From Sphingobium nicotianae (GTDB taxonomy: Bacteria; Pseudomonadota; Alphaproteobacteria; Sphingomonadales; Sphingomonadaceae), in the NCBI RefSeq assembly GCF_018603885.1, contig NZ_JAHGAW010000007.1:131443-195442 (forward strand): a stretch of 64,000 nucleotides of DNA. The letters are read 5' to 3'. The notes below the pieces were generated by a model. That model ran no database searches and was not told the origin of the DNA. It saw only the letters and a program-made list of their open reading frames with translations. The first letter of the stretch is position 1; the number at the start of each line of letters is the position of its first letter. The translations under genes were made by a program, and so were the position numbers. Shown in pieces: positions 1-64,000 of this stretch.

Positions 1-560
1 CCGATCAGCTCGGACTTGAGCAGAAGCGCGCGGTCCAGCTCCGCCTCGTCGTGCACCTCGACCAGTGCGTCCATGCCGAGTGCCATCGCCACTTCCTCGA
101 TCTCCAGCATCTGCGCGTCGGAGAGGGCCGCGACGATGATCAGGATCGCGTCCGCGCCGATCGAGCGGCTCTCCAGCACTTGCCAGGGGTCGACGATGAA
201 ATCCTTGCGCAGCACCGGCAGCGAACAGGCCGAGCGCGCCGCCACCAGATAATCCTCATGTCCCTGGAAATAGGGTGCATCGGTCAGCACCGAGAGGCAG
301 GCGGCGCCGCCGGCCTCATAGGCGCGGGCATGGGCCGGCGGATCGAAGTCGGCGCGGATCAGCCCCTTGGACGGGCTCGCCTTCTTGACCTCGGCGATGA
401 GGCCATAGCCATCGAGCGCCGCACGATCGAGCGCCCGGCGGAAGCCGCGGGGCGGCGTCTGGCCGGTGCAGCGCAACTCCAGCTCGGCGAGGCCGGTCTG
501 GGCCTTGCGTGCCGCCACTTCCTCGCGCTTGGTCGCGATAATCTCGTCGAGCTTGTTCAT
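1..560 (-). CDS. trpC: Indole-3-glycerol phosphate synthase, cut by the window edge
   Basis: This minus-strand gene starts at 560 ([20 protein letters not shown]) and runs off the left edge after about 186 codons, so roughly the last quarter of the protein is missing. Visible hallmarks are [10 protein letters not shown], the phosphate- and substrate-binding segment with the catalytic Lys, and [11 protein letters not shown], both typical of TrpC. The enzyme converts carboxyphenylamino-deoxyribulose phosphate to indole-3-glycerol phosphate in the cytoplasm. Its ATG overlaps the trpD stop codon by four bases (ATGA), so the two are probably translationally coupled. Identification is secure; only the missing C-terminus is unknown. 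Confidence 0.96.
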
Positions 561-1570
561 CGATAGGCGATCCAGCAGTTGAGCAGGGCGTTGGCAAGCC
601 CCTTGTCGATCGCCTCGGCCGCTTCCTCAACACCTTCAGCCAATGTGTCGACGGCGCCCGCGACCATCAGGGCGGCGGCGGCGTTGAGTAGAACCGCATC
701 GCGATAGGCGCCCGGTTCGCCGTGAAGCAGGGCTCGCAGCGCGGCAGCATTATGCGCCGGATCGCCACCACGGATCGCCTCGAGCGGATGGCTCGGCAGG
801 CCGGCGTCGGCGGCGCTGATCCGACGCATCGCGACAAGACCATCGCCGCGCACCTCCGCGACGTCATTGCCGCCGGCAAGGCTGAGCTCATCCAATCCCT
901 CATCGCCCGAGATCACCATGGCATGCTCGGTGCCGAGCGCGGCCAGTGCCTGCGCATAGATCGGCACATAAGCCGGCCGGGCAATTCCGATCAGCTGACG
1001 CGTGACCCCGGCGGGATTGGCGAGCGGCCCCATCAGGTTGAAGATCGTGCGTCGGCCGATCGCCTTGCGGATCGGCCCGAGCCGCTTGAGCGAAGGGTGG
1101 TGCGCCTGCGCGAAGAGGAAGCAGATGCCGATGTCGGCGAGGCTGCGCTCGGCATGGCGCGCGGCGGCATCGAGATCGAGCCCCAGCGCTTCCAGCGTGT
1201 CGGCGGCGCCCGCCTTGGAGGATGCGGCGCGATTGCCATGCTTGGCCACCGGCACGTCGCAGGCCGCGACGACGAGGCTGACGGCGGTCGAGACATTGAG
1301 CGTGTGATGCCCGTCGCCGCCCGTGCCGCAGACATCGATTGCCCCTTGCGGCGCCGCGATCGGAATGAGGCGCGCGCGCATCTCGCGTGCGGCGGCGGCG
1401 ATCTCGATATCGGTCTCGCCGCGCTCGGAAAGCGTCACCAGGAACCGCGCGATCGCTTCCTCGCTCACCTTGCCGTCGAGGATCGCCGCAAAGGCGTGCG
1501 CGGCTTCGTCCGCGGCGAGCGGCGATGCTGGATCGGGCAGGGCGGTCAGGGCAGTCATAACGGCGTCCAT
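557..1570 (-). CDS. trpD: Anthranilate phosphoribosyltransferase
   Basis: This 337-residue protein transfers phosphoribose from PRPP to anthranilate, the second committed step of tryptophan synthesis. It has the family motifs in order: CGTGGDG (PRPP binding), [25 protein letters not shown], and [19 protein letters not shown] followed by [11 protein letters not shown]. The length is normal for TrpD. It lies directly upstream of trpC with an ATGA overlap. In many relatives trpG sits just upstream; here trpG starts about 1.8 kb away beyond a plus-strand lipoprotein and a DUF5990-like gene, so trpD-trpC probably has its own promoter in 1571-1815. Confidence 0.97.
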
Positions 1571-1815
1571 AGGGGCGGTGACGCCGAAATGTCGAGCCGT
1601 TCGAGCGCGTGGAACGCGAAATGCTCGGCATGCGCTGCGAGGCCGGACAACGGAGCATTCGGGATATTACGCATTATTGCCCTGTCAGTCGGAGCGTATC
1701 TGACGGGTAGCATCGGCGTACACGCCATGCCTGCCGATCCGAAAGGCCGGCCGGGCAGCGCCGGTTTCGATTGAGGAGAAGCTTTTCGCTTTGCCGTGTG
1801 CTCATGGAGGATGCC

Positions 1816-2193
1816 ATGAATCGCTCGATTTCCCTGCTGGGTCTCTCCCTGTTCGTCGCGCCGCTCGCCGCCTGCGTGGACGACGGCTATGGCGTCATGT
1901 CGGTGGGCATGTCCTATCCCTATTCCGGTTATTATGACGGCTTTTACGGGCCGATCTATGATGGCTATTGGGGCAGTAACGGCTTTTTCTACTATCGGCA
2001 GAACGAGCGCGACCGGTTCCGGCGGGGCGGGCATGACCATTTCCGCAGGGAGGGGAATATGCCCGGCGGCAACTTCCGTCCCATGCAGGGCAATGTGCGG
2101 CCGGACGGACGTGCGCATATGCCGCATTTCGATGGCGGGCGCGGCCGCGATGGCCGGCCCGGTCGGGATGAAGGCGGGCACGATCACCACTGA
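1816..2193 (+). CDS. Small Gly/Tyr/His/Asp-rich putative lipoprotein
   Basis: The ATG at 1816 was chosen because GGAGG lies five bases upstream; an in-frame ATG at 1804 is less well placed. The 125-residue product begins MNRSISLLGLSLFVAPLAAC, a short hydrophobic signal ending in a lipobox-like LAAC, so it is probably exported and lipidated. The mature part is low in complexity: Tyr/Gly-rich at first, then Arg/Gly/His/Asp-rich, ending GGHDHH. No catalytic motif is visible. It lies on the opposite strand to the flanking trp genes and converges on the DUF5990-like gene. The function is unknown; a metal-binding or envelope structural role would only be a guess from composition. Confidence 0.65.
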   Translation: MNRSISLLGLSLFVAPLAACVDDGYGVMSVGMSYPYSGYYDGFYGPIYDGYWGSNGFFYYRQNERDRFRRGGHDHFRREGNMPGGNFRPMQGNVRPDGRAHMPHFDGGRGRDGRPGRDEGGHDHH

Positions 2194-2202
2194 CAGGCTG
2201 AT

Positions 2203-2264
2203 GGCGGCGTGACGCGGTGAGAGGGGGACGTTAGGCCCGCTTCTTCATCGTCACGCCCGCCGCC
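2203..2264. terminator. Imperfect hairpin between convergent genes
   Basis: The arm GGCGGCGTGACG (2203-2214) can pair with CGTCACGCCCGCCGCC (2249-2264), with a small bulge and a long loop. It lies in the 112-bp gap between the convergent lipoprotein gene and the DUF5990-like gene. There is no strong T-tract on either side, so this is only a weak terminator candidate. Confidence 0.25.
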
Positions 2265-2305
2265 CTTATGGAGTTGGCGGATCGCGAGAAAGCGGGAAAG
2301 GCTCG

Positions 2306-2773
2306 CTACAGGGCGGCCTGCTCGGACTCCACATCGGCCTCGGGGATATCCACGATCCGCCAGACGACCGGCACCTTGCCGCCGCCTGCCTTGCGTCCGC
2401 TCATATCCGCTTCGAGCCGGCCGCCGCTTTCCTGCGCGTCGTGCACCAGCCCCCAGCCGATGTCCGCCAGCCGCGCCTTGACGCGATTGACGTAGCCCGG
2501 AAGCTCGGTCCGCTGCCAGGAGAGATAGACGAACCGGTCCTGGGGCCGCCCGAAGGCGAAGGGACCGAGGAACACCGGCGGCTGCGTTTCATCCTCCGCC
2601 GCCGCGACCCGCAGCTCGAAATCGAAGGCCAGCTTGCCGTCGTCCCGCAGGACGCCCTCGTGCAGCTGCTCCTTGTTGTCCTGCAGACCGAAACGGACCG
2701 CGCTCCCATCCCCATCGGGCGGCTTCGGATCGTCACGCAGCAGGCGCATCTTGAGCGCGGTCGTGGCTGCCAT
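2306..2773 (-). CDS. DUF5990-like conserved protein
   Basis: This 155-residue cytoplasmic protein has no signal peptide or membrane segment. Its centre carries FLGPFAFGRPQDRFVYLSWQ, which resembles the FxGPxAxGPxxDRFVYLxW signature I associate with DUF5990 proteins of unknown function. That family call is from memory and moderate in confidence. Its ATG shares one base with the trpG stop codon (TGATG), so it is translated from the trpG message, probably by re-initiation. Nothing in the protein suggests a role in tryptophan synthesis; the linkage may be only transcriptional. Confidence 0.7.
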   Translation of the reverse strand: MAATTALKMRLLRDDPKPPDGDGSAVRFGLQDNKEQLHEGVLRDDGKLAFDFELRVAAAEDETQPPVFLGPFAFGRPQDRFVYLSWQRTELPGYVNRVKARLADIGWGLVHDAQESGGRLEADMSGRKAGGGKVPVVWRIVDIPEADVESEQAAL

Positions 2774-3357
2774 CAGGCGCGCTCGGCGACTTTCATGCCC
2801 GCCGCCGTCATGAAATTGGCCAGCATGGCGTGGCCATGCTCGGTGGCGATGCTCTCGGGATGGAACTGGACGCCGTGGATCGGCAGGCTCTCGTGGCGGA
2901 AGCCCATGACCGAGCCGTCCTCGCTGGTCGCATTGATCAGCAGGCTGGCGGGAATATCCTCGACGATCAGCGAGTGATAGCGCGTCGCGGTGAAGGGCGA
3001 GGGCAGGCCCGCGAACAGCCCCGTGCCATCATGGCGGACGGGCGACGTCTTGCCATGCATCAGCCCGCCACGCACGACCCGCCCGCCGAAATGCTGGCCG
3101 ATCGTCTGGTGGCCGAGGCAGACCCCGAGCAGCGGCTTGCCCGCATCGGCGCAGGCCGCGACGAGATCGAGGCTGATGCCCGCCTCATTCGGTGTGCAGG
3201 GGCCGGGCGAGAGCAGGAAGGCCTCGGCGCCTGTCGAGAGCGCCTGGCCCGCCGACATGGCATCGTTGCGCACGACTTCCACCTCGGCACCCAGCTCCAT
3301 CAGATAGTGGACGAGGTTCCAGGTGAAGCTGTCATAATTGTCGATGACGAGGATCAT
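2773..3357 (-). CDS. trpG: Anthranilate synthase glutamine amidotransferase subunit
   Basis: This 194-residue class I glutamine amidotransferase starts at [19 protein letters not shown]; an ATG twelve codons upstream adds a basic tail foreign to the family. It supplies ammonia to TrpE, and the same protein often serves aminodeoxychorismate synthase (PabA). LLGVCLGHQ carries the catalytic Cys, and GVQFHPES the His and Glu of the triad. [12 protein letters not shown] is the usual oxyanion strand. It is not next to trpE here: about 4.7 kb with four other genes intervenes. It shares one base with the following DUF5990-like gene. Confidence 0.96.
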
Positions 3358-3419
3358 GGCTTCGCATCTAGGGCGCGGGCGGGTGGTGCGCAAGACGCGA
3401 GGCAGGCTATAGGGACAGC

Positions 3420-3920
3420 ATGACCGACAGCGACGATCCCATCATCCTGCTCACCACCGGCGGGACCATCGACAAGCTCTATTTCGACGCGCTCAGCGAA
3501 TATCAGATCGGCGAGTCCATCCTGCCGCGCCTGTTCGCCATGGCGCGGGTGACGCAGCCGTTCGAGATCGAGGAAGTGCTGCGCAAGGACAGTCTCGAAC
3601 TGAGCGATGCGGACCGCGCCCTGATTGCCGCGCGGGTCGCGGCCGCGCCGTCCTCGCGGATCGTCATCACCCACGGTACCGACACGATGACGGAAACGGC
3701 GCGGGCGCTGGCGGACATTCCCGGCAAGACGATCGTGCTGGTTGGCGCGCTGGCCCCGGCGCGCTTCGTGGAGAGCGACGCGACCTTCAATCTCGGCATG
3801 GCCTTCGCCACCGCGCAGGTGGCGCCGCCCGGCGTCTATATCACGATGAACGGGACGGTGTTCCGCGCGGATCAGGTGGTGAAGGACCGGGAGCGTGGGG
3901 CATTCGTGAAGACCCGGTGA
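3420..3920 (+). CDS. Single-domain asparaginase-like protein
   Basis: The 166-residue protein matches only the N-terminal domain of type I/II L-asparaginases. It has the first catalytic Thr motif [11 protein letters not shown] near the N-terminus and the second, [14 protein letters not shown], near residue 85, followed by [14 protein letters not shown]. Full enzymes are about 330 residues and form their active site with a C-terminal domain absent here. Short asparaginase-domain proteins of about 160 residues do occur in proteobacteria, so this may be a natural family rather than a truncation. It starts 63 bp from the divergent trpG. Asparagine hydrolysis is plausible but unproven. Confidence 0.8.
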
Positions 3921-3923
3921 GGT

Positions 3924-5000
3924 CTACTCCGCCATGAATTGCGCCACGTCCGCGATCCAGTATTCCGGCCGGAACAAGGTGCCGTGCCCCCGCGTCTTGT
4001 CGCTCGCCGACACCAGCACGAAGCGCGCATGCGGCATCCGCGCCACCGCCTTGTCGGCGATGCCCAGCGAGACCGGATTGACGAGATCGTCGGCGAAGTT
4101 GATCCACAGCAGCGGCGCGCTGATCCGCCCGAGCTTGTCCCAGGGATTGTAGGTTCGCGAGGCGTCGGTCTGGTAGATCATGTCATTGGCATCGCGACCC
4201 GACGCCAGGCTCGCCGCCATGCCCTGCTCGACGAACGCGTCCGCCGCCGCCCGCGTCGGATAGCCGGTCTGTAGATTGAGCGCGCTTCCCGACATCAGCA
4301 TCTGGATGCTCGTCGCGGTGCGCAGACCGGCGAGGGGCGGCGTGGTGTAGTTGCCCCCCTTCCACAGCGGATCGGCCTTAATCGCGTCGATCGTCAGCTT
4401 GCGCTGCATCCGGTTCTGCCCGGCGACTTCGACCGGATAGGCACCGATCGGGATGAACTTCTCCGCGAACTCGGGATAGGTCGTCGCCCATTGGAAGGTC
4501 ATCATGCCGCCCATCGACATGCCGATGATCGCCTTGAGTTTGCGCACGCCGAGCTTCGCCAGCATCGCCTTCTCGCCCTCGACCATGTCGGCATAGTCAT
4601 AGGCGGGGAAGGCCATGCGCAGCCCGTCGCTCGGCTTGGAGGAGCCGCCATGGCCGATCGCGTCGGGCAGGATCACATAGTAACGGCTCTTGTCGAACGG
4701 CGCGCCGGAGCCGAACAGCGCGGTGCCCAGCGGCTCGCCGAGGAAGCTCGCGCCATTGCCGCCGGTGCCGTGGAGCGCCATCACGGCATTGTCGATCTCG
4801 CCGCGGGCATTGCGATGCGGCGTGCCGACCGTGGTCCAGGCGAGCGTCAGCTCAGGGAGCTTCGCCCCGTCATGAAAGACAAAATCCCGGACGGTCAGCG
4901 TCTCGTCCCTGCGGGTCGCATCGCCCTGGGCGGAGGCCGGCGCGCTCATGACAAGCGCGGCGACGGTGACGACGGCTGAAACGACTGCATGAAGGCCCAT
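3924..5000 (-). CDS. Exported alpha/beta hydrolase of the MetX (homoserine acetyltransferase-like) type
   Basis: The 358-residue protein begins with a Sec signal peptide (about residues 1-24, ending SAPASAQG). The rest is an alpha/beta-hydrolase of the homoserine O-acetyltransferase superfamily: GTGGNGASFL oxyanion loop, nucleophile elbow IIGMSMGGMMTFQWA, a late acid in WINFADDLVNP, and the catalytic His in DKTRGHGTLF. The signal peptide argues against methionine synthesis, because true MetX is cytoplasmic. A secreted or periplasmic esterase-like function is more likely. Its stop lies four bases from the end of the convergent asparaginase-domain gene, and it follows the CDF gene by 27 bp, so it is probably co-transcribed with it. 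Confidence 0.8.
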   Translation of the reverse strand: MGLHAVVSAVVTVAALVMSAPASAQGDATRRDETLTVRDFVFHDGAKLPELTLAWTTVGTPHRNARGEIDNAVMALHGTGGNGASFLGEPLGTALFGSGAPFDKSRYYVILPDAIGHGGSSKPSDGLRMAFPAYDYADMVEGEKAMLAKLGVRKLKAIIGMSMGGMMTFQWATTYPEFAEKFIPIGAYPVEVAGQNRMQRKLTIDAIKADPLWKGGNYTTPPLAGLRTATSIQMLMSGSALNLQTGYPTRAAADAFVEQGMAASLASGRDANDMIYQTDASRTYNPWDKLGRISAPLLWINFADDLVNPVSLGIADKAVARMPHARFVLVSASDKTRGHGTLFRPEYWIADVAQFMAE

Positions 5001-5027
5001 GCTCCTCTCCCCTCTGCCTGAGGCGTT

Positions 5028-5996
5028 TCAGCAATCCTGCCCGCACGCCTCGTCCTGGTCCACCTCGATCTGGATGGTGACATGGTCGATCCGGAAATGC
5101 GCTTCCAGATCCCGCGTGAGGCCGCGGATGAAGGCATTGCCGGGATGGCCGCCGGGCATGAAGAGATGGGCGGTCAGTGCCGTCTCGGTCGTGCTGATCG
5201 ACCAGATATGCAGGTCATGCACGTCCGCGACGCCGGGCTGGCCGCGCAGATAGACCGCGACCTGGCCATGATCGATATTGGCCGGCACGGCGAGCAGGCT
5301 CATCTTGACCGCATCGCGCAGCAGCCCCCAGCTCCCGGCAGCGATCACCAGGATGATGACAAGACTGGTCAGCGGGTCGATCCAGAGCGCGCCAGTGAGC
5401 ATGATCAGCACCCCGGCCGCGACCACGCCGAGCGAGACCAGCGCATCGGCCGCCATATGCAGATAGGCGCCGCGAATATTGAGATCGCCATGGCGCCCAC
5501 CCATGAAGAGCAGGGCCGTGCTGCCATTGATGACGATGCCGATCGCCGCGACGATGATCATCATGAGGCTGTCGACCGGCGCGGGTTCGAGGAAGCGCTG
5601 CACCGTTTCCAGTGCGATGGCTCCCACTGCGACCAGCAGCAGCGCCGCATTGATCAGCGCCGCGAGGATCGACGAGCTTTTGAGGCCATAGGTGAAACGG
5701 TGGTTCGGGCTGCGCTTCGAGAGGATCGTCGCGCCCCAGGCGATCAGCAGGCCGAGCACATCCGAGAGATTGTGCCCGGCGTCGGCGACCAGCGCCATCG
5801 AGCCGGAGAGGATGCCGTAAGCGCCCTCGATGACAACGAAGCCGGTGTTGAGGACGACGCCCATCGCGAAGGCACGGCCGAAATCCGCCGGAGCGTGGCC
5901 GTGACCCGGGCCGTGATGATGGCTATGCTCGTGCCCATGCCCATGATCGTGTTCATGGTCGTCAAGGTCATGGTCGTGATGGCGGTGTGCCTCCAT
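5028..5996 (-). CDS. Cation diffusion facilitator, divalent metal efflux
   Basis: This 322-residue inner-membrane transporter belongs to the CDF (CzcD/ZitB) family, which exports Zn, Cd or Co by proton exchange. The N-terminus is a His/Asp-rich cytoplasmic tail (residues 1-37, many HxH repeats). Six predicted helices follow, with metal-site motifs VADAGHNLSD in TM2 and HMAADALVSLG in TM5. The last 90 residues form the cytoplasmic dimerisation domain, ending with another His/Cys-containing tail. The length and motif spacing are standard. It lies between the FkbH-like gene and the MetX-like hydrolase on the same strand. Confidence 0.92.
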   Translation of the reverse strand: MEAHRHHDHDLDDHEHDHGHGHEHSHHHGPGHGHAPADFGRAFAMGVVLNTGFVVIEGAYGILSGSMALVADAGHNLSDVLGLLIAWGATILSKRSPNHRFTYGLKSSSILAALINAALLLVAVGAIALETVQRFLEPAPVDSLMMIIVAAIGIVINGSTALLFMGGRHGDLNIRGAYLHMAADALVSLGVVAAGVLIMLTGALWIDPLTSLVIILVIAAGSWGLLRDAVKMSLLAVPANIDHGQVAVYLRGQPGVADVHDLHIWSISTTETALTAHLFMPGGHPGNAFIRGLTRDLEAHFRIDHVTIQIEVDQDEACGQDC

Positions 5997-6041
5997 GCCG
6001 CCTGCCTATCAGAGCCTGTCTCGCGCTCCAAGTCGTGCGCG

Positions 6042-8018
6042 TCACTTCAATGCCGCGAACCAGTCGTCCATCATCCCGGTCAGTCGCATCAGCACCGAAG
6101 GCGCATAATGATAGGCATGGCCGAGCATCTCGGTCTCGGTGACGATGCCGCTGAGGTCGATCGTCTCGATATGCGCAGGATGCCGAGCAGCCGCGGCGCG
6201 CCACAGCGCGTTGAAGGCCCTGTCGCGGGCCTTGAGCTCGGCGCCGGTCAGATGTGGCAGTACATTATGGAAGTGGTCCGGCGCGTGCTCGGGGGGCAGG
6301 AACAGCAGCAGCTTGCGGTCGCTCGCTACGATGAACGCGCACATCGCCTCGAGGGCCCGGGTATAGACGGCCGGCTCGATCCGCGTCGCCACGTCGTCCC
6401 AGCGCCAGTCCATATAGTCTATGGCGGCATTGTAGACGAGGAATTCCGGGAAGGATCGTTCCTCGTAGTTGCCCGTCACCATTGACGACATCTTGAACAC
6501 ACGGGGAATATTGTCGAAGTCGATCTCGTCCTTGAAGCGGCTGTAGTGATGGAAGCCGCCGGACATGCAGTCGCTCATCACTCGCAGCCGGATCTTCGAC
6601 CAGTCGCGCGGTGCCTGGGCGGACAGGATCTGCTCCCGCACCTCTTCGAACGGCACATAGCGGATCGCAGCCGAGGATTGGGCGGGCAGCGGTCTGGCCA
6701 GGAGGGAAAGGTCGATCTCGCCATAGCGTTCCTGGAGCGCCCTGATCAGGAAGTCCTCGACGCCCATGTGCATGATCCGGCACGAAAAGGCGAGGTGGAC
6801 CGGCCTGCGCGTCCAGCGGTGATACACCACCGTCCCAACCAATCCCTCCAGCCCATGATGACCGTATTTGTCCCAGATGAAGGCGCAGAACACGTCATAG
6901 TCGGTGACGTTCATCACCTGCTCGCGCAGAGTGCCGGGGACGATGCGGGTTTTGGTGTAGTTGAGCGGATCGGCACGGTTGATCAGCTCCTCGATACGCT
7001 CGACGAAGCTCAGATTGTCCATCCGCGTCGTGTAGGTCGCGCAAATATCGCTCTGCAGCAGGAAGTCGGCATCCGAGAGGGAGCGACGGTCCGCGACCCG
7101 CGCCTCGAGGATGCGATAGTCTGCGATGCGGTTGCCGGCGATCGGTGGCTGGTCGAGCAGCCGCAGCAGCATCGCGTCGCACGCTGGCGAGCCGGCAAGC
7201 GCGACATGGAGGCCGGGCGCAGCGGCGGCGGCTTGGGCCAGCCCGCCCTCGTCGCTGTCGATGAAAAGCACATTGCCTGCCTCGAGCAGCATGTCCTCGA
7301 TCGTCTGCGCAACCACCTTGCCTTTCGGCTCGGCGCCGATGTGCGGGAATACCAGCTCGTCCCACAGGCCGGCCGCTTCGAGCCGGGCTTTTACCGTCTC
7401 GAAATCGCCTTCGGCGCAGATCGCCGACACGATGCCGCGTTCGTTGAGCGCGTGCACGATGCCGGCGTCCAGCCGCCAGGGCGCGCCATCCAGCCCCCAG
7501 ATGATCAACTTCGCCTTGAAGTGATCCTTGGCAGCGGAGGCGAAGAAATCGCCGATCGCCCTTGCCGTGATGGCCAGCTCCGCCGTCAACCTGCGCAGCA
7601 GTGCCTCGTCGAGCAGCTCATTGGCACGGGTGCGGTGGCCCATGCGGTGCGTGAGCAGGGCGAGGCCGAGCAGCGCGGAGTCGTCGAGGGCAGCGAGATC
7701 GCCGACATGGCCCTCCGGGAAGAAGGCGAGCAGCAGCAGGCTGTGAGCCTTGGCTGCCAGTTTGGGCGGAACGGCTCCGGCTGTCCCGATCGCGAGTGCC
7801 GCCTCGCCTTCGGTGATCGCGTCGAGTAGCAGCGCGACCGCTTCGACCAGGAGCACCTGGCCCGGCTCGGAATCCCAGAGGTCGGGCCGGGTGTCGGCCT
7901 CGGCGAGGATCGGCGCCAGCGCGTCCGGTGCCTTGCGGGCCAACGCGTCGTGGGCGAGGTCGAGATAGTCCGCGTCTGACAGGCTGGCTTGCGCCGCCCG
8001 GATCGCTGTCGCCTGCAT
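6042..8018 (-). CDS. Degenerate FkbH-like (HAD-IIIC) protein with a C-terminal SGNH-like region
   Basis: This is a 658-residue protein. Residues 1-165 are helical with no recognised domain. Residues 168-275 align with FkbH-type HAD-IIIC domains, but the DLDNTLW motif reads GLDGAPW (175-181), so the nucleophile Asp and the Thr are lost; the FIDDNP motif reads FIDSDE (252-257). Residues 312-420 match the segment after the HAD domain in FkbH proteins (RIEELINRADPLNYTKTR, then FIWDKYGHHGLEG). Residues about 455-658 resemble an SGNH-hydrolase-like tail (RVMSDCMSGGF near 480; GHAYHY near the end). FkbH proteins normally load glyceryl units on carrier proteins; this one is unlikely to be a HAD phosphatase. 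The role is unknown. It is 85 bp downstream of trpE. Confidence 0.6.
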   Translation of the reverse strand: MQATAIRAAQASLSDADYLDLAHDALARKAPDALAPILAEADTRPDLWDSEPGQVLLVEAVALLLDAITEGEAALAIGTAGAVPPKLAAKAHSLLLLAFFPEGHVGDLAALDDSALLGLALLTHRMGHRTRANELLDEALLRRLTAELAITARAIGDFFASAAKDHFKAKLIIWGLDGAPWRLDAGIVHALNERGIVSAICAEGDFETVKARLEAAGLWDELVFPHIGAEPKGKVVAQTIEDMLLEAGNVLFIDSDEGGLAQAAAAAPGLHVALAGSPACDAMLLRLLDQPPIAGNRIADYRILEARVADRRSLSDADFLLQSDICATYTTRMDNLSFVERIEELINRADPLNYTKTRIVPGTLREQVMNVTDYDVFCAFIWDKYGHHGLEGLVGTVVYHRWTRRPVHLAFSCRIMHMGVEDFLIRALQERYGEIDLSLLARPLPAQSSAAIRYVPFEEVREQILSAQAPRDWSKIRLRVMSDCMSGGFHHYSRFKDEIDFDNIPRVFKMSSMVTGNYEERSFPEFLVYNAAIDYMDWRWDDVATRIEPAVYTRALEAMCAFIVASDRKLLLFLPPEHAPDHFHNVLPHLTGAELKARDRAFNALWRAAAARHPAHIETIDLSGIVTETEMLGHAYHYAPSVLMRLTGMMDDWFAALK

Positions 8019-8103
8019 TGGTTGCCGGTCCCTTTCTTTTGGCAGGCCGCAGCGCTACCAAAACAGGGTTAACTCGCCGTAAACCGTTATTCTGCGGCGT
8101 TCG

Positions 8104-9633
8104 CTACTGGCCGAAGCCCGCCTCGCGCGCGATTGTCACGGCCTCGCGCGCCGCCGCGATCAATGCGCCGGACTTGGCCTCGCATTCGCGCTGCTCGTAG
8201 GCCGGCTCGCTGTCCGCGACGATGCCGGCGCCGGCCTGCACATGCATGACCCCGTCCTTCACCAGCGCGGTGCGCAGCACGATGCAGCTGTCCATGTTCC
8301 CGTCGGGCGAGAAATAGCCGACGCCGCCGGCATAGGGCCCACGTGTCTCGGGCTCCAGCTCGGCGATGATCTCGCAGGCGCGCACTTTGGGCGCGCCCGA
8401 CACCGTGCCGGCCGGGAAACCGGCAAACAGTGCATCGAGCGGATCGCGCCGTGGATCGAGCTTGCCGACCACGTTCGAGACGATGTGCATCACATGGCTG
8501 TAGAACTCGACCGTGTAGCTGTCGGTCACCTTGACACTGCCCGTACTGGCGACGCGCCCGACATCGTTGCGGCCGAGGTCGAGCAGCATCAGATGCTCGG
8601 CGCGCTCCTTGGGATCGGCCAGCAGCGAGGCGCGGTTCTCGGCATCCTCGCTGGCCGTCTTGCCGCGCGGACGGGTGCCGGCAATGGGTCGGATCGTCAC
8701 CTCGCCGTCGCGCACCCGCACCAGGATCTCGGGACTGGAACCGGTCAGCGCGAAGCCCGGCAGGTCGAGATGATAGAGGAACGGCGAGGGATTGATCCGC
8801 CGCAGCGCGCGGTAGAGATGGATCGGCGGCAGGGTGAACGGGGTGGTGAAGCGCTGGGCCAGCACGACCTGGAAGATGTCGCCGGCGATGATATAGTCTT
8901 TCGCCTTCAGCACCATGTCGCGATAATGCTCCGGCGCGACGACCGGCGTGACGGCGATGTCGGCCGGGTCGATGTCCGGGGCCTGCGCGGCTGGCAGCGG
9001 CTTGGCGAGCAGCGCGGCGGTCTCCTCGATCCGGTCCTCCGCGTTGGCCAGCGCCCGATCGATATTGGCGCCGATGTCGCCGACTTCGCCGGCCCAGACC
9101 GGCGCAACGAGGTACAACGCATCGGCCAGCCGGTCGAACACCAGCACCACCGTCGGCCGGACGAACAGCATGTCCGGCGTGCCGAGGCCATTGTCGGCCG
9201 GGCGGGGCAGCTTCTCGACAAGGCCGATCGTCTCATAGGCGAAATAGCCGACGAGGCAGGCGAGCGCGCGCGGAAGGGCCGGGTCAACGTCCGCGCGGCA
9301 CTCGGCGACGAGCGCACGCAGGGCGCTGAGCGGGTCGGTTCCGAGCGGTATGAAGGCCTCTCGATCGGTGCGCCATTGGCGGTTGATCTCGCAATCTGTC
9401 CCGGTCGCGCGGAAGACGAGGTCGGGCGCGAGGCCGATCAGGCTGTAGCGCCCGCGCACCGATCCGCCCTCGACCGATTCCAGGATGAAGTCGCCGCGCT
9501 CCGGCTCGATGAGCTTGAGCGCCGCCGAGACGGGCGTCTCGGTGTCGGCGATGATCCGCTGCCAGACGAGCGCCGAGCGTCCCTGCGACAGGGCGTCACG
9601 GGCGGTGGCGATGCTGTCCTGCGCGTTGGTCAA
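8104..9633 (-). CDS. trpE: Anthranilate synthase component I
   Basis: This 509-residue chorismate-utilising enzyme forms anthranilate, with TrpG supplying ammonia. The N-terminal regulatory half has TPVSAALKL and FILESVEGGSVRGRYSLIG, the region that binds tryptophan for feedback inhibition (the usual LLES appears as ILES). The catalytic half carries PIAGTRPRGKT, HLMLLDLGRNDVGRV, GTVSGAPKVRACEII and YAGGVGYFSPDGNMD. It begins nine bases after the ppiD stop codon, so the two share a transcript, with no room for a leader-peptide attenuator between them. trpG is displaced to 3357. Confidence 0.97.
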   Translation of the reverse strand: MTNAQDSIATARDALSQGRSALVWQRIIADTETPVSAALKLIEPERGDFILESVEGGSVRGRYSLIGLAPDLVFRATGTDCEINRQWRTDREAFIPLGTDPLSALRALVAECRADVDPALPRALACLVGYFAYETIGLVEKLPRPADNGLGTPDMLFVRPTVVLVFDRLADALYLVAPVWAGEVGDIGANIDRALANAEDRIEETAALLAKPLPAAQAPDIDPADIAVTPVVAPEHYRDMVLKAKDYIIAGDIFQVVLAQRFTTPFTLPPIHLYRALRRINPSPFLYHLDLPGFALTGSSPEILVRVRDGEVTIRPIAGTRPRGKTASEDAENRASLLADPKERAEHLMLLDLGRNDVGRVASTGSVKVTDSYTVEFYSHVMHIVSNVVGKLDPRRDPLDALFAGFPAGTVSGAPKVRACEIIAELEPETRGPYAGGVGYFSPDGNMDSCIVLRTALVKDGVMHVQAGAGIVADSEPAYEQRECEAKSGALIAAAREAVTIAREAGFGQ

Positions 9634-9642
9634 GCGGCGGCC

Positions 9643-11607
9643 CTATTGCGCTGCCGCGGCGCCATTGGCCTGGCGCAGTGCCGCCTCGACCGTGGCGAAG
9701 GCGGCCTGGTTGCGCTCGACGCCCAGGTCGTTCTCGATCGCGACGAGGAACTGGCGGGCATATTCGCCGCCGAGCACGTTACTGAGGCCCGCCTTGGTCG
9801 ACTGCATGAGCTGCGGGATCTTGGTCGGGTCGTTGGGCGTGATCTTGTCGAGCCGCACCACCAGGAAGCCCTGGCTGTTATCGAGCGGCAAAACCTTCGT
9901 CGCGCCGACATTGATCGTGAACAGCGCCTGGAGCGGCGGCGGGATCTTGCCATTCTCCTGATTGTTGATGTCGGCGCGCCGGGCGTGGAGCTTCTGCTGC
10001 GGCACCGTGGCGGGAATGCCGAGCTTGGCGAGGATCGCCGCGGGATCGCCGCCGCGACCCAGTTCGGCGGCGAGCTTCGTCGCCACTTCGCGCGCCTGGC
10101 CGGCCCCCTTGGAGAGGCCCCAGGCGATCTGCACGGCGGCCTTCACCTCGGCATAAGGCGGCGGACCGGCGGGCACGACCTCGCCGACCGCCAGCACGGC
10201 GGCTTCCTCATCCGGCTTCACGGGCACGATCTGCGGGTCGTCGTCGGACGACATCGCGAAGCCCTGCTTGAGCAGCGCCGTCAGCGTCGGGTCGGCCTTG
10301 AAGTCCGGATCCTTGAGCGCCTTGCCGTCCTTGATGATGAACGGTGTCTCGACGATCTCGAGGCCGTTCGCCTTGGCCAGCTCGGCAAAATTCGCGCCTT
10401 CGCCCAGCTTGCCGTCGAGCTTGTTCAGAAACTCGCTGAAGAGCTGCTTCTGCTTGGCGGTGCGTGCCTCCGGGATCAGCTCTGCCTTGGCCTGCTCCAG
10501 CGTCTTGCCGGGGATGTCGCGCACCTCCTCGACCCGCAGCACCGCCCAGCCGAGCGGCGCGCGGATCGGGCCGATGATGCCGCCCTTGCCGGCGGCGAAG
10601 GCGGCCTTGGCGATGTCGGCATTGGTCTGCGCCGCGAGCTGGGTCTGGTCCACGCCGTCGATGCGCGTCGCCGACAGGCCCAGGGTCTTGGCCACGTCGG
10701 CGAGCGGCGTTCCGGCCTTGGCCTTGGCGGCGGCATCCTTGGCGGCGGCTTCGCTGGTGAGAATGAGCTGGCTCATGTCGCGCGACTGGCGCGCCTGATA
10801 TTGGGCTGCCTTCGCCTTGTAGGCCTGGACAAGCTCGGCATCGGTCGGCGTCGCGGCCGCCTCGAAGCGGGCGAGATTGATCGTCGCGTAGCGCAGGCGG
10901 CGCTGCTCGGGCACGGCGAACTGGCCGCCATTGGCGCGATAATAGGCCTGCAGCTCGGCGTCGCTCGGCGGCGTCTTGGGCGCGAAGGCGGCCGAGGGGA
11001 TGGCGTACATGCCGCCGTCGCGTTCCTCGATCAGCATGGCCGCATAAGGCGGCACCATGCCGTCCGGCGTGCGCGCGCCGGCCGAGACGGCGCCGAGCAT
11101 CTGCTGCTGGAGGATCTGCCCGGTGATGTCGGTGCGCATGTCCTTCTCGCTGACGCGGCGCTGGGCAAGGAGCTGACGGAAGACCGTCTCGCTGAAATTG
11201 CCGGTCGCGTCGACGAAGGCGGGATTGCTGGCGATCTGCGCATCGATCAGCTTCTTGCTGATCCGCATGCCATGCTTGTCGCCATAGGCGATCAGCGCCT
11301 GGATGCCGATCAGCTCGTCCGCGACACGGCGCAGGCCGCCCTGGCTGATGAACTGGTCGATCGTCAGCGTGGGCTGATCCTCGCGCATCCGCTCGAACAC
11401 GAGCTGGGCGCGCGCCTGCAGTTCGTTCACCGTCAGCGCCCGGCCGCCGACCTTAGCGACCTCGCCTTCGCTGGGCGCACCGAGCACGCCGATTCCGCCC
11501 GATCCCTTCATGTCGCCGATCACGAACGCGAGGGCGATCATGCCCAGAAAGAGCACGGCGATCGTGCCGCCCCATTTGGAGCCGATAATGCGCCGGAAGA
11601 AATTCAT
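9643..11607 (-). CDS. ppiD: Membrane-anchored peptidyl-prolyl isomerase / periplasmic folding factor (PpiD type)
   Basis: The 654-residue protein has one N-terminal transmembrane anchor (about residues 13-32) after MNFFRRIIGSKWGG, then a SurA-N-like helical domain, a parvulin-type domain in the centre (about 260-370, including APLGWAVLRVEEVRDIPGKT) and a second degenerate parvulin-like region. This is PpiD architecture: a chaperone at the Sec translocon for newly exported proteins. The length is normal. It sits directly upstream of trpE, as I recall from other sphingomonads; the linkage appears transcriptional only. It is divergent from tpiA, with a 166-bp promoter interval. Confidence 0.9.
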   Translation of the reverse strand: MNFFRRIIGSKWGGTIAVLFLGMIALAFVIGDMKGSGGIGVLGAPSEGEVAKVGGRALTVNELQARAQLVFERMREDQPTLTIDQFISQGGLRRVADELIGIQALIAYGDKHGMRISKKLIDAQIASNPAFVDATGNFSETVFRQLLAQRRVSEKDMRTDITGQILQQQMLGAVSAGARTPDGMVPPYAAMLIEERDGGMYAIPSAAFAPKTPPSDAELQAYYRANGGQFAVPEQRRLRYATINLARFEAAATPTDAELVQAYKAKAAQYQARQSRDMSQLILTSEAAAKDAAAKAKAGTPLADVAKTLGLSATRIDGVDQTQLAAQTNADIAKAAFAAGKGGIIGPIRAPLGWAVLRVEEVRDIPGKTLEQAKAELIPEARTAKQKQLFSEFLNKLDGKLGEGANFAELAKANGLEIVETPFIIKDGKALKDPDFKADPTLTALLKQGFAMSSDDDPQIVPVKPDEEAAVLAVGEVVPAGPPPYAEVKAAVQIAWGLSKGAGQAREVATKLAAELGRGGDPAAILAKLGIPATVPQQKLHARRADINNQENGKIPPPLQALFTINVGATKVLPLDNSQGFLVVRLDKITPNDPTKIPQLMQSTKAGLSNVLGGEYARQFLVAIENDLGVERNQAAFATVEAALRQANGAAAAQ

Positions 11608-11773
11608 GTCGTTGCGATCCAGAAGCTGTCGGGCAGAAGATTGGCGCTCGCTTTAGGGCGGGGCAGGGGCGGCATCAAGCGTGAAGGGCGCGAGGCACTG
11701 GACAAAGCTTTCGAGCCCGTCCAATCGCTCGGCAACTGACAACGGACTTTTACTGGGAAAGGAAGGCGCGGGA

Positions 11774-12520
11774 ATGACCGGTCGACGCAAGCTCATCGCG
11801 GGAAACTGGAAAATGAACGGCCTCAAGGCCCATTTGAGCGAAGTCTCGGCGATCGCCAAGCTTGCGGGTGCGCGGGATGACATCGATGTCGCGCTGTTCC
11901 TCCCCGCGACGTTGATCGCGGCGGCCGCGCCCCTGGCGGACGGTGTCCTGATCGGCGGGCAGGATTGCCATCAGGCGCAATCCGGCGCCTATACCGGCGA
12001 TATCTCGGCGGCGATGCTCGTCGAGGCGGGTGCCGGCGCCACGCTGGTCGGTCATAGCGAGCGGCGCGCCTATCATGGCGAGACGAGCGCCGATGTCGCC
12101 GCCAAGGCCGCCTTCGCCCATGGCGCCGGCCTCAAGGTCGTCCTCTGCGTCGGCGAGACGCTGGAGACGCGCGAGCTGGGCGACGAGGAAGCGCAGGACT
12201 GGGTGGTCGATCAGCTCCTCGCCTCGCTGCCGGAAGGGGCCGATCCGGACTGGCTGACCATCGCCTATGAGCCGGTCTGGGCGATCGGCACGGGAAAGGT
12301 CGCGACGCCGCCGCAGATCGCCGCGATGCACGCCACGCTGCGCGCGGCGCTGGTCGCCAGGCTCGGCGAGAAGGGCGCGGCCATGCGCCTCCTCTATGGC
12401 GGCTCGGTCTCGGGCGACAATGCCGCGGATATCCTCCACCTGCCCGATGTCGACGGCGCGCTGGTCGGCGGCGCGAGCCTCTCCGCGGCAAAGTTCGCGC
12501 CGATCATCGCGGCGGCCTGA
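11774..12520 (+). CDS. tpiA: Triose-phosphate isomerase
   Basis: This 248-residue glycolytic/gluconeogenic enzyme interconverts dihydroxyacetone phosphate and glyceraldehyde 3-phosphate. The start is the ATG of MTGRRKLIAGNWKMNG, preceded by a purine-rich GGAAGG; an upstream in-frame ATG would add 31 non-homologous residues. Key residues are visible: Lys in NWKMNG, the catalytic His in LVGHSERR, the catalytic Glu in AYEPVWAIGTGK with the flexible loop 6, and the phosphate loop YGGSVSGDN. The gene diverges from ppiD. Confidence 0.98.
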   Translation: MTGRRKLIAGNWKMNGLKAHLSEVSAIAKLAGARDDIDVALFLPATLIAAAAPLADGVLIGGQDCHQAQSGAYTGDISAAMLVEAGAGATLVGHSERRAYHGETSADVAAKAAFAHGAGLKVVLCVGETLETRELGDEEAQDWVVDQLLASLPEGADPDWLTIAYEPVWAIGTGKVATPPQIAAMHATLRAALVARLGEKGAAMRLLYGGSVSGDNAADILHLPDVDGALVGGASLSAAKFAPIIAAA

Positions 12521-12536
12521 CCGGCATCGCCTTTCT

Positions 12537-12558
12537 CTCCCCGGTTTGTGGCGGGGAG
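12537..12558. repeat. GC-rich hairpin downstream of tpiA
   Basis: CTCCCCG (12537-12543) pairs with CGGGGAG (12552-12558) around an eight-base loop, 17 bp after the tpiA stop. There is no T-tract, so it is either a weak terminator or a degenerate member of the CCCCTCCC-type palindromes seen at 24,375, 29,076 and 40,523. Confidence 0.3.
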
Positions 12559-12740
12559 GGGCAGCCAAATGAAGCCAAACGGAAAGTCGCTCGACAGATA
12601 AACCCGGCTTATGATCGGCGCGTCTCGCCTTATTGGACGCGCCGGCCGGCGCGCGATATCCGACCGGATTGTGGGAAACGGATTGTCAGGATCGTCCGGC
12701 GGCCGCTCAAGGCGGCGCCGCTCGGCATCACGAGGTGACC

Positions 12741-13154
12741 ATGCATCGCTCCCGAATCAACGGCATATTGATCGATTGTCACAGCGAGGATATCGACGCG
12801 GCGGCGCGCTTCTGGGCAGACGCGCTCGGCCGCCCGGTCGATCCCGATCATCCCGGGACGCGGGGCAACTACAGGATGCTGGCGACCCCGCCGGGCGAGA
12901 TCAGCGTGCAGATCCAGCGCGTCGACCACGAGAGCCGCATCCATCTCGACATCGAGACGGACGATATTCCCGCCGAGGTCGAGCGTCTGGAAAAGCTCGG
13001 TGCGACGATCGATACGCAGATGGCGCGCTGGGTGGTCATGCGAGCCCCCACCGGCCAGCGCTTCTGCGTCGTGCGCGTCCAGCGTGATGGATTTGCCGAC
13101 GATGCGAACAGTTGGGACCAGACGGCTGGGACGGATCGACATTCAAGCTTCTGA
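12741..13154 (+). CDS. VOC-family glyoxalase-like protein
   Basis: The 137-residue protein starts at MHRSRINGILIDCHSED after a GAGGTG ribosome site. The pattern is a vicinal-oxygen-chelate (glyoxalase/dioxygenase) beta-alpha-beta-beta-beta module: ILIDCHSEDIDAAARFWADALG, then RIHLDIETDDIPAEVERLEKLGA, then VVMRAPTGQRFCVVRV. His and Asp/Glu positions compatible with metal binding are present. The substrate cannot be told from sequence. It stands alone between tpiA and a palindromic repeat doublet. The C-terminal 20 residues (from DDANSWD) are variable-looking. Confidence 0.8.
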   Translation: MHRSRINGILIDCHSEDIDAAARFWADALGRPVDPDHPGTRGNYRMLATPPGEISVQIQRVDHESRIHLDIETDDIPAEVERLEKLGATIDTQMARWVVMRAPTGQRFCVVRVQRDGFADDANSWDQTAGTDRHSSF

Positions 13155-13184
13155 GCGCGGCAGGCGCCCTTTTTCGTGGACAGT

Positions 13185-13273
13185 CGTCATCCTGAACTTG
13201 TTTCAGGATCCATCGCGCTAATAAGCCCCGGTCTCGATGGCGAGATGGGTGCTGAAACAAGTTCAGCATGACG
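13185..13273. repeat. Inverted doublet of a palindromic repeat (CATCCTGAACTTGTTTCAGG family)
   Basis: Two copies of a roughly 23-bp palindromic unit face each other, at 13185-13211 on one strand and 13251-13273 on the other, about 40 bp apart. Each copy folds on itself (CCTGA...TCAGG in the first). Read in the same orientation, the second has GCTGA...TCAGC, so both sides of one base pair changed together and the stem is kept. It lies in the gap between the VOC gene and the next small gene. Confidence 0.8.
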
Positions 13274-13345
13274 AAAGATGGCGGAGGCAACCCGCCGAAT
13301 GTCAATCGGGGCGAGACGCTTCCGGAATTGCGCGAGGATGATATC

Positions 13346-13717
13346 ATGACGAAGACCGTGCTGGCGATCGGTATCGATCCCGTCTTTTCTGATCTAAGCG
13401 CCTTCCCGACCCTGACGCCTGAAATCGTGCGCGCCTACCTCGATGACCAGATCGGCCGGATCGGCGCGCTCGGCTATGCCGTGGACAGCTGCCTGGTGGA
13501 TATGGGCGCTACCGCCGCGGAGCAGGTCGAGGCGGCGCTGCGCGCGCGCAGCTACGATTGCATCGTGATCGGCGCCGGGCTGCGCGAGCCGCCCGAATTG
13601 CTGCTGCTCTTCGAGACCGTCATCAATCTCGTCCACAGCCTCGCGCCGCAAAGCCGGATCGCCTTCAACACCACGCCCGCCGACACCGCCGAGGCGGCGC
13701 AACGGGCAATGGGATAA
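13346..13717 (+). CDS. Conserved small protein of unknown function
   Basis: This is a 123-residue soluble protein. The start MTKTVLAIGIDP is preceded by GAGGATGATATC, and upstream in-frame ATGs fall inside the repeat doublet. It has a Rossmann-like alternation of strands and helices (TVLAIGIDP, YDCIVIGAGLREP, SRIAFNTTPADT), suggesting a small alpha/beta protein resembling receiver or NAD-binding folds, but no catalytic signature is clear. I do not recognise the family with confidence. It has its own gap upstream and is followed by a P-loop gene 166 bp later on the same strand. Confidence 0.65.
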   Translation: MTKTVLAIGIDPVFSDLSAFPTLTPEIVRAYLDDQIGRIGALGYAVDSCLVDMGATAAEQVEAALRARSYDCIVIGAGLREPPELLLLFETVINLVHSLAPQSRIAFNTTPADTAEAAQRAMG

Positions 13718-13883
13718 GGTCCGCGCCAAGCGACCGATCCTCATCGGGTGCGATCGACACAGGCCAGTCTGACCCGGACGGGCCGTTGGCAGGGCAAGAT
13801 GCGCATTCTTCTCGCGTTCGCCTGTCATTCGGTGAGGCCGTCCCGCGTTGTGAAATCGATGCGATCTCGCTTATAGCTTGTCG

Positions 13884-14426
13884 ATGATCATCGAGCTCAG
13901 CGGACATGGCGGGGTCGGAAAGCTGACCATTGGCCGCGCCCTGGCCGACCGGATGAGCGGCCGATTGCTCGATAATCACACCATCTATAACCCCGCCTTC
14001 GCGATGACCACGTTCCGCTCGCCCGAGTTTTACGAGACGGTGCAGGCGGTGCGGACGATCGCCTTCGATCGAGCGGCGCAACTGCCCGCACAGGTGCCGA
14101 TCGTCATCACCATGGCGACCGGCACGGCGCTCTGGTGGACGCGGGACTGGCAGGTCGCGATCCGCGATCTGGCCGACCGGCGCAGCGTTCCGCTCCTGGG
14201 CGTCCACATTCACTGCACGCTGGAGGAGAACGCCCGGCGCATCGCGGAGCCAACGCGCGCCCTCCTGCGCAAACTGACCGATCCGGCCAGTCTCAACGAC
14301 GGTCTGGACCGTCCGGTGCTGCTGGATCATTGTGATCGGACGATGGACCTGGATGTGACTGCGCTGGATCCTGAGCAGGCTGTCGATCAAATCCATGCCT
14401 GGACAGGGATGTGCCCCGGAGTATGA
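13884..14426 (+). CDS. P-loop kinase-like protein
   Basis: The 180-residue protein begins MIIELSGHGGVGKLTIGRAL, a Walker A motif (GHGGVGKLT) at the extreme N-terminus as in shikimate/gluconate-kinase-like or AAA_33 proteins. A TTG two codons upstream is possible, but the ATG is preferred. Later segments (PIVITMATGTALWW, LGVHIHCTLEENARRI with a conserved-looking Arg, VLLDHCDRTMDLDVTALDPEQAV) fit a small nucleotide kinase with a lid region and C-terminal strand. The substrate is unknown. It lies alone before recO. Confidence 0.7.
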   Translation: MIIELSGHGGVGKLTIGRALADRMSGRLLDNHTIYNPAFAMTTFRSPEFYETVQAVRTIAFDRAAQLPAQVPIVITMATGTALWWTRDWQVAIRDLADRRSVPLLGVHIHCTLEENARRIAEPTRALLRKLTDPASLNDGLDRPVLLDHCDRTMDLDVTALDPEQAVDQIHAWTGMCPGV

Positions 14427-14612
14427 GGGAAATCGGCGCTGTCCTACGACCCCCGCGCCATGCCATGGTCGGCTCATGTCCGTTTCGTCCATCAATCGGC
14501 CCATTCGCTCGACAAGAGTCACCGACCCCGGACTTTATTATGTTTACACCGTGACTTTCGTGACCTTCGGATCCCGGTCGCGTGAATTTGTGGATCAGTC
14601 GCGGACGCGCCG

Positions 14613-15347
14613 ATGACCAGCCTCGCCACCACCGCGATCATCTGCTCCGTCCGCGCGCATGGCGAGCATGGCGCGATCGTCCGCGCGCTCACCGCCGAGG
14701 CGGGGCTGCTCCCCGGCTATGTGCAGGGTGGGCGTTCGACGCGGATGCGGCCGGTGCTGATGGCCGGCAATATCGTGCGCGGCATCTTCCGGGCGCGCAC
14801 CGAGGATCAGCTTGCGAGCCTCTCGGCCGAATTGCTCCGCAGCCGGGGGCCTCTGCTCGGCGAGCCCTTGCCGGCCGCCGCGATCGACTGGGCCTGCGCC
14901 TTCACGGCGGCGACCTTGCCGGAGGGCCACCCCTATCCCGCGCTCTACAGCGCGCTCTCCGCCGTGCTCGACGCGGTCGAGGCGGCGCCCGCCGCACGGG
15001 GCTGGGCGGTGGCGCTGGTGCGCTATGAGCTGCTCGTGCTGGCGGAGCTCGGCTTCGGGCTTGATCTCTCCGAATGCGCGGCGACGGGCGCAACCGACGA
15101 TCTCGCGTTCGTCAGCCCGCGCACGGGCCGGGCAGTGAGCGCGGCGGGGGCGGGCGTGCATGCGCAGCGGCTGCTGCCCTTGCCGGCCTTCCTGACCGTC
15201 GGTGGAGAGGCAAGCTGGGCGGACATCTTCTCCGGCTTCGCGCTCACCGGGCATTTTATCGAAACCAGCCTGGTCGACCCGCGTCGCGCCGAGATCCTCG
15301 CGGCGCGCGAGCGGCTGATCGAGCGTCTGAAAAGAGCGGTTGCGTGA
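14613..15347 (+). CDS. recO: DNA repair protein RecO
   Basis: The 244-residue protein acts in the RecFOR pathway, loading RecA on SSB-coated gaps. The N-terminal OB-fold segment runs [25 protein letters not shown] with YVQGGRS; the helical part contains [26 protein letters not shown] and then [13 protein letters not shown], a typical alphaproteobacterial RecO signature. The zinc-finger Cys set of some RecO proteins is reduced to a single Cys. In many genomes recO lies near era and rnc, but here it is about 9 kb away and precedes leuB. Confidence 0.93.
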
Positions 15348-15372
15348 GGGCGGGGGAGGTCACTAAGGCGCT

Positions 15373-15402
15373 CCGTCATTCCCGCCAACGCGGGAATGAC
15401 GG
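15373..15402. repeat. Perfect 13-bp-stem palindrome (GTCATTCCCGC family)
   Basis: CCGTCATTCCCGC (15373-15385) and GCGGGAATGACGG (15390-15402) form a perfect hairpin with loop CAAC between recO and leuB. There is no T-tract, so it looks like a dispersed intergenic repeat rather than a terminator. It ends 20 bp before the leuB start, so it lies in the leuB leader if transcribed. Confidence 0.75.
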
Positions 15403-15422
15403 AAGATGGAGTAGGGAAGCGC

Positions 15423-16466
15423 ATGCTCGTAGCAATTCTGCCCGGTGACGGGATCGGCCCGGAAGTGACCGCGCAGGCCAGGCGTGTGTTGGATGCGCTC
15501 GCCGTGCCCGGCATGACCTATGAGAGTGCGCTCGTCGGCGGCGCGGCCTATCATGCCACGGGCCATCCGCTGCCGCCCGAAACGCTGGACCTTGCGAAGC
15601 GCGCCGACGCGATCCTGTTCGGCGCGGTCGGCGATCCGACTTGCGACAGCCTGGAGCGGGCGCTGCGTCCGGAGCAGGCGATCCTCGGCCTGCGCAAGGA
15701 ACTGACCCTCTTTTCCAATCTGCGGCCCGCGAAGATGTTTCCCGAACTGGCCGACGATTCGACCCTGCGCCGCGAGATCGCCGAGGCGATCGACCTGCTC
15801 ATCGTGCGCGAGCTGAATGGCGACGTCTATTTCGGCGAGAAGGGCATGCGCCGGACGGCGGACGGTCTGCGCGAAGGCTATGACATCATGTCCTATAACG
15901 AGGCCGAGGTGCGCCGCATCGCGCACAGCGCCTTCAAGGCGGCGCAGGCCCGGCGCGGCAAGCTTTGCTCGGTCGACAAGGCAAACGTGCTGGAGACTAG
16001 CCAGCTCTGGCGCGATGTGGTGATTGAGGTCGCGGCGGACTATCCGGACGTCGCGCTCAGCCACATGTATGTCGACAATGCCGCGATGCAGCTCGTGCGC
16101 AATCCCGGCCAGTTCGACGTGATCGTGACCGGCAATCTGTTCGGCGACATTCTCTCGGATCAGGCCAGCATGTGCGTCGGCTCGATCGGCATGCTGGCCT
16201 CCGCCTCGCTCGATGCGAACGGCAAGGGCCTGTACGAGCCGATCCACGGCAGCGCGCCGGACATTGCCGGGCAGAGCAAAGCCAATCCGCTGGCGACGAT
16301 TCTCTCCGCCGCGATGATGCTGCGCTTCTCGCTCGGTCAGGCCGAGGCGGCCGACCGCATCGAGGCGGCGGTGGCGAAGGCCCTCGCCGGCGGCGCGCGC
16401 ACCGCCGATCTGGGTGGTTCGCTCAGCACCAGCGCAATGGGCGATGCGGTGCTGGCCGCGCTTTAA
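15423..16466 (+). CDS. leuB: 3-isopropylmalate dehydrogenase
   Basis: This 347-residue enzyme oxidises 3-isopropylmalate in leucine synthesis. The start [15 protein letters not shown] follows GGGAAGC; an earlier in-frame ATG lies inside the palindrome. Features: [25 protein letters not shown], the substrate-binding [10 protein letters not shown] region, catalytic Tyr/Lys segment [42 protein letters not shown], and the C-terminal NAD-binding [20 protein letters not shown]. It converges tail-to-tail with the PMT gene, the ends overlapping by four bases. leuCD are not in the window. Confidence 0.97.
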
Positions 16467-17770
16467 CGCCAGCTGTCGAGCCACATCCAGCGGTTGAAGT
16501 CCTGCGGATCGCCGAGCGGCGCGGCCGAGATGATCGGGTAGAATTCGAGGAACAGCAGCGCGCAGAAGCCGATCGCCAGCGCCGGGATCACCCGGTTGCC
16601 CGCCTGCCAGAAGGCGCGATCGAGCACCCCGGCGATGGCGAAGCAGAGCAGCAGCGAGGCCGGGAAGTAGTGGTAGTAGAACATCACCGGCTTGGGGATG
16701 ATCACGAAGAAGGCGACCGATACGACCCAGAGCAGCGGAATGACCAGCAAGGCCGTCTGCCCTTGCCGCAGCCCCGCGTACAGGCAGAGCAGCAGCGCGA
16801 CGAGGCCGCCCCAGCCGATCGCCGGATTGCCGATGAACAGCACGCCGCGCTGAATGCCGTCCAGCGGCTCGTAGAAGTACCAGATCGGCCGGATCATCAG
16901 CACCCACTGCCACCAGACGCTCTGATAAGTGTGTGAGGCCATCGGCGAGCTTTGCAGCTTGTACATCTCCCATTGCCGGGGAATGATCCCGCCCAGCGAC
17001 ACGGCGTCAAGCTGCAGGAAGAGATAGGGCAGGAAGCTCGCCAGATAGACGAGGATCGCGAACGGCCCGAGCCACATCAGCCCCTCGACGAAGGAGGTTT
17101 GCTGCGGTGTTGCGGACCGGTCCCGCCAGCGCAGGGCGACGTAGAGGCCGATCGCGGTGGCGACGAGTGGAATGGCCGTCCATTTGCAGGCGACTGCGCA
17201 ACCCAGGAACAGCCCGGCGAGCATCAGGCGCGGCCGGCTGCGGAAGCCGTCGCGCCCCGCCGCCGCCATCATCCAGAAAGCCAGCATCAGGAAGCTCGCG
17301 ACGAAGATGTCGAGCATGGCGATGCGGGACTGGATGAAGAGCATCGGGCTGACCAGCAGCAGCGCCCCGGTCATCGTCGCGGCGGCCCGCGTCGCGAGCA
17401 GCCAGCGCGCCGCCATCACGCCGGCAAAGACCAGCACCGCGCCGAAGACCACGCTCATGATCCGCCAGCCGAACGGATTGTCGCCGCAAAGGGCCATGCC
17501 GAAGCCGATCAGCCATTTGGCAAGCGGCGGATGCTCGGCGTTGGGCAAATCGGTGAAGGTCAGCAGGGTGCGGACCGCCGGCACATAGTGAGTCTCGTCG
17601 AAATCCAGCTTGGCGGGGTCGCTCAGGCGAAACAGGAACAGCGCAAGCGCGGCCAGCGCGAACAGGGCCGCGATGCCCCGATCGCGCCAATCCGGCGCGG
17701 TGAAGGGCCGTGCGGGTCGCGGCGCCGGGGTCATCTGGGGCGTCGCCGTCTGTGTCATGTTGCTCGCCAT
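16463..17770 (-). CDS. PMT-family (dolichyl-phosphate-mannose-type) glycosyltransferase
   Basis: The protein is about 435 residues with some nine to ten predicted membrane helices and is a GT39/PMT-type O-mannosyltransferase. The first extracytoplasmic loop has the family motif [17 protein letters not shown] (catalytic Asp-Glu) followed by [27 protein letters not shown], as in bacterial Pmt proteins, which transfer mannose from polyprenyl phosphate to exported proteins. [12 protein letters not shown] and RPIWYFYEP come later. The start is uncertain: ATG at 17770 (MASNMTQ) or 17758 (MTQTATP); a longer frame would run into the divergent metZ gene. Confidence 0.88.
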
Positions 17771-17807
17771 GGTTGACCACGCAAAGGGAGCGACTAGAAG
17801 CGGCCGC

Positions 17808-19013
17808 ATGAAGAGACATAGTGGACAAGACCGCTCCCTCACAAGCCGCTGGCGTCCCGCGACGCAGGCGGTGCGTGGCGGCACCTGGCGCTCCGAGCAG
17901 GGCGAGACGAGCGAAGCGCTCTTCCTGACCTCAGGCTATGCTTATGACTCGGCCGAGGAAGTCGCCGCGCGCTTCGCGGGCGAGTCGAAGGGGATGCAAT
18001 ATTCCCGCTTCCAGAACCCGACCGTCCAGATGCTGGAAGAGCGCATCGCGCTGATGGAAGGCGCGGAAGCGTGCAAGGTCCAGGCGACCGGCATGGCGGC
18101 GATGACCAGTGCGCTGCTGTGCATGCTCAACCAGGGCGATCACGTCGTCGCCGGCCGCGCCGCCTTCGGCTCGTGCCGCTGGATCCTCGACAATGTGCTG
18201 AACCGCTTCGGCATCACCCACAGCATTGTCGACGCGCGCGACAATGATCAGTGGAAGGCGGCGATCCAGCTCAACACCAAGGTGTTCTTCTTCGAGACCC
18301 CGGCCAACCCGACGCTCGACGTCGTCGATCTCGCCTATGTCTGCGGCCTTGCCCGCGAGCACGGCATTCTGACGATCGTCGACAACGCCTTCGCCACGCC
18401 AATCCTGCAGCGCCCGATGGATTTCGGCGCGGACATTGTCGCTTACTCCGCCACCAAGCTGATGGACGGGCAGGGCCGCGTCCTCGCCGGCGCCGTCTGC
18501 GGCTCGGACGAGTGGATCAACGGCAAGCTCTCGCCCTTCCAACGCAACACCGGCCCGATCCTCTCCCCGTTCAACGCCTGGGTGGTGCTGAAGGGCCTGG
18601 AGACGCTGGAGCTGCGGGCGTTCAAGCAGTCGGACAATGCGCTCAAGGTCGGCAAGTTCGTCGAGACCCGCGTCGAGCGCGTGTTGCATCCCGGTCTGCC
18701 GAGCCACCCGCAGCATAATCTCGCGATGAGCCAGATGGCCGGTGCGGGGCCGATCTTCTCCTTCATCCTGGAGGACCGCAAGCAGGCGATGGCGATGCTC
18801 AACGCCCTGCAGATCGCCGACATTTCCAACAATATCGGCGACTCGCGCACCCTGCTTTGCCATCCCGCCTCGACCACTCACAACAATATGGGGCCGGAGA
18901 AGCGCGCCGAGGCGGGCGTCGAGGAAGGCATGATCCGCATCAACGTGGGACTGGAAGATCCCGACGACATCATCGACGATCTGGATCAGGCATTGACCGC
19001 CGTGGGCCTTTGA
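17808..19013 (+). CDS. metZ: O-succinylhomoserine sulfhydrylase
   Basis: This 401-residue fold-type-I PLP enzyme of the Cys/Met-metabolism family starts at MKRHSGQDRSLTSRWRPATQ. Features include RGGTWRSEQGETSEALFLTSGY, QYSRFQNPTVQMLEERIALMEG, and the PLP lysine in YSATKLMDGQGR. Sequences with FLTSGY and MDGQGRVLAGAV are typical of MetZ, which makes homocysteine directly from O-succinylhomoserine and sulfide. The window also holds a MetY-type enzyme at 37,445, so two direct-sulfhydrylation enzymes coexist. It diverges from the PMT gene with a gap of only about 37 bp. Confidence 0.9.
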   Translation: MKRHSGQDRSLTSRWRPATQAVRGGTWRSEQGETSEALFLTSGYAYDSAEEVAARFAGESKGMQYSRFQNPTVQMLEERIALMEGAEACKVQATGMAAMTSALLCMLNQGDHVVAGRAAFGSCRWILDNVLNRFGITHSIVDARDNDQWKAAIQLNTKVFFFETPANPTLDVVDLAYVCGLAREHGILTIVDNAFATPILQRPMDFGADIVAYSATKLMDGQGRVLAGAVCGSDEWINGKLSPFQRNTGPILSPFNAWVVLKGLETLELRAFKQSDNALKVGKFVETRVERVLHPGLPSHPQHNLAMSQMAGAGPIFSFILEDRKQAMAMLNALQIADISNNIGDSRTLLCHPASTTHNNMGPEKRAEAGVEEGMIRINVGLEDPDDIIDDLDQALTAVGL

Positions 19014-19015
19014 TG

Positions 19016-19284
19016 AGGGTGTGTCCCGATACCCGACAACGGCCGGGACGGAGCGAAATCTGGCGCACGGCAAGGCGCGAGGAGGGAGCGATGCTTGTTC
19101 ATCGTGACCGACGAGCAACGACGCCGTGCGCCAGATTTCGCCCGCCGCGCAGCGGTTGTGCTCGGCGGTCCGTCGGCTTCGTTCCTTGCTTGCGCGTAGC
19201 ATTTGCTACGCGACTGCGCCGCGCTTCTCGCCGACGGACCGCCGAGCACAATCACGGCCATTGTCGGGTATCGGGACACACCCT
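19016..19284. repeat. Branched inverted-repeat element with 30-bp ends
   Basis: This fills almost the whole 301-bp metZ-apaG gap. The ends, 19016-19045 and 19255-19284, are inverted repeats matching at 29 of 30 positions. Inside lie two further perfect inverted pairs: 19053-19071 with 19123-19141 (19 bp) and 19156-19177 with 19230-19251 (22 bp). The second encloses a small hairpin, CGCGTAGC ATTT GCTACGCG, at 19193-19212. The order A-B-B'-C-(D-D')-C'-A' folds as a three-way junction. No target-site duplication or reading frame of note is seen. It starts three bases after the metZ stop. It may be a MITE-like or structured dispersed repeat. Confidence 0.8.
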
Positions 19285-19314
19285 AAGGTCCGGGCAGGTC
19301 ACAGGACATCGCTC

Positions 19315-19734
19315 ATGTCGAACACGCATCGCATAATGGACGCCTTCTTCCCTTATGCCGAGACGACGCAGCAAATCACCGTGCGCGTCGCGGTGACATT
19401 CCATGCCGAGAAGTCGGACCCGGAAATGGGCCAGTGGTTCTGGTGCTACCATATCCGGATCGAGAATGGCGGCCGCACGCCGGTGCAGCTCCTAACGCGC
19501 CGCTGGACGATCGCGGACGGGCGCGGCGCGCTCTTCCAGCGCGAGGGCAGGGGCGTCGTCGGCGAGGAGCCGGTGATCCAGCCCGGCGAGGCCTATGACT
19601 ATGTCTCCGGCTGCCCGCTCGCCACGCCGACCGGCTGGATGGAAGGCAGTTACGCGATGATCGAGGGCGGCGGCGGCATGCTCGACGTGCGCATCCCGCG
19701 CTTCCCCCTGCTGGCGCCGGCGGTCTCGAATTGA
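19315..19734 (+). CDS. apaG: ApaG domain protein
   Basis: The 139-residue protein starts at MSNTHRIMDAFFPY after an AGGAC site nine bases upstream; a second ATG at 19336 is possible. It has the ApaG fibronectin-type fold: FWCYHIRIENGGRTPVQLLTRRWTIADGRG, then VVGEEPVIQPGEAYDYVSGCPL and MEGSYAMIEGGGGMLDVRIPRFPL. ApaG is linked to divalent cation efflux phenotypes in enterobacteria, and its biochemical role is still poorly defined. The LysR gene starts inside its stop codon, so they form an operon. Confidence 0.93.
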   Translation: MSNTHRIMDAFFPYAETTQQITVRVAVTFHAEKSDPEMGQWFWCYHIRIENGGRTPVQLLTRRWTIADGRGALFQREGRGVVGEEPVIQPGEAYDYVSGCPLATPTGWMEGSYAMIEGGGGMLDVRIPRFPLLAPAVSN

Positions 19735-20525
19735 AGCGCACCCATCTCCCGTTGAACGGCCTGCGCGTATTCGACGCGGCGGCGCGTCACCTGAGCTTCA
19801 CCCGCGCGGCTGATGAGCTGGCGGTGACCCCGGCCGCCGTCGGCCAGCAGATCCGCGCGCTGGAGGACATGCTCGGCGTCGTCCTCTTCCGCCGCACCCC
19901 ACGCGGCCTCGAGCTGACGCCGGAGGCCGAGGCGGGCCTCCCCGCGCTGCGCAGCGCGTTCCTGGAACTGGAAGAGTCGGTCCGCGCCATGCAGTCGGGC
20001 CAGAGCTCGCAGCATCTGACCATCGCCGCGCCGCGCGATTTCACCGCCAAATGGCTGAATGCGCGCCTCGCGAGCTATGCCGCCGTCGAGCCCGACCTGC
20101 ATTTCCTGCTCGTCGCAGCCGACGAGGCGCTCGACTTTACCGAGGCCAATCTCGATGTCGCCATTCGCCTTGCCGATGGCCCCGGCGAGCATGAAGGCAT
20201 CAAGCTGGGCGAAGGGCGTTTCGTCACGGTGAGCGCGCCGGACGGCAGGGGTGTCGACGCGCCGATCGCCTGGCCCGGCTGCCCGGGCGAGGACGGCAAG
20301 GCGATCATGCGGGTTGCCGATGCGGGCCTCGCCATCGACGCGGCGGCGAGCGGCTTCGGCCGCGCCTGCGTGCCCGAGCTGCTGGTCCGCGCCGACATCG
20401 ACGCGGGTCGCGTCGCGATGGTCGGCGAACCGCGCGAGGGCACCGGCTACTGGCTGATCGCGCCGCTGCCGCAATGGCGGCAGAAGAAGGTCCGGGCGCT
20501 GGTGACGGCGCTCACCGGGGATTGA
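19731..20525 (+). CDS. LysR-family transcriptional regulator (GcvA-like)
   Basis: The start is taken as TTG at 19731, overlapping the apaG stop as TTGA, because the N-terminus MKRTHLPLNGLRVFDAAARH then matches LysR proteins exactly. Residues 6-65 form the winged helix-turn-helix (HLSFTRAADELAVTPAAVGQQIRALEDMLGVVLFRR), and the remainder is a type 2 periplasmic-binding-like effector domain. The PLNGLRVFDAAARHLSFTRAA pattern groups it with GcvA-type regulators. At 264 residues it is some 30 shorter than usual, the shortening lying in the effector domain. The target genes are unknown. Confidence 0.88.
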   Translation: MKRTHLPLNGLRVFDAAARHLSFTRAADELAVTPAAVGQQIRALEDMLGVVLFRRTPRGLELTPEAEAGLPALRSAFLELEESVRAMQSGQSSQHLTIAAPRDFTAKWLNARLASYAAVEPDLHFLLVAADEALDFTEANLDVAIRLADGPGEHEGIKLGEGRFVTVSAPDGRGVDAPIAWPGCPGEDGKAIMRVADAGLAIDAAASGFGRACVPELLVRADIDAGRVAMVGEPREGTGYWLIAPLPQWRQKKVRALVTALTGD

Positions 20526-20588
20526 GACGCTTTCTCAAATAAATTGCGATCGCCGTCATCCAATGCGCCGTTCGGGCGTTGGGAAGAT

Positions 20589-21029
20589 ATGGCGGGCGAA
20601 CAGGAAAAGGCGGCGGTCAAGGCGCAGGTCAAGCTTGCGCGCAGCGCCGGCAAGCTTGAAGAGAGCGCGGCGGTCCAGACCGACAGCGCGGATCGGCGGA
20701 CCGAACTCGCGGCGGATCGAACGATCCTCGCAGCGGAGCGAACCTATGCGGCCTGGGTGCGCACCGGCCTTGCGGCGCTGGCCTCGGGCGTCGGCGCGCG
20801 CACGTTGCTCGATGGCGTGGTGACGCCCTGGCTGATCCTGTCGACCGGCAGCCTGCTCATCCTGTTCGGCGGATTTTGCTTCGTCGCCGCCATCTGGCGG
20901 CAGATGATCCGTGTCGCGCCGCCCCGACCGGACACGCCCCGGCTCCCGTCCGTGCTGCTCGTCGCCATCAACGGCTTCCTGATGCTGGTCTGTCTGGCCG
21001 CGCTGGTCGGTATCTGGACGGCCCGATGA
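20589..21029 (+). CDS. DUF202 (YidH-like) inner-membrane protein
   Basis: The 146-residue protein starts at MAGEQEKAAVKAQ with GGGAAG just upstream. A charged, helical N-terminus is followed by RRTELAADRTILAAERTYAAWVRTGLAALASGVGA, the DUF202 signature (TxLAxERTxLAWxRTxLA), and then two more hydrophobic helices (about 85-110 and 122-143). DUF202 proteins are three-helix membrane proteins of unknown function. Its stop overlaps the ATG of the following transporter gene (ATGA), so the pair is probably translationally coupled. Confidence 0.88.
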   Translation: MAGEQEKAAVKAQVKLARSAGKLEESAAVQTDSADRRTELAADRTILAAERTYAAWVRTGLAALASGVGARTLLDGVVTPWLILSTGSLLILFGGFCFVAAIWRQMIRVAPPRPDTPRLPSVLLVAINGFLMLVCLAALVGIWTAR

Positions 21030-22801
21030 CGACGCCGCAATGGCTTTCGATCGGCACTTTGATCGGCATGATGGCGCTCTTTCTGTGGGGGCGCTTCCGC
21101 TATGACGTGACAGCCGTGATCGCGCTGCTGGCAGCGGTGGCGATCGGGATCGTCAAGCCCAAGGATGCCTTCAGCGGCTTTTCGGATGATATCGTCATCA
21201 TTGTCGGCTCAGCGCTGGTCATGTCGGCCGCAGTGCAGCGTTCCGGCGTAATCGAACTGGCGCTCGGCTTCGTGGGGCGTCGCGTACGGCGCGTGCGGTC
21301 GCAGTTGCTGCTGCTGACCGCGTCGGTCGGCATCGCCTCGGGGCTCGTCAAGAATGTGGGGGCGCTGGCCATGTTGATGCCGGCGGCCGTCCAGATGGCA
21401 AAGAAGAATAGTGCCAGCCCGTCCGTCTTCCTGATGCCGATGTCATTCGCATCGCTGCTCGGCGGGCTCATGACCTTGGTCGGGACATCGCCCAATATCA
21501 TCGTCAGCCGCGTGCGCGAGCGGATGACCGGCGAGCCGTTCGGCATGTTCGATTATTTCCCGACCGGCTTTGGCCTTCTGATCGTCGGCCTCGTCTTCCT
21601 GCGCTTCGGCTATCGGTTGCTGCCGCGCAGCCGCCGCGCCGCGCCCACGATGGGAGAGGCGCTGAACATCGGCGGCTATTCGACGGAAGTCACCATATCC
21701 GAGGGATCGCCGGCAATCGGCGAACGCATCGGCACCTTCCAGCGGCGGCACGAAGGCGAAGTGACGATCGCGAGCCTGCTGCGCGGAGGCAAGCGTCGTT
21801 CGACCCACGCCAATGCCATTCTGCACGAAGGCGACCTGCTGATCCTGAACGGCGAGCCCGATGCGCTGGAGCGCGTCATCGCCATCGACAAGCTCGCGCT
21901 GGAAGGCACGCAGCGCACGGTGCCGGAAGGGCGCGAACGGGACGAGATCGGTGTGATCGAGGCCGTGATCGGGGCCGATTCCGTCCTGATCGGCCAGACC
22001 GCCGTGGCGCTGCTCCTGCAGGAGCGTTACGGCGTCAATCTCATCGCCGTGTCGCGTCAGGGCAAGAACCTGACGCGCACCCTCGGCCGGACGCCGCTGC
22101 AGCAGGGGGATGTGATCGTGCTGCAAGGCCCGGCCAGCCTCTTGCCCGAACGTCTGGCCGAGCTGGGCGCCTTGCCTCTGGCGGAGCGCGCGATCCGGCT
22201 CGGCCGCAGCAAGCGCGGCTGGCTGCCGGTCGTCATCCTCGCGGCTGCGATGATCGCCACTGCGACCGGTACGGTGCCGGTGGCGATCGCTTTCTTCGCG
22301 GCGGCCGGCCTGATGGTGATCACCGGCGCGCTGCCGGTCGGGGAGGCCTATGAGGCGATCGAATGGCCGATCCTGATCATGCTGGGCGCGCTCATCCCGG
22401 TCAGCGACTCCCTGCGCACGACCGGCGCGTCCGATCTGATCGCGACCGGCCTTGCCCAAGCCGCGGCGGTGCTGCCGCCCTGGGGCGCCGTCGCCATGAT
22501 CCTGATCGCCGCAATGGCCGTGACGCCGTTTCTCAACAATGCAGCGACCGTGCTCGTCATGGCGCCCATCGCCGGCGTGTTCGCGCATGATCTCGGCTAT
22601 CGGCCTGAAGCCTTTCTCATCGCCACTGCAATAGGTGCCGGCTGCGATTTCCTGACGCCCATCGGCCACCAGTGCAACACGCTGGTGCTGGGGCCGGGCG
22701 GATATAAATTCAGCGATTATGCCCGGCTCGGCGCGCCGCTCTCGCTGCTCGTCGTGCTGGTCGGCACGCCGCTGGTGATCTGGACCTGGCCGCTCCACTG
22801 A
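21026..22801 (+). CDS. SLC13/CitT-superfamily transporter with central RCK_C (TrkA_C) domains
   Basis: This 591-residue inner-membrane protein has an N-terminal block of helices (to about residue 200), a central soluble part (about 205-385) containing two TrkA_C-like modules (GSPAIGERIGTFQRRHEGEVTI; DSVLIGQTAVALLLQERYGV), and a C-terminal helix block. The duplicated transport motifs LLGGLMTLVGTSPNIIVSR and FLNNAATVLVMAP are those of sodium-coupled or ion transporters of the divalent anion superfamily. Proteins of this layout are annotated as SLC13 family permeases; the substrate (sulfate or dicarboxylate) is not evident. It is coupled to the DUF202 gene by a four-base overlap. Confidence 0.9.
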   Translation: MTTPQWLSIGTLIGMMALFLWGRFRYDVTAVIALLAAVAIGIVKPKDAFSGFSDDIVIIVGSALVMSAAVQRSGVIELALGFVGRRVRRVRSQLLLLTASVGIASGLVKNVGALAMLMPAAVQMAKKNSASPSVFLMPMSFASLLGGLMTLVGTSPNIIVSRVRERMTGEPFGMFDYFPTGFGLLIVGLVFLRFGYRLLPRSRRAAPTMGEALNIGGYSTEVTISEGSPAIGERIGTFQRRHEGEVTIASLLRGGKRRSTHANAILHEGDLLILNGEPDALERVIAIDKLALEGTQRTVPEGRERDEIGVIEAVIGADSVLIGQTAVALLLQERYGVNLIAVSRQGKNLTRTLGRTPLQQGDVIVLQGPASLLPERLAELGALPLAERAIRLGRSKRGWLPVVILAAAMIATATGTVPVAIAFFAAAGLMVITGALPVGEAYEAIEWPILIMLGALIPVSDSLRTTGASDLIATGLAQAAAVLPPWGAVAMILIAAMAVTPFLNNAATVLVMAPIAGVFAHDLGYRPEAFLIATAIGAGCDFLTPIGHQCNTLVLGPGGYKFSDYARLGAPLSLLVVLVGTPLVIWTWPLH

Positions 22802-22812
22802 GCGACCATGCG

Positions 22813-23268
22813 TCAGCCGTTCAGGAAGGCGGCGAGCTTGTCGAGCGACGAGGTCATGCCGGCTTGATGGTCCGCCGGATCGATGCCGGGCGGCACATCC
22901 TCGGCCGCTACTGAGACCAGAGTGCCGCCGGCCGCCGGAGCAAAGGTCCAGCGCATCGTCATCGTGCCGGCAAAGGCGGGATCGGCTGAGGCGAAGGTGA
23001 ACCGCCAGACGATCCGTTCGTTGAGGGTCAGCTCGACAAATTGTCCCTCGATCGTGTCGCTGTCTTCCGTGGTCTTGCCCGCCGCCTTCTCGAAGACCAA
23101 CGTCATGCGAAACGCGCCGCCAGGGTGCGGTTCGAAGCCATGCATGATGCCGCGCGCGCCCTCGGGCGGAAGCCAGCGTATGACTGCCGCCTTGTCGAGG
23201 AAGGCCGCATAGGTGCGCGGGGGCGGCACCTTGACGAGCCGTTCGGCGCGATCAACCCGGCCGGGCAT
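22813..23268 (-). CDS. SRPBCC / AHSA1-family protein
   Basis: This 151-residue protein begins MPGRVDRAERLVKVPPPRTYAAFLD (ATG at 23268; a GTG one codon earlier is also possible). It matches the Aha1/START-like (SRPBCC) family: VKVPPPRTYAAFLDKAAVIRWLPP at the N-terminus, RMTLVFEKAAGK, then VELTLNERIVWRFTF and GTLVSVAAEDVPPGI, ending in DHQAGMTSSLDKLAAFL. Members bind hydrophobic ligands; the specific role is unknown. It converges on the SLC13 gene with an 11-bp gap. Confidence 0.88.
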   Translation of the reverse strand: MPGRVDRAERLVKVPPPRTYAAFLDKAAVIRWLPPEGARGIMHGFEPHPGGAFRMTLVFEKAAGKTTEDSDTIEGQFVELTLNERIVWRFTFASADPAFAGTMTMRWTFAPAAGGTLVSVAAEDVPPGIDPADHQAGMTSSLDKLAAFLNG

Positions 23269-23400
23269 CACTCGTCCCGCGCACGGACGTCGTGGCGGAA
23301 TGCCAGCCCGACATTTGTCGCCGTCGCGTGATTTGGCATCGAGAGGAATTGCCTTTCAACTGGCCCAGGGCGAACGGACCAGTTTATCGAAATTCGGGCG

Positions 23401-24285
23401 CTAGAGCTGCTTCAGCCCCAGCAGGTCGCGCGATTCCGCCGGCGACATCGGCTCGTAGCCGAGCTCGCTCATGATGCGTACCTGGCGCTCGATGAGCTGC
23501 AGGTTGGTCGCCTTCTGCCCACGCGCATAATAATGATTGTCCTCCAGGCCGACACGGACATGGCCGCCCATCAGCAGCGCCTGCGTGGTCGCGGGCAACT
23601 GCGCCGGGCCGATGCCCGAAATGCACCAGATCGACTGGGGCGGCAGGCACTTCACCATGAAATTGAGGATGTCCATGCTGTAGGGCATGGCGCCCTGGAA
23701 GCCCTTCTCGCCGCCCAGCACGATGTTGATGTAGTAAGGCGGCTTGTCGTAGCCCTTCTCGATGAGGCGCGTGACGTCCTGCAGGATGTGATCGGGCGAG
23801 AAGACTTCCCACTCGGGCTTGATCCCCTTGTCGATCATCGTCTTGACCAGTTCCTCGCAGCGCGTCGGCGGGGTGAGCACCAGCACGTCGTGTCCGGCCA
23901 TCGTGTCGACCACGGTCACGCCATCGAAGGTGCACATCTCCGCACCGCCGTCGGTGCCCTTCAGACGCTCCTCGAAATTATTCTCGAACCGGCCGTCCGC
24001 GCGCGGCTCCAGCATGTCGCCGGTATTGCCGCCGCCGGTCGAGTTGTTGGTGATGATGTCGCAGCCGGCGCGGATGCGCTCGTTGATGTCGCGATAGATG
24101 GCGGCGTTGCAGGTCGCCTGGTCGTCCGGGCGGCGGGCGTGGATCGCGGCGATCGCGGCGCCGGCCTTGGCGCAGGCGATGACGTCGCGCGCGATTTCGT
24201 CGGGCTGGGTCGGGAGAGCCGGGTTGGCGGACTTCATCGAGGTGCCCCCGGTCGGGGCGATGGTGACCATGCGGCGGTTGCTCAT
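23401..24285 (-). CDS. BKACE-family (3-keto-5-aminohexanoate cleavage type) enzyme
   Basis: This 294-residue protein starts at MSNRRMVTIAPTGGTSM with AGGAGAG directly upstream; a longer frame would include the palindromic repeat. It is a beta-keto acid cleavage enzyme: a Zn-dependent TIM barrel condensing a beta-keto acid with acetyl-CoA. Motifs include the metal-binding His in AAIHARRPDDQATC, ITNNSTGGG, and C-terminal GGHVRVGLEDNHYYARGQKATN. The family has several substrate specificities (keto-aminohexanoate, dehydrocarnitine, beta-ketoadipate), which need residue-level comparison. No catabolic partners lie next to it. Confidence 0.88.
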   Translation of the reverse strand: MSNRRMVTIAPTGGTSMKSANPALPTQPDEIARDVIACAKAGAAIAAIHARRPDDQATCNAAIYRDINERIRAGCDIITNNSTGGGNTGDMLEPRADGRFENNFEERLKGTDGGAEMCTFDGVTVVDTMAGHDVLVLTPPTRCEELVKTMIDKGIKPEWEVFSPDHILQDVTRLIEKGYDKPPYYINIVLGGEKGFQGAMPYSMDILNFMVKCLPPQSIWCISGIGPAQLPATTQALLMGGHVRVGLEDNHYYARGQKATNLQLIERQVRIMSELGYEPMSPAESRDLLGLKQL

Positions 24286-24374
24286 GTCTCTCTCCTGCAA
24301 TTGGCGCGATCTCGTGCGCCTGCTGCCCAATCGGGGGGGCAGGGTCAAGCCATTGAGGACGAACGTTCCAAATT

Positions 24375-24471
24375 CACCCCTCCCTTTCAAGGGAGGGGTA
24401 GGGGGTGGGTGTCGCGAAGCGATCTGAAACGTTGCAGCCCCACCCCAACCCCTCCCCTGAAGGGGAGGGGC
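24375..24471. repeat. Inverted doublet of CCCCTCCC-type palindromes
   Basis: Two hairpins, 24377-24398 (CCCCTCCC TTTCAA GGGAGGGG) and 24449-24470 (CCCCTCCCC TGAA GGGGAGGGG), occupy the gap between the BKACE gene leader and the era end. The flanking GGGGGTGGGTG and CCCCACCCCAACC segments are also complementary, so the whole forms a larger stem. Related single copies lie at 29,076 and 40,523. It may also act as a terminator for era, though it lacks a T-tract. Confidence 0.75.
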
Positions 24472-24482
24472 TAAAGAGGCGG

Positions 24483-25394
24483 TCACTCCACCCAATCCAG
24501 CCCGATGTCGCGATAGACCTGCCGGTCCTCGTCCCAGCCTTCCTTCACCTTGACGTGGAGATAGAGGTGCACCTTCACGCCGAGCAGCGCGCTGAGCTCC
24601 GCGCGCGCCTTGGAGCCGATCTCCTTGAGGCGCTGGCCGCCTTTGCCCAGGATGATGCCGCGCTGCGTCGGCCGGGCGACAAGGATCTGCTGGTGGATCT
24701 CGACCGATCCGTCCCCGCGTTCCTTATATTGCTCGGTCTCCACCGCGCTCTGATAGGGCAATTCCTCGTGGAGCTGGTGATAGAGCTGCTCGCGCGTGAT
24801 CTCGGCGGCCAGCAGCCGGTCGGTGGCATCGGAGACCTGATCGGCCGGGAAATGCCACGGGCCTTCGGGCATGGCCTTCGCCATCGCCGCCTTGAGTTCC
24901 GGCAGCCCATCACCCGTGCTCGCGCTGACGTAGAAAGTCTCGGCGAAGGCGACGCGCTCGTGCAGTTTCTGCGTCAGAGTCAGCAGCTTCTCCTTGGCGG
25001 CGATGTCGACCTTGTTGAGGATCAACCACTTCACCTCGCGGCGATTGGCCAGCCCGTCGAGGATCGGATCCATCTTCGGCCCCAATCCCGCGCGCCCGTC
25101 CACCACCAGCGCGATGAGGTCCGCGTCCTGCGTCCCGCCCCAGGCCGATTGCACCATCGCCCGGTCGAGCCGTCGCCCCGGCGCGAAGATGCCGGGCGTG
25201 TCGACCAGCACGAGCTGCGTGTCGCCCTCCAGCGCCACGCCCATCACGCGCACCCGTGTCGTTTGCGCCTTCGGGCTGGTGATCGCCACCTTCTGCCCGA
25301 CCAGCGCATTGACCAATGTCGACTTGCCCGCATTCGGGGCGCCGACGACGGCGATGATGCCGCAACGTTGCGTGGAGATTCCTTCGATAACCAA
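24483..25394 (-). CDS. era: GTPase Era
   Basis: This 303-residue essential GTPase acts in 16S rRNA maturation and 30S assembly. G1 is GAPNAGKST, G2 in KAQTTRVRV, G3 DTPGIF, G4 NKVD, G5 SAST; the C-terminal KH domain has TQRGIILGKGGQRLKEIGSKAR. The start is unusual: TTG at 25394, preceded immediately by an in-frame TAG, with no ATG or GTG before the P-loop. GGAG at 25402-25405 lies seven bases upstream, and three of its four bases are the tip of the GIY-YIG cassette inverted repeat. It belongs to the lepB-rnc-era operon, separated from rnc by that cassette. Confidence 0.97.
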   Translation of the reverse strand: MVIEGISTQRCGIIAVVGAPNAGKSTLVNALVGQKVAITSPKAQTTRVRVMGVALEGDTQLVLVDTPGIFAPGRRLDRAMVQSAWGGTQDADLIALVVDGRAGLGPKMDPILDGLANRREVKWLILNKVDIAAKEKLLTLTQKLHERVAFAETFYVSASTGDGLPELKAAMAKAMPEGPWHFPADQVSDATDRLLAAEITREQLYHQLHEELPYQSAVETEQYKERGDGSVEIHQQILVARPTQRGIILGKGGQRLKEIGSKARAELSALLGVKVHLYLHVKVKEGWDEDRQVYRDIGLDWVE

Positions 25395-25402
25395 CTAATA
25401 AC

Positions 25403-25770
25403 TCCGTTCGCCCTGAGCTTGTCGAAGGGCTCTACTTCTCTTGCTTCTTTTTCGCGAGCGCCGATATCAATGCCCAGTCACCTCGGATTAGCGCCAGCTT
25501 CTTCGCGCGGCTCCATCCCTTAAGTTTGCGTTCTGCCTCGAGCGCTTCGGCCCGCGTGCCAAATTCCTGCGACCAGACCAGCTTGACCGGCAGGCGTGTC
25601 GCAGTGTGGGCGCTGGCAACGCCTTGGTCATGCTGTGCAATCCGCTGATCGAGCGCGTCCGTGTGCCCGACATAGAAGCTGCGGTCCGCGCAGTGGAGCA
25701 TGTAGGTCCAAAAGGGCATCGCCGAATTAAAGAACAAGGAGAGCCCTTCGACAAGCTCAGGGCGAACGGA
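25403..25770 (-). mobile_element. 368-bp GIY-YIG cassette bounded by perfect 30-bp inverted repeats
   Basis: Positions 25403-25432 and 25741-25770 are exact reverse complements over 30 bp. Each contains the repeat core TTCGCCCTGAGCTTGTCGAA found without a gene at 38,756-38,840 and 47,865-47,953. Between them is one gene, a 95-residue GIY-YIG nuclease, whose stop codon begins on the last base of one repeat and whose ATG lies 21 bp inside the other. The unit splits rnc from era; without it the two would be about 40 bp apart. No target duplication is visible (flanks ATAAC and TGATG). That it moves is inference from structure. Confidence 0.65.
25432..25719 (-). CDS. GIY-YIG nuclease family protein (UPF0213/YhbQ-like)
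   Basis: This 95-residue protein starts at MPFWTYMLHCADRSFYVGHT. It is a minimal GIY-YIG endonuclease domain: the GIY motif appears as TYM (5-7), YIG as YVG (16-18), then the catalytic-type Arg26 in LDQRIAQH, H30, and the Glu in AEALEAERKLKGWSRAKK (E63), ending in a Lys-rich tail. Stand-alone proteins of this type are of uncertain function; structure-specific nicking is known for other members of the superfamily. It has no extra DNA-binding domain. It is the only gene inside a perfect inverted repeat. Translation may be coupled to rnc transcription. Confidence 0.9.
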   Translation of the reverse strand: MPFWTYMLHCADRSFYVGHTDALDQRIAQHDQGVASAHTATRLPVKLVWSQEFGTRAEALEAERKLKGWSRAKKLALIRGDWALISALAKKKQEK

Positions 25771-25802
25771 TGATGAGAGAAGGGGGGTGAGGAAACGCGG
25801 CG

Positions 25803-26474
25803 TTACCCCTCCAGCCGCTCCAGCAAGGCCAGCGCCGCCGCTGTCTCCGCCTCCTGCTTCGAGCTGCCTTCGCCGCGCGCCTCGCCCGCGCCGTTGATGG
25901 AGACGCTCACCGTGAAGCGCAGCGCATGCTGCGGCCCGCTGCGGTCGATCAGCGCATAGTCCGGCGGCTTGCGGTTGTTCGCCGCCGCCCATTCCTGCAG
26001 TGCCGACTTGGGATGTTTGGGCGCGCTCGCCTGGCCCTCGACCATCGGCTCCCACAGGCGCTTCACCAGCGCGCGCGCGGCCTCCATCCCGGCGTCCAGA
26101 TAGAGCGCGCCGATCAGCGCCTCCATGACGTCGCCCAGCACATTGTCGCTGTCGATCGCGCCGTCGTCGCGCGCCTGTTTGCCGAGGCGCAGGAAATGGC
26201 GCACGCCGATCTCGCGCGCGATCGCCGCACAGGCGTCTCCCGCGACGAGCTGGTTGAAGCGGCGGGAGAGCTGACCTTCCTTCTCGTCGGGAAAGCGCGC
26301 GTAGAGCCAGTCGGACATGGTGAGGCCGAGCACCCGGTCGCCGAGAAACTCCAGCCGCTCATAATTGACAGCGCTGGCGCTGCCATGGGTGAGCGCCTGC
26401 TCGTAGGGCGCAAGATTACCCGGCGGGCTGCCGATCAGCCCGCTCAGCCACTCGCGAAGACTGCCGCCGCTCAA
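25803..26474 (-). CDS. rnc: Ribonuclease III
   Basis: The start is inferred as TTG at 26474 (LSGGSLREWLSGLIG), because the frame has no ATG or GTG between the lepB end and the conserved core; this gives 223 residues, the usual size. The catalytic domain has ALTHGSASAVNYERLEFLGDRVLG and DVMEALIGALYLDAG, including the Mg-binding acidic residues. The C-terminal dsRNA-binding domain runs PKSALQEWAAANNR to SSKQEAETAAALALLERL. It processes rRNA and mRNA. It lies 28 bp after lepB and 32 bp before the GIY-YIG cassette. Confidence 0.95.
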   Translation of the reverse strand: MSGGSLREWLSGLIGSPPGNLAPYEQALTHGSASAVNYERLEFLGDRVLGLTMSDWLYARFPDEKEGQLSRRFNQLVAGDACAAIAREIGVRHFLRLGKQARDDGAIDSDNVLGDVMEALIGALYLDAGMEAARALVKRLWEPMVEGQASAPKHPKSALQEWAAANNRKPPDYALIDRSGPQHALRFTVSVSINGAGEARGEGSSKQEAETAAALALLERLEG

Positions 26475-26502
26475 AAGCCCCGATCCCTGAAAATCCGCGC
26501 CC

Positions 26503-27321
26503 TCAAAACCCTTCCCCGATGCGCTCGGGGCGGGTGGCGCCGAACCAGGTCCACGGCAGCAGCAGGCTGGCCGACCCGTCGGTCGAGAAGAAGCTGACCA
26601 TCGCACGGCCGACCAGATGGTCCATCGGCAGCGCGCCGACCCCGCCGCTCTCCACCGAGATGCGGCTGTCGGCGCTGCGATCGCGATTGTCGCCCATCAC
26701 GAAGACATGTCCCTTCGGCACCACATAGACGCCGGTATTGTCGGCCGGTCCGTCGATCAGGTCCAGCACTTCATAGCTTTTTCCGTTGGGCAGCGTCTCG
26801 CGATAGCGCGGATAGCGGCAATGGCGCGCGCCCATGGCGTCGGAAAACTCGAATTCCTCCCGGAAGCAGGGCGAGAGCGCCCGCTCGTTTCGTGCGGCGG
26901 CGACCATGTTGGGGCTGACCGGGATGACCAGATCGGCAACGCGCCGCTTGGGGATCGCCTGGCCATTGAGGAAGACGATGCCGCTGCGCACTTGGATATA
27001 GTCGCCCGGCAGGCCGATCACGCGCTTGATCCAGTCCTCGTCCGGATTGCGCGGCGCGGCGAAGACGACGACGTCGCCGCGCTCGGGCACGCTGCCCAGG
27101 ATGCGGCCGTCGAACAGATGCGGATGGAAAGGCAGGCTGTAGCGCGAATAGCCATAGGGCCATTTCGACACGAGCAGATAGTCGCCGATCAGCAGCCGCG
27201 GCTGCATAGATTCCGAGGGGATATTGAACGGCGAGACGAGCAGTGAGCGGAACAGGACGACGACCAGGGCCAATTTCACCAGAAACGAGATCAGATCCCA
27301 GGTTTCGGACTTCTGGGACAT
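26503..27321 (-). CDS. lepB: Signal peptidase I
   Basis: The protein is 272 residues from MSQKSETWD (ATG 27321); an ATG at 27360 would add 13 polar residues and cannot be excluded. One N-terminal membrane anchor (LISFLVKLALVVVLFRSLLV) is followed by the catalytic Ser in NIPSESMQPRLLIGDYLLV, the general-base Lys in WIKRVIGLPGD, and GDNRDRSADSR. It removes signal peptides of Sec and Tat substrates on the periplasmic face. A segment with two Cys (SPCFREEFEFSD to GARHCRYPRY) is typical of proteobacterial LepB. It is first in the lepB-rnc-era operon. Confidence 0.95.
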   Translation of the reverse strand: MSQKSETWDLISFLVKLALVVVLFRSLLVSPFNIPSESMQPRLLIGDYLLVSKWPYGYSRYSLPFHPHLFDGRILGSVPERGDVVVFAAPRNPDEDWIKRVIGLPGDYIQVRSGIVFLNGQAIPKRRVADLVIPVSPNMVAAARNERALSPCFREEFEFSDAMGARHCRYPRYRETLPNGKSYEVLDLIDGPADNTGVYVVPKGHVFVMGDNRDRSADSRISVESGGVGALPMDHLVGRAMVSFFSTDGSASLLLPWTWFGATRPERIGEGF

Positions 27322-27519
27322 GAAGATTGGGCTTTCGTGGCTGGGAACGGATTGTGTCATGCGGCGCCGTGTCTTTGCGAGCCGCCGCCCGGCACGTCAA
27401 GCGCGAGAGCGAGGCCCGTTCTTCCTCTTTTCGCCCGGAACAGTTCGTCCCTTCGCACGTGCAAAAGTCCCGCGAAGCCGATAAGCCACCCTCAGCAACC
27501 GACCACGGAGCCTCCCCTC

Positions 27520-29034
27520 ATGCTCGACCAAGCCAAGATCGCCGACTGCTGGAGCCAGCTCAAGGGGATCGCCGTCCCGGATCTGCGCGGCCTGTTCGAG
27601 GAGGATGCCGATCGCTTGCCGAAGCATCTCGTCGAGGAAAGCGGCCTGCGCTTCGATTTCTCCAAGACGCATCTGTGGGAAGCCAGTCTCGTCGCGTTCG
27701 AGGAACTGGCGGCGGCTGTCGATTTCACCGGCATGCGGGCCGCCATGTTCGCCGGCGAGGTGATCAACACCACCGAGGGCCGCGCCGTCGAGCACACCGC
27801 CGAGCGCGGCGAGGGCAATGCCGAGAGCGTTGCGGCCGCGCGCGAGCACCAGCGGCGCATGCGCACGCTCGTCGACGTGATCGAGGCCGGCGCGCTCGGC
27901 GAGATCAGGCATATCCTCCATGTCGGCATCGGCGGCTCGGCGCTGGGGCCGGACCTGCTGGTCGACGCTCTGGCGCGTGACGCCGGCCGCTACGACGTTG
28001 CGATCGTCTCCAATGTCGACGGCGTCGCGATCGAGGAGGCGATGGCCCGGTTCGATCCGCACCACACGCTGCTCGTGGTCGCCTCCAAGACCTTCACCAC
28101 CACCGAGACGATGCTGAACGCGGCCAGCGCCATCGAGTGGATGCAGGAAGCCGGCGTCGAGGATCCCTATGGCCAGGTGATCGCGCTCACCGCTTCGCCG
28201 GACAAGGCGATCGAATGGGGCGTCGACGAGACGCGTATCCTGGGCTTTTCGGAGAGCGTCGGCGGGCGTTACTCGCTCTGGTCGTCGATCGGTTTTCCTG
28301 CCGCGCTGGCATTGGGCTGGGACGGGTTCGAGGCGCTGCTGGAGGGCGCGGCGGCAATGGACCGTCATTTCCGCCACGCCCCGCTGCGCGAGAATGCGCC
28401 GGTGCGCGCCGCCTTCGTCGATCAATTCTACTCGCGCGTCATGCTCTGCCAGACCCGCGCCGTCTTTGCCTATGACGAGCGGCTGCGGCTCTTGCCCTCC
28501 TATCTCCAGCAGCTCGAAATGGAGAGCAACGGCAAGTCGGTGAAGGCCGACGGCACGCCGACCTATGGCCATACCGCCGCGATTACCTGGGGCGGAGTCG
28601 GCACGGACGCGCAGCATGCCGTGTTCCAGCTCCTCCACCAGGGCACCCACATCGTCCCCGTCGAGTTCATCGCCGTGACGGAAGCGGGCGACGCGCTCGA
28701 TCCCGCCCATCACCAGACCTTGCTGGTCAATTGCTTCGCGCAGGGCGCCGCGCTGATGCAGGGGCGAGAGAATGCCGCCGATCCCGCGCGCGCCTATCCC
28801 GGTAACCGTCCCTCGACCACGATCCTCCTCGACGCGCTCACCCCCCACGCGCTCGGCGCACTGATCGCCTTCTACGAGCACCGCACCTTCACCAACGGCA
28901 TCCTCATGCAGATCAACAGCTTCGACCAGTTCGGCGTCGAGCTCGGCAAGGAGATCGCTAGGTCGATCGAGAAGGACGGGGCGAGGGGCTTCGACCCCTC
29001 GACCATGGCGTTGATCGAGCGCGCGCTGGGGTAG
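27520..29034 (+). CDS. pgi: Glucose-6-phosphate isomerase
   Basis: This 504-residue SIS-fold enzyme starts at MLDQAKIADCWSQLKG after ACGGAG; the frame extends upstream without homologous sequence. Motifs: HVGIGGSALGPDLL, VVASKTFTTTETMLNA, VGGRYSLWSSIGFPAALALG, the catalytic Glu in QLEMESNGKSV, the catalytic His in LLHQGTHIVPVEF, and the terminal FDQFGVELGKEIA. It interconverts glucose-6-P and fructose-6-P. It diverges from lepB. A CCCCTCCTC palindrome 41 bp past the stop may end the transcript. Confidence 0.97.
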   Translation: MLDQAKIADCWSQLKGIAVPDLRGLFEEDADRLPKHLVEESGLRFDFSKTHLWEASLVAFEELAAAVDFTGMRAAMFAGEVINTTEGRAVEHTAERGEGNAESVAAAREHQRRMRTLVDVIEAGALGEIRHILHVGIGGSALGPDLLVDALARDAGRYDVAIVSNVDGVAIEEAMARFDPHHTLLVVASKTFTTTETMLNAASAIEWMQEAGVEDPYGQVIALTASPDKAIEWGVDETRILGFSESVGGRYSLWSSIGFPAALALGWDGFEALLEGAAAMDRHFRHAPLRENAPVRAAFVDQFYSRVMLCQTRAVFAYDERLRLLPSYLQQLEMESNGKSVKADGTPTYGHTAAITWGGVGTDAQHAVFQLLHQGTHIVPVEFIAVTEAGDALDPAHHQTLLVNCFAQGAALMQGRENAADPARAYPGNRPSTTILLDALTPHALGALIAFYEHRTFTNGILMQINSFDQFGVELGKEIARSIEKDGARGFDPSTMALIERALG

Positions 29035-29075
29035 GGCGCAATCCAATGAATGTCTGCCGGTGGAAAGCAGTCATA

Positions 29076-29101
29076 AGCCCCTCCTCTTCAGAGGAGGGGC
29101 T
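29076..29101. repeat. Palindrome (CCCCTCCTC type) downstream of pgi
   Basis: AGCCCCTCCTCT TC AGAGGAGGGGCT is a 12-bp perfect stem with a two-base centre. It resembles the doublet at 24,375 and lies in the 266-bp pgi-SnoaL gap. The rest of the gap holds no gene that I can support. Confidence 0.65.
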
Positions 29102-29300
29102 CGTTAAGTCGTCATGTCCTGATCGTCCGCTATCGGGCGGAGCTCCCGCCGCAGGGCCGGAGTTCTGCCTCTGGCGCCAAGCCCGAACCCAAATTCCCGC
29201 GCGGATTCAGTCGACTCGATTGACAGCGCGGCGACCGCAAGAAATAGCTGGCCACGGAACAATTTATCCCAAAAGTTGAATTAGGAAGAGGGCAGCCGAC

Positions 29301-29825
29301 ATGAGTGACCCAACCGAGTCCGGTGCGCAAACGCCGACGCTGACGACGCAGGATTATATCGACATCCAGCAGCTGAATGCGCGCTACGCGATGGAGATCG
29401 ATGATTATGAGGGCGACGGCTACGGCTATGCCGATCTCTACACCCCGGACGGGACATTCGGCGTGTCCGAGAAATGGGGCGATCCCGGCACGACGTTCGC
29501 GCGCACGCGCGATGAGCTCGCCACCGCAGCCGGAGGCGGCCCCGATGGTCGCCAGCCGGCCCGTTTCGGCACCAGCACCCATATCATCTGCAACCTGATC
29601 ATCGAGCCACGGCCGGGCGGCGCCTGGGGCCGCTGCAAATTGCTCGCGATGAAGCTCGACGAGGATCCGATGCGCAACGAGCCGCAGGGCGGCTATGAGG
29701 ATTTTTATGTGAAGACCGACAAGGGATGGCGCTTCAAGTCGCGCGTCCATGTCTTCCCGAACATGCGGCAATCACTGCAGTTCGGCCCGACGAGCAAATA
29801 TGCCCTGCCACCGAAGCAGGGCTGA
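29301..29825 (+). CDS. SnoaL-like / NTF2-fold protein
   Basis: This 174-residue protein has the start region TTQDYIDIQQLNARYAMEIDD, the first helix of SnoaL-like polyketide-cyclase or dehydratase domains, then YADLYTPDGTFGV, RFGTSTHIICNLIIEP and, near the end, GGYEDFYVKTDKGWRFKSRVHVF, the characteristic final strands. Cone-shaped NTF2 folds of this kind bind small hydrophobic substrates. The specific activity cannot be assigned. A CMD-family gene follows 186 bp downstream on the same strand, the type of pair seen in aromatic or ketone catabolism regions, but no further catabolic genes are adjacent. Confidence 0.82.
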   Translation: MSDPTESGAQTPTLTTQDYIDIQQLNARYAMEIDDYEGDGYGYADLYTPDGTFGVSEKWGDPGTTFARTRDELATAAGGGPDGRQPARFGTSTHIICNLIIEPRPGGAWGRCKLLAMKLDEDPMRNEPQGGYEDFYVKTDKGWRFKSRVHVFPNMRQSLQFGPTSKYALPPKQG

Positions 29826-30011
29826 GGCGCTGCCGACCTGAGGCGACCGCCCCCGGGGTCGGGCGGCAAATCGGGGAGTTGCATCCCTTTTCGTCACGGC
29901 GTCACTCCATGAAAGAGGACGCCGGCTGCTTTCGGGAAACTTGAATGTCGATCCGCCCGGGGGGCGGTCGGTGAACCGGCGTCGCCGGTCAGTCCATCGG
30001 AGGAGAGGATC

Positions 30012-30587
30012 ATGCGAACACACAAGCCCCGGCTGACGCCCTTGCGGGACGATGAGCTCGATGCCGAGCAGGACGCGGCCGTCGCGCCCTATCGCGCCAA
30101 TGGTGGGGACATCGGCATCACGCGCACGATGCTGCGCCACGCCGCAGCGCTCAAGGCCTATAATCCGCTCGGCGTCTATGTCTTCAACTCGCCGAGCAAT
30201 ACGCTGGCGCCGCGCGACAAGGAGATCCTGATCATGCGGACGGCCTGGCGCTGCCGGTCCGGCTATGAATGGCACTATCACGTCCTTCTCGGTCGCCGCG
30301 CCGGCGTGACCGAGGAAGAGATTGCCGCGCTCAGGCTGCCGGTCGAGGAAGGCGGCTGGAGCCCGCGCGACGCGGCGCTGGTCGCCACGGCCGATGCGCT
30401 CGTCGCCGATCAGTTCGTGCCGGACGATGTTTGGGCAGAGCTCATCAAGCATTTCGACGACAAGCAGTGCATCGACGCCATCTTCGCCGTCGGGCTCTAC
30501 ACCTTCGTCGGCATGTTCCTGAACACGCTGGGCATCGAGCTGGAGAATGGCGCCCCGATCGATCCGGATCTTGATCTGCGGCCATGA
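30012..30587 (+). CDS. Carboxymuconolactone decarboxylase (CMD/AhpD-fold) family protein
   Basis: The 191-residue protein is preceded by GGAGGAGAG. The CMD core runs LAPRDKEILIMRTAWRCRSGYEWHYHVLLGRRAGVTEEEI. Compared with redox-active AhpD, the CxxC disulfide is absent (one Cys in WRCRSGYEWHYH), so peroxidase-linked activity is unlikely and a lyase or isomerase-like or structural role is more plausible. A second conserved helix region is DVWAELIKHFDDKQCIDAIFAVGLYTFVGMFLNTLG. The substrate is unknown. It lies 186 bp after the SnoaL-like gene on the same strand, possibly co-transcribed. Confidence 0.85.
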   Translation: MRTHKPRLTPLRDDELDAEQDAAVAPYRANGGDIGITRTMLRHAAALKAYNPLGVYVFNSPSNTLAPRDKEILIMRTAWRCRSGYEWHYHVLLGRRAGVTEEEIAALRLPVEEGGWSPRDAALVATADALVADQFVPDDVWAELIKHFDDKQCIDAIFAVGLYTFVGMFLNTLGIELENGAPIDPDLDLRP

Positions 30588-30916
30588 GGACGGATAATCT
30601 TGTCCTACAACAAGCCCGGATGTCAGGCTTGCGACTTTCCGCTCTTTGAACCGTCCATCATCCGACCGCATCAGCGCACCGGCGGCTGTGTCGCGCCCGG
30701 ACTTTTCGAAAATCACCATGCGCGATATGTGCGATGTTCGTGAAGGTTCGAGGCGAAAAATGGGAGGAATCCCCCATTTCTCTCATGCGATCATCACGCG
30801 GAAGTTCACACGTTCATCGCCGGACACTATCAACGTCATTAGCAAAATTGCTTTGCCGCCGGGCCTTCGCGCTCCCATATGCGCGCCGTGACATCATCCG
30901 GTGGTAGGGAATTTTC
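30588..30916. other. Intergenic stretch without a supported gene
   Basis: This 329-bp stretch between the CMD and gor genes contains only short frames with no homology-like pattern. The one structure seen is a hairpin, AAATGGG (30758-30764) with CCCATTT (30773-30779). A gor promoter presumably lies in the less GC-rich part near 30780-30890, but no box is clear enough to call. Confidence 0.5.
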
Positions 30917-32260
30917 ATGAGCGACTATGATTTCGACCTGTTCGTGATCGGCGCGGGGTCCGGCGGCGTGCGCGCGTCGCGAGTCGCGGCGAGCCATGGC
31001 GCCCGCGTTGCGGTGGCCGAGGAGCATAAGGTCGGCGGCACCTGTGTCATCCGCGGCTGCGTCCCCAAGAAGCTGCTCGTCTATGGCGCGCATTTCGCCG
31101 AGGATCTGAAGGACGCGCGCAATTTCGGCTGGAAAGTCCCCGATTGCGCGTTCGACTGGCCGACCCTGCGCGACAATGTCATTGCCGAGGTGAGCCGTCT
31201 GGAGGGCCTCTATCAGCAGACGCTCGACAACAACAAGGTCACGACGTTCCACGAGCGCGCGACGATCGAGGGGCCGCACGAGGTCCGCCTCGCCAGCGGC
31301 AAGCTCGTCACCACGAAATATATCCTCGTCGCGACGGGCGCCTGGCCGGTCATCCCGGACGTTCCGGGCGCCGAGCATGCCATTACCTCCAACGAGGTCT
31401 TCCATCTCGAGACCATGCCCAGGCGCGTCACCATCTTCGGTGGCGGTTATATCGCCAATGAGTTCGCCGGCATCTTCCACGAGTTCGCCAGCGACGTGAC
31501 CCTGGTGCTGCGCGGCGACCAGATGCTGCGCGGCTATGACGAGCAGATCCGCGACAGGCTGCTCCAGATCAGCCTCGCCAAGGGCCTCAAGTTTCGCTTC
31601 AACGCCACCTGCGAAAAGATCGAGAAGCAGGCGGACGGCTCGCTCAAGGTGTTCACCGGCACTGGCGATCCGATCGAGACCGATCTCGTGCTCTTCGCGA
31701 CCGGGCGCGCACCCAAGATCGACGGGCTCGGCCTCGACAAGGCCGGCGTCGAGATCGAGAAGGGCGCGATCAAGGTGGACGAGTATAGCCGCACCAATGT
31801 CGAGAGCATCTATGCGGTGGGCGACGTCACCAATCGGGTGCAGCTCACGCCCGTCGCGATCCGCGAGGGTCATGCCTTTGCCGACACCGTGTTCGGCAAC
31901 AATCCGCGCACCGTCGATTATGGCTGCATCCCCTCGGCGGTCTTCTCCAATCCGCCGATCGGCGCGGTCGGCATGACCGAGGCGCAGGCGCGCAACAAGC
32001 TCGGCTCGGTCAAGATCTACACGTCCGATTTCCGCCCGATGAAGAATGTTCTGGCCGGCCGCAACGAGCGCAGCCTCTACAAGCTGGTCTGCAATGCCGA
32101 GACCGATCAGGTGGTCGGCATCCACATGATCTCGCCGGACGCGCCCGAGATCCTCCAGGCGGCCGCGATCGCGGTCAAGGCGGGCCTCACCAAGGCGGAT
32201 TTCGACGCGACCGTCGCGCTCCACCCGAGCATGGCGGAAGAACTGGTCCTGATGCGCTGA
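30917..32260 (+). CDS. gor: Glutathione-disulfide reductase
   Basis: This 447-residue FAD/NADPH flavoprotein of the pyridine-nucleotide disulfide oxidoreductase family starts after GGTAGGG at MSDYDFDLFVIGAGSGGVRA. The redox disulfide is in GGTCVIRGCVPKKLLVYG. The NADP-binding loop is TIFGGGYIANEFAGIF; FAD-binding signatures are FATGRAPKIDGLGL and VESIYAVGDVTNRVQLTP; the C-terminal catalytic His is in ATVALHPSMAEELVLMR. The length is as for bacterial and plant-type GR. It regenerates GSH. A strong palindrome follows the stop. Confidence 0.96.
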   Translation: MSDYDFDLFVIGAGSGGVRASRVAASHGARVAVAEEHKVGGTCVIRGCVPKKLLVYGAHFAEDLKDARNFGWKVPDCAFDWPTLRDNVIAEVSRLEGLYQQTLDNNKVTTFHERATIEGPHEVRLASGKLVTTKYILVATGAWPVIPDVPGAEHAITSNEVFHLETMPRRVTIFGGGYIANEFAGIFHEFASDVTLVLRGDQMLRGYDEQIRDRLLQISLAKGLKFRFNATCEKIEKQADGSLKVFTGTGDPIETDLVLFATGRAPKIDGLGLDKAGVEIEKGAIKVDEYSRTNVESIYAVGDVTNRVQLTPVAIREGHAFADTVFGNNPRTVDYGCIPSAVFSNPPIGAVGMTEAQARNKLGSVKIYTSDFRPMKNVLAGRNERSLYKLVCNAETDQVVGIHMISPDAPEILQAAAIAVKAGLTKADFDATVALHPSMAEELVLMR

Positions 32261-32269
32261 ACGGGGCGA

Positions 32270-32300
32270 GCGCATGGTCAACGGTCCGTTAACCATGCGC
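32270..32300. repeat. 31-bp near-perfect palindrome after gor
   Basis: The arms at 32270-32284 and 32286-32300 match as inverted repeats in 14 of 15 positions (GCGCATGGTCAACGG against CCGTTAACCATGCGC) around a single central T at 32285. It begins nine bases after the gor stop and ends 36 bp before the next gene. There is no T-tract, so it may be an operator, a cruciform or hairpin site, or a Rho-independent-like end without a tail. Confidence 0.6.
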
Positions 32301-32336
32301 TCCTATCGTCCTCGCGACCAAAGCGAGGACCCGCAT

Positions 32337-33197
32337 ATGACATTCGGCACCTTCCTGACGCCCGACCGAGACCTCGAGACGCTGGCCGAGCCCAATCTCA
32401 AGCTTGGGATCCGAACCTTCACCGGTGCGCGCGCGCTTGACGACGTCAGGCAGTTCAGGGGCCAGAATCGCATCTTCGACGCGATCATCGATCGGCTGGA
32501 TGCGGTCGAGCTGACCTGCGAGGATCAGTGCACCGCCCAATATTATTTCGACATCGTCCGGACGCTCCGGGATTTCCACGGCGAGTTCTCCCGCGTCGTC
32601 GAGGTCGGCGTCTATATGGGCGGGTCGACCTCCGTCCTGGCCGGCTGCATCGAGCCCTTCGGGTGCGACCTCGACCTCGTCGATACGAGCGACGTCTATC
32701 TGCGCTACGCCTACGAGCGCGCGCGCCGCATGTATCCGCATCTCGCCCACCGCATCCGCATGTTCCACGGCGATCTGCCGAGCTACGTCCGCCACGTGAT
32801 GATGGAAGAGCGGCCGCAACAGACGATCGTGCATCACGACGGCGCGCATGCCTTCAATCAGGTGGTGATGGACATGGCGTCATTGTCCTATGTCCGCGAG
32901 CAGCTCTGCGCGATCATCACGCAGGACACGCATCTGCGAGGCAGCCCCAAGCATATGAACTTTGTCGACATGGCGCTCTATGCCGTGTTCGGCCTCGATC
33001 TCAACTATGCGCCGATCGGCGCCGTGCATGAGTTCATGACGATGCCGGACAATTTCTTCGGAAATTATGTCCGTGCCGGTGTGCCCGAGGGCTTCGTGCT
33101 GCCCATGTCGGTTAATGAATTCGTCTACCCGCACCAGTTCGCGAACATGGACGATTTCCTGCCCGCGCGGCAGGCGAACCAGCGCGCGGCCGCCTGA
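32337..33197 (+). CDS. Class I SAM-methyltransferase-like protein (CmcI/TylF-like)
   Basis: This is a 286-residue soluble protein from ATG 32337, with GCGAGGAC upstream. Its centre has FSRVVEVGVYMGGSTSVLAG, a glycine-rich loop like motif I of SAM-dependent methyltransferases of the Methyltransf_24/CmcI group, followed by an acidic loop CDLDLVDTSDVYLRYAYERA. A later block, QTIVHHDGAHAFNQVVMDMA, has the His-Asp-x-x-His pattern used for metal or substrate in such enzymes. The substrate is unknown. It follows gor and precedes, tail to tail, a receiver-domain protein. Confidence 0.65.
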   Translation: MTFGTFLTPDRDLETLAEPNLKLGIRTFTGARALDDVRQFRGQNRIFDAIIDRLDAVELTCEDQCTAQYYFDIVRTLRDFHGEFSRVVEVGVYMGGSTSVLAGCIEPFGCDLDLVDTSDVYLRYAYERARRMYPHLAHRIRMFHGDLPSYVRHVMMEERPQQTIVHHDGAHAFNQVVMDMASLSYVREQLCAIITQDTHLRGSPKHMNFVDMALYAVFGLDLNYAPIGAVHEFMTMPDNFFGNYVRAGVPEGFVLPMSVNEFVYPHQFANMDDFLPARQANQRAAA

Positions 33198-33218
33198 GGC
33201 GGGACGGCTCGTAGCCGC

Positions 33219-33737
33219 CTAGATAAAGGTCAGCGCATTCGGCAGGCGGGGTGACGGCAACGGCGGCATGAAGTCGCTGATGTCGTCGTCCGCTTCGGGC
33301 AGGGTCACGGCCGAGCCGGCATATTGGTCGCGACGCACCCTGTCACGGCTGACCTCCCTCAACAGTGTCAGGAAAGTCAGGGACTGGGAGCAGAGGCAGC
33401 TTTTGTCGAAGCAGGCGACCACGCCATACTCGAATGCCTGTGCGCAGACGGCGGCGTCGCGCTTGGCGGAGCTTGAAACCACGATCACTTTCATGGCGTT
33501 CCAGGGATCGCGGATCTGCTCCTGTGCCCCGTCGAGGAAAGCGAAGCCATGCCGGCTTCGCAGGGCCAGGTCCAGCAGGACGATGTCCGGCCGGATGGCG
33601 GCGATCTCGTCAAGCGCGTCGTCGACGTCGGCGGCTAACCCGCATACGTCGAAGGCCGCGTTCCGCTCGATCAGCGATTGCATCATCGCGCGGATCGTGA
33701 GCGAGTCGTCGACAATATAGACGCTCATATGTTTCAT
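33219..33737 (-). CDS. Stand-alone receiver (CheY/CheB-N-like) response regulator
   Basis: This 172-residue protein starts at MKHMSVYIVDDSLTIRAMMQ after AAGGACC. One receiver domain: acidic pair in VYIVDDSLT, phospho-acceptor Asp in DIVLLDLALRSRHG, the switch Ser in VIVVSSSAKRD, and the Lys in VVACFDKSCLC. The remaining 45 residues form a non-conserved tail (TLPEADDDISDFMPPLP) without an output domain. The VDDSLTIR start is common in chemotaxis-type receivers. It lies 82 bp downstream of the ScfR-type regulator on the same strand. The cognate kinase is unknown. Confidence 0.9.
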   Translation of the reverse strand: MKHMSVYIVDDSLTIRAMMQSLIERNAAFDVCGLAADVDDALDEIAAIRPDIVLLDLALRSRHGFAFLDGAQEQIRDPWNAMKVIVVSSSAKRDAAVCAQAFEYGVVACFDKSCLCSQSLTFLTLLREVSRDRVRRDQYAGSAVTLPEADDDISDFMPPLPSPRLPNALTFI

Positions 33738-33819
33738 CTGCTGGTCCTTCTCGTCCTTGAGTTGAAGGACGGGCGCGGGCCGAAGATGTTTAGCCGTTTG
33801 AGACGAAGCGTTGAGCCGC

Positions 33820-35229
33820 CTAACCGACGCTATAGGGGAGTATCCCGCGGCGCGCCGGATCGATCCGAATCGGCCGGTCGAGCGGTGGAAAGGCGCGATG
33901 CCCGCAGGTTTCGCGCGGGCACAGGCGGCACGAGGGGCCGATCGGCGTAGGAGCCGCTTCGTCGGTGAGGCGCAGACCATCGGCGTAGATGACATGTGAG
34001 GCATGCTCGACCTCGCAGCCCAGTGCCAACGCGTAACGGCGCGGCGCCCGGCCATAGCCGCCCGACGGCTTGACCAGTCCTCTGGCGATGATGACGTAGC
34101 GCGTCCCCTCGGGCATCTCGGCAAGCTGCACGAGGATCCGGTCCGGAATCGCCACGGCTTCATGCACGTTCCAGAGCGGGCAGGCGCCGCCGAACTGCGC
34201 GAAGTGGAGCCGTGTGGCGCTGTGGCGCTTGATGATGTTCCCGGCCATGTCGACGCGGCAGAAGAAGAACGGGACGCCGCGCAGGCCCGGACGCTGCAGC
34301 GTCGCGAGGCGGTGGCATGCCTGCTCGAAGCTGACGCCGAACCGGGTGGCGAGCGGCTCGACATCGTGCCGCAGATCGCGCGCCGCCTGGCGGAAAGCCC
34401 CATAGGGCATGAGCAGCGCGCCGGCGGCATAATTGGCAAGGCTGAGCAGCAGGAGCTGCTCGGTCGTCGGATCGCCGAACCCGGCCTCCTCCGTGATCTC
34501 CGCCATCTGCGCGTCAAGCTCGAGCTGCATGAGCTGGTTGGCGAGCTGGAAGGCGCGGCTCGGCGGAGGGAGGGCGGCGCGGACCGTCAGCTCCCGCGTC
34601 GCGGCGTCATAGGCGCGCAACGTGCCGGCGTCGCGCGCGCTGAACCGGGTGCGGCAATCATGGCGTCGCGACAGGGCGTCGATCAGTCGCGCCTCATTAC
34701 CCATGCCCTCCAGCCCGAGCTGGCGGCTCAGATCCTCCGCCGCGATGTCGAGGGCATGGACGTAATTGTCCGTCTCGTGGAACCAGTCGCGTACAAGATC
34801 CCAGGGCGCCCGTGCGCCATCCGCCGCTGCCTCCTCGACCATGGCAAGCCGGTCCTGCGTCTGGCGCAGGGCGTGATGCAGCTCGACATAGCGCGCCGCG
34901 AAATCGGGATAGTGCAGATGCAGCCGCTCCGCCCGCTCGGGATCGGGTGGCGGCGAGCCGAGGCCCGGATTGGCGAGCGCCCAGTTGAACGCGCCGAGAA
35001 GCTGTTCTTCCGGCCGCTCGTCGAAACCGGACCAGTCGAGCGGGAAGGCGCCGGCCAGCGCCGCCTTCACCTTGGCGGTAAGGGGCCGGTCGTCATTTTC
35101 GAGCTGGGAGAGATAGGAGATGGAAATGCCCAACAGCCGCGCCATCGCCGCCTGGTCCATGCGCGCGTAGCGCCGCAGCTGGCGGACCTTCTGGCCGACG
35201 AAGAGGCGCGTGCCGCGGGGCATCGGCAT
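33820..35229 (-). CDS. ScfR/RamB-type short-chain acyl-CoA-metabolism regulator
   Basis: This protein is about 469 residues from ATG 35229 (35223 is an alternative). The N-terminal XRE helix-turn-helix is LFVGQKVRQLRRYARMDQAAMARLLGISISYLSQLENDDRPL. The middle is an IrrE/DUF955-like region (FQLANQLMQLELDAQM) lacking HExxH, and the end has the DUF2083-type Cys motif GPSCRLCPRETCGHRAFPPLDRPI. This is the ScfR architecture, whose members (RamB, MccR-like) bind acyl-CoA and control acetate, propionate or fatty-acid metabolism. It is divergent from a thiolase/enoyl-CoA hydratase operon, with TTTGC...GCAAA sites between them, so autoregulation and control of that operon are likely. Confidence 0.88.
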   Translation of the reverse strand: MPMPRGTRLFVGQKVRQLRRYARMDQAAMARLLGISISYLSQLENDDRPLTAKVKAALAGAFPLDWSGFDERPEEQLLGAFNWALANPGLGSPPPDPERAERLHLHYPDFAARYVELHHALRQTQDRLAMVEEAAADGARAPWDLVRDWFHETDNYVHALDIAAEDLSRQLGLEGMGNEARLIDALSRRHDCRTRFSARDAGTLRAYDAATRELTVRAALPPPSRAFQLANQLMQLELDAQMAEITEEAGFGDPTTEQLLLLSLANYAAGALLMPYGAFRQAARDLRHDVEPLATRFGVSFEQACHRLATLQRPGLRGVPFFFCRVDMAGNIIKRHSATRLHFAQFGGACPLWNVHEAVAIPDRILVQLAEMPEGTRYVIIARGLVKPSGGYGRAPRRYALALGCEVEHASHVIYADGLRLTDEAAPTPIGPSCRLCPRETCGHRAFPPLDRPIRIDPARRGILPYSVG

Positions 35230-35236
35230 GGCGTAG

Positions 35237-35267
35237 TTTGCGAAATGCCATTTTGCAAGTTCGCAAA
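35237..35267. promoter_or_regulatory. Candidate ScfR operator (TTTGC/GCAAA sites)
   Basis: TTTGCGAA (35237-35244) is repeated in inverse as TTCGCAAA (35260-35267). Between them TTTGCAAG (35252-35259) abuts the second copy, giving the palindrome TTTGC-N6-GCAAA (35252-35267). The sites end eight bases from the regulator ATG at 35229 and lie 114 bp upstream of the divergent thiolase. The known RamB/ScfR operators have TTTGCAAA-like cores. Confidence 0.6.
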
Positions 35268-35380
35268 GATCAGAAAGCGCCGGCACTGATCGACATAGTG
35301 GGACCGGCTGCCTATGAATGCGCAATCATCCGCAGGCTCCCCGATCGAGCCGCGACCCAGCATCTTAGGACGAGCTTGTC

Positions 35381-36562
35381 ATGTCTGATCCCACCCTCAT
35401 CCTCTCTTATGCCCGCACCCCGATGGGCAGCTTCCAGGGCAGCCTTGCGCCCGCCAGTGCCACGCAGCTCGGAGCGGCTGCCGTTCGTGCTGCCGTCGAG
35501 CGCGGGGGCGTCGATCCTGCGACCGTCGAGCGCTGCTACATGGGCTGCGTGCTCCCCGCCGGTCTTGGACAGGCGCCTGCGCGGCAGGCGGCGCGGGGCG
35601 CAGGACTGCCCGACCATGTCGAAGCGACGACGGTCAACAAGATGTGCGGCAGCGGCATGATGGCCGCGATGATGGCGGCTGATGCGATCGCTGCCGGCTC
35701 CGCCGACATCATCGTGGCCGGTGGCATGGAGAGCATGTCCAACGCGCCCTATCTCATGAAGAAGCATCGTGCCGGCGCCCGCATCGGCCACGACACCATC
35801 TATGATCATATGATGCTCGACGGCCTGGAGGACGCCTATGAGCCGGGCAAGGCGATGGGCGTGTTTGCGGAGGCCACGGTGCGGGACTATCAGTTCACCC
35901 GCGAAGGGCAGGACACCTATGCGATCGAGTCTCTCATACGCGCTCAAAAAGCACAAGCAAATGGCTGGTTCGACAAGGAAATCGTGCCCGTTGACGTCAC
36001 GACCCGCAAGGGCAGCGAGACGATCGCCAGGGACGAGCAGCCGCTGAAAAGCGACCCATCCAAGATCCCAGGCCTGCGCCCCGCTTTCGCCAGAGACGGG
36101 ACGATCACCGCCGCCAATGCCAGCTCCATCTCGGATGGGGCCGCCGCGCTGCTGCTGGCGCGGGCGTCGGTAGCGGACGCGAAGGGCCTGAACCCCGTCG
36201 CGCAGATCGTCGCGCATGCCGCCCACGCCAAGCTGCCTGCCCAGTTCACCACCGCGCCGATCGGCGCGATCGAGAAGCTGCTCGCCAAAACAGGCTGGAG
36301 CGTCGCCGATGTCGACCTGTTCGAAATCAACGAGGCCTTCGCCTGCGTGACGATGGCGGCGATGCACGATCTCTTTATTCCACACGAAAAGGTGAACATC
36401 CATGGCGGCGCCACCGCGATGGGCCACCCCATCGGCGCCTCGGGCGCGCGCATTCTCGCGACCCTGCTCGCGGCGCTGGAGCGCACCGGCGGCAAGCGCG
36501 GCGTCGCGTCGCTCTGCATCGGCGGCGGCGAGGCGACGGCGATGGCCGTGGAACTGCTCTGA
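35381..36562 (+). CDS. Acetyl-CoA C-acyltransferase (thiolase)
   Basis: This 393-residue protein is a thiolase-fold enzyme: the nucleophilic Cys in VNKMCGSGMMAAMM, the DLFEINEAFACVTM segment, [21 protein letters not shown] with its catalytic His, and the second Cys in VASLCIGGGEATAM. It cleaves beta-ketoacyl-CoA or condenses acetyl-CoA. It is divergent from the ScfR-type regulator and shares one base of its stop with the following enoyl-CoA hydratase gene, so the two work in one beta-oxidation-type pathway, presumably under that regulator. Biosynthetic or degradative direction is not decidable from sequence. Confidence 0.93.
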   Translation: MSDPTLILSYARTPMGSFQGSLAPASATQLGAAAVRAAVERGGVDPATVERCYMGCVLPAGLGQAPARQAARGAGLPDHVEATTVNKMCGSGMMAAMMAADAIAAGSADIIVAGGMESMSNAPYLMKKHRAGARIGHDTIYDHMMLDGLEDAYEPGKAMGVFAEATVRDYQFTREGQDTYAIESLIRAQKAQANGWFDKEIVPVDVTTRKGSETIARDEQPLKSDPSKIPGLRPAFARDGTITAANASSISDGAAALLLARASVADAKGLNPVAQIVAHAAHAKLPAQFTTAPIGAIEKLLAKTGWSVADVDLFEINEAFACVTMAAMHDLFIPHEKVNIHGGATAMGHPIGASGARILATLLAALERTGGKRGVASLCIGGGEATAMAVELL

Positions 36563-37338
36563 TGTCCGAAGTCATCCTCCAATCGGCCCTCGATGAAGGC
36601 GTCCTGACCCTGACGCTTGATCGCCAGACACGGCTGAACGCGCTCTCGACCGACCTGCTTGCCGGGCTGTTGACCGCGCTCGACGAGGGTGTCGCCGCGG
36701 GCGCCCGCGCGGTCCTGATCACGGGCGCCGGCCGTGCTTTCTGCTCCGGCGCCGATCTGGCCGGCGATGGCGGCGTGACCGCCGATCTCGGCGATACGCT
36801 GACCGCATATTATCATCCGCTGTTCGATCGGATCGCGGCGCTCGACATTCCCGTGGTGAGCGCGGTCAACGGCCCTGCGGTGGGGGCGGGTGTCGCGCTG
36901 GCGCTGGCGGCCGATATCGTGGTCATGGCGCGCTCCGCCTATCTGCAACTCGGCTTCGTCAATATTGGGCTGGTGCCGGATGCGGGCGCCACCTGGCTGA
37001 TCGCCAAGAGCGCGGGCCGGGCCAAGGCGCTGGAAATGGCCTTGCTCGGCGAGCAGATGACGGCGCAGCAGGCGCAGGATGCCGGCCTCGTGGCGCGCGT
37101 GGTCGACGATAGCTTCCTGCTCCCCGATGCGCTGGCCATCGCCCGCAAGCTGGCTGCCGGGCCGACGATCGCGATCGGCCTCATCCGCAAACAGGTCGCC
37201 GCCGCGCTCAACCAGACGCTCGCCGAGACGATGGAGCAGGAAGCCGGCAACCAGACGCGCGCCGGCCGCACCGCCGATTTCCTGGAAGGCGTGACAGCCT
37301 TCGTCCAGAAGCGACCGCCGATTTTTCGCGGGCAATGA
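36562..37338 (+). CDS. Enoyl-CoA hydratase/isomerase family protein (PaaG-like)
   Basis: The 258-residue crotonase-fold protein starts at the ATG that shares its A with the thiolase stop (TGATG). The oxyanion-hole segments are GAGRAFCSGADLAG and VNGPAVGAGVALALAADIVV. The stretch LGFVNIGLVPDAGATWLIAKSAG resembles PaaG and FadB-like isomerases: the Asp of VPDAG is present, while the Glu used by classical hydratases at the first acidic position is not evident. The C-terminal swapped helices are normal. It acts with the upstream thiolase in acyl-CoA degradation. Confidence 0.9.
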   Translation: MSEVILQSALDEGVLTLTLDRQTRLNALSTDLLAGLLTALDEGVAAGARAVLITGAGRAFCSGADLAGDGGVTADLGDTLTAYYHPLFDRIAALDIPVVSAVNGPAVGAGVALALAADIVVMARSAYLQLGFVNIGLVPDAGATWLIAKSAGRAKALEMALLGEQMTAQQAQDAGLVARVVDDSFLLPDALAIARKLAAGPTIAIGLIRKQVAAALNQTLAETMEQEAGNQTRAGRTADFLEGVTAFVQKRPPIFRGQ

Positions 37339-37444
37339 GATCTATAATCATGGACCGACGAAACCATACAAGACGCGGGCACGACCCTCGGGCATAGACG
37401 GATCGTCTGCGCGCCGTCCGGCGCCGCGCAAAGGGAGGACGTCA

Positions 37445-38728
37445 ATGACGCAGAAGATCGACACGTTGGCCATTCACGCCGGGACCGCGCCGGATCCGAC
37501 CACCAATGCCCGCATCACGCCGATCTACCAGACGGCTTCCTATGTGTTCGACGATGTCGATCATGCCGCGCGGCTCTTCAATCTCGAACAGTTCGGCAAT
37601 GTCTATACCCGCCTGATGAACCCCACCAATGCGGTGCTGGAGGACAAGATCACGGCGCTGGAAGGGGGCGTCGCCGGGCTCGCCGTCGCTTCGGGCCATG
37701 CCGCGCAGTTCATCGCCTTCCACACGCTGATGGAGTCGGGCTGCCATATCGTCGCGGCCAAGAAGCTCTATGGCGGCTCGCTCAACCAGATCGGCCACAG
37801 CTTCAGGAAGTTCGGCTGGACCTCGACCTTCGTCGACGCCGATGATCCGGCAAACGTCGCGGCCGCCATCACCGACAAGACGCGCTGCGTCTTCATCGAG
37901 AGCCTCGCCAATCCGGGCGGCGTGGTGCAGGATATCGCCGCGATCGCCAAGGTCGCGCATGATGCGGGCGTGCCGCTGATCGTCGACAATACGCTGGCGA
38001 CGCCCATCCTCTGCCGCCCGATCGAGCATGGCGCGGACATCGTCGTGCATTCGACGACCAAGTTCCTCAATGGCCATGGCAATTCGATCGGCGGGCTGAT
38101 CGTCGATTCGGGCAGGTTCGACTGGGCGAAGTCGGGCAATTACCCCTCGCTGACCCAGCCGAACCCCTCCTATCACGGCATGGTGCTGAACGACGCGCTG
38201 GCGCCGATCGGCCCGATAGCCTTCATCATCGGCTGCCGCGTGCTCGGCCTGCGCGATCTCGGCCCGGCCATGGCGCCGATGAACGCCTTTCTGACGTTGA
38301 CCGGCATGGAGACGCTGGCGCTGCGCATGGAGCGGCATTGCAGCAACGCGCTGGCGCTGGCGCAGTGGCTGCAGCAGCATCCCAAGGTGGACTGGGTTTC
38401 CTATGCCGCGCTGCCCGGCGACAAATATCAGGCGCTCTGCCAGCAATACCTTGGCGGCAAGGGCGGGGCGGTGTTCACCTTCGGCGTCAAGGGCGGCTAT
38501 GAGGCGGGCGTCAAGATCGTCTCGTCGGTCAAGCTGTTCAGCCATCTCGCCAATATCGGCGACACGCGCTCGCTGATCATTCATCCGGCTTCGACGACGC
38601 ACCGCCAGCTTGAGGCGCAGGAACTGATCGATGCCGGCGCCGGGCCGGACGTGGTCCGCGTCTCGGTCGGCATCGAGCATATCGACGACATCATCGCCGA
38701 CCTGTCGCAGGCGCTGGATCAGATTTGA
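37445..38728 (+). CDS. metY: O-acetylhomoserine aminocarboxypropyltransferase (sulfhydrylase)
   Basis: This 427-residue PLP enzyme follows AAAGGGAGGACG. The N-terminus IDTLAIHAGTAPDPTTNARITPIYQTASYVF and NVYTRLMNPTNAVLEDKI, plus the PLP Lys in HSTTKFLNGHGNSIGG and the 427-residue length, are MetY-like. It makes homocysteine or methionine from O-acetylhomoserine and sulfide or methanethiol. metZ in the same window is the O-succinyl counterpart. No methionine riboswitch is recognisable in the 106-bp leader. A repeat doublet separates it from bioB. Confidence 0.93.
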   Translation: MTQKIDTLAIHAGTAPDPTTNARITPIYQTASYVFDDVDHAARLFNLEQFGNVYTRLMNPTNAVLEDKITALEGGVAGLAVASGHAAQFIAFHTLMESGCHIVAAKKLYGGSLNQIGHSFRKFGWTSTFVDADDPANVAAAITDKTRCVFIESLANPGGVVQDIAAIAKVAHDAGVPLIVDNTLATPILCRPIEHGADIVVHSTTKFLNGHGNSIGGLIVDSGRFDWAKSGNYPSLTQPNPSYHGMVLNDALAPIGPIAFIIGCRVLGLRDLGPAMAPMNAFLTLTGMETLALRMERHCSNALALAQWLQQHPKVDWVSYAALPGDKYQALCQQYLGGKGGAVFTFGVKGGYEAGVKIVSSVKLFSHLANIGDTRSLIIHPASTTHRQLEAQELIDAGAGPDVVRVSVGIEHIDDIIADLSQALDQI

Positions 38729-38755
38729 CCCCCTTGCGAACGACCGAATGAAACG

Positions 38756-38840
38756 CCGTTCGCCCTGAGCTTGTCGAAGGGCCGTATTTCTTTCTTGAAA
38801 AAGAGGAAGAACAGGGCTTCGACAAGCTCAGCCCGAACGG
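38756..38840. repeat. Inverted doublet of the GCCCTGAGCTTGTCGAAGGGC repeat
   Basis: Copy 1 is 38756-38782 in plus orientation; copy 2, at 38814-38840, is inverted. Each folds internally, but with different stems: GCCCT/AGGGC in copy 1 and GGGCT/AGCCC in copy 2 read the same way, with identical loop GAGCTTGTCGA. Two paired changes preserve the stem. The same core forms the ends of the GIY-YIG cassette at 25,403-25,770. It lies in the metY-bioB gap. Confidence 0.85.
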
Positions 38841-38850
38841 AGATTTTTGA

Positions 38851-39849
38851 ATGACTGAGCCACGCACCGATTGGACCCGCGAGGAGATCGCCGCTTTGTT
38901 CGATCTGCCGTTCATGGACCTCGTCCACGACGCGCAGACGATCCACCGCGCGCGCCACCCGCGCAACGAGGTGCAGCTCTCGACCCTGCTGTCCATCAAG
39001 ACCGGCGGCTGCCCGGAGGATTGCGGCTATTGCAACCAGTCCGTCCATGCCGAAACCGGTCTGAAGGCCACCAAGCTGATGGACGTGCGCGGCGTCCTGC
39101 AGATGGCGGCGCAGGCCAAGGACAATGGCTCGGGCCGGTTCTGCATGGGCGCGGCCTGGCGCAATCCCCGGGATCGCGACATGCCAGCGCTGGTCGAGAT
39201 GGTGAAGGGTGTGCGCGCCATGGGCCTGGAGACCTGCATGACCCTGGGCATGCTGACGTCCAAACAGGCCGGCATGCTCGCCGAGGCGGGCCTCGATTAC
39301 TATAATCACAATATCGACACCGCCCCCGAGAAATATGCGGAAGTGATCACCACGCGCAGCTTCGAGGACCGGATCGAGACGCTGGAAGCCGTGCGCGCGG
39401 CGGGGATCAATGTCTGCTGCGGTGGCATCGTCGGCATGGGCGAGACCCGCAGCGACCGCGTCGGCTTCATCCACGCGCTGGCGACCATGCCCCACCCCGA
39501 GAGCGTGCCGATCAACGCGCTGGTGCCGGTCAAGGGCACGGTGCTGGGCGACATGCTGGAGGGCACGCCGCTGGCGAAGATCGACGAGATCGAGTTTGTG
39601 CGCACCGTGGCGGTGGCGCGCATCACCATGCCCGCCTCGATGGTCCGCCTCTCGGCCGGGCGCGAGAGCATGAGCGAAGCCTGCCAGGCGCTCTGCTTCA
39701 TGGCCGGCGCGAACAGCATCTTCACCGGCGACAAGCTGCTCACCACGCCCAACGCGGGCGACGACAAGGACGGCGCCATGTTCGCCCGCCTGGGCATCAC
39801 GCCGATGCAGGCCGCGCCCCACGCGCACATCGAGGAGGCGGCGGAGTGA
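38851..39849 (+). CDS. bioB: Biotin synthase
   Basis: This 332-residue radical-SAM enzyme inserts sulfur into dethiobiotin. The radical-SAM [4Fe-4S] cysteines are C54, C58 and C61 in [13 protein letters not shown]. Further BioB features are [36 protein letters not shown], the auxiliary [2Fe-2S] Cys/Arg residues in [11 protein letters not shown], and [15 protein letters not shown]. The length is normal. No other biotin genes are in the window. It overlaps the next small membrane-protein gene by four bases. Confidence 0.97.
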
Positions 39850-40058
39850 GCCTGGGCAGGAAGGCGCTCGTCATCCTCGCGGCCTATGTCGCCACGGTGC
39901 TGGTGCTGATCCCGATGATCTGGGCCATCATCTATCTCCTGTCCTTCGCTCCAAGCGCGCCCAAGATCGTCGTCTATGTCGCGCTGGCGATATGCGTGAT
40001 GACCGGGGTCGGCCTGCTGCGCTGGTTCCGCGTCCGTATCGAGAGCCGGATGCAATGA
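39846..40058 (+). CDS. Small two-helix membrane protein
   Basis: The 70-residue product starts at a GTG overlapping the bioB stop (GTGA), with GAGGAGGCG upstream. Two hydrophobic segments, [22 protein letters not shown] (about 7-29) and [18 protein letters not shown] (about 41-58), are joined by a short loop and followed by a basic tail [12 protein letters not shown]. No family is recognised. The next gene's ATG overlaps its stop, so this is a chain of translationally coupled genes after bioB. Confidence 0.65.
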
Positions 40059-40489
40059 CGGGCCGGACGGGCATCGCGTTTCTTGGATTTGGTTTCTTCG
40101 CCATTCTGTCGGTGCCCGACGCAGCGACCGCCGCGCCCGCGCTCAAATGTCATGATCCGCAGACGCAGATGGAGATCAACCTCTGCGCAGCAGAAGACGC
40201 CAGGAAAGCCGATGCCGAGCTCAATCGGCAATGGTCCGCGACAGCTGCAGTCATGCACGCGCAGGACAAGGCCGGCTATGCGCCAAGGGACGGGCGGCCG
40301 GGCTATTATGCGGCGCTGCTGGAGGCGCAGCGGGCCTGGATCCGGTTCCGCGATCTCGAATGCCGGGCGCAGGGCTACGCGATGCGGGGCGGAAGCGCCG
40401 AGCCGATGATGATCAGCGGCTGCCTCGCCGAGGTGACCCGGGCGCGGACGAAGCAGCTCAAGGACATGGCGGCGAATTACCGGCATTGA
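40055..40489 (+). CDS. LprI/DUF1311-family periplasmic protein
   Basis: The 144-residue protein starts at [15 protein letters not shown], overlapping the previous stop as ATGA, and has a Sec signal peptide ending near DAATAAPA. The mature part matches the LprI (DUF1311) domain: KCHDPQTQMEINLCAAEDARKADAELNRQW, LLEAQRAWIRFRDLECRAQ and ISGCLAEVTRARTKQLKDM, with four Cys that could form two disulfides. LprI of mycobacteria inhibits lysozyme, but most homologues are uncharacterised. It is the last of the bioB-linked chain. Confidence 0.85.
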   Translation: MTGRTGIAFLGFGFFAILSVPDAATAAPALKCHDPQTQMEINLCAAEDARKADAELNRQWSATAAVMHAQDKAGYAPRDGRPGYYAALLEAQRAWIRFRDLECRAQGYAMRGGSAEPMMISGCLAEVTRARTKQLKDMAANYRH

Positions 40490-40522
40490 AGGGCACCACG
40501 TTAACGCGCTGCTCCCAAATTA

Positions 40523-40543
40523 CCCCTCCCTTCCAGGGGAGGG
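40523..40543. repeat. Short CCCTCCC palindrome
   Basis: CCCTCCC (40524-40530) and GGGAGGG (40537-40543) form a hairpin between the LprI gene and the MHS transporter. It belongs with the palindromes at 24,375 and 29,076. The rest of the 191-bp gap presumably carries the transporter promoter near 40,640-40,670, which is AT-richer (AAATATTTTTAG). Confidence 0.5.
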
Positions 40544-40680
40544 AACGGTTACGGCAACCGATCATCTTCGGCGCGTCGGGATCATCGCCGCCACGGCGCG
40601 ATATTTTGGCCGGGCGGGGAGTTTCCAAAACCGCACGACTTCCCTAAACTTCGCGAAATATTTTTAGCGAGGGGCATTGC

Positions 40681-42294
40681 ATGGCAACGGTTGTGGCACC
40701 GAATGAAGGGGCTGCCGGGAAACAATCGATCCCGCTGATCATCGGGGCATCGTCGTTGGGGACGGTGTTCGAATGGTATGATTTCTTCATCTACGGCACC
40801 CTCGCCGCGAGCGGCATCATCGGGCGGACCTTCTTCCCGGCAGGCAGCGAGACATTGCAGACCCTGCTCGCCTGGGCGGGTTTCGCGGTCGGCTTCGGCT
40901 TTCGCCCGCTGGGTGCGATCATCTTCGGCTATCTCGGCGATCGGCTGGGCCGCAAATATACCTTCCTCATGACCATCCTCCTGATGGGTATCGCGACGGC
41001 GGGCGTCGGCCTCGTGCCTTCGGCCGCGGCGATCGGCTGGGCCGCGCCCATCCTCATCATCCTGCTGCGCGTCTGCCAGGGGCTGGCGCTCGGCGGCGAA
41101 TATGGCGGGGCGGCCATCTACGTCGCCGAGCATGCGCCGGAGGGCCGGTCGGGCTTCTACACCAGCTTCATCCAGGCCGCGGTGGTCGGCGGCTTCATCC
41201 TGTCGCTCATCGTGGTGCTCTGCGTGAAGGGCACGATGACCGGCGAGACCTGGGACGACTGGGGCTGGCGCGTGCCGTTCGTCCTCTCGCTGCTGCTGCT
41301 GGCGGTTTCGGTGTGGATGCGCTCGAAACTGCACGAGAGCCCGGTGTTCGAGGAACTGCGCAAGACCGGCAAGATGTCGCGCAATCCCTTCGTCGAGAGC
41401 TTCACTTATCCCGGCAATCCGCGCCGGATCATCGTCGCCATGTTCGGCATCGCGGCCGGTCTCACCGTGATCTGGTACACGGCGCTCTTCTCCGCGCTCT
41501 CTTTTCTGCAAGGGCCGATGAAGGTCGCCGGCACGACCGCCCAGATCACCGTCGCGGCGGGCGCGCTGGTCGGCCTCGGCTGGTTCATCCTGTTCGGCCA
41601 TCTCTCCGACAAATATGGCCGGCGCCGCGTGATCGGCATCGGCTATGCGCTGACCCTGCTCCTGCTCATGCCCATCTTCTGGCTGATCGGCAGCCAGGCC
41701 AATCCGGGCCTTGCCGAAGCAAGCGCGCGCGTGCCGATCGTCGTGAGCGGCGCGGACTGCCACTACGATCCTTTCGCGAGCAAGCAGGCGACGCCCTGCG
41801 CGAGCGTGCTTGGTGAGCTGACCGGCAAGGGTGTTCCCTATCGGATCAAGGCAGGCGATCGGCTGCGCGTGACGATCGGTGGCAGCGAAGTGGCAGATCC
41901 GCATGGCGATGCATTGACCAATGCCATTGCCAATGCTGGTTACGGCCTCGATCCTCAGACGCCGGCGCCCGCCAACCTCTTCATCGTCTTTCTCGGGGTG
42001 GTCGCGCTCTGCTTCCTCTCAGGCATGACCTACGGCCCGGTCGCCGCGGCGCTCGCCGAGATGTTCCCGCCCGAAGTTCGCTACAGCTCCATGTCGATCC
42101 CCTATCATATCGGCTGCGGCTATTTCGGAGGCTTCCTGCCGTTCATCGCGAGCTATATCGTTGCCAAGACCGGCGATCCCTATTCGGGCCTGTGGTATAC
42201 GTTGGTCGTCGTCGTGATCGCGCTGATCGCCATCCTGTGGGGCGACGGACCGAGCTGGCAGAAGAATCTCGACGGAGCCGACACGGCGCGCTAG
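40681..42294 (+). CDS. MFS transporter of the metabolite:H+ symporter (MHS) family with a periplasmic insert
   Basis: The 537-residue protein has 12 predicted helices. MHS motifs are GTVFEWYDFFIYG, FGYLGDRLGRKYTFLMTILLMG, GGEYGGAAIYVAEHAP and, in the second half, GHLSDKYGRRRVIG. The family includes ProP- and ShiA-like symporters for betaines, organic acids or shikimate. Residues about 340-433, after TM9, form a soluble insert absent from ProP (Cys at CHYDPF and PCASVL, then KAGDRLRVTIGG). By topology it is periplasmic and the Cys pair could form a disulfide. The substrate is unknown. alr follows by 10 bp. Confidence 0.9.
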   Translation: MATVVAPNEGAAGKQSIPLIIGASSLGTVFEWYDFFIYGTLAASGIIGRTFFPAGSETLQTLLAWAGFAVGFGFRPLGAIIFGYLGDRLGRKYTFLMTILLMGIATAGVGLVPSAAAIGWAAPILIILLRVCQGLALGGEYGGAAIYVAEHAPEGRSGFYTSFIQAAVVGGFILSLIVVLCVKGTMTGETWDDWGWRVPFVLSLLLLAVSVWMRSKLHESPVFEELRKTGKMSRNPFVESFTYPGNPRRIIVAMFGIAAGLTVIWYTALFSALSFLQGPMKVAGTTAQITVAAGALVGLGWFILFGHLSDKYGRRRVIGIGYALTLLLLMPIFWLIGSQANPGLAEASARVPIVVSGADCHYDPFASKQATPCASVLGELTGKGVPYRIKAGDRLRVTIGGSEVADPHGDALTNAIANAGYGLDPQTPAPANLFIVFLGVVALCFLSGMTYGPVAAALAEMFPPEVRYSSMSIPYHIGCGYFGGFLPFIASYIVAKTGDPYSGLWYTLVVVVIALIAILWGDGPSWQKNLDGADTAR

Positions 42295-42304
42295 TCCCGC
42301 GCCG

Positions 42305-43351
42305 ATGATCGATCGCCCTTCCGCGCCGCTCGCGCTGCATCTCGACAGCGCCGCGCTCAAGGCCAACTGGCAATGGCTGGCGAAGGCAAGCGGCCCGGCG
42401 CGCTGCGGCGGCGCGATCAAGGCCAATGGCTATGGTCTGGGCGCTGTCGAAGTGCTCCGCCATCTCGCCGCAGCGGGATGCCGGGACTTTTTCGTCGCGA
42501 CATGGGGCGAAGCGGCGGAACTGCTCCCGCATCTCGGCGAGGCTTCGCTGGGCGTTCTTCACGGCGTGCGCGAGGAGGATATGGCGCTCGCCGTCGGCGC
42601 AAAGGCGCTGCCGGTGCTGAACAGCCCACAGCAGATTGCGCGCTGGAAGGGCGCGAATGGCGGCCCGTGCCATGTGATGCTGGATACCGGCATGAACCGG
42701 CTCGGCCTCGACGGGCATGCACTCGATCGCACGCTGCTTGAAGGCCTGCCCATAGAGACGCTGCTCAGCCATCTCGCCTGCGCCGACGAGGATCATCCGC
42801 TCAACGCCACGCAGCTCGCGCTGTTCCGGCAGCTAGTGGTCGGGGTCCCGGCTAAGTCGCTCAGCCTGGCGAACAGCGCCGGCATCCTGCTCGGTCCGGA
42901 CTACGCCTTCGATCTGACGCGCCCCGGCCTCGCGCTCTATGGCGGCATTCCGCGCGCCGAAGCAGCGGGGCATATCGCACAGGTCGTGCGTCCGCACGCG
43001 CAGATCCTGCAGCGGCGCACCGTGCGCTCCGGCGAGTCGGTCGGTTATGGCGCGACCTTCGTGGCGACGAGCCAGCGCGAGGCGGCGGTGCTGAACCTTG
43101 GCTATGCGGACGGCTATCTGCGTGGTTTTTCGGGCAAGGGCGCCGCGTTGCTCGACGGGCAACGGCTCCCTGTGCTGGGTCGCGTCTCGATGGACCTGAT
43201 CGCCGTCGATGTGACGGACGCGCCGCATCTGGGGGAGGGGGACTGGCTCGAACTTGAGTTCGATCTGCCGACCGCATCGGCGCAATCCGGTCTGTCGCAA
43301 TATGAACTGCTGACGACGATCGGTCGTCGCTATGAACGGCGCTGGATCTAG
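42305..43351 (+). CDS. alr: Alanine racemase
   Basis: The 348-residue fold-type-III PLP enzyme makes D-alanine for peptidoglycan. PLP Lys39 is in GGAIKANGYGLG; VMLDTGMNRLGLDG, LSLANSAGILLG, LTRPGLALYGG follow; the second catalytic base Tyr is in ESVGYGATFVA; the end is GRVSMDLIAVDVTD and ELLTTIGRRYERRW. It is slightly shorter than the enterobacterial enzymes. It lies 10 bp after the MHS transporter, so they may be co-transcribed, and ends four bases from the convergent kinase gene. Confidence 0.96.
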   Translation: MIDRPSAPLALHLDSAALKANWQWLAKASGPARCGGAIKANGYGLGAVEVLRHLAAAGCRDFFVATWGEAAELLPHLGEASLGVLHGVREEDMALAVGAKALPVLNSPQQIARWKGANGGPCHVMLDTGMNRLGLDGHALDRTLLEGLPIETLLSHLACADEDHPLNATQLALFRQLVVGVPAKSLSLANSAGILLGPDYAFDLTRPGLALYGGIPRAEAAGHIAQVVRPHAQILQRRTVRSGESVGYGATFVATSQREAAVLNLGYADGYLRGFSGKGAALLDGQRLPVLGRVSMDLIAVDVTDAPHLGEGDWLELEFDLPTASAQSGLSQYELLTTIGRRYERRWI

Positions 43352-43354
43352 CGC

Positions 43355-44782
43355 TCAGTAGCTTGGTTGCGCGGCCATGCCGGCCTGATCGCCGCGCACC
43401 ACTTCGCGCAGCCCGCGCACGATCTGGAGCACCGTCGCCGGCTTGCGGATCGAGCGACAGTTGGCGAACTCCTGGACATAGTCCAGATCCTCATAGCCCG
43501 TGCAGAAGAGGAACGGGATGCCGAGCCGCCGCAGCGAGCGCGCAAGCGGAAAGACCGGCATGCCGGCGAGGTCGACGTCGAGAATCGCGGCGTCGGGCCG
43601 CTTGCGATCAGCGGAGAGGAGGCGATTGGCTTCGTCGATCGATCCGGCGGGACCTATGATCGACCAGCCGAATTCTTCGAGCGATCGGGACATTTGCATG
43701 GCGAGGAGCGGCTCGTCTTCGACGATCAACAGAGTCCCTAGCTCGCTGTCGCCGCTGCCATTCTGGACTGTCTGCCCCATGCCGGCGCCGCCTCCCTTGC
43801 CACCCCTGGTGCCTGCACTCCGGTCGGAGCTGATTTGCAGAACGGTTTCGGGGAGATTTAGTTGCAGACGAATTCCCGCTGGATCCCAATGTTGTTCGAG
43901 CGTGCCGCAGAGCTGATTCCTGGCGATCTGCTGGATGAGGCTGCTGCCAAAGCCGGCCTTCTCGGGTTGCGTGACGCGCGGCCCGCCACTCTCCTGCCAG
44001 AGCATCGCCACCTCGTCATTGTCGCGCCGGGTCCAGCGCAGATCGACGTGGCCGCCGCGCGCGGAGAGCGCGCCAAATTTGACGGCGTTGGTCGCCAGTT
44101 CGTGGATCAGCATGCTGATCGGTTGCACGGCGCGCGCCGACAATCTGAGATCGGGCCCTTCGATGGTGAAGCTGTCGGGATCGGCATAGGTGCCAAGCTC
44201 GTCCTGCGCGACCTGGCGCAGCGAGGCGCCCTGCCAGCGGCCGCGGGCCAGAAGGCTGTGCGCGCGGGACATGGCGCCGATGCGGCCAGAGAGGGACTCC
44301 GCATAGGCTTCGCGCGTCGGCGCCTGAGTCAGGGACACGAGCGAGGAGACGATGGCGAGGATATTTTTGGCGCGATGGTCGACCTCACGCGCCAGCAGTG
44401 CCTGTGCGTCCTCCTGCGCCTTGCGTTCGGTGATGTCGCGCAGGATGACGGTGGTCATGCGCTCGTCGCCGATCTGCGCTTGCGAGATCGAGGCTTCGAC
44501 GGGAAATTCCTCGCCGTCCGCCCGCAGCGCGCTGATCGCGCCATGCATGCCGGTCGGACCGGCATCGGCACGAAACCTCTCGGGAATGAATCGCTCGATC
44601 GGCGTTCCCATCACCTCCTGCGCGCTGATTCCGAACATCTTCTCGGCGGCGGGGTTAAAGCAGATGATCTGCTGTGCCTCGTCCGCGCTGATGATGGCGT
44701 CCATCGCCGTCGCGACAATCGCTTCGAGGCGATCATGGGTGCGGGCAGGGGTGGCGCTTTGATCGATGAATCCGGACGTCAT
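43355..44782 (-). CDS. PAS-HWE hybrid sensor histidine kinase with C-terminal receiver
   Basis: The 475-residue cytoplasmic protein starts at ATG 44782 with GGGGAG upstream; a TTG at 44806 is possible. PAS domain at about 20-125 (DAIISADEAQQIICFNPAAEKMFG), then the HWE/HisKA_2 dimerisation motif REVDHRAKNILAIVSSLVSL with the phospho-His, the N-box LIHELATNAVKFGAL, and a degenerate C-terminal ATPase part (GFGSSLIQQIARNQL). After a Gly-rich linker comes a receiver (LLIVEDEPLLAMQM; Asp in AAILDVDLAG; Lys in RKPA). HWE kinases often feed the alphaproteobacterial general stress or light response. The partner is unknown. Confidence 0.92.
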   Translation of the reverse strand: MTSGFIDQSATPARTHDRLEAIVATAMDAIISADEAQQIICFNPAAEKMFGISAQEVMGTPIERFIPERFRADAGPTGMHGAISALRADGEEFPVEASISQAQIGDERMTTVILRDITERKAQEDAQALLAREVDHRAKNILAIVSSLVSLTQAPTREAYAESLSGRIGAMSRAHSLLARGRWQGASLRQVAQDELGTYADPDSFTIEGPDLRLSARAVQPISMLIHELATNAVKFGALSARGGHVDLRWTRRDNDEVAMLWQESGGPRVTQPEKAGFGSSLIQQIARNQLCGTLEQHWDPAGIRLQLNLPETVLQISSDRSAGTRGGKGGGAGMGQTVQNGSGDSELGTLLIVEDEPLLAMQMSRSLEEFGWSIIGPAGSIDEANRLLSADRKRPDAAILDVDLAGMPVFPLARSLRRLGIPFLFCTGYEDLDYVQEFANCRSIRKPATVLQIVRGLREVVRGDQAGMAAQPSY

Positions 44783-44926
44783 GGACGAAATTGCTCCCCG
44801 CCCCAAAGTTGCGCGTCTTACCCGGACGCCCAGCTATCCGCCGAACCATCGAAAAAAACAATGAAAACTTCGCTATCCGGCCGGATCCGAACGTGATCGG
44901 ACCCGGCACAATCATTTATTTGTTCA

Positions 44927-46099
44927 TTACCGCTCGATGCACATGGCGATGCCCATGCCACCGCCGATGCACAGGGTGGCGAGGCCCTTATGCGCGTCGC
45001 GGCGGGCAAGCTCGTGAATCAGGGTGGTCAGGATGCGCGCGCCCGATGCGCCGATCGGGTGGCCGATCGCGATGGCGCCGCCATTGACGTTCACGATGTC
45101 GGGATTCCAGCCCAGCTCCTTGCCGACAGCCAGCGCCTGCGCGGCGAACGCCTCGTTGGCCTCGATCAGGTCGAGATCACCGATCGTCCAGCCAGCCTTC
45201 TCGAGCGCCTTGCGGCTTGCCGGTGCCGGGCCGATACCCATGACCGAGGGATCGACGCCGCAGGTCGCCCAGCTCGCGATGCGTGCGAGAATGGGGGCGC
45301 CGCGCCGGGCCGCCTCGTCGGCCGACATGACGACGAGCGCCGCAGCGCCGTCATTGAGGCCGCTGGCATTGGCGGCGGTCACCGTGCCGTCCTTCTTGAA
45401 CGCGGGGCGCAGGCCAGCCATCGCCTCGATCGTCGCGCCAGCGCGGATATATTCGTCGGTATCGACGATCGTGTCGCCCTTGCGACCGCTGATCGTCACC
45501 GGCGCGATCTCGCCGGCGAACTTGCCGGCGGCGCGGGCGGCCTCGGCCTTGTTCTGGCTGGCCGTGGCGAAGGCATCCTGCGCCTCGCGCGTGATCTGAT
45601 ATTTCTCGGCCACATTCTCGGCGGTGATGCCCATGTGATAATCGTTGAACGCGTCCCACAGGCCGTCCTTGATCATCGTGTCGATGAAGCTGACATTACC
45701 CATCTTGGTGCCGGCGCGCATATTCTGCGCATGGGGCGACATCGACATGCTCTCCTGCCCACCCGCGATCATGATCGTCGCGTCGCCGGCCTGGATCTGC
45801 TGCGCGGCGAGCGCGACCGAACGCAGGCCCGACCCGCAGACCTGATTGATCGCGAAGGCGGTGCGGTCGGTCGGGATGCCGGCATTGACCGCGGCCTGAC
45901 GCACTGGATTCTGGCCCTGCGCCGCGGTCAGCACCTGGCCGAAGATGACTTCATTGACCTCGTCCGGCGCGACGCCAGCCTGCTCGAGCGCGGCGAGGAT
46001 CGCGACACGGCCCAGCTCGTGAGCCGGCGTATTGGCGAAGCTGCCGAGGAAGCTGCCGACGGGCGTGCGCTTGGCGGCGGTGATGACGATGTCGGTCAT
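44927..46099 (-). CDS. phaA: Acetyl-CoA C-acetyltransferase
   Basis: The 390-residue biosynthetic-type thiolase has its nucleophile in [18 protein letters not shown], then [46 protein letters not shown] and the second Cys in [11 protein letters not shown]. It closely follows the AtoB/PhaA consensus and condenses two acetyl-CoA. The gene name rests on context: a PHA-synthase-like gene lies 66 bp upstream on the same strand, and phaR diverges from that gene. A phaB-type reductase is not in the window. Confidence 0.9.
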
Positions 46100-46165
46100 T
46101 GTGGCGAATCCCTAGATTGAGGCGCCAGGAGAGGCGCGGAAGTCAGTCCGTCGCGCGCGTTAGCA

Positions 46166-47206
46166 TCAGCCACCGCAACGCGAAAGCCAGTCGCTCAATC
46201 CTCTCCACAAAGCCTGTTCCGCCCGGCTGCCGATCATCATGCCGACATGGCCGAGCGCCAGATCGATCCGCTCGTGCGCGGGCGGCGTGGTCGCGGCGGG
46301 TACGATCCGGTCGCTGGTCGAGGCGATGGCGAGCGTCGGGCAATCGAGTGCCGCCGGGTTCGCCACGGTGCCGCCGATGGACCACGTCCCGCTCCCCGTC
46401 ATATTGGAAGCGTAACAGCGCTCCGCAAGGTCGCTGCCGGCGCCGAGCGTGAGCGGCGCGCCGTCATTGGCCCAGTCTTCCAGGGCAATGAAACCATGAT
46501 AGGCGGGAGTGCCTTCCTCGATCTCGCCGAAATTCGCATATTTGGCGATGGTCCGCTCCGGATCGAGCGACCAGAAGCCGGTCTGGAACACCTCCATCGG
46601 AACCAGGCCGAGCGTTTCGCAGCCGGCCCGGGATTGCTGCCAGGTCGCGGCGATCTTTTCGCGGAAGCTCTCGTCATATTGCGCGAAGTCCCATGGCGCC
46701 GCGATCGAGGCGACGCCGGCGGCCGGGCGACCCAGGGCAGCCAGACGCGCCGCCGCGCCGATCGCCAAAGTGCCGCCGAGGCAATAACCGACCAGCAGGG
46801 GCGGGCGTCCCAACCGATCGAGCAGAGGGATGAGCAGATCTTCGACATGGCCGGCAAGGTCCACCGTTCGCTCGTCCGCGCCCGGCGTGCCCCAGTCGAG
46901 CAGATAGGCCTCATGGCCCTCGCGCTGCAGGAAGCGCAGCAGCGATCGCCGCTCGGTCAGGTCGAGCACGTTGGGCGGATTGATCAGCGACGGCACGAGG
47001 ATCACGGGCGATTTTGCGGATGCATTTTGTGCAACGCGGTGTCGCGTCGCCAAAGTTGCGCGATCTTTCCGCGCAACAATTTCCGGCGGATTCGGGTCGA
47101 TTCGGCGCGAGGCAGCCTGATAGCGGCGCAAACCGGCGAACGCGCGCCGCCGCAAATCGGCATCTTGTGCCGTGACGGACCACAAAATCGACAGAAACAG
47201 CGGCAA
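46166..47206 (-). CDS. Short poly(3-hydroxyalkanoate) synthase-like alpha/beta hydrolase
   Basis: The protein is about 346 residues if started at TTG 47206 (PLFLSILWSVTAQDADLRRR); the frame continues upstream but would overlap the divergent phaR start, and the true start is uncertain. The core is PhaC-like: VPSLINPPNVLDLTERRSLL, GHEAYLLDWGTPG, the Cys nucleophile in LLVGYCLGGTLAIGA, ASIAAPWDF, an acid in STSDRIVPA, and the His in LGHVGMMIG. Class I PhaC has about 590 residues; this lacks the N-terminal domain and is nearer to class III PhaC in size. It sits between phaA and divergent phaR. Confidence 0.78.
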   Translation of the reverse strand: MPLFLSILWSVTAQDADLRRRAFAGLRRYQAASRRIDPNPPEIVARKDRATLATRHRVAQNASAKSPVILVPSLINPPNVLDLTERRSLLRFLQREGHEAYLLDWGTPGADERTVDLAGHVEDLLIPLLDRLGRPPLLVGYCLGGTLAIGAAARLAALGRPAAGVASIAAPWDFAQYDESFREKIAATWQQSRAGCETLGLVPMEVFQTGFWSLDPERTIAKYANFGEIEEGTPAYHGFIALEDWANDGAPLTLGAGSDLAERCYASNMTGSGTWSIGGTVANPAALDCPTLAIASTSDRIVPAATTPPAHERIDLALGHVGMMIGSRAEQALWRGLSDWLSRCGG

Positions 47207-47279
47207 AGGCCGTGGTCCATGTTGCGATGCGGAAAGAATCGATGCTATGCTGCGGCGACCGGTGGGCGGAGCATTAGAT

Positions 47280-47840
47280 ATGGCAAGATCGAAGTCGGGT
47301 GGCGAATCGGGTACCATCGTTATCAAGAAATACGCCAACCGGCGGCTTTATGACACGGAAACGTCGAGCTACATCACGCTCGAGTTGCTCTCGCAGATGA
47401 CCCGCGAAGGTCGCGACTTCGTCGTGGTCGACGCCAAGTCGGGCGAAGACATCACGCATAATGTCCTTACCCAGATCATCATGGAAGAAGAGCAGCGTGG
47501 CGGCAGCGAGAGCATGCTGCCCGTGAGCTTCCTGCGCCAGCTTATCTCGCTTTACGGCGACTCGATGCAGTCCATGGTGCCGCAATATCTCGAAGCCAGC
47601 ATGGACGCGTTCCGCAAGAATCAGCAGCAGTTCCAGGAAGCTATGCAAGGCGCCTTCGCCGGCGGCCCCTTCGCCGAGATCGCCAAGCGCAACATGGAAA
47701 TGCTGAATGCCGCCGCCAGCGCTTTCAAGCCGCCGGCGCCGGCCAAGCCCGCGCCCAAGAGTGAAGGCTCGGACGAAGTCGCCGAACTCAAGGCGCAGCT
47801 TGCGGCCCTGAACGCGAAGATCGACAAGCTGGGCGGCTGA
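47280..47840 (+). CDS. phaR: Polyhydroxyalkanoate synthesis repressor PhaR
   Basis: This 186-residue protein follows GGGCGGAG. The N-terminal PHB/PHA DNA-binding domain is IVIKKYANRRLYDTETSSYITLELLSQM; the accumulation-regulator domain follows (VVVDAKSGEDITHNVLTQIIMEEE, then LPVSFLRQLISLYGDSMQSMVPQYLEASMDAF). An Ala/Pro-rich hinge leads to a coiled-coil-like C-terminus (VAELKAQLAALNAKIDKLGG). PhaR represses phasin genes and binds PHA granules. It diverges from the PhaC-like gene with phaA beyond, so it may control that pair. Confidence 0.95.
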   Translation: MARSKSGGESGTIVIKKYANRRLYDTETSSYITLELLSQMTREGRDFVVVDAKSGEDITHNVLTQIIMEEEQRGGSESMLPVSFLRQLISLYGDSMQSMVPQYLEASMDAFRKNQQQFQEAMQGAFAGGPFAEIAKRNMEMLNAAASAFKPPAPAKPAPKSEGSDEVAELKAQLAALNAKIDKLGG

Positions 47841-47864
47841 CGACTTCTTCGAAACGATAAATCC

Positions 47865-47953
47865 GTTCGCCCTGAGCTTGTCGAAGGGCCGTCCTTATCT
47901 TCTGCGAAGATAGGAAGATGAAAAGCCCTTCGACAAGGTCAGGGCGAACGGCC
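47865..47953. repeat. Inverted doublet of the GCCCTGAGCTTGTCGAAGGGC repeat with a middle hairpin
   Basis: Copies at 47865-47891 and 47927-47953 are inverted and match at all but one loop base. Between them a third hairpin (47896-47904 with 47908-47916) fills the spacer. It lies between phaR and proS and shares its core with the doublet at 38,756 and the GIY-YIG cassette ends. Confidence 0.85.
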
Positions 47954-48018
47954 GTTTGTGTTTTCGCCTTGTCGCTCTAAAGCCCATGCCATTCCATCCA
48001 CCATCGAAGCCCGGACCC

Positions 48019-49557
48019 ATGAGTATCCCCAATTTCAAGCATGCCCTTCCCGTCACGCGCGCGCAGGACTTTGCCGCCTGGTATCAGGCCGTCGTCTCCG
48101 AGGCCGATCTGGCCGAGGAAAGCGGCGTGCGCGGCTCGATGGTCATCCGGCCGTGGGGCTATGGCATCTGGGAGCGCATCCAGAAGCTGATGGACGCGCG
48201 GATCAAGGCCGCGGGCGTCGAGAATTGCTATTTCCCGCTGTTCATCCCGTTGTCCTATTTCGCCAAGGAAGCCGATCATGTGGACGGCTTCGCCAAGGAG
48301 ATGGCGGTTGTCACCCATCATCGCCTCAAAATGATCGACGGCAAACTCTCACCGGACCCCGAGGCGAAACTGGAAGAGCCGCTGATCGTGCGGCCGACTT
48401 CCGAGACGATCATCGGTGCCGCTATGGCGCGCTGGGTGCAGAGCTGGCGCGACCTGCCATTGCTGGTCAACCAGTGGGCCAACGTCGTGCGGTGGGAGAT
48501 GCGGACTCGCATGTTCCTGCGCACCACGGAGTTTCTCTGGCAGGAAGGCCATACCGCTCACGCCACGGCCGAGGATGCGCGTGCCGAGACCATGCGGGCG
48601 CTTGAAATGTATCGCGACTTTGCCGAGACTGCGCTCGCGATGCCGGTCGTTGCCGGTGAAAAGCCCGAAAATGAGCGCTTTCCGGGCGCCGTCGCAACCT
48701 ATTCGATCGAAGCTATGATGCAAGACGGGAAGGCGCTGCAGGCTGGTACGTCTCACTATCTGGGCACCGGTTTCGCGGAGGCTGCTGGTATCAAATACCA
48801 GGATGCGGAGGGCGGTCAGCAATTCGCTCACACGACAAGCTGGGGCACCACGACCCGCATGATCGGCGGCGTCATCATGGTCCACGGCGATGATGACGGC
48901 CTGCGCTGCCCGCCGATGATCGCGCCCTATCAGGTCGTCATCGTGCCGATGTTGCGCGACAATGACGAGGACGCGGCTGTGCTCGCTTATTGCGAGGATC
49001 TGGCCAGGGCGCTGGGCGAAGTGGATGTGTTCCGCGAGCCGCTGCGCGTGCTGCTGGACAGGAAGCCGCTCAAGGCCTCGAACAAGCGCTGGGCCTGGGT
49101 CAAGAAGGGCGCCCCAATCATCGTCGAGGTCGGCGGGCGTGACGTTGCGGGCGGCAACGTCTCGGTATTGCGCCGCGACCGGCTCTACAACGAGACCGGC
49201 AAGACGGCGAGCGCCATCGTGCCGCGTGGGGATTTCGTCGCGAGCGCCGCCGAGACACTGCGCGATATTCAGGCCAGCCTCTACGGCGAGGCCAAGACGC
49301 GGCTCGATGCCAATCTGCGCCGCGACGTGACCGACAAGGCGGCGCTGGCCGCCGCCTTCGCGGGTGACAAGCCGGGCTGGGTCGAGGTCGAATGGGCAAA
49401 GCCGACGGGTGCTGCGCTCGATGCGGTCGAGGAATGGCTGAAGGGCGAGAAGCTGACCCTGCGCAACACGCCGCTCGATGCGGCGCCGGCGACGGGCCAG
49501 TGCATCTTCACCGGCGAAAAGGCCGTCGAACGCGTGATCGTCGGCCGCAGCTACTGA
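48019..49557 (+). CDS. proS: Prolyl-tRNA synthetase
   Basis: The 512-residue class II synthetase starts at MSIPNFKHALPVTRAQDFA; an ATG 11 codons earlier is possible. Class II motif 1 lies in the region after RPWGYGIWERIQ; motif 2 is LRTTEFLWQEGHTAH; LIVRPTSETIIG and NQWANVVRWEMRTRMFLR are diagnostic; motif 3 is in TTSWGTTTRMIGGVIMVHGDDDG. The arrangement without an editing insert and with an EAxxKYPxx-like C-terminus fits the archaeal/eukaryotic-type (ProS type 3) form found in some bacteria, though this subtype is an inference. A strong terminator follows. Confidence 0.95.
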   Translation: MSIPNFKHALPVTRAQDFAAWYQAVVSEADLAEESGVRGSMVIRPWGYGIWERIQKLMDARIKAAGVENCYFPLFIPLSYFAKEADHVDGFAKEMAVVTHHRLKMIDGKLSPDPEAKLEEPLIVRPTSETIIGAAMARWVQSWRDLPLLVNQWANVVRWEMRTRMFLRTTEFLWQEGHTAHATAEDARAETMRALEMYRDFAETALAMPVVAGEKPENERFPGAVATYSIEAMMQDGKALQAGTSHYLGTGFAEAAGIKYQDAEGGQQFAHTTSWGTTTRMIGGVIMVHGDDDGLRCPPMIAPYQVVIVPMLRDNDEDAAVLAYCEDLARALGEVDVFREPLRVLLDRKPLKASNKRWAWVKKGAPIIVEVGGRDVAGGNVSVLRRDRLYNETGKTASAIVPRGDFVASAAETLRDIQASLYGEAKTRLDANLRRDVTDKAALAAAFAGDKPGWVEVEWAKPTGAALDAVEEWLKGEKLTLRNTPLDAAPATGQCIFTGEKAVERVIVGRSY

Positions 49558-49578
49558 CGCAGACCGACAGGCAAACAA

Positions 49579-49617
49579 AAAGGCCCCGCCGGATAACGCC
49601 GGCGGGGCCTTTTCTTG
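49579..49617. terminator. Strong bidirectional intrinsic terminator
   Basis: A 14-bp perfect GC-rich stem (49579-49592 with 49599-49612) with a six-base loop is flanked by an A-tract before and TTTTCTT after. It lies between proS and the convergent PEP-CTERM gene, so it can end transcription from both sides. Confidence 0.92.
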
Positions 49618-49632
49618 GTCAGTCGATCAGGT

Positions 49633-50283
49633 TCAGGCGAAGGCGACGGCCGACTTGCGGGCGCGCATCGCGGCACCGGCGAGGCCCATGCCGGCGATCA
49701 TCATCGCCCAGGTCGCGGGCTCCGGAACGCCCGGCGTCGGCGGCGTGACGGGCGGCGTGTAGGCCGTTCCGCCGAAAGCGGGCGAGTTCAGCGTGCCGTT
49801 GATGTAGCTGCTGCCGGTCGGAAAGCCGCCCGAGAGCAAGCGAACCGAGATCACGCTGCCTTCGAGGTTGAAGCGATAGTCCTGCCCCTGGAAGGTGAAG
49901 TTGGTCAGGAACACGAAGCCGTTGAAGGCGCCGTTGTTATACTGGATGCCGGCGAGGCGCTCGGCGTCCAGATTGTCGGCCTTCGTCCAGGTGAACGGCC
50001 CGAAGTTGATCGTGAAATCATCGGCATCCGGAATGGTCGCGGCGTCGGTAAAGTTGTCGAAGAAGATGTTCTGGAAGCCCGTGCCCGAGCCCGGAACCAG
50101 ATCGGTCTGGTAGACGAAGCTGCCGGTGACCGACATGCCGCCGGTAAAGCCATTGTTGCGAAATGGCGGCTTCACATTGGGCGTGCTGCCCAGCTGGCCA
50201 TCGAAGTTCGCCTTCACATAGGTGGCGGCGGCAAGCGGTGAGGTGCTGGCGAGAAGTGCCAGTCCAAGAATGATGTGCTTCAT
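49633..50283 (-). CDS. PEP-CTERM sorted exported protein
   Basis: The 216-residue protein starts at MKHIILGLALLASTSPLAAAT (signal peptide, cleavage near residue 19) with GGGAGAA upstream. The mature part is beta-rich and Asn/Gly/Phe-rich, without a known enzyme motif. A Pro-rich linker (TPPVTPPTPG) leads to the C-terminal sorting signal VPEPATWAMMIAGMGLAGAAMRARK: PEP, one transmembrane helix and a basic end, as recognised by exosortase. It is probably an extracellular or surface matrix protein. No exosortase lies in the window. It ends at the shared terminator with proS. Confidence 0.88.
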   Translation of the reverse strand: MKHIILGLALLASTSPLAAATYVKANFDGQLGSTPNVKPPFRNNGFTGGMSVTGSFVYQTDLVPGSGTGFQNIFFDNFTDAATIPDADDFTINFGPFTWTKADNLDAERLAGIQYNNGAFNGFVFLTNFTFQGQDYRFNLEGSVISVRLLSGGFPTGSSYINGTLNSPAFGGTAYTPPVTPPTPGVPEPATWAMMIAGMGLAGAAMRARKSAVAFA

Positions 50284-50573
50284 TTGAATTCTCCCTAATC
50301 CCACTGGAGCCCATGCTGAAGGCTTGTAGTCATATGTCGCCCGTTTAATAAATTGTAAACGAAAGCTTTCGTCCCAACAGAGGACGTTTCACTTCGATAC
50401 GTTAACTAAACTTAATCATCTTCTGTGACGTTTGGACGAAACTCTCCGTTTTTCGCCTATTGGAGAAGGCGGCCGACGCTGGCCTGGTCGAGACGGTGCA
50501 GCGAAGACAAGCGTCGCTACGAGCGACGGTCTGGCGACGGCCGTTGCCATGGTCGCCTGGGGCGCGCGGCTGG
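50284..50573. promoter_or_regulatory. AT-richer leader region of the PEP-CTERM gene
   Basis: The interval between the PEP-CTERM start and the moaB end includes 50330-50440, clearly less GC-rich than its surroundings (TTTAATAAATTGTAAACG; GTTAACTAAACTTAATC). TTTCGTCCCAA (50368-50378) is inverted as TTTGGACGAAA (50431-50441) with one mismatch, a possible operator pair. No sigma-factor box is certain and no gene is supported. Confidence 0.35.
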
Positions 50574-51101
50574 TCAGCGCTCCATGAGGCGAGGCATCAG
50601 CTCGACGAAGTTGCAGGGCATGAAGCGGCTGTCGAGCTGGTGGACCAGGATCTGATCCCAGCCGTCCTTCACCGCGCCGGTCGAGCCGGGCAGCGCGAAG
50701 ATATAGGTGCCGCGTGCGACGCAGGCGCACGCGCGCGACTGGATCGTCGAGGTGCCGATCGTCTGGAAGCTCAGCCAGCGGAACAGCTCGCCGAAGCCGG
50801 GAATGGGCTTGTCCTGGATTTTCTCGATCGCTTCGGGCGTCACGTCGCGGCCGGTGACGCCTGTACCGCCCGTAGTGATGATCACGTCGATCCAAGGGTC
50901 ATCGATCCAGCGATGCATGTGGGCGAGGATCGCCTCAACGCTGTCGACGCTGATCTCGCGAGCCGCCACGACATGGCCGGCGTCGGTGATCCGCGCAGCA
51001 AGCGTATCGCCCGAGCGGTCCTCGGCGCGCGTGCGTGTGTCGGAGACGGTCAGGACGGCGATGTTGACGGGCAGGAATGTCCTGCTTTCGTCAATCGGCA
51101 C
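50574..51101 (-). CDS. moaB: Molybdenum cofactor biosynthesis protein B
   Basis: The 175-residue protein starts at GTG 51101, giving [22 protein letters not shown] as in related MoaB proteins, and overlaps the transglycosylase end by 11 bp. The MoCF-binding motifs are [19 protein letters not shown] and [19 protein letters not shown]. MoaB-type proteins bind or adenylylate molybdopterin; in bacteria with MogA the exact role is less clear. No other Mo-cofactor genes lie nearby. It is the last gene of a three-gene overlapping series with the transglycosylase and the UDG-like gene. Confidence 0.93.
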
Positions 51102-52860
51102 CGAAGCTGACTCCGCTCGGCGCCATGCGCACGGCGATCGTCTTGTTGCCATCCGGGAAGCGCGTCCACAGGCCTTGCGCCATAGCCGCCAGCGCCGGCG
51201 ATTTCCCGCCGCTCTCGTCCATCTGATAGATCCAGTAATTGCGCAGCACGGCGTTCAGATAGGCGCGGGTCTCATAATAGGGAACCGACTCGATGAACAG
51301 CAGGGGGTCGCCTTCGTCGCGCACCTGCACGTTCCAGCGCTCGATCGGCAGCGGGCCGGCATTATAGGCCGCGACCACCTTGGGCAGCAGGCCGCCGGTC
51401 GCGCTCATCTGGCTGAGTTTCTTGAGATAGAGCTGGCCGAGCGCGAGATTGACCGAGGGGTCGTAAAGCTGGTCGCCCGAGAAGCCCATGCCCGCCGCGC
51501 TGGCGAGCTCGCCGCCGGTGCCGGGCCGCACCTGCATGATGCCGCGCGCGTCGGCGCCGCTGCGCGCCTTCGTCTGAAAGCGCGATTCCTGGAGGGCGTG
51601 GGCGAAGACGAGCGCCTTGTCGACTTGCCAGCCATTGGCCGGCGTCCATTGCGGGCTGGGATAGCGCGCATAAGCGGCGGACTTGCGGCCGCTCGGCGAA
51701 TGCTGGGCGAGCCAGAGCTGGGTGGTGGGCAGCGACAGGTCGCTCGCGACATGGACGAGCGCGGGGTAGAGCGCATCGCTGCTCAATTCGGCCTCGTGGC
51801 GTAGCACTTCGTCGGCATCGGCCGTGCGGCCGAGCCCGGCGAGGATGACGGCATTGCGCACGTTGAAGCGCGAGGAGAGGGCGGTCCAGTCCTGCTGCGA
51901 CACATGCTCGCGGGTCAGCGACGGGCTGGGGCCGAGGCCAAGCGTCTCGCGGGCGAGCAGGCCGTAGAGGGTCTCCTCGTCGCGTGCCGCGCTCCTGAGC
52001 AGCGCGCTGACGCGCTCGGGATGCTTGTCCGCCATGACGGCGCGCGCGGCCCAGAAATAGCCGCCGCTGCGCATGTCGGCATCGGAGGCGTTCGTCGCGG
52101 CCTGATAGAAGGCATTGGTGGCGCCGTTCCAATCCTTCTGGCGCCAGGCGGAGAGGCCGACCACCCAGTGTGCGGGCGCCAGGAAGGTGCCGCTGCCGTC
52201 CTGTGCGGCTTGAGAGGCGAGCCGGCGGGCATTGGCGGTGTCGCCGCAGATGAAATAGGACCAGGCGATGCGCTGGCGCAGTTCGGTGCGGCCCTCGATC
52301 GTCAGATTGGTTTCGGCGCCGGCAACGAGCGCCTCCGCCTCGGCGGGCTTGTCGTCCTTGATCTGTTGGAGCAGCCGGCCGCGCAGGGCATCGGCAGCGC
52401 CATCGCCGGAGATTGAGCGCAGGATCTTGCGCTGCGGCGAACTGCCGGTCCACATCAGTTCGCGTGTTGCGGGCAATTCGGGGAGGCTCTGCGCACCGCG
52501 CTTGCGGGCGAGCGCCGCGAGACGGTCGGCCTGAGGCAGATAGGGTGCCTTGGCGATTAGATCGAGCAGGTCGAACATCTCGACCCTGGGCGAGCCCTTG
52601 GCGAGGTAGAATTCAGCCAGAAGGTAGGGGCGCATGCTGTCCTTGGTCGCATCCAGCGCGAGGATGGCCGTCTTTGCGTCGTCCCATTTCCCACCGGACA
52701 TTTGGCCGATGATCGCGCCATAGCGCGCCCGTTCCTCGGCGCTGACCATGGCAATGGCGGAGGACGGCCTAGCGCCCATGTCGGCAAGCGCCGGCGCAGC
52801 GCAGCCGAGCGCGAGCGCGGCCAGCATCCATCTGGTGGTCCGTTGGATCGTCAATTCCAT
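51091..52860 (-). CDS. Soluble lytic murein transglycosylase (Slt-type)
   Basis: The 589-residue periplasmic protein has a signal peptide ([19 protein letters not shown]...APALA). A long alpha-helical superhelix region (residues about 30-400) precedes the catalytic goose-lysozyme-like domain: the catalytic Glu in [61 protein letters not shown], and [20 protein letters not shown]. It cleaves peptidoglycan to anhydromuropeptides during wall turnover. The UDG-like gene overlaps its start by 10 bp, and moaB overlaps its end. Confidence 0.93.
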
Positions 52861-53636
52861 ACTCCCGGCAGCAGGCGCAGCGCCCGCCAGCTCTTCGCCT
52901 TGGCTGCTGGCCGGCTCATCAGAAGCTCGGCCGACGCTAGGGCAAGCGCATCGATCGTGCCCTCGCCATGGTTAATTTTCTGCAAGCCTTCAGCGCTCGG
53001 CCGCCATTGCGGCCCGATCAGCGCACGGCTCGTCCGATCGCCCAGCACGATCGTCGCCTGCGGGCGCGCGAGGCCGAGATAATGGATCATCCGTGCGCCG
53101 AGCCGACCGAGCGTGGTTTCATCGAGCAATCCGCCGGGCGGACGACGCATGGTAAGCGACGCGAAGCCGGCATCGTCCGCCCTGATGCCGATGCTGCCGA
53201 GCATCGCCTCAATGAAGCGCCGCTGGCTCGGATCGAGCAGGCTGGCACTGTCACTGGCTGTCATGGCGGGCATTTCAACGAGGACCAGCAGCTTGGCCCC
53301 CGCCTGTGCGGGCGGCAGGATCGTCGCGCCGTCCCAGTTCGTTTCGGGCTGAGTATCGTCTTTGGTGAGCCAATCCAGGAAGGCTGGCAGGGCGGCTGGC
53401 ATCTCCGTCGGCGCGATGCGCGTCGCAACGGCTTCCGCCACACGCGGCTGAACGGGCAGGGCAGGGCGCTCCGCAACCGGCGCCGGCGCAGCATCGCGCT
53501 GCCAGAACGGCGCAGCAGGCGCCTGACGCCAGCCATGCGGCTCATGCTCGATTGCGGTATGCAGGCCCGCCTCGCGCCACCAGTGCGCATAGGATTGGAC
53601 CGCCTCCTCCAGCGACCTTATATATTGCTCACCCAT
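52851..53636 (-). CDS. Degenerate uracil-DNA glycosylase-like protein
   Basis: The 261-residue protein starts at MGEQYIRSLEEAVQSYAHWW after GAGAGGGAA. The first 90 residues are Ala/Pro-rich linker. From about residue 110 the pattern follows family 4/5 UDGs: KLLVLVEMPAM in place of GEAPG, SQRRFIEAMLGSIGI, LTMRRPPGGLLDE in place of CRPPxNR, and GRLGARMIHYLGLARPQATIVLGDRTSRALIG. The Fe-S Cys residues and the catalytic acid motif are missing, so glycosylase activity is doubtful. It overlaps the lytic transglycosylase gene by 10 bp and is divergent from ETF-QO. Confidence 0.72.
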   Translation of the reverse strand: MGEQYIRSLEEAVQSYAHWWREAGLHTAIEHEPHGWRQAPAAPFWQRDAAPAPVAERPALPVQPRVAEAVATRIAPTEMPAALPAFLDWLTKDDTQPETNWDGATILPPAQAGAKLLVLVEMPAMTASDSASLLDPSQRRFIEAMLGSIGIRADDAGFASLTMRRPPGGLLDETTLGRLGARMIHYLGLARPQATIVLGDRTSRALIGPQWRPSAEGLQKINHGEGTIDALALASAELLMSRPAAKAKSWRALRLLPGVWN

Positions 53637-53747
53637 TGAGTTCCCTCTCAACAGAGGTTGACGGAGCGGTCAATCCTGCCGCATCGCGGGCAACCGCAAA
53701 GCGTTGCCTGTTTGCGGTGACTGGACCCAGAGTGACGGGAGAGCCAA

Positions 53748-55400
53748 GTGTCCGAACGGGAGTCCATGCCCTATGATGTCGTGATCGTCGGCGGCGGCCC
53801 GGCCGGCCTGAGCGCGGCGATCCGGCTGAAGCAGCGCGCCGCTACGGAAGGGCGCGAGATCAGCGTCTGCCTGCTGGAAAAGGGCTCGGAGATCGGCGCG
53901 CATATCCTCTCCGGCGCGGTGATCGATCCGATCGCGCTGGACGAGCTGCTGCCCGACTGGCGCGAAACCGGCTGCCCGCTGGCGCAGGTGCCGGTCACCG
54001 AGAATCACCACTGGTTCCTGGGCAAAGAGGCCAAGGTCGCGATCCCGCACTTCTTCACGCCGCCCTTCATGCACAACAAGGGCTGCTACACCGGCTCGCT
54101 CGGTTCACTCTGCCGCTGGCTCGCCGAGCAGGCGGAAGCGCTGGGCGTCGAGATTTTTCCCGGCTTCCCTGCCGCCGAAATCCTCTACAATGAGGATGGC
54201 TCGGTGAAGGGCGTCGCGACCGGCGACATGGGGCTGGCGCGCGACGGCAGCGCCAAGCCGGACTATCAGCCGGGCCTCGAGCTGCACGCCCGCTACACCC
54301 TCTTCGCCGAGGGCGCACGCGGCCATCTCACCAAGCAATTGAAGGCGCGCTATCATCTCGATGACGAGAGCGATCCACAGACCTATGGCCTTGGCGTCAA
54401 GGAATTGTGGGACATCGATCCGGGCAAGCATGTCCCCGGCCGCGTCATCCACACCCAGGGCTGGCCGCTGACCGACGCTTATGGCGGCGGCTTCCTCTAT
54501 CATCAGGCTGGAGGGCAGGTGGCTTTGGGCTTCGTCGTCGGCCTCGGCTACCGCAATCCCTATCTGTCGCCTTACGAGGAGTTCCAGCGCTGGAAGCATC
54601 ATCCGGCGATCCGCGAGGTGCTCGAAGGCGGCAAGCGCATCTCCTATGGCGCGCGCGTCATCAACGAGGGCGGCTGGCAATCCATCCCGAAGCTGGTCAT
54701 GCCGGGCGCAGCGCTGATCGGCTGTTCCGCCGGCTTCGTGAACGTGCCCCGCATCAAGGGCACGCACACCGCGATGAAATCGGCGATGCTGGCGGCGGAT
54801 GCGGCCCTCGATGCCGTCGCGGCGGATCGCACCTCCGACACGCTCGATGCCTATCCCGCCGCGCTCGACGCGAGCTGGATCGCAACAGAGCTCAAGATGG
54901 TGCGCAATGCCGGCCCCGCGCTCGGCAAATATGGCAACTGGCTGGGCACGCTGGTCGCCGGCATCGACATGTGGATGCGCTATCTCGGCATCGGCCTGCC
55001 CTTCACGATCCGCAACAAGGCCGACCACACCAAGCTGTGGCGCAAGGATCAGGTGCGCAAGATCGACTATCCCAAGGCCGATGGCGTGATCAGCTTCGAC
55101 CGGCTTTCCTCTGTGTTCCTCTCGGGCACCAATCATGAGGAGGACCAGCCCGTCCACTTAAAGCTCGCCGATCCGGACGTGCCGATCCGCTACAATCTGC
55201 CCGTGTTCGACGAGCCGGCGCGTCTCTATTGTCCGGCCGGCGTCTATGAGGTGCTGGAGGACAGCGAGGGTCATCCGCGCTTCCAGATCAACGCGCAGAA
55301 CTGCGTCCACTGCAAGACCTGCGACATCAAGGACCCGACCCAGAACATCAACTGGGTCGCACCCGAGGGTGGCGGCGGACCGACCTATCCGAACATGTGA
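53748..55400 (+). CDS. Electron transfer flavoprotein-ubiquinone oxidoreductase
   Basis: The 550-residue protein starts at GTG 53748 (SERESMPYDVVIVGGGPAG) with GGGAGAG upstream; ATG 53766 is an alternative. The N-terminal FAD Rossmann motif is VVIVGGGPAGLSAAIRLKQ. A ubiquinone- and membrane-binding part follows (AYGGGFLYHQAGGQVALGF). The C-terminal ferredoxin-like domain has the [4Fe-4S] cysteines in LYCPAGVYEVLE and NCVHCKTCDIKDPTQNINW, ending in GGGGPTYPNM. It passes electrons from acyl-CoA dehydrogenases via ETF to quinone. It serves beta-oxidation, consistent with the thiolase genes elsewhere in the window. Confidence 0.95.
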   Translation: MSERESMPYDVVIVGGGPAGLSAAIRLKQRAATEGREISVCLLEKGSEIGAHILSGAVIDPIALDELLPDWRETGCPLAQVPVTENHHWFLGKEAKVAIPHFFTPPFMHNKGCYTGSLGSLCRWLAEQAEALGVEIFPGFPAAEILYNEDGSVKGVATGDMGLARDGSAKPDYQPGLELHARYTLFAEGARGHLTKQLKARYHLDDESDPQTYGLGVKELWDIDPGKHVPGRVIHTQGWPLTDAYGGGFLYHQAGGQVALGFVVGLGYRNPYLSPYEEFQRWKHHPAIREVLEGGKRISYGARVINEGGWQSIPKLVMPGAALIGCSAGFVNVPRIKGTHTAMKSAMLAADAALDAVAADRTSDTLDAYPAALDASWIATELKMVRNAGPALGKYGNWLGTLVAGIDMWMRYLGIGLPFTIRNKADHTKLWRKDQVRKIDYPKADGVISFDRLSSVFLSGTNHEEDQPVHLKLADPDVPIRYNLPVFDEPARLYCPAGVYEVLEDSEGHPRFQINAQNCVHCKTCDIKDPTQNINWVAPEGGGGPTYPNM

Positions 55401-55426
55401 GCGAACGACCACAGGGAGACGATGCC

Positions 55427-55726
55427 ATGATCGCCGTCATCGGGACGATGAAGTTTCCAGCCGAGAAGATGGCCGCCCTGCTGCCGCACGTGCAGGAACT
55501 GGTCCGCCAGACCAACGCGCATGACGGCTGCATCGCTTATGATGTCGGCGAGGATATTTTGGAGCCCGGCCTGCTGCGCTTCTCGGAGCTGTGGCCCGAT
55601 CAGGAGAGCCTGACCCGCCACATCGCCGCGCCGCACATCGCGCCGTGGCGGCAGGCCTGTCAGGATCACGGCATCCTGAACCGCAGCTTCGCCGTCTATG
55701 ACGTGACGGGCGAGCGCTCGCTCTAG
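55427..55726 (+). CDS. Antibiotic biosynthesis monooxygenase (ABM)-domain protein
   Basis: The 99-residue protein starts at MIAVIGTMKFPAEKM after GGGAGAC. It is a dimeric ferredoxin-like alpha+beta barrel of the ABM (YgiN-like) family: AVIGTMKFPAEK, LVRQTNAHDGCIAYDV, LRFSELWPDQESLTRHIAAPHI, ending AVYDVTGERSL. Members are quinol or aromatic monooxygenases or unassigned heme-protein relatives; the substrate is not predictable. It follows the ETF-QO gene by 26 bp, so it is likely co-transcribed. Confidence 0.88.
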   Translation: MIAVIGTMKFPAEKMAALLPHVQELVRQTNAHDGCIAYDVGEDILEPGLLRFSELWPDQESLTRHIAAPHIAPWRQACQDHGILNRSFAVYDVTGERSL

Positions 55727-55727
55727 C

Positions 55728-56732
55728 TCAGACCCGGCGCTCGCGCTCGCGGGAGGCTGGTGCGCGCTGACGCAGCCCGCCGCCGATCACACCGAGGCCC
55801 ACAATCATCAACAGCCAGGTGCCGGTTTCCGGAACGGCCAGTTGCGCCGCCATGCTGCGCGCCATGAGCGCGTGGATCGCCGTCGTGGGGTGGATGCCGT
55901 CGAAATAGAGATATCCTGTGCAGCCGCCGAGCACCGCCGCCGCGCCGCCGCTCTGGCAGCTGTCAGTCAGGTTCAGGCCCGGCATGCCGAACGCTGCCGG
56001 GTCGTCGTGCAGCGCCCGGTCGAGCGCGAACAGATCGAAGAAATCGATGTCAGCCCCGCTGAGCTGCGCGGTCGTCTGGGCGATCGCGGCGAACTGCGCG
56101 TTGAGTGCCTGCGACCGCGCCGTTGCGAGATCGGCGACCGTGGCATTGCCGAGCGCGAGGACCGACGGGATCGCCCCCACGTCCGCAAGGCCCGTGACGA
56201 GGATGTTCTTCGCGCCCGCGCCGGTCAGCGCGGCCAGACCGTTGCTGAAAGCGGTCAGAGTCGCCGTGAAGTCGGCGATGCCGAGATTGCCGAGCTGCGC
56301 GCGCACATCGTTGCCGCCGAATGTGACGATCACCAGCGCGTCACCGGGGATGGGCTGTGCCGTCCCCTGGAACAGGCCGAGCTGCCCGATGAAGCCCGGG
56401 ATGATGGGGCTCGTCTCGGCGGCAGTCGCGCCGCCCACCGCAAAATTGGTGTTCATCGTCTGATTGGCGAGGAAGGGCGACGCGGCAGCTCCCACATAGC
56501 CAAGGCTGAGATAGTCCGCGAAATTATAGCCGTTCGAGAAACGGCCATTGAAGTAGCCGGCGCTCGCAGGCGCCGGATCGGGCAGGCCGAGCGCAAGGCT
56601 GCCGATCTGGGCATTGCCCGAATCGACCAGGCTGTCGCCGAACACGAAGATCTTGGAATAATCCACGGCGGAAGCCGGCGCGGTCGTTCCAAGGCACAGG
56701 ATTGCGGACAGGAAAAGGGTCAGGCGCTTCAT
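55728..56732 (-). CDS. GDSL/SGNH esterase with a PEP-CTERM-like tail
   Basis: The 334-residue protein starts at MKRLTLFLSAILCLGTTAPASA (signal peptide) with GGGAGTAG upstream. The SGNH blocks are FVFGDSLVDSGN (nucleophile Ser), the block II Gly in the region after NFAVGGATAAETS, VTFGGNDVRAQ (block III Asn), and YFDGIHPTTAIH (Asp and His of block V). The tail VPETGTWLLMIVGLGVIGGGLRQR resembles a PEP-CTERM signal, with PET in place of PEP. It is probably a surface-anchored lipase or esterase. It converges on the ABM gene with a one-base gap. Confidence 0.88.
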   Translation of the reverse strand: MKRLTLFLSAILCLGTTAPASAVDYSKIFVFGDSLVDSGNAQIGSLALGLPDPAPASAGYFNGRFSNGYNFADYLSLGYVGAAASPFLANQTMNTNFAVGGATAAETSPIIPGFIGQLGLFQGTAQPIPGDALVIVTFGGNDVRAQLGNLGIADFTATLTAFSNGLAALTGAGAKNILVTGLADVGAIPSVLALGNATVADLATARSQALNAQFAAIAQTTAQLSGADIDFFDLFALDRALHDDPAAFGMPGLNLTDSCQSGGAAAVLGGCTGYLYFDGIHPTTAIHALMARSMAAQLAVPETGTWLLMIVGLGVIGGGLRQRAPASRERERRV

Positions 56733-56906
56733 CGAACTACTCCCACATCGAACGATCGCTGGCCGCAATTTACCATCTTGTCCCGCAATGGAACAGCCGG
56801 TTGTGAGGGATGACGGGCAGCCATTCAGAATGGAGCAAGGCGCCGACCGCTACGGCCCGCGCGCGACGGAGCGTCCCACGGCTCCGATGCACAGGAGATA
56901 CCCGGC

Positions 56907-57308
56907 ATGTCCAAGAGACTTCTCGCCGCCGCCGCGCTGGCGACCATTTTGTCTGGCGGCAGCGCCTTCGCTCAGCCCGAGCGCGGCCCGCAAGGCCCGC
57001 AGACGCGCGATCAATATATCGCCGCCGCCAAGGCGCGCTTCGCGGTGATGGATGCCAGTGGCGACGGCATTGTCACCAGGGACGAGGTGAGCGCGCAGAT
57101 CGCCAAGCGGATGGGCGACACACCGCGTCCGGAGATGGTCGACCGCATGTTCTCGCGGCTCGATACGGACGGCGACGGTAAGGCGACGACAGCCGAGGTC
57201 GAGGCGGCCGCTGGCGCGCGCTTCGATGCGCTGGACACCGACAAGAACGGCACGCTGACACCGGAAGAGCAGGCCGCCGGCTTCCGCGGCATGATGCGTC
57301 GCCAATAA
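56907..57308 (+). CDS. Exported EF-hand protein
   Basis: The 133-residue protein has a signal peptide ending in SAFAQ. Three EF-hand loops are present: DASGDGIVTRDE, DTDGDGKATTAE and DTDKNGTLTPEE, each with the Asp/Asn, Gly and terminal Glu of a canonical calcium site. A fourth is lacking. Small periplasmic calmodulin-like proteins of this kind are common in sphingomonads; the targets are unknown. It is divergent from the GDSL gene and followed by a repeat. Confidence 0.88.
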   Translation: MSKRLLAAAALATILSGGSAFAQPERGPQGPQTRDQYIAAAKARFAVMDASGDGIVTRDEVSAQIAKRMGDTPRPEMVDRMFSRLDTDGDGKATTAEVEAAAGARFDALDTDKNGTLTPEEQAAGFRGMMRRQ

Positions 57309-57319
57309 CCAAAAGGTAG

Positions 57320-57372
57320 CCCCTTCCCTTGAGGTTCAACAGAGGCGCGTGACTCTGTTGAAGGGTTGGGGT
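57320..57372. repeat. Palindromic repeat between the EF-hand gene and ispE
   Basis: TTCAACAGAG (57335-57344) pairs perfectly with CTCTGTTGAA (57353-57362). Outside it CCCCTTCCCTT and AAGGGTTGGGG pair at nine of eleven positions, which recalls the CCCCTCCC-type palindromes. It lies 26 bp past the EF-hand stop. No T-tract is present. Confidence 0.55.
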
Positions 57373-57511
57373 GGGGTTCGACGATCCGATCGAGCGCGAT
57401 GCGAGCGATGCTGCGCTTCATCGCCAGCCCAAACCCTTCCCCGAGAGGAAGGCCAATGGAAATCGCCACGCCTGCGCAGACATTGCCCCTCTGCGCCGCT
57501 ATGAGGCGGCG

Positions 57512-58336
57512 ATGCCCACTGAAACCGCTTACGCCAAACTCAACCTCGCTCTCCACGTCCGCGCCCGGCGCGCGGACGGCTATCATGACCTGGAGAGCCT
57601 CTTCGCCTTCTGCACTGACGGCGACTCCCTCAGCGCGGAGCCTCGCGACGACGGTGAACTGACGCTGACGATCGAGGGCGATTTCGCTGACGATCTCGAT
57701 CCCGGCGACGACAATCTCGTCCTGCGCGCCGCCCGCGCCCTGCAGGCGGCAAGCGGCACGATGCTCGGCGCCGATCTCGTCCTCGACAAAAGCCTGCCCA
57801 TCGCCTCAGGCATCGGCGGCGGCTCGGCCGACGCAGCGGCGACCTTGCGTCTGCTGGTGCGCCTGTGGGGTCTCCGCCCGATGGACATCGACTTCCCGCG
57901 CGTCGCCGCGTCGCTCGGCGCGGACGTCCCCGCCTGTCTCGGCTCGCAGACCATGTTCGGGACGGGGATCGGCGAGCGACTGGAGCCGGTCGATCTCGAT
58001 CTCGCCGGGATGCCGGTTCTGCTCGTCAATCCGCTCGTCCCATGTCCCACCGGCCCGGTCTTCAGGGGCTGGGACGGCATCGATCGCGGATCGCTCGACC
58101 CACAGGAGTGGCGGCGCGGACGCAATGATCTTGCCGCGCCCGCCATCGCGCTGGTGCCGGAGATTGACGAGGTTCTGGCGGTTCTCAAGGCGCAATTGCC
58201 CAGCCTTGCGCGCATGTCCGGCTCCGGCGCGACCTGCTTCGCCCTGTTCGGCAGCGAGGCCGAGCGCGATGCCGCAGCAGACCGGATCGAGGCCGATCAT
58301 CCCGACTGGTGGACGCTGGCGACCTCGCTGCGCTAG
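57512..58336 (+). CDS. ispE: 4-diphosphocytidyl-2-C-methyl-D-erythritol kinase
   Basis: The 274-residue GHMP kinase of the MEP isoprenoid pathway starts at MPTETAYAKLNLALHVRARR. Lys in AYAKLNL and the Asp in the ATP-binding loop KSLPIASGIGGGSADAAATLRLL (GHMP motif 2) are catalytic. The late motif is LARMSGSGATCFALFG. It phosphorylates the 2-hydroxyl of CDP-methylerythritol. It is separated from the N-formylglutamate amidohydrolase gene by 9 bp. Confidence 0.96.
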   Translation: MPTETAYAKLNLALHVRARRADGYHDLESLFAFCTDGDSLSAEPRDDGELTLTIEGDFADDLDPGDDNLVLRAARALQAASGTMLGADLVLDKSLPIASGIGGGSADAAATLRLLVRLWGLRPMDIDFPRVAASLGADVPACLGSQTMFGTGIGERLEPVDLDLAGMPVLLVNPLVPCPTGPVFRGWDGIDRGSLDPQEWRRGRNDLAAPAIALVPEIDEVLAVLKAQLPSLARMSGSGATCFALFGSEAERDAAADRIEADHPDWWTLATSLR

Positions 58337-58345
58337 GGTCCGCCC

Positions 58346-59062
58346 ATGACGACCCCCTACCACATCCTCGGCGATCCCCTCGCGCCGATTCTCATCATCG
58401 CCGATCATGCCTCCAACCATGTGCCCGACGACATCGATCTCGGCCTGCCGCCCGAGCTGATGCACGAGCATGTCGCGCTCGACATCGGCGTGGCCGAGGT
58501 CGCGGCGCTGTTGGTCGAGCGCGGCGGCATCTGCGCGATCCTGGGCGGCGTCTCGCGCCTCGTCATCGACTATAATCGCGAGCCCGACGCGGCCGGCCTC
58601 GTCCCCGTTCACAGCGACGGCCATCATATCGAGGGCAACACCGTCGCCGATGTCGCCGACCGGCTCGCGCGCTTCTACGATCCCTACCACGCCAAAGTCG
58701 CCGAGCTGGCCGCCCAGTCGCACAGGCCCTTCATCCTCTCGCTGCACAGCTTCACGCCGAGCCTGCGGAGCAAGCCCGAGGAAGCGCGCCCTTGGGAGAT
58801 CGGCATCCTCTACAATCAGGACGATCGCGGCGCGCGCATGGCCATTCCCCTGCTGGAGGCGGCGGGCCTGATCGTCGGCGAGCAGGAGCCTTATTCCGGC
58901 AAGCTACTCAACGCGTCTATGAACCGTCATGCCGAGGCGCATGGCCGGCCCTATCTCGGTGTCGAGATGCGGCAGGACATATCGGGTGATCCGGCCGGCC
59001 AGCGCCGCTACGCCGACATATTGCGTCCCGTGCTGGAGGCATGCCGCAACGGACTTGCGTGA
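58346..59062 (+). CDS. N-formylglutamate amidohydrolase family protein
   Basis: The 238-residue protein belongs to the FGase (HutG-like) family: PILIIADHASNHVPDDI, VALDIGVAEVAALL, LGGVSRLVIDYNREPDA, FILSLHSFTPSL, GILYNQDDRGARMAIPLL, and the end MNRHAEAHGRPYLGVEMRQDI. The His/Asp/Glu residues in ADHASNH, DIG, LHSF and GVEMRQD are those expected to bind Zn. True HutG hydrolyses N-formylglutamate in histidine breakdown, but no hut genes are adjacent, and many paralogues act on other substrates. It follows ispE closely and precedes ilvD by 57 bp. Confidence 0.9.
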   Translation: MTTPYHILGDPLAPILIIADHASNHVPDDIDLGLPPELMHEHVALDIGVAEVAALLVERGGICAILGGVSRLVIDYNREPDAAGLVPVHSDGHHIEGNTVADVADRLARFYDPYHAKVAELAAQSHRPFILSLHSFTPSLRSKPEEARPWEIGILYNQDDRGARMAIPLLEAAGLIVGEQEPYSGKLLNASMNRHAEAHGRPYLGVEMRQDISGDPAGQRRYADILRPVLEACRNGLA

Positions 59063-59119
59063 ACGCCGCCTTTGTTGGAAAGGGCATCGCGCGGCCGTGC
59101 CGCACGGAAAGGCCTTGAG

Positions 59120-60844
59120 ATGACCCATACGTTCGACAAGTCGAAGCTCCCCAGCCGCCATGTCTCGGTCGGCGTGGAGAGCGCGCCGCATCGCTCTTAT
59201 TATTACGCGATGGGTCTGACCGAGGAGGAGATCGCTCGGCCTTTCGTGGGGATTGCCAGCGCCGGCAACGACAGCGCGCCCTGCAACACCACGCTCGACA
59301 CGCAGGCCAACTGGTGCCGCCAGGGCGTCAACGAGGCGGGCGGCATGCCCCGCCGCTTCAACACCATCACCGTGACGGACGGCATCGCCATGGGCCACCA
59401 GGGCATGAAAAGCTCGCTGGTCAGCCGCGAGGTGATCGCCGACTCCGTCGAGCTTTCCGTGCGCGGCCATTGCTATGACGCGCTCGTCACCTTCGCTGGC
59501 TGCGACAAGTCGCTGCCCGGCATGATGATGGCGATGCTGCGCCTCAACGTCCCCTCCATCTTCGTCTATGGCGGATCGATCCTGCCCGGCCGCTACAAGG
59601 ACCGGGAAGACCTCACGATCATCGACGTGTTCGAGGCGGTCGGCCGCTTCTCGGCCGGCGCCTGCCCGCTGTCGGAGGTGACGGCGATCGAGAAGGCGGC
59701 CTGCCCGGGCCATGGCGCCTGCGGCGGGCAATATACCGCCAACACCATGGCGTGCGTCGGCGAGGCGATCGGGCTCTCGCTGCCCAACAGCAACATGGCT
59801 CCGGCGCCCTACAAGTCGCGCGAGGAGATCGCCGTGGCGGCCGGGCGGCAGATCATGGAACTGCTCAAGCTCAACCTGCGTCCCCGAGACATCTGCACAC
59901 GCGATGCCTTCGAGAATGCCGCGCGCATCGTCGCGGCGACCGGCGGCTCGACCAACGGCGCGCTGCACCTGCCCGCCATGGCGAACGAGTGCGGCATCGA
60001 CTTCGACCTGTTCGACGTCGCCGAGATCTTCAAGACCACGCCCTATATGGCCGACCTGAAGCCGGGCGGGAAATATGTCGCCAAGGACATGCACGCGGCG
60101 GGCGGCATCTACATGCTGATGAAGTCGCTTGCGCAGACGGGCCTGCTCCATCTCGACTGCATGACCGTGACCGGCAAGACACTGGGCGAGAATATCGACG
60201 AGATCACCTGGAACCCCGACCAGAAGGTCATCTACGACGCGAAGACGCCGATCACGCCGACCGGCGGCGTCGTCGGCCTCAAGGGCTCGCTGGCGCCGGA
60301 AGGCGCGATCGTGAAGGTGGCGGGCATGAAGCGACTGCAGTTCACCGGCATCGCCAAGGTGTTCGAGCGCGAGGAGGATGCCTTCGCGGCGGTGGAAGCG
60401 CAGCAGATCGTCGACGGCGACGTCGTCGTCATCCGTTATGAGGGACCCAAGGGCGGCCCCGGCATGCGCGAGATGCTGGCGACCACGGCGGCGCTCTATG
60501 GCCAGGGCCTCGGCGAGAAGGTGGCGCTCATCACCGACGGACGCTTCTCCGGCGGCACACGCGGCTTCTGTGTCGGCCATGTCGGGCCCGAGGCGGCGGA
60601 TGGCGGGCCGATCGCGCTCATCGAGAATGGCGACCAGATCGCCATCGATGCCGAGGCCGGAACGATCGATCTTCTGGTCGACGAGGCGGTTCTGGCCGAG
60701 CGGAAGGCGAAGTGGACGCCACGCAAGAACGACTATCAGTCCGGCGCGCTCTGGCGCTTCGCGCAGAATGTAGGCCCGGCTTGGCAAGGTGCGGTGACGC
60801 ACCCGGGCGCCAGGGCCGAGACGCATGTTTTCGCGGATATTTAA
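59120..60844 (+). CDS. ilvD: Dihydroxy-acid dehydratase
   Basis: The 574-residue IlvD/EDD-family iron-sulfur enzyme starts at [18 protein letters not shown]; upstream in-frame codons are not conserved. The cluster-binding Cys residues are in [25 protein letters not shown] and [62 protein letters not shown] and the late acidic region follow. It dehydrates dihydroxyisovalerate in valine, leucine and isoleucine synthesis. DNA for the lipoprotein gene overlaps its last 20 bases. leuB lies at 15,423, far from it. Confidence 0.96.
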
Positions 60845-61271
60845 CATCCTTGCTCCGGCGAGCGGGCTGCTGCTCGCCGGTTGCCAGCAGCAGTCGCTCT
60901 CGCCGGGCGACGCCGCCAATGCGATGGATGCCGCCGCCGCGACGCGCTCGCCCGTCCAGCAGGTGAAAGACTGGGTCGAGGGCGGCAGCGATCCTCGTGC
61001 GCGCATCTATTGCGGTCGCGGTTCAGATGGCCCGGTCGCGCAGGATTGCCGCATGGAGATCGTCGCTGATGGCAAGGGCCGTACGCTGATCCTCTCGCGC
61101 CCGGATGGCGGCTTCCGGCGCGTGCGCATTGGCGCGGACGGCAAGCTCGCCACCGCCGACGGCGCGGTCGAGGCGCGAGTCGCCGCCACGGACAAGGCGA
61201 TTGGCGTCGTCGTCGGCGAGGAGCGTTATTCCGTGCCCAAGGCGGCGCTGAGAGCCGCAGCGCCCCGATGA
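60825..61271 (+). CDS. Putative lipoprotein of unknown function
   Basis: The 148-residue protein starts inside the end of ilvD (20-bp overlap). [20 protein letters not shown] is a lipoprotein signal with lipobox LLAGC; the mature part begins at Cys20. It has no recognised domain: a short helical part ([16 protein letters not shown]), a Cys pair region ([22 protein letters not shown]) that may form a disulfide, then beta strands with a [12 protein letters not shown] repeat-like pattern. It overlaps the nnr start by four bases, so the three genes are coupled. The function is not known. Confidence 0.75.
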
Positions 61272-62635
61272 CCGGCGCGCCGATCCTTTCGGTCGCGCAG
61301 ATGCGTACCGCGGAGCAGGCCCTGTTCGATAGTGGCATCGCGCCCTATGCCCTGAGGCAACGGGCAGGCGAAGGCGCGGCGGAGGTCATCTGGCGCGTGG
61401 GCCACAAGCGCGATACGCTGGTTCTATGCGGGCCCGGCAACAACGGCGGCGACGGCTTCGTGATCGCCCGCGCCCTGCGCGAGCTCGGCGTGCCGGTCCG
61501 CGTGGCGGCGCTGGGCGAGAGCCGCACGGAAAGCAGCCTCCAGGCGCGGACTGACTGGGGCGGGCCGATCGAGGATTTCGCTGGCGCGGAGCCCGCCACG
61601 CAGATCGTCGACGCCGTGTTCGGCATCGGCCTGATGCGTGGCCTTGCGCCCGAGGTGGCGAGGCCGCTCGCCCGTCTCGTCGAGGCCGCGCAGCATAGCT
61701 ATGCGATCGACGTGCCAAGCGGGGTCGAGAGCGATGCGGCGGTGGCGCTGACGAAGCTGCCGGTGTTCACTCATTGCCTTTCCCTGGGAGCGTGGAAGCC
61801 GGCGCATGTCCTGATGCCGGCGCGCAGCATGGCGGCGCAGCACTGGCTCGTCGACATCGGCGTGATCGCGCCCGACGACGCAGCACATGTACTTGCAAGG
61901 CCGCAGTTGCAGGCGCCTGCCGCCGACGCGCACAAATATCGCCGGGGGCTGGTCGCGGTCGTCGCCGGGGAAATGCCCGGCGCCGCGAGCTTGTCCGCGG
62001 AGTCGTCCGCCCGCTCAGGCGCCGGCTATGTGCGCCTGCTGTCTGATCGGGAGACCGGCACCGGCAGCCACGCGATTGTGCGCAGCAAACCGCTCGATTT
62101 CAGCCGTGCCAGGGCGGCCCTCGTCGGGCCCGGGCTCGGACGGAACGACGCAGCATGGGACCGGCTGTCCGCCACCTTGTCCTCGGGCATCCCCGTCGTT
62201 GCCGATGCCGACGCGCTCTGGCTGTTTGCCGAGAAGGGCTTCGGCGATCTTCCGCGTCCCGTCATCGCCACGCCGCATGACGGCGAGTTCGACCATCTCT
62301 TCGGCGACGACGCCGGCAACAAGATCGACTGCACGCGTTCGGCCGCCGCGCGTACAGGCATCGTCGTTGTTCACAAAGGGCCGGACACGGTCATCGCCGC
62401 ACCGGACGGCCGCTGCGCCGTTGCACCGTCAGCCTCGTCCTGGCTCTCCACGGCCGGCACCGGCGATGTCCTTGCGGGCCTGTGCGCCGGCCGCCTGGCT
62501 GTGTCCGGCGATCCCTTCGCCGCAGCATGCGAGGCGGTATGGCTGCACGGCGAGACGGCGCGCCGCGCCGGCGCCGCCTTCGTCGCCGACGATTTCGTTG
62601 CGCACATCCCCGCAGCATTGGCGAGCGCCCTGTGA
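61268..62635 (+). CDS. nnr: Bifunctional NAD(P)H-hydrate epimerase / ADP-dependent dehydratase
   Basis: The 455-residue fusion repairs hydrated NAD(P)H. The N-terminal YjeF_N epimerase domain (residues 1-210) has LVLCGPGNNGGDGFVIARAL, VDAVFGIGLMRG and AIDVPSGVESD. The C-terminal carbohydrate-kinase-like dehydratase (about 225-455) has KYRRGLVAVVAGEMPGAASL, ALVGPGLGRND, VIATPHDGEFDHLFG, VVVHKGPDTVIAAPDG and WLSTAGTGDVLAGLCAG. The ATG overlaps the lipoprotein stop. It is somewhat shorter than E. coli Nnr (515). Confidence 0.95.
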   Translation: MTGAPILSVAQMRTAEQALFDSGIAPYALRQRAGEGAAEVIWRVGHKRDTLVLCGPGNNGGDGFVIARALRELGVPVRVAALGESRTESSLQARTDWGGPIEDFAGAEPATQIVDAVFGIGLMRGLAPEVARPLARLVEAAQHSYAIDVPSGVESDAAVALTKLPVFTHCLSLGAWKPAHVLMPARSMAAQHWLVDIGVIAPDDAAHVLARPQLQAPAADAHKYRRGLVAVVAGEMPGAASLSAESSARSGAGYVRLLSDRETGTGSHAIVRSKPLDFSRARAALVGPGLGRNDAAWDRLSATLSSGIPVVADADALWLFAEKGFGDLPRPVIATPHDGEFDHLFGDDAGNKIDCTRSAAARTGIVVVHKGPDTVIAAPDGRCAVAPSASSWLSTAGTGDVLAGLCAGRLAVSGDPFAAACEAVWLHGETARRAGAAFVADDFVAHIPAALASAL

Positions 62636-63849
62636 GCGATACCGATCTCATCGTCCGTATCGCGGCGCGCGGCGATGGCGTGACGGCGGACGGTCGCCAC
62701 GTCCCGCTGAGCGCGCCGGGCGATCGCCTGCTTTCCGGCGGCGGCCTCGCCAAAGGTCCGCATCATGTCGATCCACCCTGCCGCCATTTCCCCGAATGCG
62801 GCGGTTGTCAGCTGCAGCAATTGTCCGACGAGGCCTTCGCCGACTATGTCCGCGATCGCGTTGCCGGCGCGCTGACGGGGCAGGGGCTTACCGCGCAGGA
62901 AATCACGCCGCCTCACATCTCGCCGCCGCGCACTCGCCGTCGCGCCAGTCTGCGTGCGCTGAAGCTCGGCAAGCGCAACGTCCAGTTCGGCTTCTCGTCG
63001 CAGGGCAGTCATCGCATGATCGATCTGCAGCAGTGCGAAATATTGGAGCCGCGCCTGTTCGCGCTGGTCGCGCCGCTTCGCGCCCTGTTCGCCCGGATGC
63101 TGCCCGACCGCCAGCCGGGCGAGGCGGATTTGACGCTGGTCGAGGAAGGCGTCGATGTCGTACTCACCGGGCTTGCAGCAAAATCGCTCGCCGAGACTGA
63201 AATGCTGCTCGATTTTGCGCAGCAAAATCGGCTCGCGCGCCTGATGCTGATCGAGGACGATGCGCCGCTGACGCTCTGGGAGCCAGATCCGGCAACAGTC
63301 CGTTTCGGCGATATTCCCGTTGCTTTCCCTCCGCGTGCCTTCCTCCAGGCGACGAGGGACGGCGAGGCGGCTCTGGTCGAGGAAGTGCGGCACGCTCTCG
63401 GCGACGCGAAGATGGTCGCCGATCTGTTCGCCGGCCTCGGCACCTTCGCGCTCAGCCTTGCCAATGACGTGCCGGGCCGGAAGGTCTATGCGGCCGAAGC
63501 GGCGCGCGATCTGGTGCTCGCGCTCCAGTCAGGCGGCAATCGGCTTCCCGGCCGCATCTTCCCCGAGCATCGCGATCTCTTCCGCCGGCCGCTGACACCA
63601 AAAGAACTGGACCGTTTCGATGCCGTCATCCTCGATCCGCCCCGTGCAGGCGCGCGCGATCAGGTCGAGCAGCTCGCCGCGTCGCAGACGCCGCTGATCG
63701 TCTATGTATCCTGCAATCCCGCCAGCTTCGCCCGCGACGCCGCAACGCTCGTCCAGGGCGGCTATGCAATCGAGCGGGTCAAGCCGGTCGGGCAGTTCCG
63801 TTGGTCGACCCATGTCGAGCTGGTGGCGACGTTCAGACGTGTGACGTGA
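62632..63849 (+). CDS. rlmD: 23S rRNA (uracil-1939-C5)-methyltransferase-like protein
   Basis: The 405-residue protein starts at GTG 62632, overlapping the nnr stop as GTGA. An N-terminal Fe-S motif, CRHFPECGGCQLQQLSD, lies about residues 47-63. The TrmA/RlmD-type methyltransferase part has FLQATRDGEAALVEEV, VADLFAGLGTFALSLA (SAM loop), VILDPPRAGARDQVEQL and the catalytic Cys in IVYVSCNPASFARD, ending VELVATFRR. TrmA-family members share these motifs, so rlmC or another target cannot be excluded. It is the last gene of the ilvD series. Confidence 0.9.
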   Translation: MSDTDLIVRIAARGDGVTADGRHVPLSAPGDRLLSGGGLAKGPHHVDPPCRHFPECGGCQLQQLSDEAFADYVRDRVAGALTGQGLTAQEITPPHISPPRTRRRASLRALKLGKRNVQFGFSSQGSHRMIDLQQCEILEPRLFALVAPLRALFARMLPDRQPGEADLTLVEEGVDVVLTGLAAKSLAETEMLLDFAQQNRLARLMLIEDDAPLTLWEPDPATVRFGDIPVAFPPRAFLQATRDGEAALVEEVRHALGDAKMVADLFAGLGTFALSLANDVPGRKVYAAEAARDLVLALQSGGNRLPGRIFPEHRDLFRRPLTPKELDRFDAVILDPPRAGARDQVEQLAASQTPLIVYVSCNPASFARDAATLVQGGYAIERVKPVGQFRWSTHVELVATFRRVT

Positions 63850-63872
63850 ACGCCGGACGTTGCCTTGGATAA

Positions 63873-63932
63873 CTCCTGCGAAGGCAGGAGCCTGGGGCCC
63901 TTAGCCGCCCTGGGCTCCTGCCTTCGCAGGAG
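63873..63932. repeat. Inverted doublet of a CTCCTGCGAAGGCAGGAG palindrome
   Basis: CTCCTGCGAAGGCAGGAG occurs at 63873-63890 and, inverted, at 63915-63932. Each copy is itself a palindrome (CTCCTGC GAAG GCAGGAG). They flank GGGGCCCTTAGCCGCCC in the gap after rlmD. It is a typical dispersed intergenic repeat; a T-rich stretch follows only weakly (TGTTTC). Confidence 0.8.
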
Positions 63933-64000
63933 CACTGTTTCTGGGTGTTTGGAACGGACACCGCCCAAAGAACCGCTTTGCCCGACCGGCTAACAGCGGA

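Follow-up and report, generated by a model that had tools for sequence, protein, structure and literature searches.

According to excerpts of the published descriptions (PMC2817692, PMC3116915 and PMC3733652), a REPtron consists of a RAYT (Y1/HUH) transposase and its GTAG REPs and REPINs. The CGTC REP superfamily, reported from all orders of the Alphaproteobacteria and including Neisseria dRS3 and the Rickettsia repeats RPE-4 and RPE-6, is stated in excerpts of Di Nocera et al. 2013 (PMC3733652) to 'apparently lack a dedicated transposase'; transposase genes were checked there, and the links reported were only fortuitous. No paper joining GIY-YIG proteins with REPs was present among the literature matches listed, whose scope excluded preprints (bioRxiv) and most subscription journals, and prior publication is possible. 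GIY-YIG homing endonucleases (e.g., I-TevI and I-BmoI) carry the same catalytic domain as the protein described below and have a role in DNA mobility.

The window (the whole stretch of 64,000 nucleotides of Sphingobium nicotianae that was analysed) contains a REP-framed cassette between the host genes rnc and era. The left REP arm (25403..25437, + strand) comprises the tail CCGTTCG (25404-25410), the hairpin CCCTGAGCTTGTCGAAGGG (25411-25429) and an inner extension, and the right arm (25736..25770, - strand) is its reverse complement, with the hairpin at 25744-25762 and the tail CGAACGG at 25763-25769. The sole gene between the arms is a free-standing, intergenic GIY-YIG nuclease gene (25432..25719, - strand; 95 aa, ATG to TAG), whose stop codon is overlapped by the inner extension and thus lies inside the left arm. 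The sequence-only reading had described an exact 30-bp inverted repeat around this 95-residue protein; the framing is real, the arms being 35 nt long and complementary at 34/35 positions (97%, one mismatch), with the first 31 nt exact. The host gene downstream of the cassette is era (24483..25394, - strand), the start region of which comes after the REP end CGAACGG; upstream is the rnc ORF (25803..26606, - strand), with the true start probably within the ORF. The Era P-loop lies 462 nt from the stop codon of rnc in this genome, versus 97-137 nt in those relatives whose spacers are shortest, and the cassette does split the compact rnc-era pair, as had been noted. Another palindromic repeat family, CCCTCCC..GGGAGGG, occurs in the window at 24378-24397 and 24450-24469 (a pair near 24.4 kb) and at 40524-40543, and a similar repeat is seen in the rnc-era spacer of locus L124.

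PF01541 is the only Pfam match in the 95-aa protein (E=3e-17). Two alignments of 14 rows each, which together cover both subfamilies of the proteins considered here, contain the invariant positions Y2, Y13, R23, H27, E60 and N79 (alignment A1) and Y6, Y16, R26, H30 and E63 (alignment A2), which we take to be the GIY-YIG catalytic residues. The AlphaFold model has a pLDDT of 91.9 over residues 1-92, and the nearest solved folds in a Foldseek search were UPF0213 (E=3e-6), followed by Slx1 (E about 0.01). Conserved catalytic positions and predicted fold both place the protein in the GIY-YIG superfamily, and it is predicted to be an active-looking, structure-selective nuclease.

A search of this genome with the window protein yielded five GIY-YIG genes at E<=0.001, and all five are flanked by REP-type palindromes, albeit of differing families. 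The repeats are CCGTTCG-CCCTGAGCTTGTCGAAGGG for the gene of the window (L001), CCGTTCG-TGTCGAGCGAAGTCGAGACA for L002, a longer, compound-looking form for L003 (counted as subtype T2, see below), and two repeats of the CGTC type, CGTCATTCCCGCG...CGGGAATCC for L004 and CGTCATGCCAGCGAAAGCTGGCATC for L005, where the two sides match imperfectly (inverted-repeat score 13). Framing was scored as the best inverted repeat between the 200 nt upstream and the 200 nt downstream of the gene, with a threshold of at least 14, in three sets of loci. Set A represents the window's subfamily with 90 loci taken from this genome and from others of its taxonomic family, i.e., L001-L003, 27 of 29 other loci (two were cut by contig ends) and 60 hand-fetched ones; it was drawn from a longer list of places and is skewed to the best matches. 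Set B comprises 67 loci of the L005 subfamily across the Pseudomonadota (66 of 70, four being short, plus L004), and set C the 75 usable loci (five had short flanks) among the best 80 of at least 574 from a wider genome collection. Since metagenome assemblies make up many of the set C records, taxonomy is given there only as labelled.

Framed loci numbered 77/90 in set A, 49/67 in set B and 52/75 in set C (178/232 in total), the remaining 54/232 scoring below 14, versus 1/180, 1/134 and 1/138 (3/452 in total) for control windows at the same loci shifted by 1 kb. When upstream and downstream flanks were taken from different loci of one set, 38%, 6% and 29% of the pairings (sets A, B and C) reached 14, because repeat cores are common to different loci. 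Within set C, Neisseria gonorrhoeae L243 has CGTC-type repeats on both sides, and contigs bearing the labels Planctomycetes (L239), Chloroflexi (L297) and Moraniibacteriota (L276) also have framed genes; scores below 14 were obtained for L264 (Anaerolineae) and L291 (Patescibacteria). A UPF0213-like gene of Cupriavidus (L390, classed by eye) had no framing repeats, so that the pairing does not extend to all GIY-YIG genes.

Other genera carry the gene outside rnc-era, often with its frame open into the next gene. In 41/90 loci of set A, the GIY-YIG reading frame exceeds 180 aa without a stop and runs across the 3' repeat into the next gene, with a linker which is a repeat-derived peptide (e.g., L003, L035, L042, L047, L054 and L063; L041, L043 and L045; L037, L038 and L040). 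The next genes, named by eye from motifs, encode a TrmJ-like methyltransferase (24), JAB (6), DOMON-like (4) and RluD (4) proteins. These may be possible fusions, or only open frames of GC-rich DNA.

The repeat of the window also occurs without the gene. Its 19-nt core has 5 matches in the window at <=3 mismatches versus 0.01 expected, and 25 matches at <=2 mismatches in the genome (4.43 Mb, 26 contigs), where a reversed control pattern has none; these counts, together with the shifted windows, speak against chance as the origin of the repeats and of the framing. Two gene-less, REPIN-like inverted doublets had been proposed within the window. The one at 38756-38840 is borne out; its second hairpin was missed at 3 mismatches because the stem differs, although it is re-paired. 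The other exists as well, but it lies at 47863-47951 and not, as had been given, at 47865-47953. The first doublet is common to the relative G076, where its left stem is changed on both sides in a compensated manner, and is absent upstream of the same gene in G349. In G076 the site of the second is taken up by 1.35 kb of sequence lacking such hairpins, and G351 and G349 have other sequence there.

Around the 25 core matches of the genome, 11 inverted doublets with CCGTTCG-type tails pointing outward were measured, 7 of them 76-89 bp in size. No target-site duplication was found at these 11 doublets (lengths of 0 nt in nine and 1 nt in two), a result which disfavours an IS or MITE moved by a DDE transposase. 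The tail, the hairpin and an inner C.GtCCTTctt motif are found both in the arms of this genome's doublets and in the arms upstream of the gene in set A cassettes; the consensus for the downstream arms, for which only those at a safe distance from the gene were used, is without this inner sequence. A doublet would therefore correspond to a cassette minus its gene. The gene-bearing element may thus be pictured as two inverted REPs with their tails outward and the gene between them, and the gene-less doublets, having the same tail and hairpin and a similar inner sequence, as its REPIN- or MITE-like derivatives.

The type of repeat follows the clade of the protein. Hairpins of the GAGC..TCGA type were present on at least one side in 84/90 loci of set A, 2/67 of set B and 3/75 of set C (background 6/918), and CGTC hairpins in 6/90, 41/67 and 70/75, respectively (111/142 for sets B and C; background 19/918). 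The window's subfamily accordingly pairs with CCGTTCG-tailed hairpins and the other subfamily with CGTC REPs. Three loop subtypes were distinguished within set A, and 67 of the 71 two-sided genes had a single, identical subtype on both sides (T1 in 44, T2 in 17 and T3 in 6). On the set A protein tree, on which few alignment columns were used, many forks are unresolved and untyped rows form a group of their own, the subtype label changes 17 times versus 35.8 times when shuffled, a value as low being reached in 0/200 shuffles. Paralogs within one genome mostly have different repeat subtypes, each tracking its own clade, as in G168 with two T1 genes, one T2 gene and one T3 gene. Among 42 loci from 19 genomes with at least two set A genes (paralogs being those fetched), the median arm match was 26 to the own partner arm versus 11 to that of a paralog from the same genome, and the own arm was best in 35/42; among the exceptions are the two T1 genes of G095, where the arms of either gene match those of the other as well as their own. 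The T3 repeat is compound, with one GAGC..TCGA hairpin nested in the stem of another; it was seen in the flanks of L099, L106, L109 and L115 and in the copies L026 and L028, and is mostly tied to certain GIY-YIG protein clades.

The hairpin stems covary. Among 100 distinct T1 arms, stem pairs 1-5 were Watson-Crick in 98, 99, 91, 97 and 77, versus 87, 82, 53, 33 and 55 with shuffled partners, the observed values never being reached in 1000 shuffles. At the rnc-era site the stem is CCCT/AGGG here versus GCGC/GCGC in L129 and L134, and in L140, also at rnc-era, the two arms differ from each other, each with a paired stem. Since the stems covary and each arm is paired on its own, the single folded repeat would be the thing recognised.

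The framing, the clade specificity and the copy numbers given below support the proposal of the sequence-only reading that this is a repeat-nuclease partnership distinct from REP/RAYT. The nuclease is probably a dedicated partner of its own hairpin-repeat family, an analogue of RAYT which would nick the folded repeat. Each GIY-YIG clade would recognise its own hairpin, i.e., the CCGTTCG-tailed one in the window's subfamily and CGTC-tagged REPs in the other. The most likely action of the enzyme would be to bind and nick DNA adjoining the folded repeat, either single-stranded or in a cruciform; upon nicking, repair or replication could copy the repeat to new sites, by analogy with the described REP systems, or repair could keep the repeats alike. 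Such a role would parallel the one supposed for RAYT (Y1) on GTAG REPs, with an unrelated, hydrolytic enzyme. From the sequences, a maintenance role and a mobile role of the nuclease would look the same.

A maintenance or protective enzyme, which resolves REP cruciforms or hairpins and whose gene and repeats are kept together without any mobilisation, is accordingly the first alternative to be weighed. It agrees with the position of the Slx1 structure-specific nucleases as the nearest solved folds after UPF0213, and with the finding that the gene can stay at a single site for a long time. A search for Era in 61 genomes of the genus succeeded in 60, and 30 rnc-era loci were read. A GIY-YIG gene or a remnant of it lies between rnc and era in nine of these (ours included), L129 holding a broken copy and L147 a truncated one, and is missing from 21/30, where the spacer is short or is occupied by doublets from other repeat families; empty sites are thus present in relatives, and the rnc-era genes of the relatives have repeats, not unrelated sequence, as flanks. 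The same gene order recurs in a record of Sphingomonas paeninsulae, where the GIY-YIG frame between rnc and era is interrupted by a stop. On the tree, the proteins of the seven intact rnc-era genes are close to one another (2 changes versus 6.9 when shuffled), all of them falling with five others in a well supported set of 12 rows, and the window protein is 78% identical to that of L135. The sequence CGAACGGAG precedes era in 9/9 gene-bearing and 10/21 gene-less spacers, where it looks like a scar of the right arm; it may also aid ribosome binding at era. The rnc-era copy is probably a single old insertion which was repeatedly lost, and a recent jump into rnc-era is disfavoured by the closeness of the proteins and by the retention of CGAACGGAG in 10 of the 21 gene-less spacers. 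The gene-less spacers align too loosely with one another to define a target duplication. Doublets of different families occupy this spacer in different species (L121, L128, L136, L137, L144, L145 and L148; CGTC doublets in L128, L136, L144 and L145), as if the spot were a preferred or tolerated landing site for doublets.

Maintenance leaves unexplained that the gene is bounded by two matching arms in most of the loci scored (178/232), that gene-less doublets resemble the cassette minus its gene, and that genomes without the gene have fewer repeats. Regarding the latter, the core CCTTCGACAAGCTCAGG was counted in 298 genomes of the family, a close gene being defined by E<=1e-20. At least three copies were present in 75/108 genomes with a close gene, in 23/103 with weaker GIY-YIG matches only, and in 9/87 with none. 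Across the 40 genera with both states, gene-bearing genomes had more copies in 31, fewer in 5 and equal numbers in 4 (p=1.3e-5), kinship being corrected at the genus level at best in these copy-number tests. Genomes with a fetched T1-type gene had at least three copies in 42/46 cases, but those with only T2- or T3-type genes fetched still had at least three T1 copies in 10/16. The repeat is therefore commoner in gene-bearing genomes, though not confined to them, and is not equally common where the gene is absent. On these grounds a purely maintaining or protective enzyme is considered unlikely, and partnership of the nuclease with its repeats is the reading followed below.

Some counts run against the partnership. 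The 107 genomes with at least three copies of the window's repeat include 32 without a close gene, nine of which have no GIY-YIG match at all; under profile search six of these nine were still without GIY-YIG, and G010 showed a stop-containing fragment. In eight genomes whose matches are all weaker, the window's repeat occurs 10 to 55 times. At 29 further GIY-YIG loci from exceptional genomes (part of a longer match list), CGTC hairpins were present on both sides in 12 and on either side in 15, and GAGC..TCGA hairpins on either side in only two, and the weaker matches are therefore generally no stand-in for the missing partner. For the other subfamily, at least three copies of the CGTC-1 pattern occur in 38/76 genomes with an L005-type match versus 26/223 without (299 Pseudomonadota, kinship ignored). 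The one CGTC-1 pattern counted has zero copies in 32 of the 76 genomes with an L005-type gene, and other CGTC families frame some L005-type genes in genomes without CGTC-1 copies. Profile search recovered the gene in nine of 24 CGTC-bearing genomes without a GIY-YIG match. In G385 (80 CGTC-1 copies) and G455 (70 copies), both with a completeness of 100% and 20 contigs, neither GIY-YIG nor Y1 was found, and a third kind of partner enzyme is possible there. More generally, repeats in gene-less genomes may reflect persistence after loss of the gene, an unlinked enzyme or such a third enzyme. The genomes for the profile searches, the CGTC check and the Y1 check were hand-picked.

The gene could instead be a passenger, either bracketed by REPs which a RAYT or IS transposase had moved, or lying where REPs pile up beside small accessory genes. 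Such an origin agrees with the other repeat families in the rnc-era spacer of relatives and with the Y1 matches in 10 of the 15 hand-picked CGTC-bearing genomes without GIY-YIG. No CGTC hairpins were found, however, near any of eight (of 13) Y1 loci from such GIY-less genomes (0/8, three of the eight being cut by contig ends), and PF01797 (Y1) had no match in the present genome at E<=0.001. Among the 298 genomes the window's repeat showed no association with Y1 transposases (16/39 versus 91/259, p=0.48), and mobilisation of this repeat by a RAYT was rejected on both counts. ParE toxin genes, which are also small and accessory, were framed at a score of at least 14 in 0/28 loci (28 of 30 being usable), which speaks against a general clustering of REPs beside such genes. 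The clade-specific pairing inside single genomes and the 11 doublets without target duplication do not fit a passenger either, and this origin is regarded as very improbable.

It is just as hard to credit that the hairpins on either side act within the mRNA of the gene itself, as RNA elements for autoregulation, stability or termination, with incidental copies elsewhere. This would suit the stop codon inside the 3' arm in the window and the covariation of the hairpins, but not the gene-less copies, many of them inverted doublets with outward tails, nor the upstream arm, which likewise points outward and usually starts some 50 nt ahead of the start codon.

For the partnership of nuclease and repeat, the balance tilts slightly towards a broader joint reading, in which GIY-YIG nucleases would form a second, independent class of REP-spreading enzymes; they would be a very large family of small proteins, found in Pseudomonadota and in contigs labelled Planctomycetes, Chloroflexi and Moraniibacteriota, each enzyme would recognise one hairpin family and spread it via structure-specific hydrolytic nicking, and the class would account for the CGTC REPs (dRS3 and RPE-type) as well as the CCGTTCG superfamily, with several pairs per genome. 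The GIY-YIG family is a strong candidate for spreading or maintaining a large class of bacterial repeats without a known enzyme. If GIY-YIG proteins are the missing enzymes of the CGTC REPs, a 95-residue protein and a 27-mer make a direct test possible, and the several differing enzyme-repeat pairs per genome offer a ready specificity series. A hydrolytic, non-covalent nuclease in the role of a transposase would, if true, be mechanistically new for REPs, and a role would be provided for many small proteins annotated as 'GIY-YIG nuclease family protein'.

Compared with UPF0213 single-domain GIY-YIG proteins (PDB 1zg2 and 1ywl), the window protein is similar in length and fold (phmmer E=8e-11); the one UPF0213-like gene inspected, that of Cupriavidus, differs in being without framing repeats. 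Slx1 of the Slx1-Slx4 complex, which itself cuts branched DNA, shares the GIY-YIG core (Foldseek probability 1.00, E about 0.01), whereas the window protein is bacterial, single-domain and repeat-linked, without an Slx4-type partner or a second domain. Unlike the homing endonucleases, it is encoded by a free-standing intergenic gene outside any intron or intein, its 95 aa provide no space for a separate DNA-binding tail, and the frame consists of short palindromes.

The repeats of the second subfamily (L004, L005, sets B and C, and N. gonorrhoeae L243) resemble the CGTC superfamily in having CGTC, an AT-stem, a loop and a CCA-like tail, and the repeats of many L005-type genes belong to that superfamily by these features. 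The window repeat, being CCGTTCG-tailed, differs from it and does not show the combination of CGTC tag, AT stem and CCA-like tail. Excerpts of PMC3733652 give no associated enzyme for the CGTC superfamily, for which a partner is proposed here. The system resembles the REPtron in its small nuclease gene with inverted flanking REPs, in its dispersed gene-less inverted doublets (11 in this genome), in the hairpin with an unpaired tail, and in the covariation of enzyme and repeat type. It differs in that the resident enzyme is a GIY-YIG protein and not an HUH/Y1 transposase (PF01797), that the tail is CCGTTCG (window) or CGTC and not GTAG, and that several GIY-YIG paralogs occur per genome, mostly with different repeat subtypes. 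By its anatomy the system is RAYT-like, but it stands outside the RAYT family and is of a REP-plus-nuclease kind.
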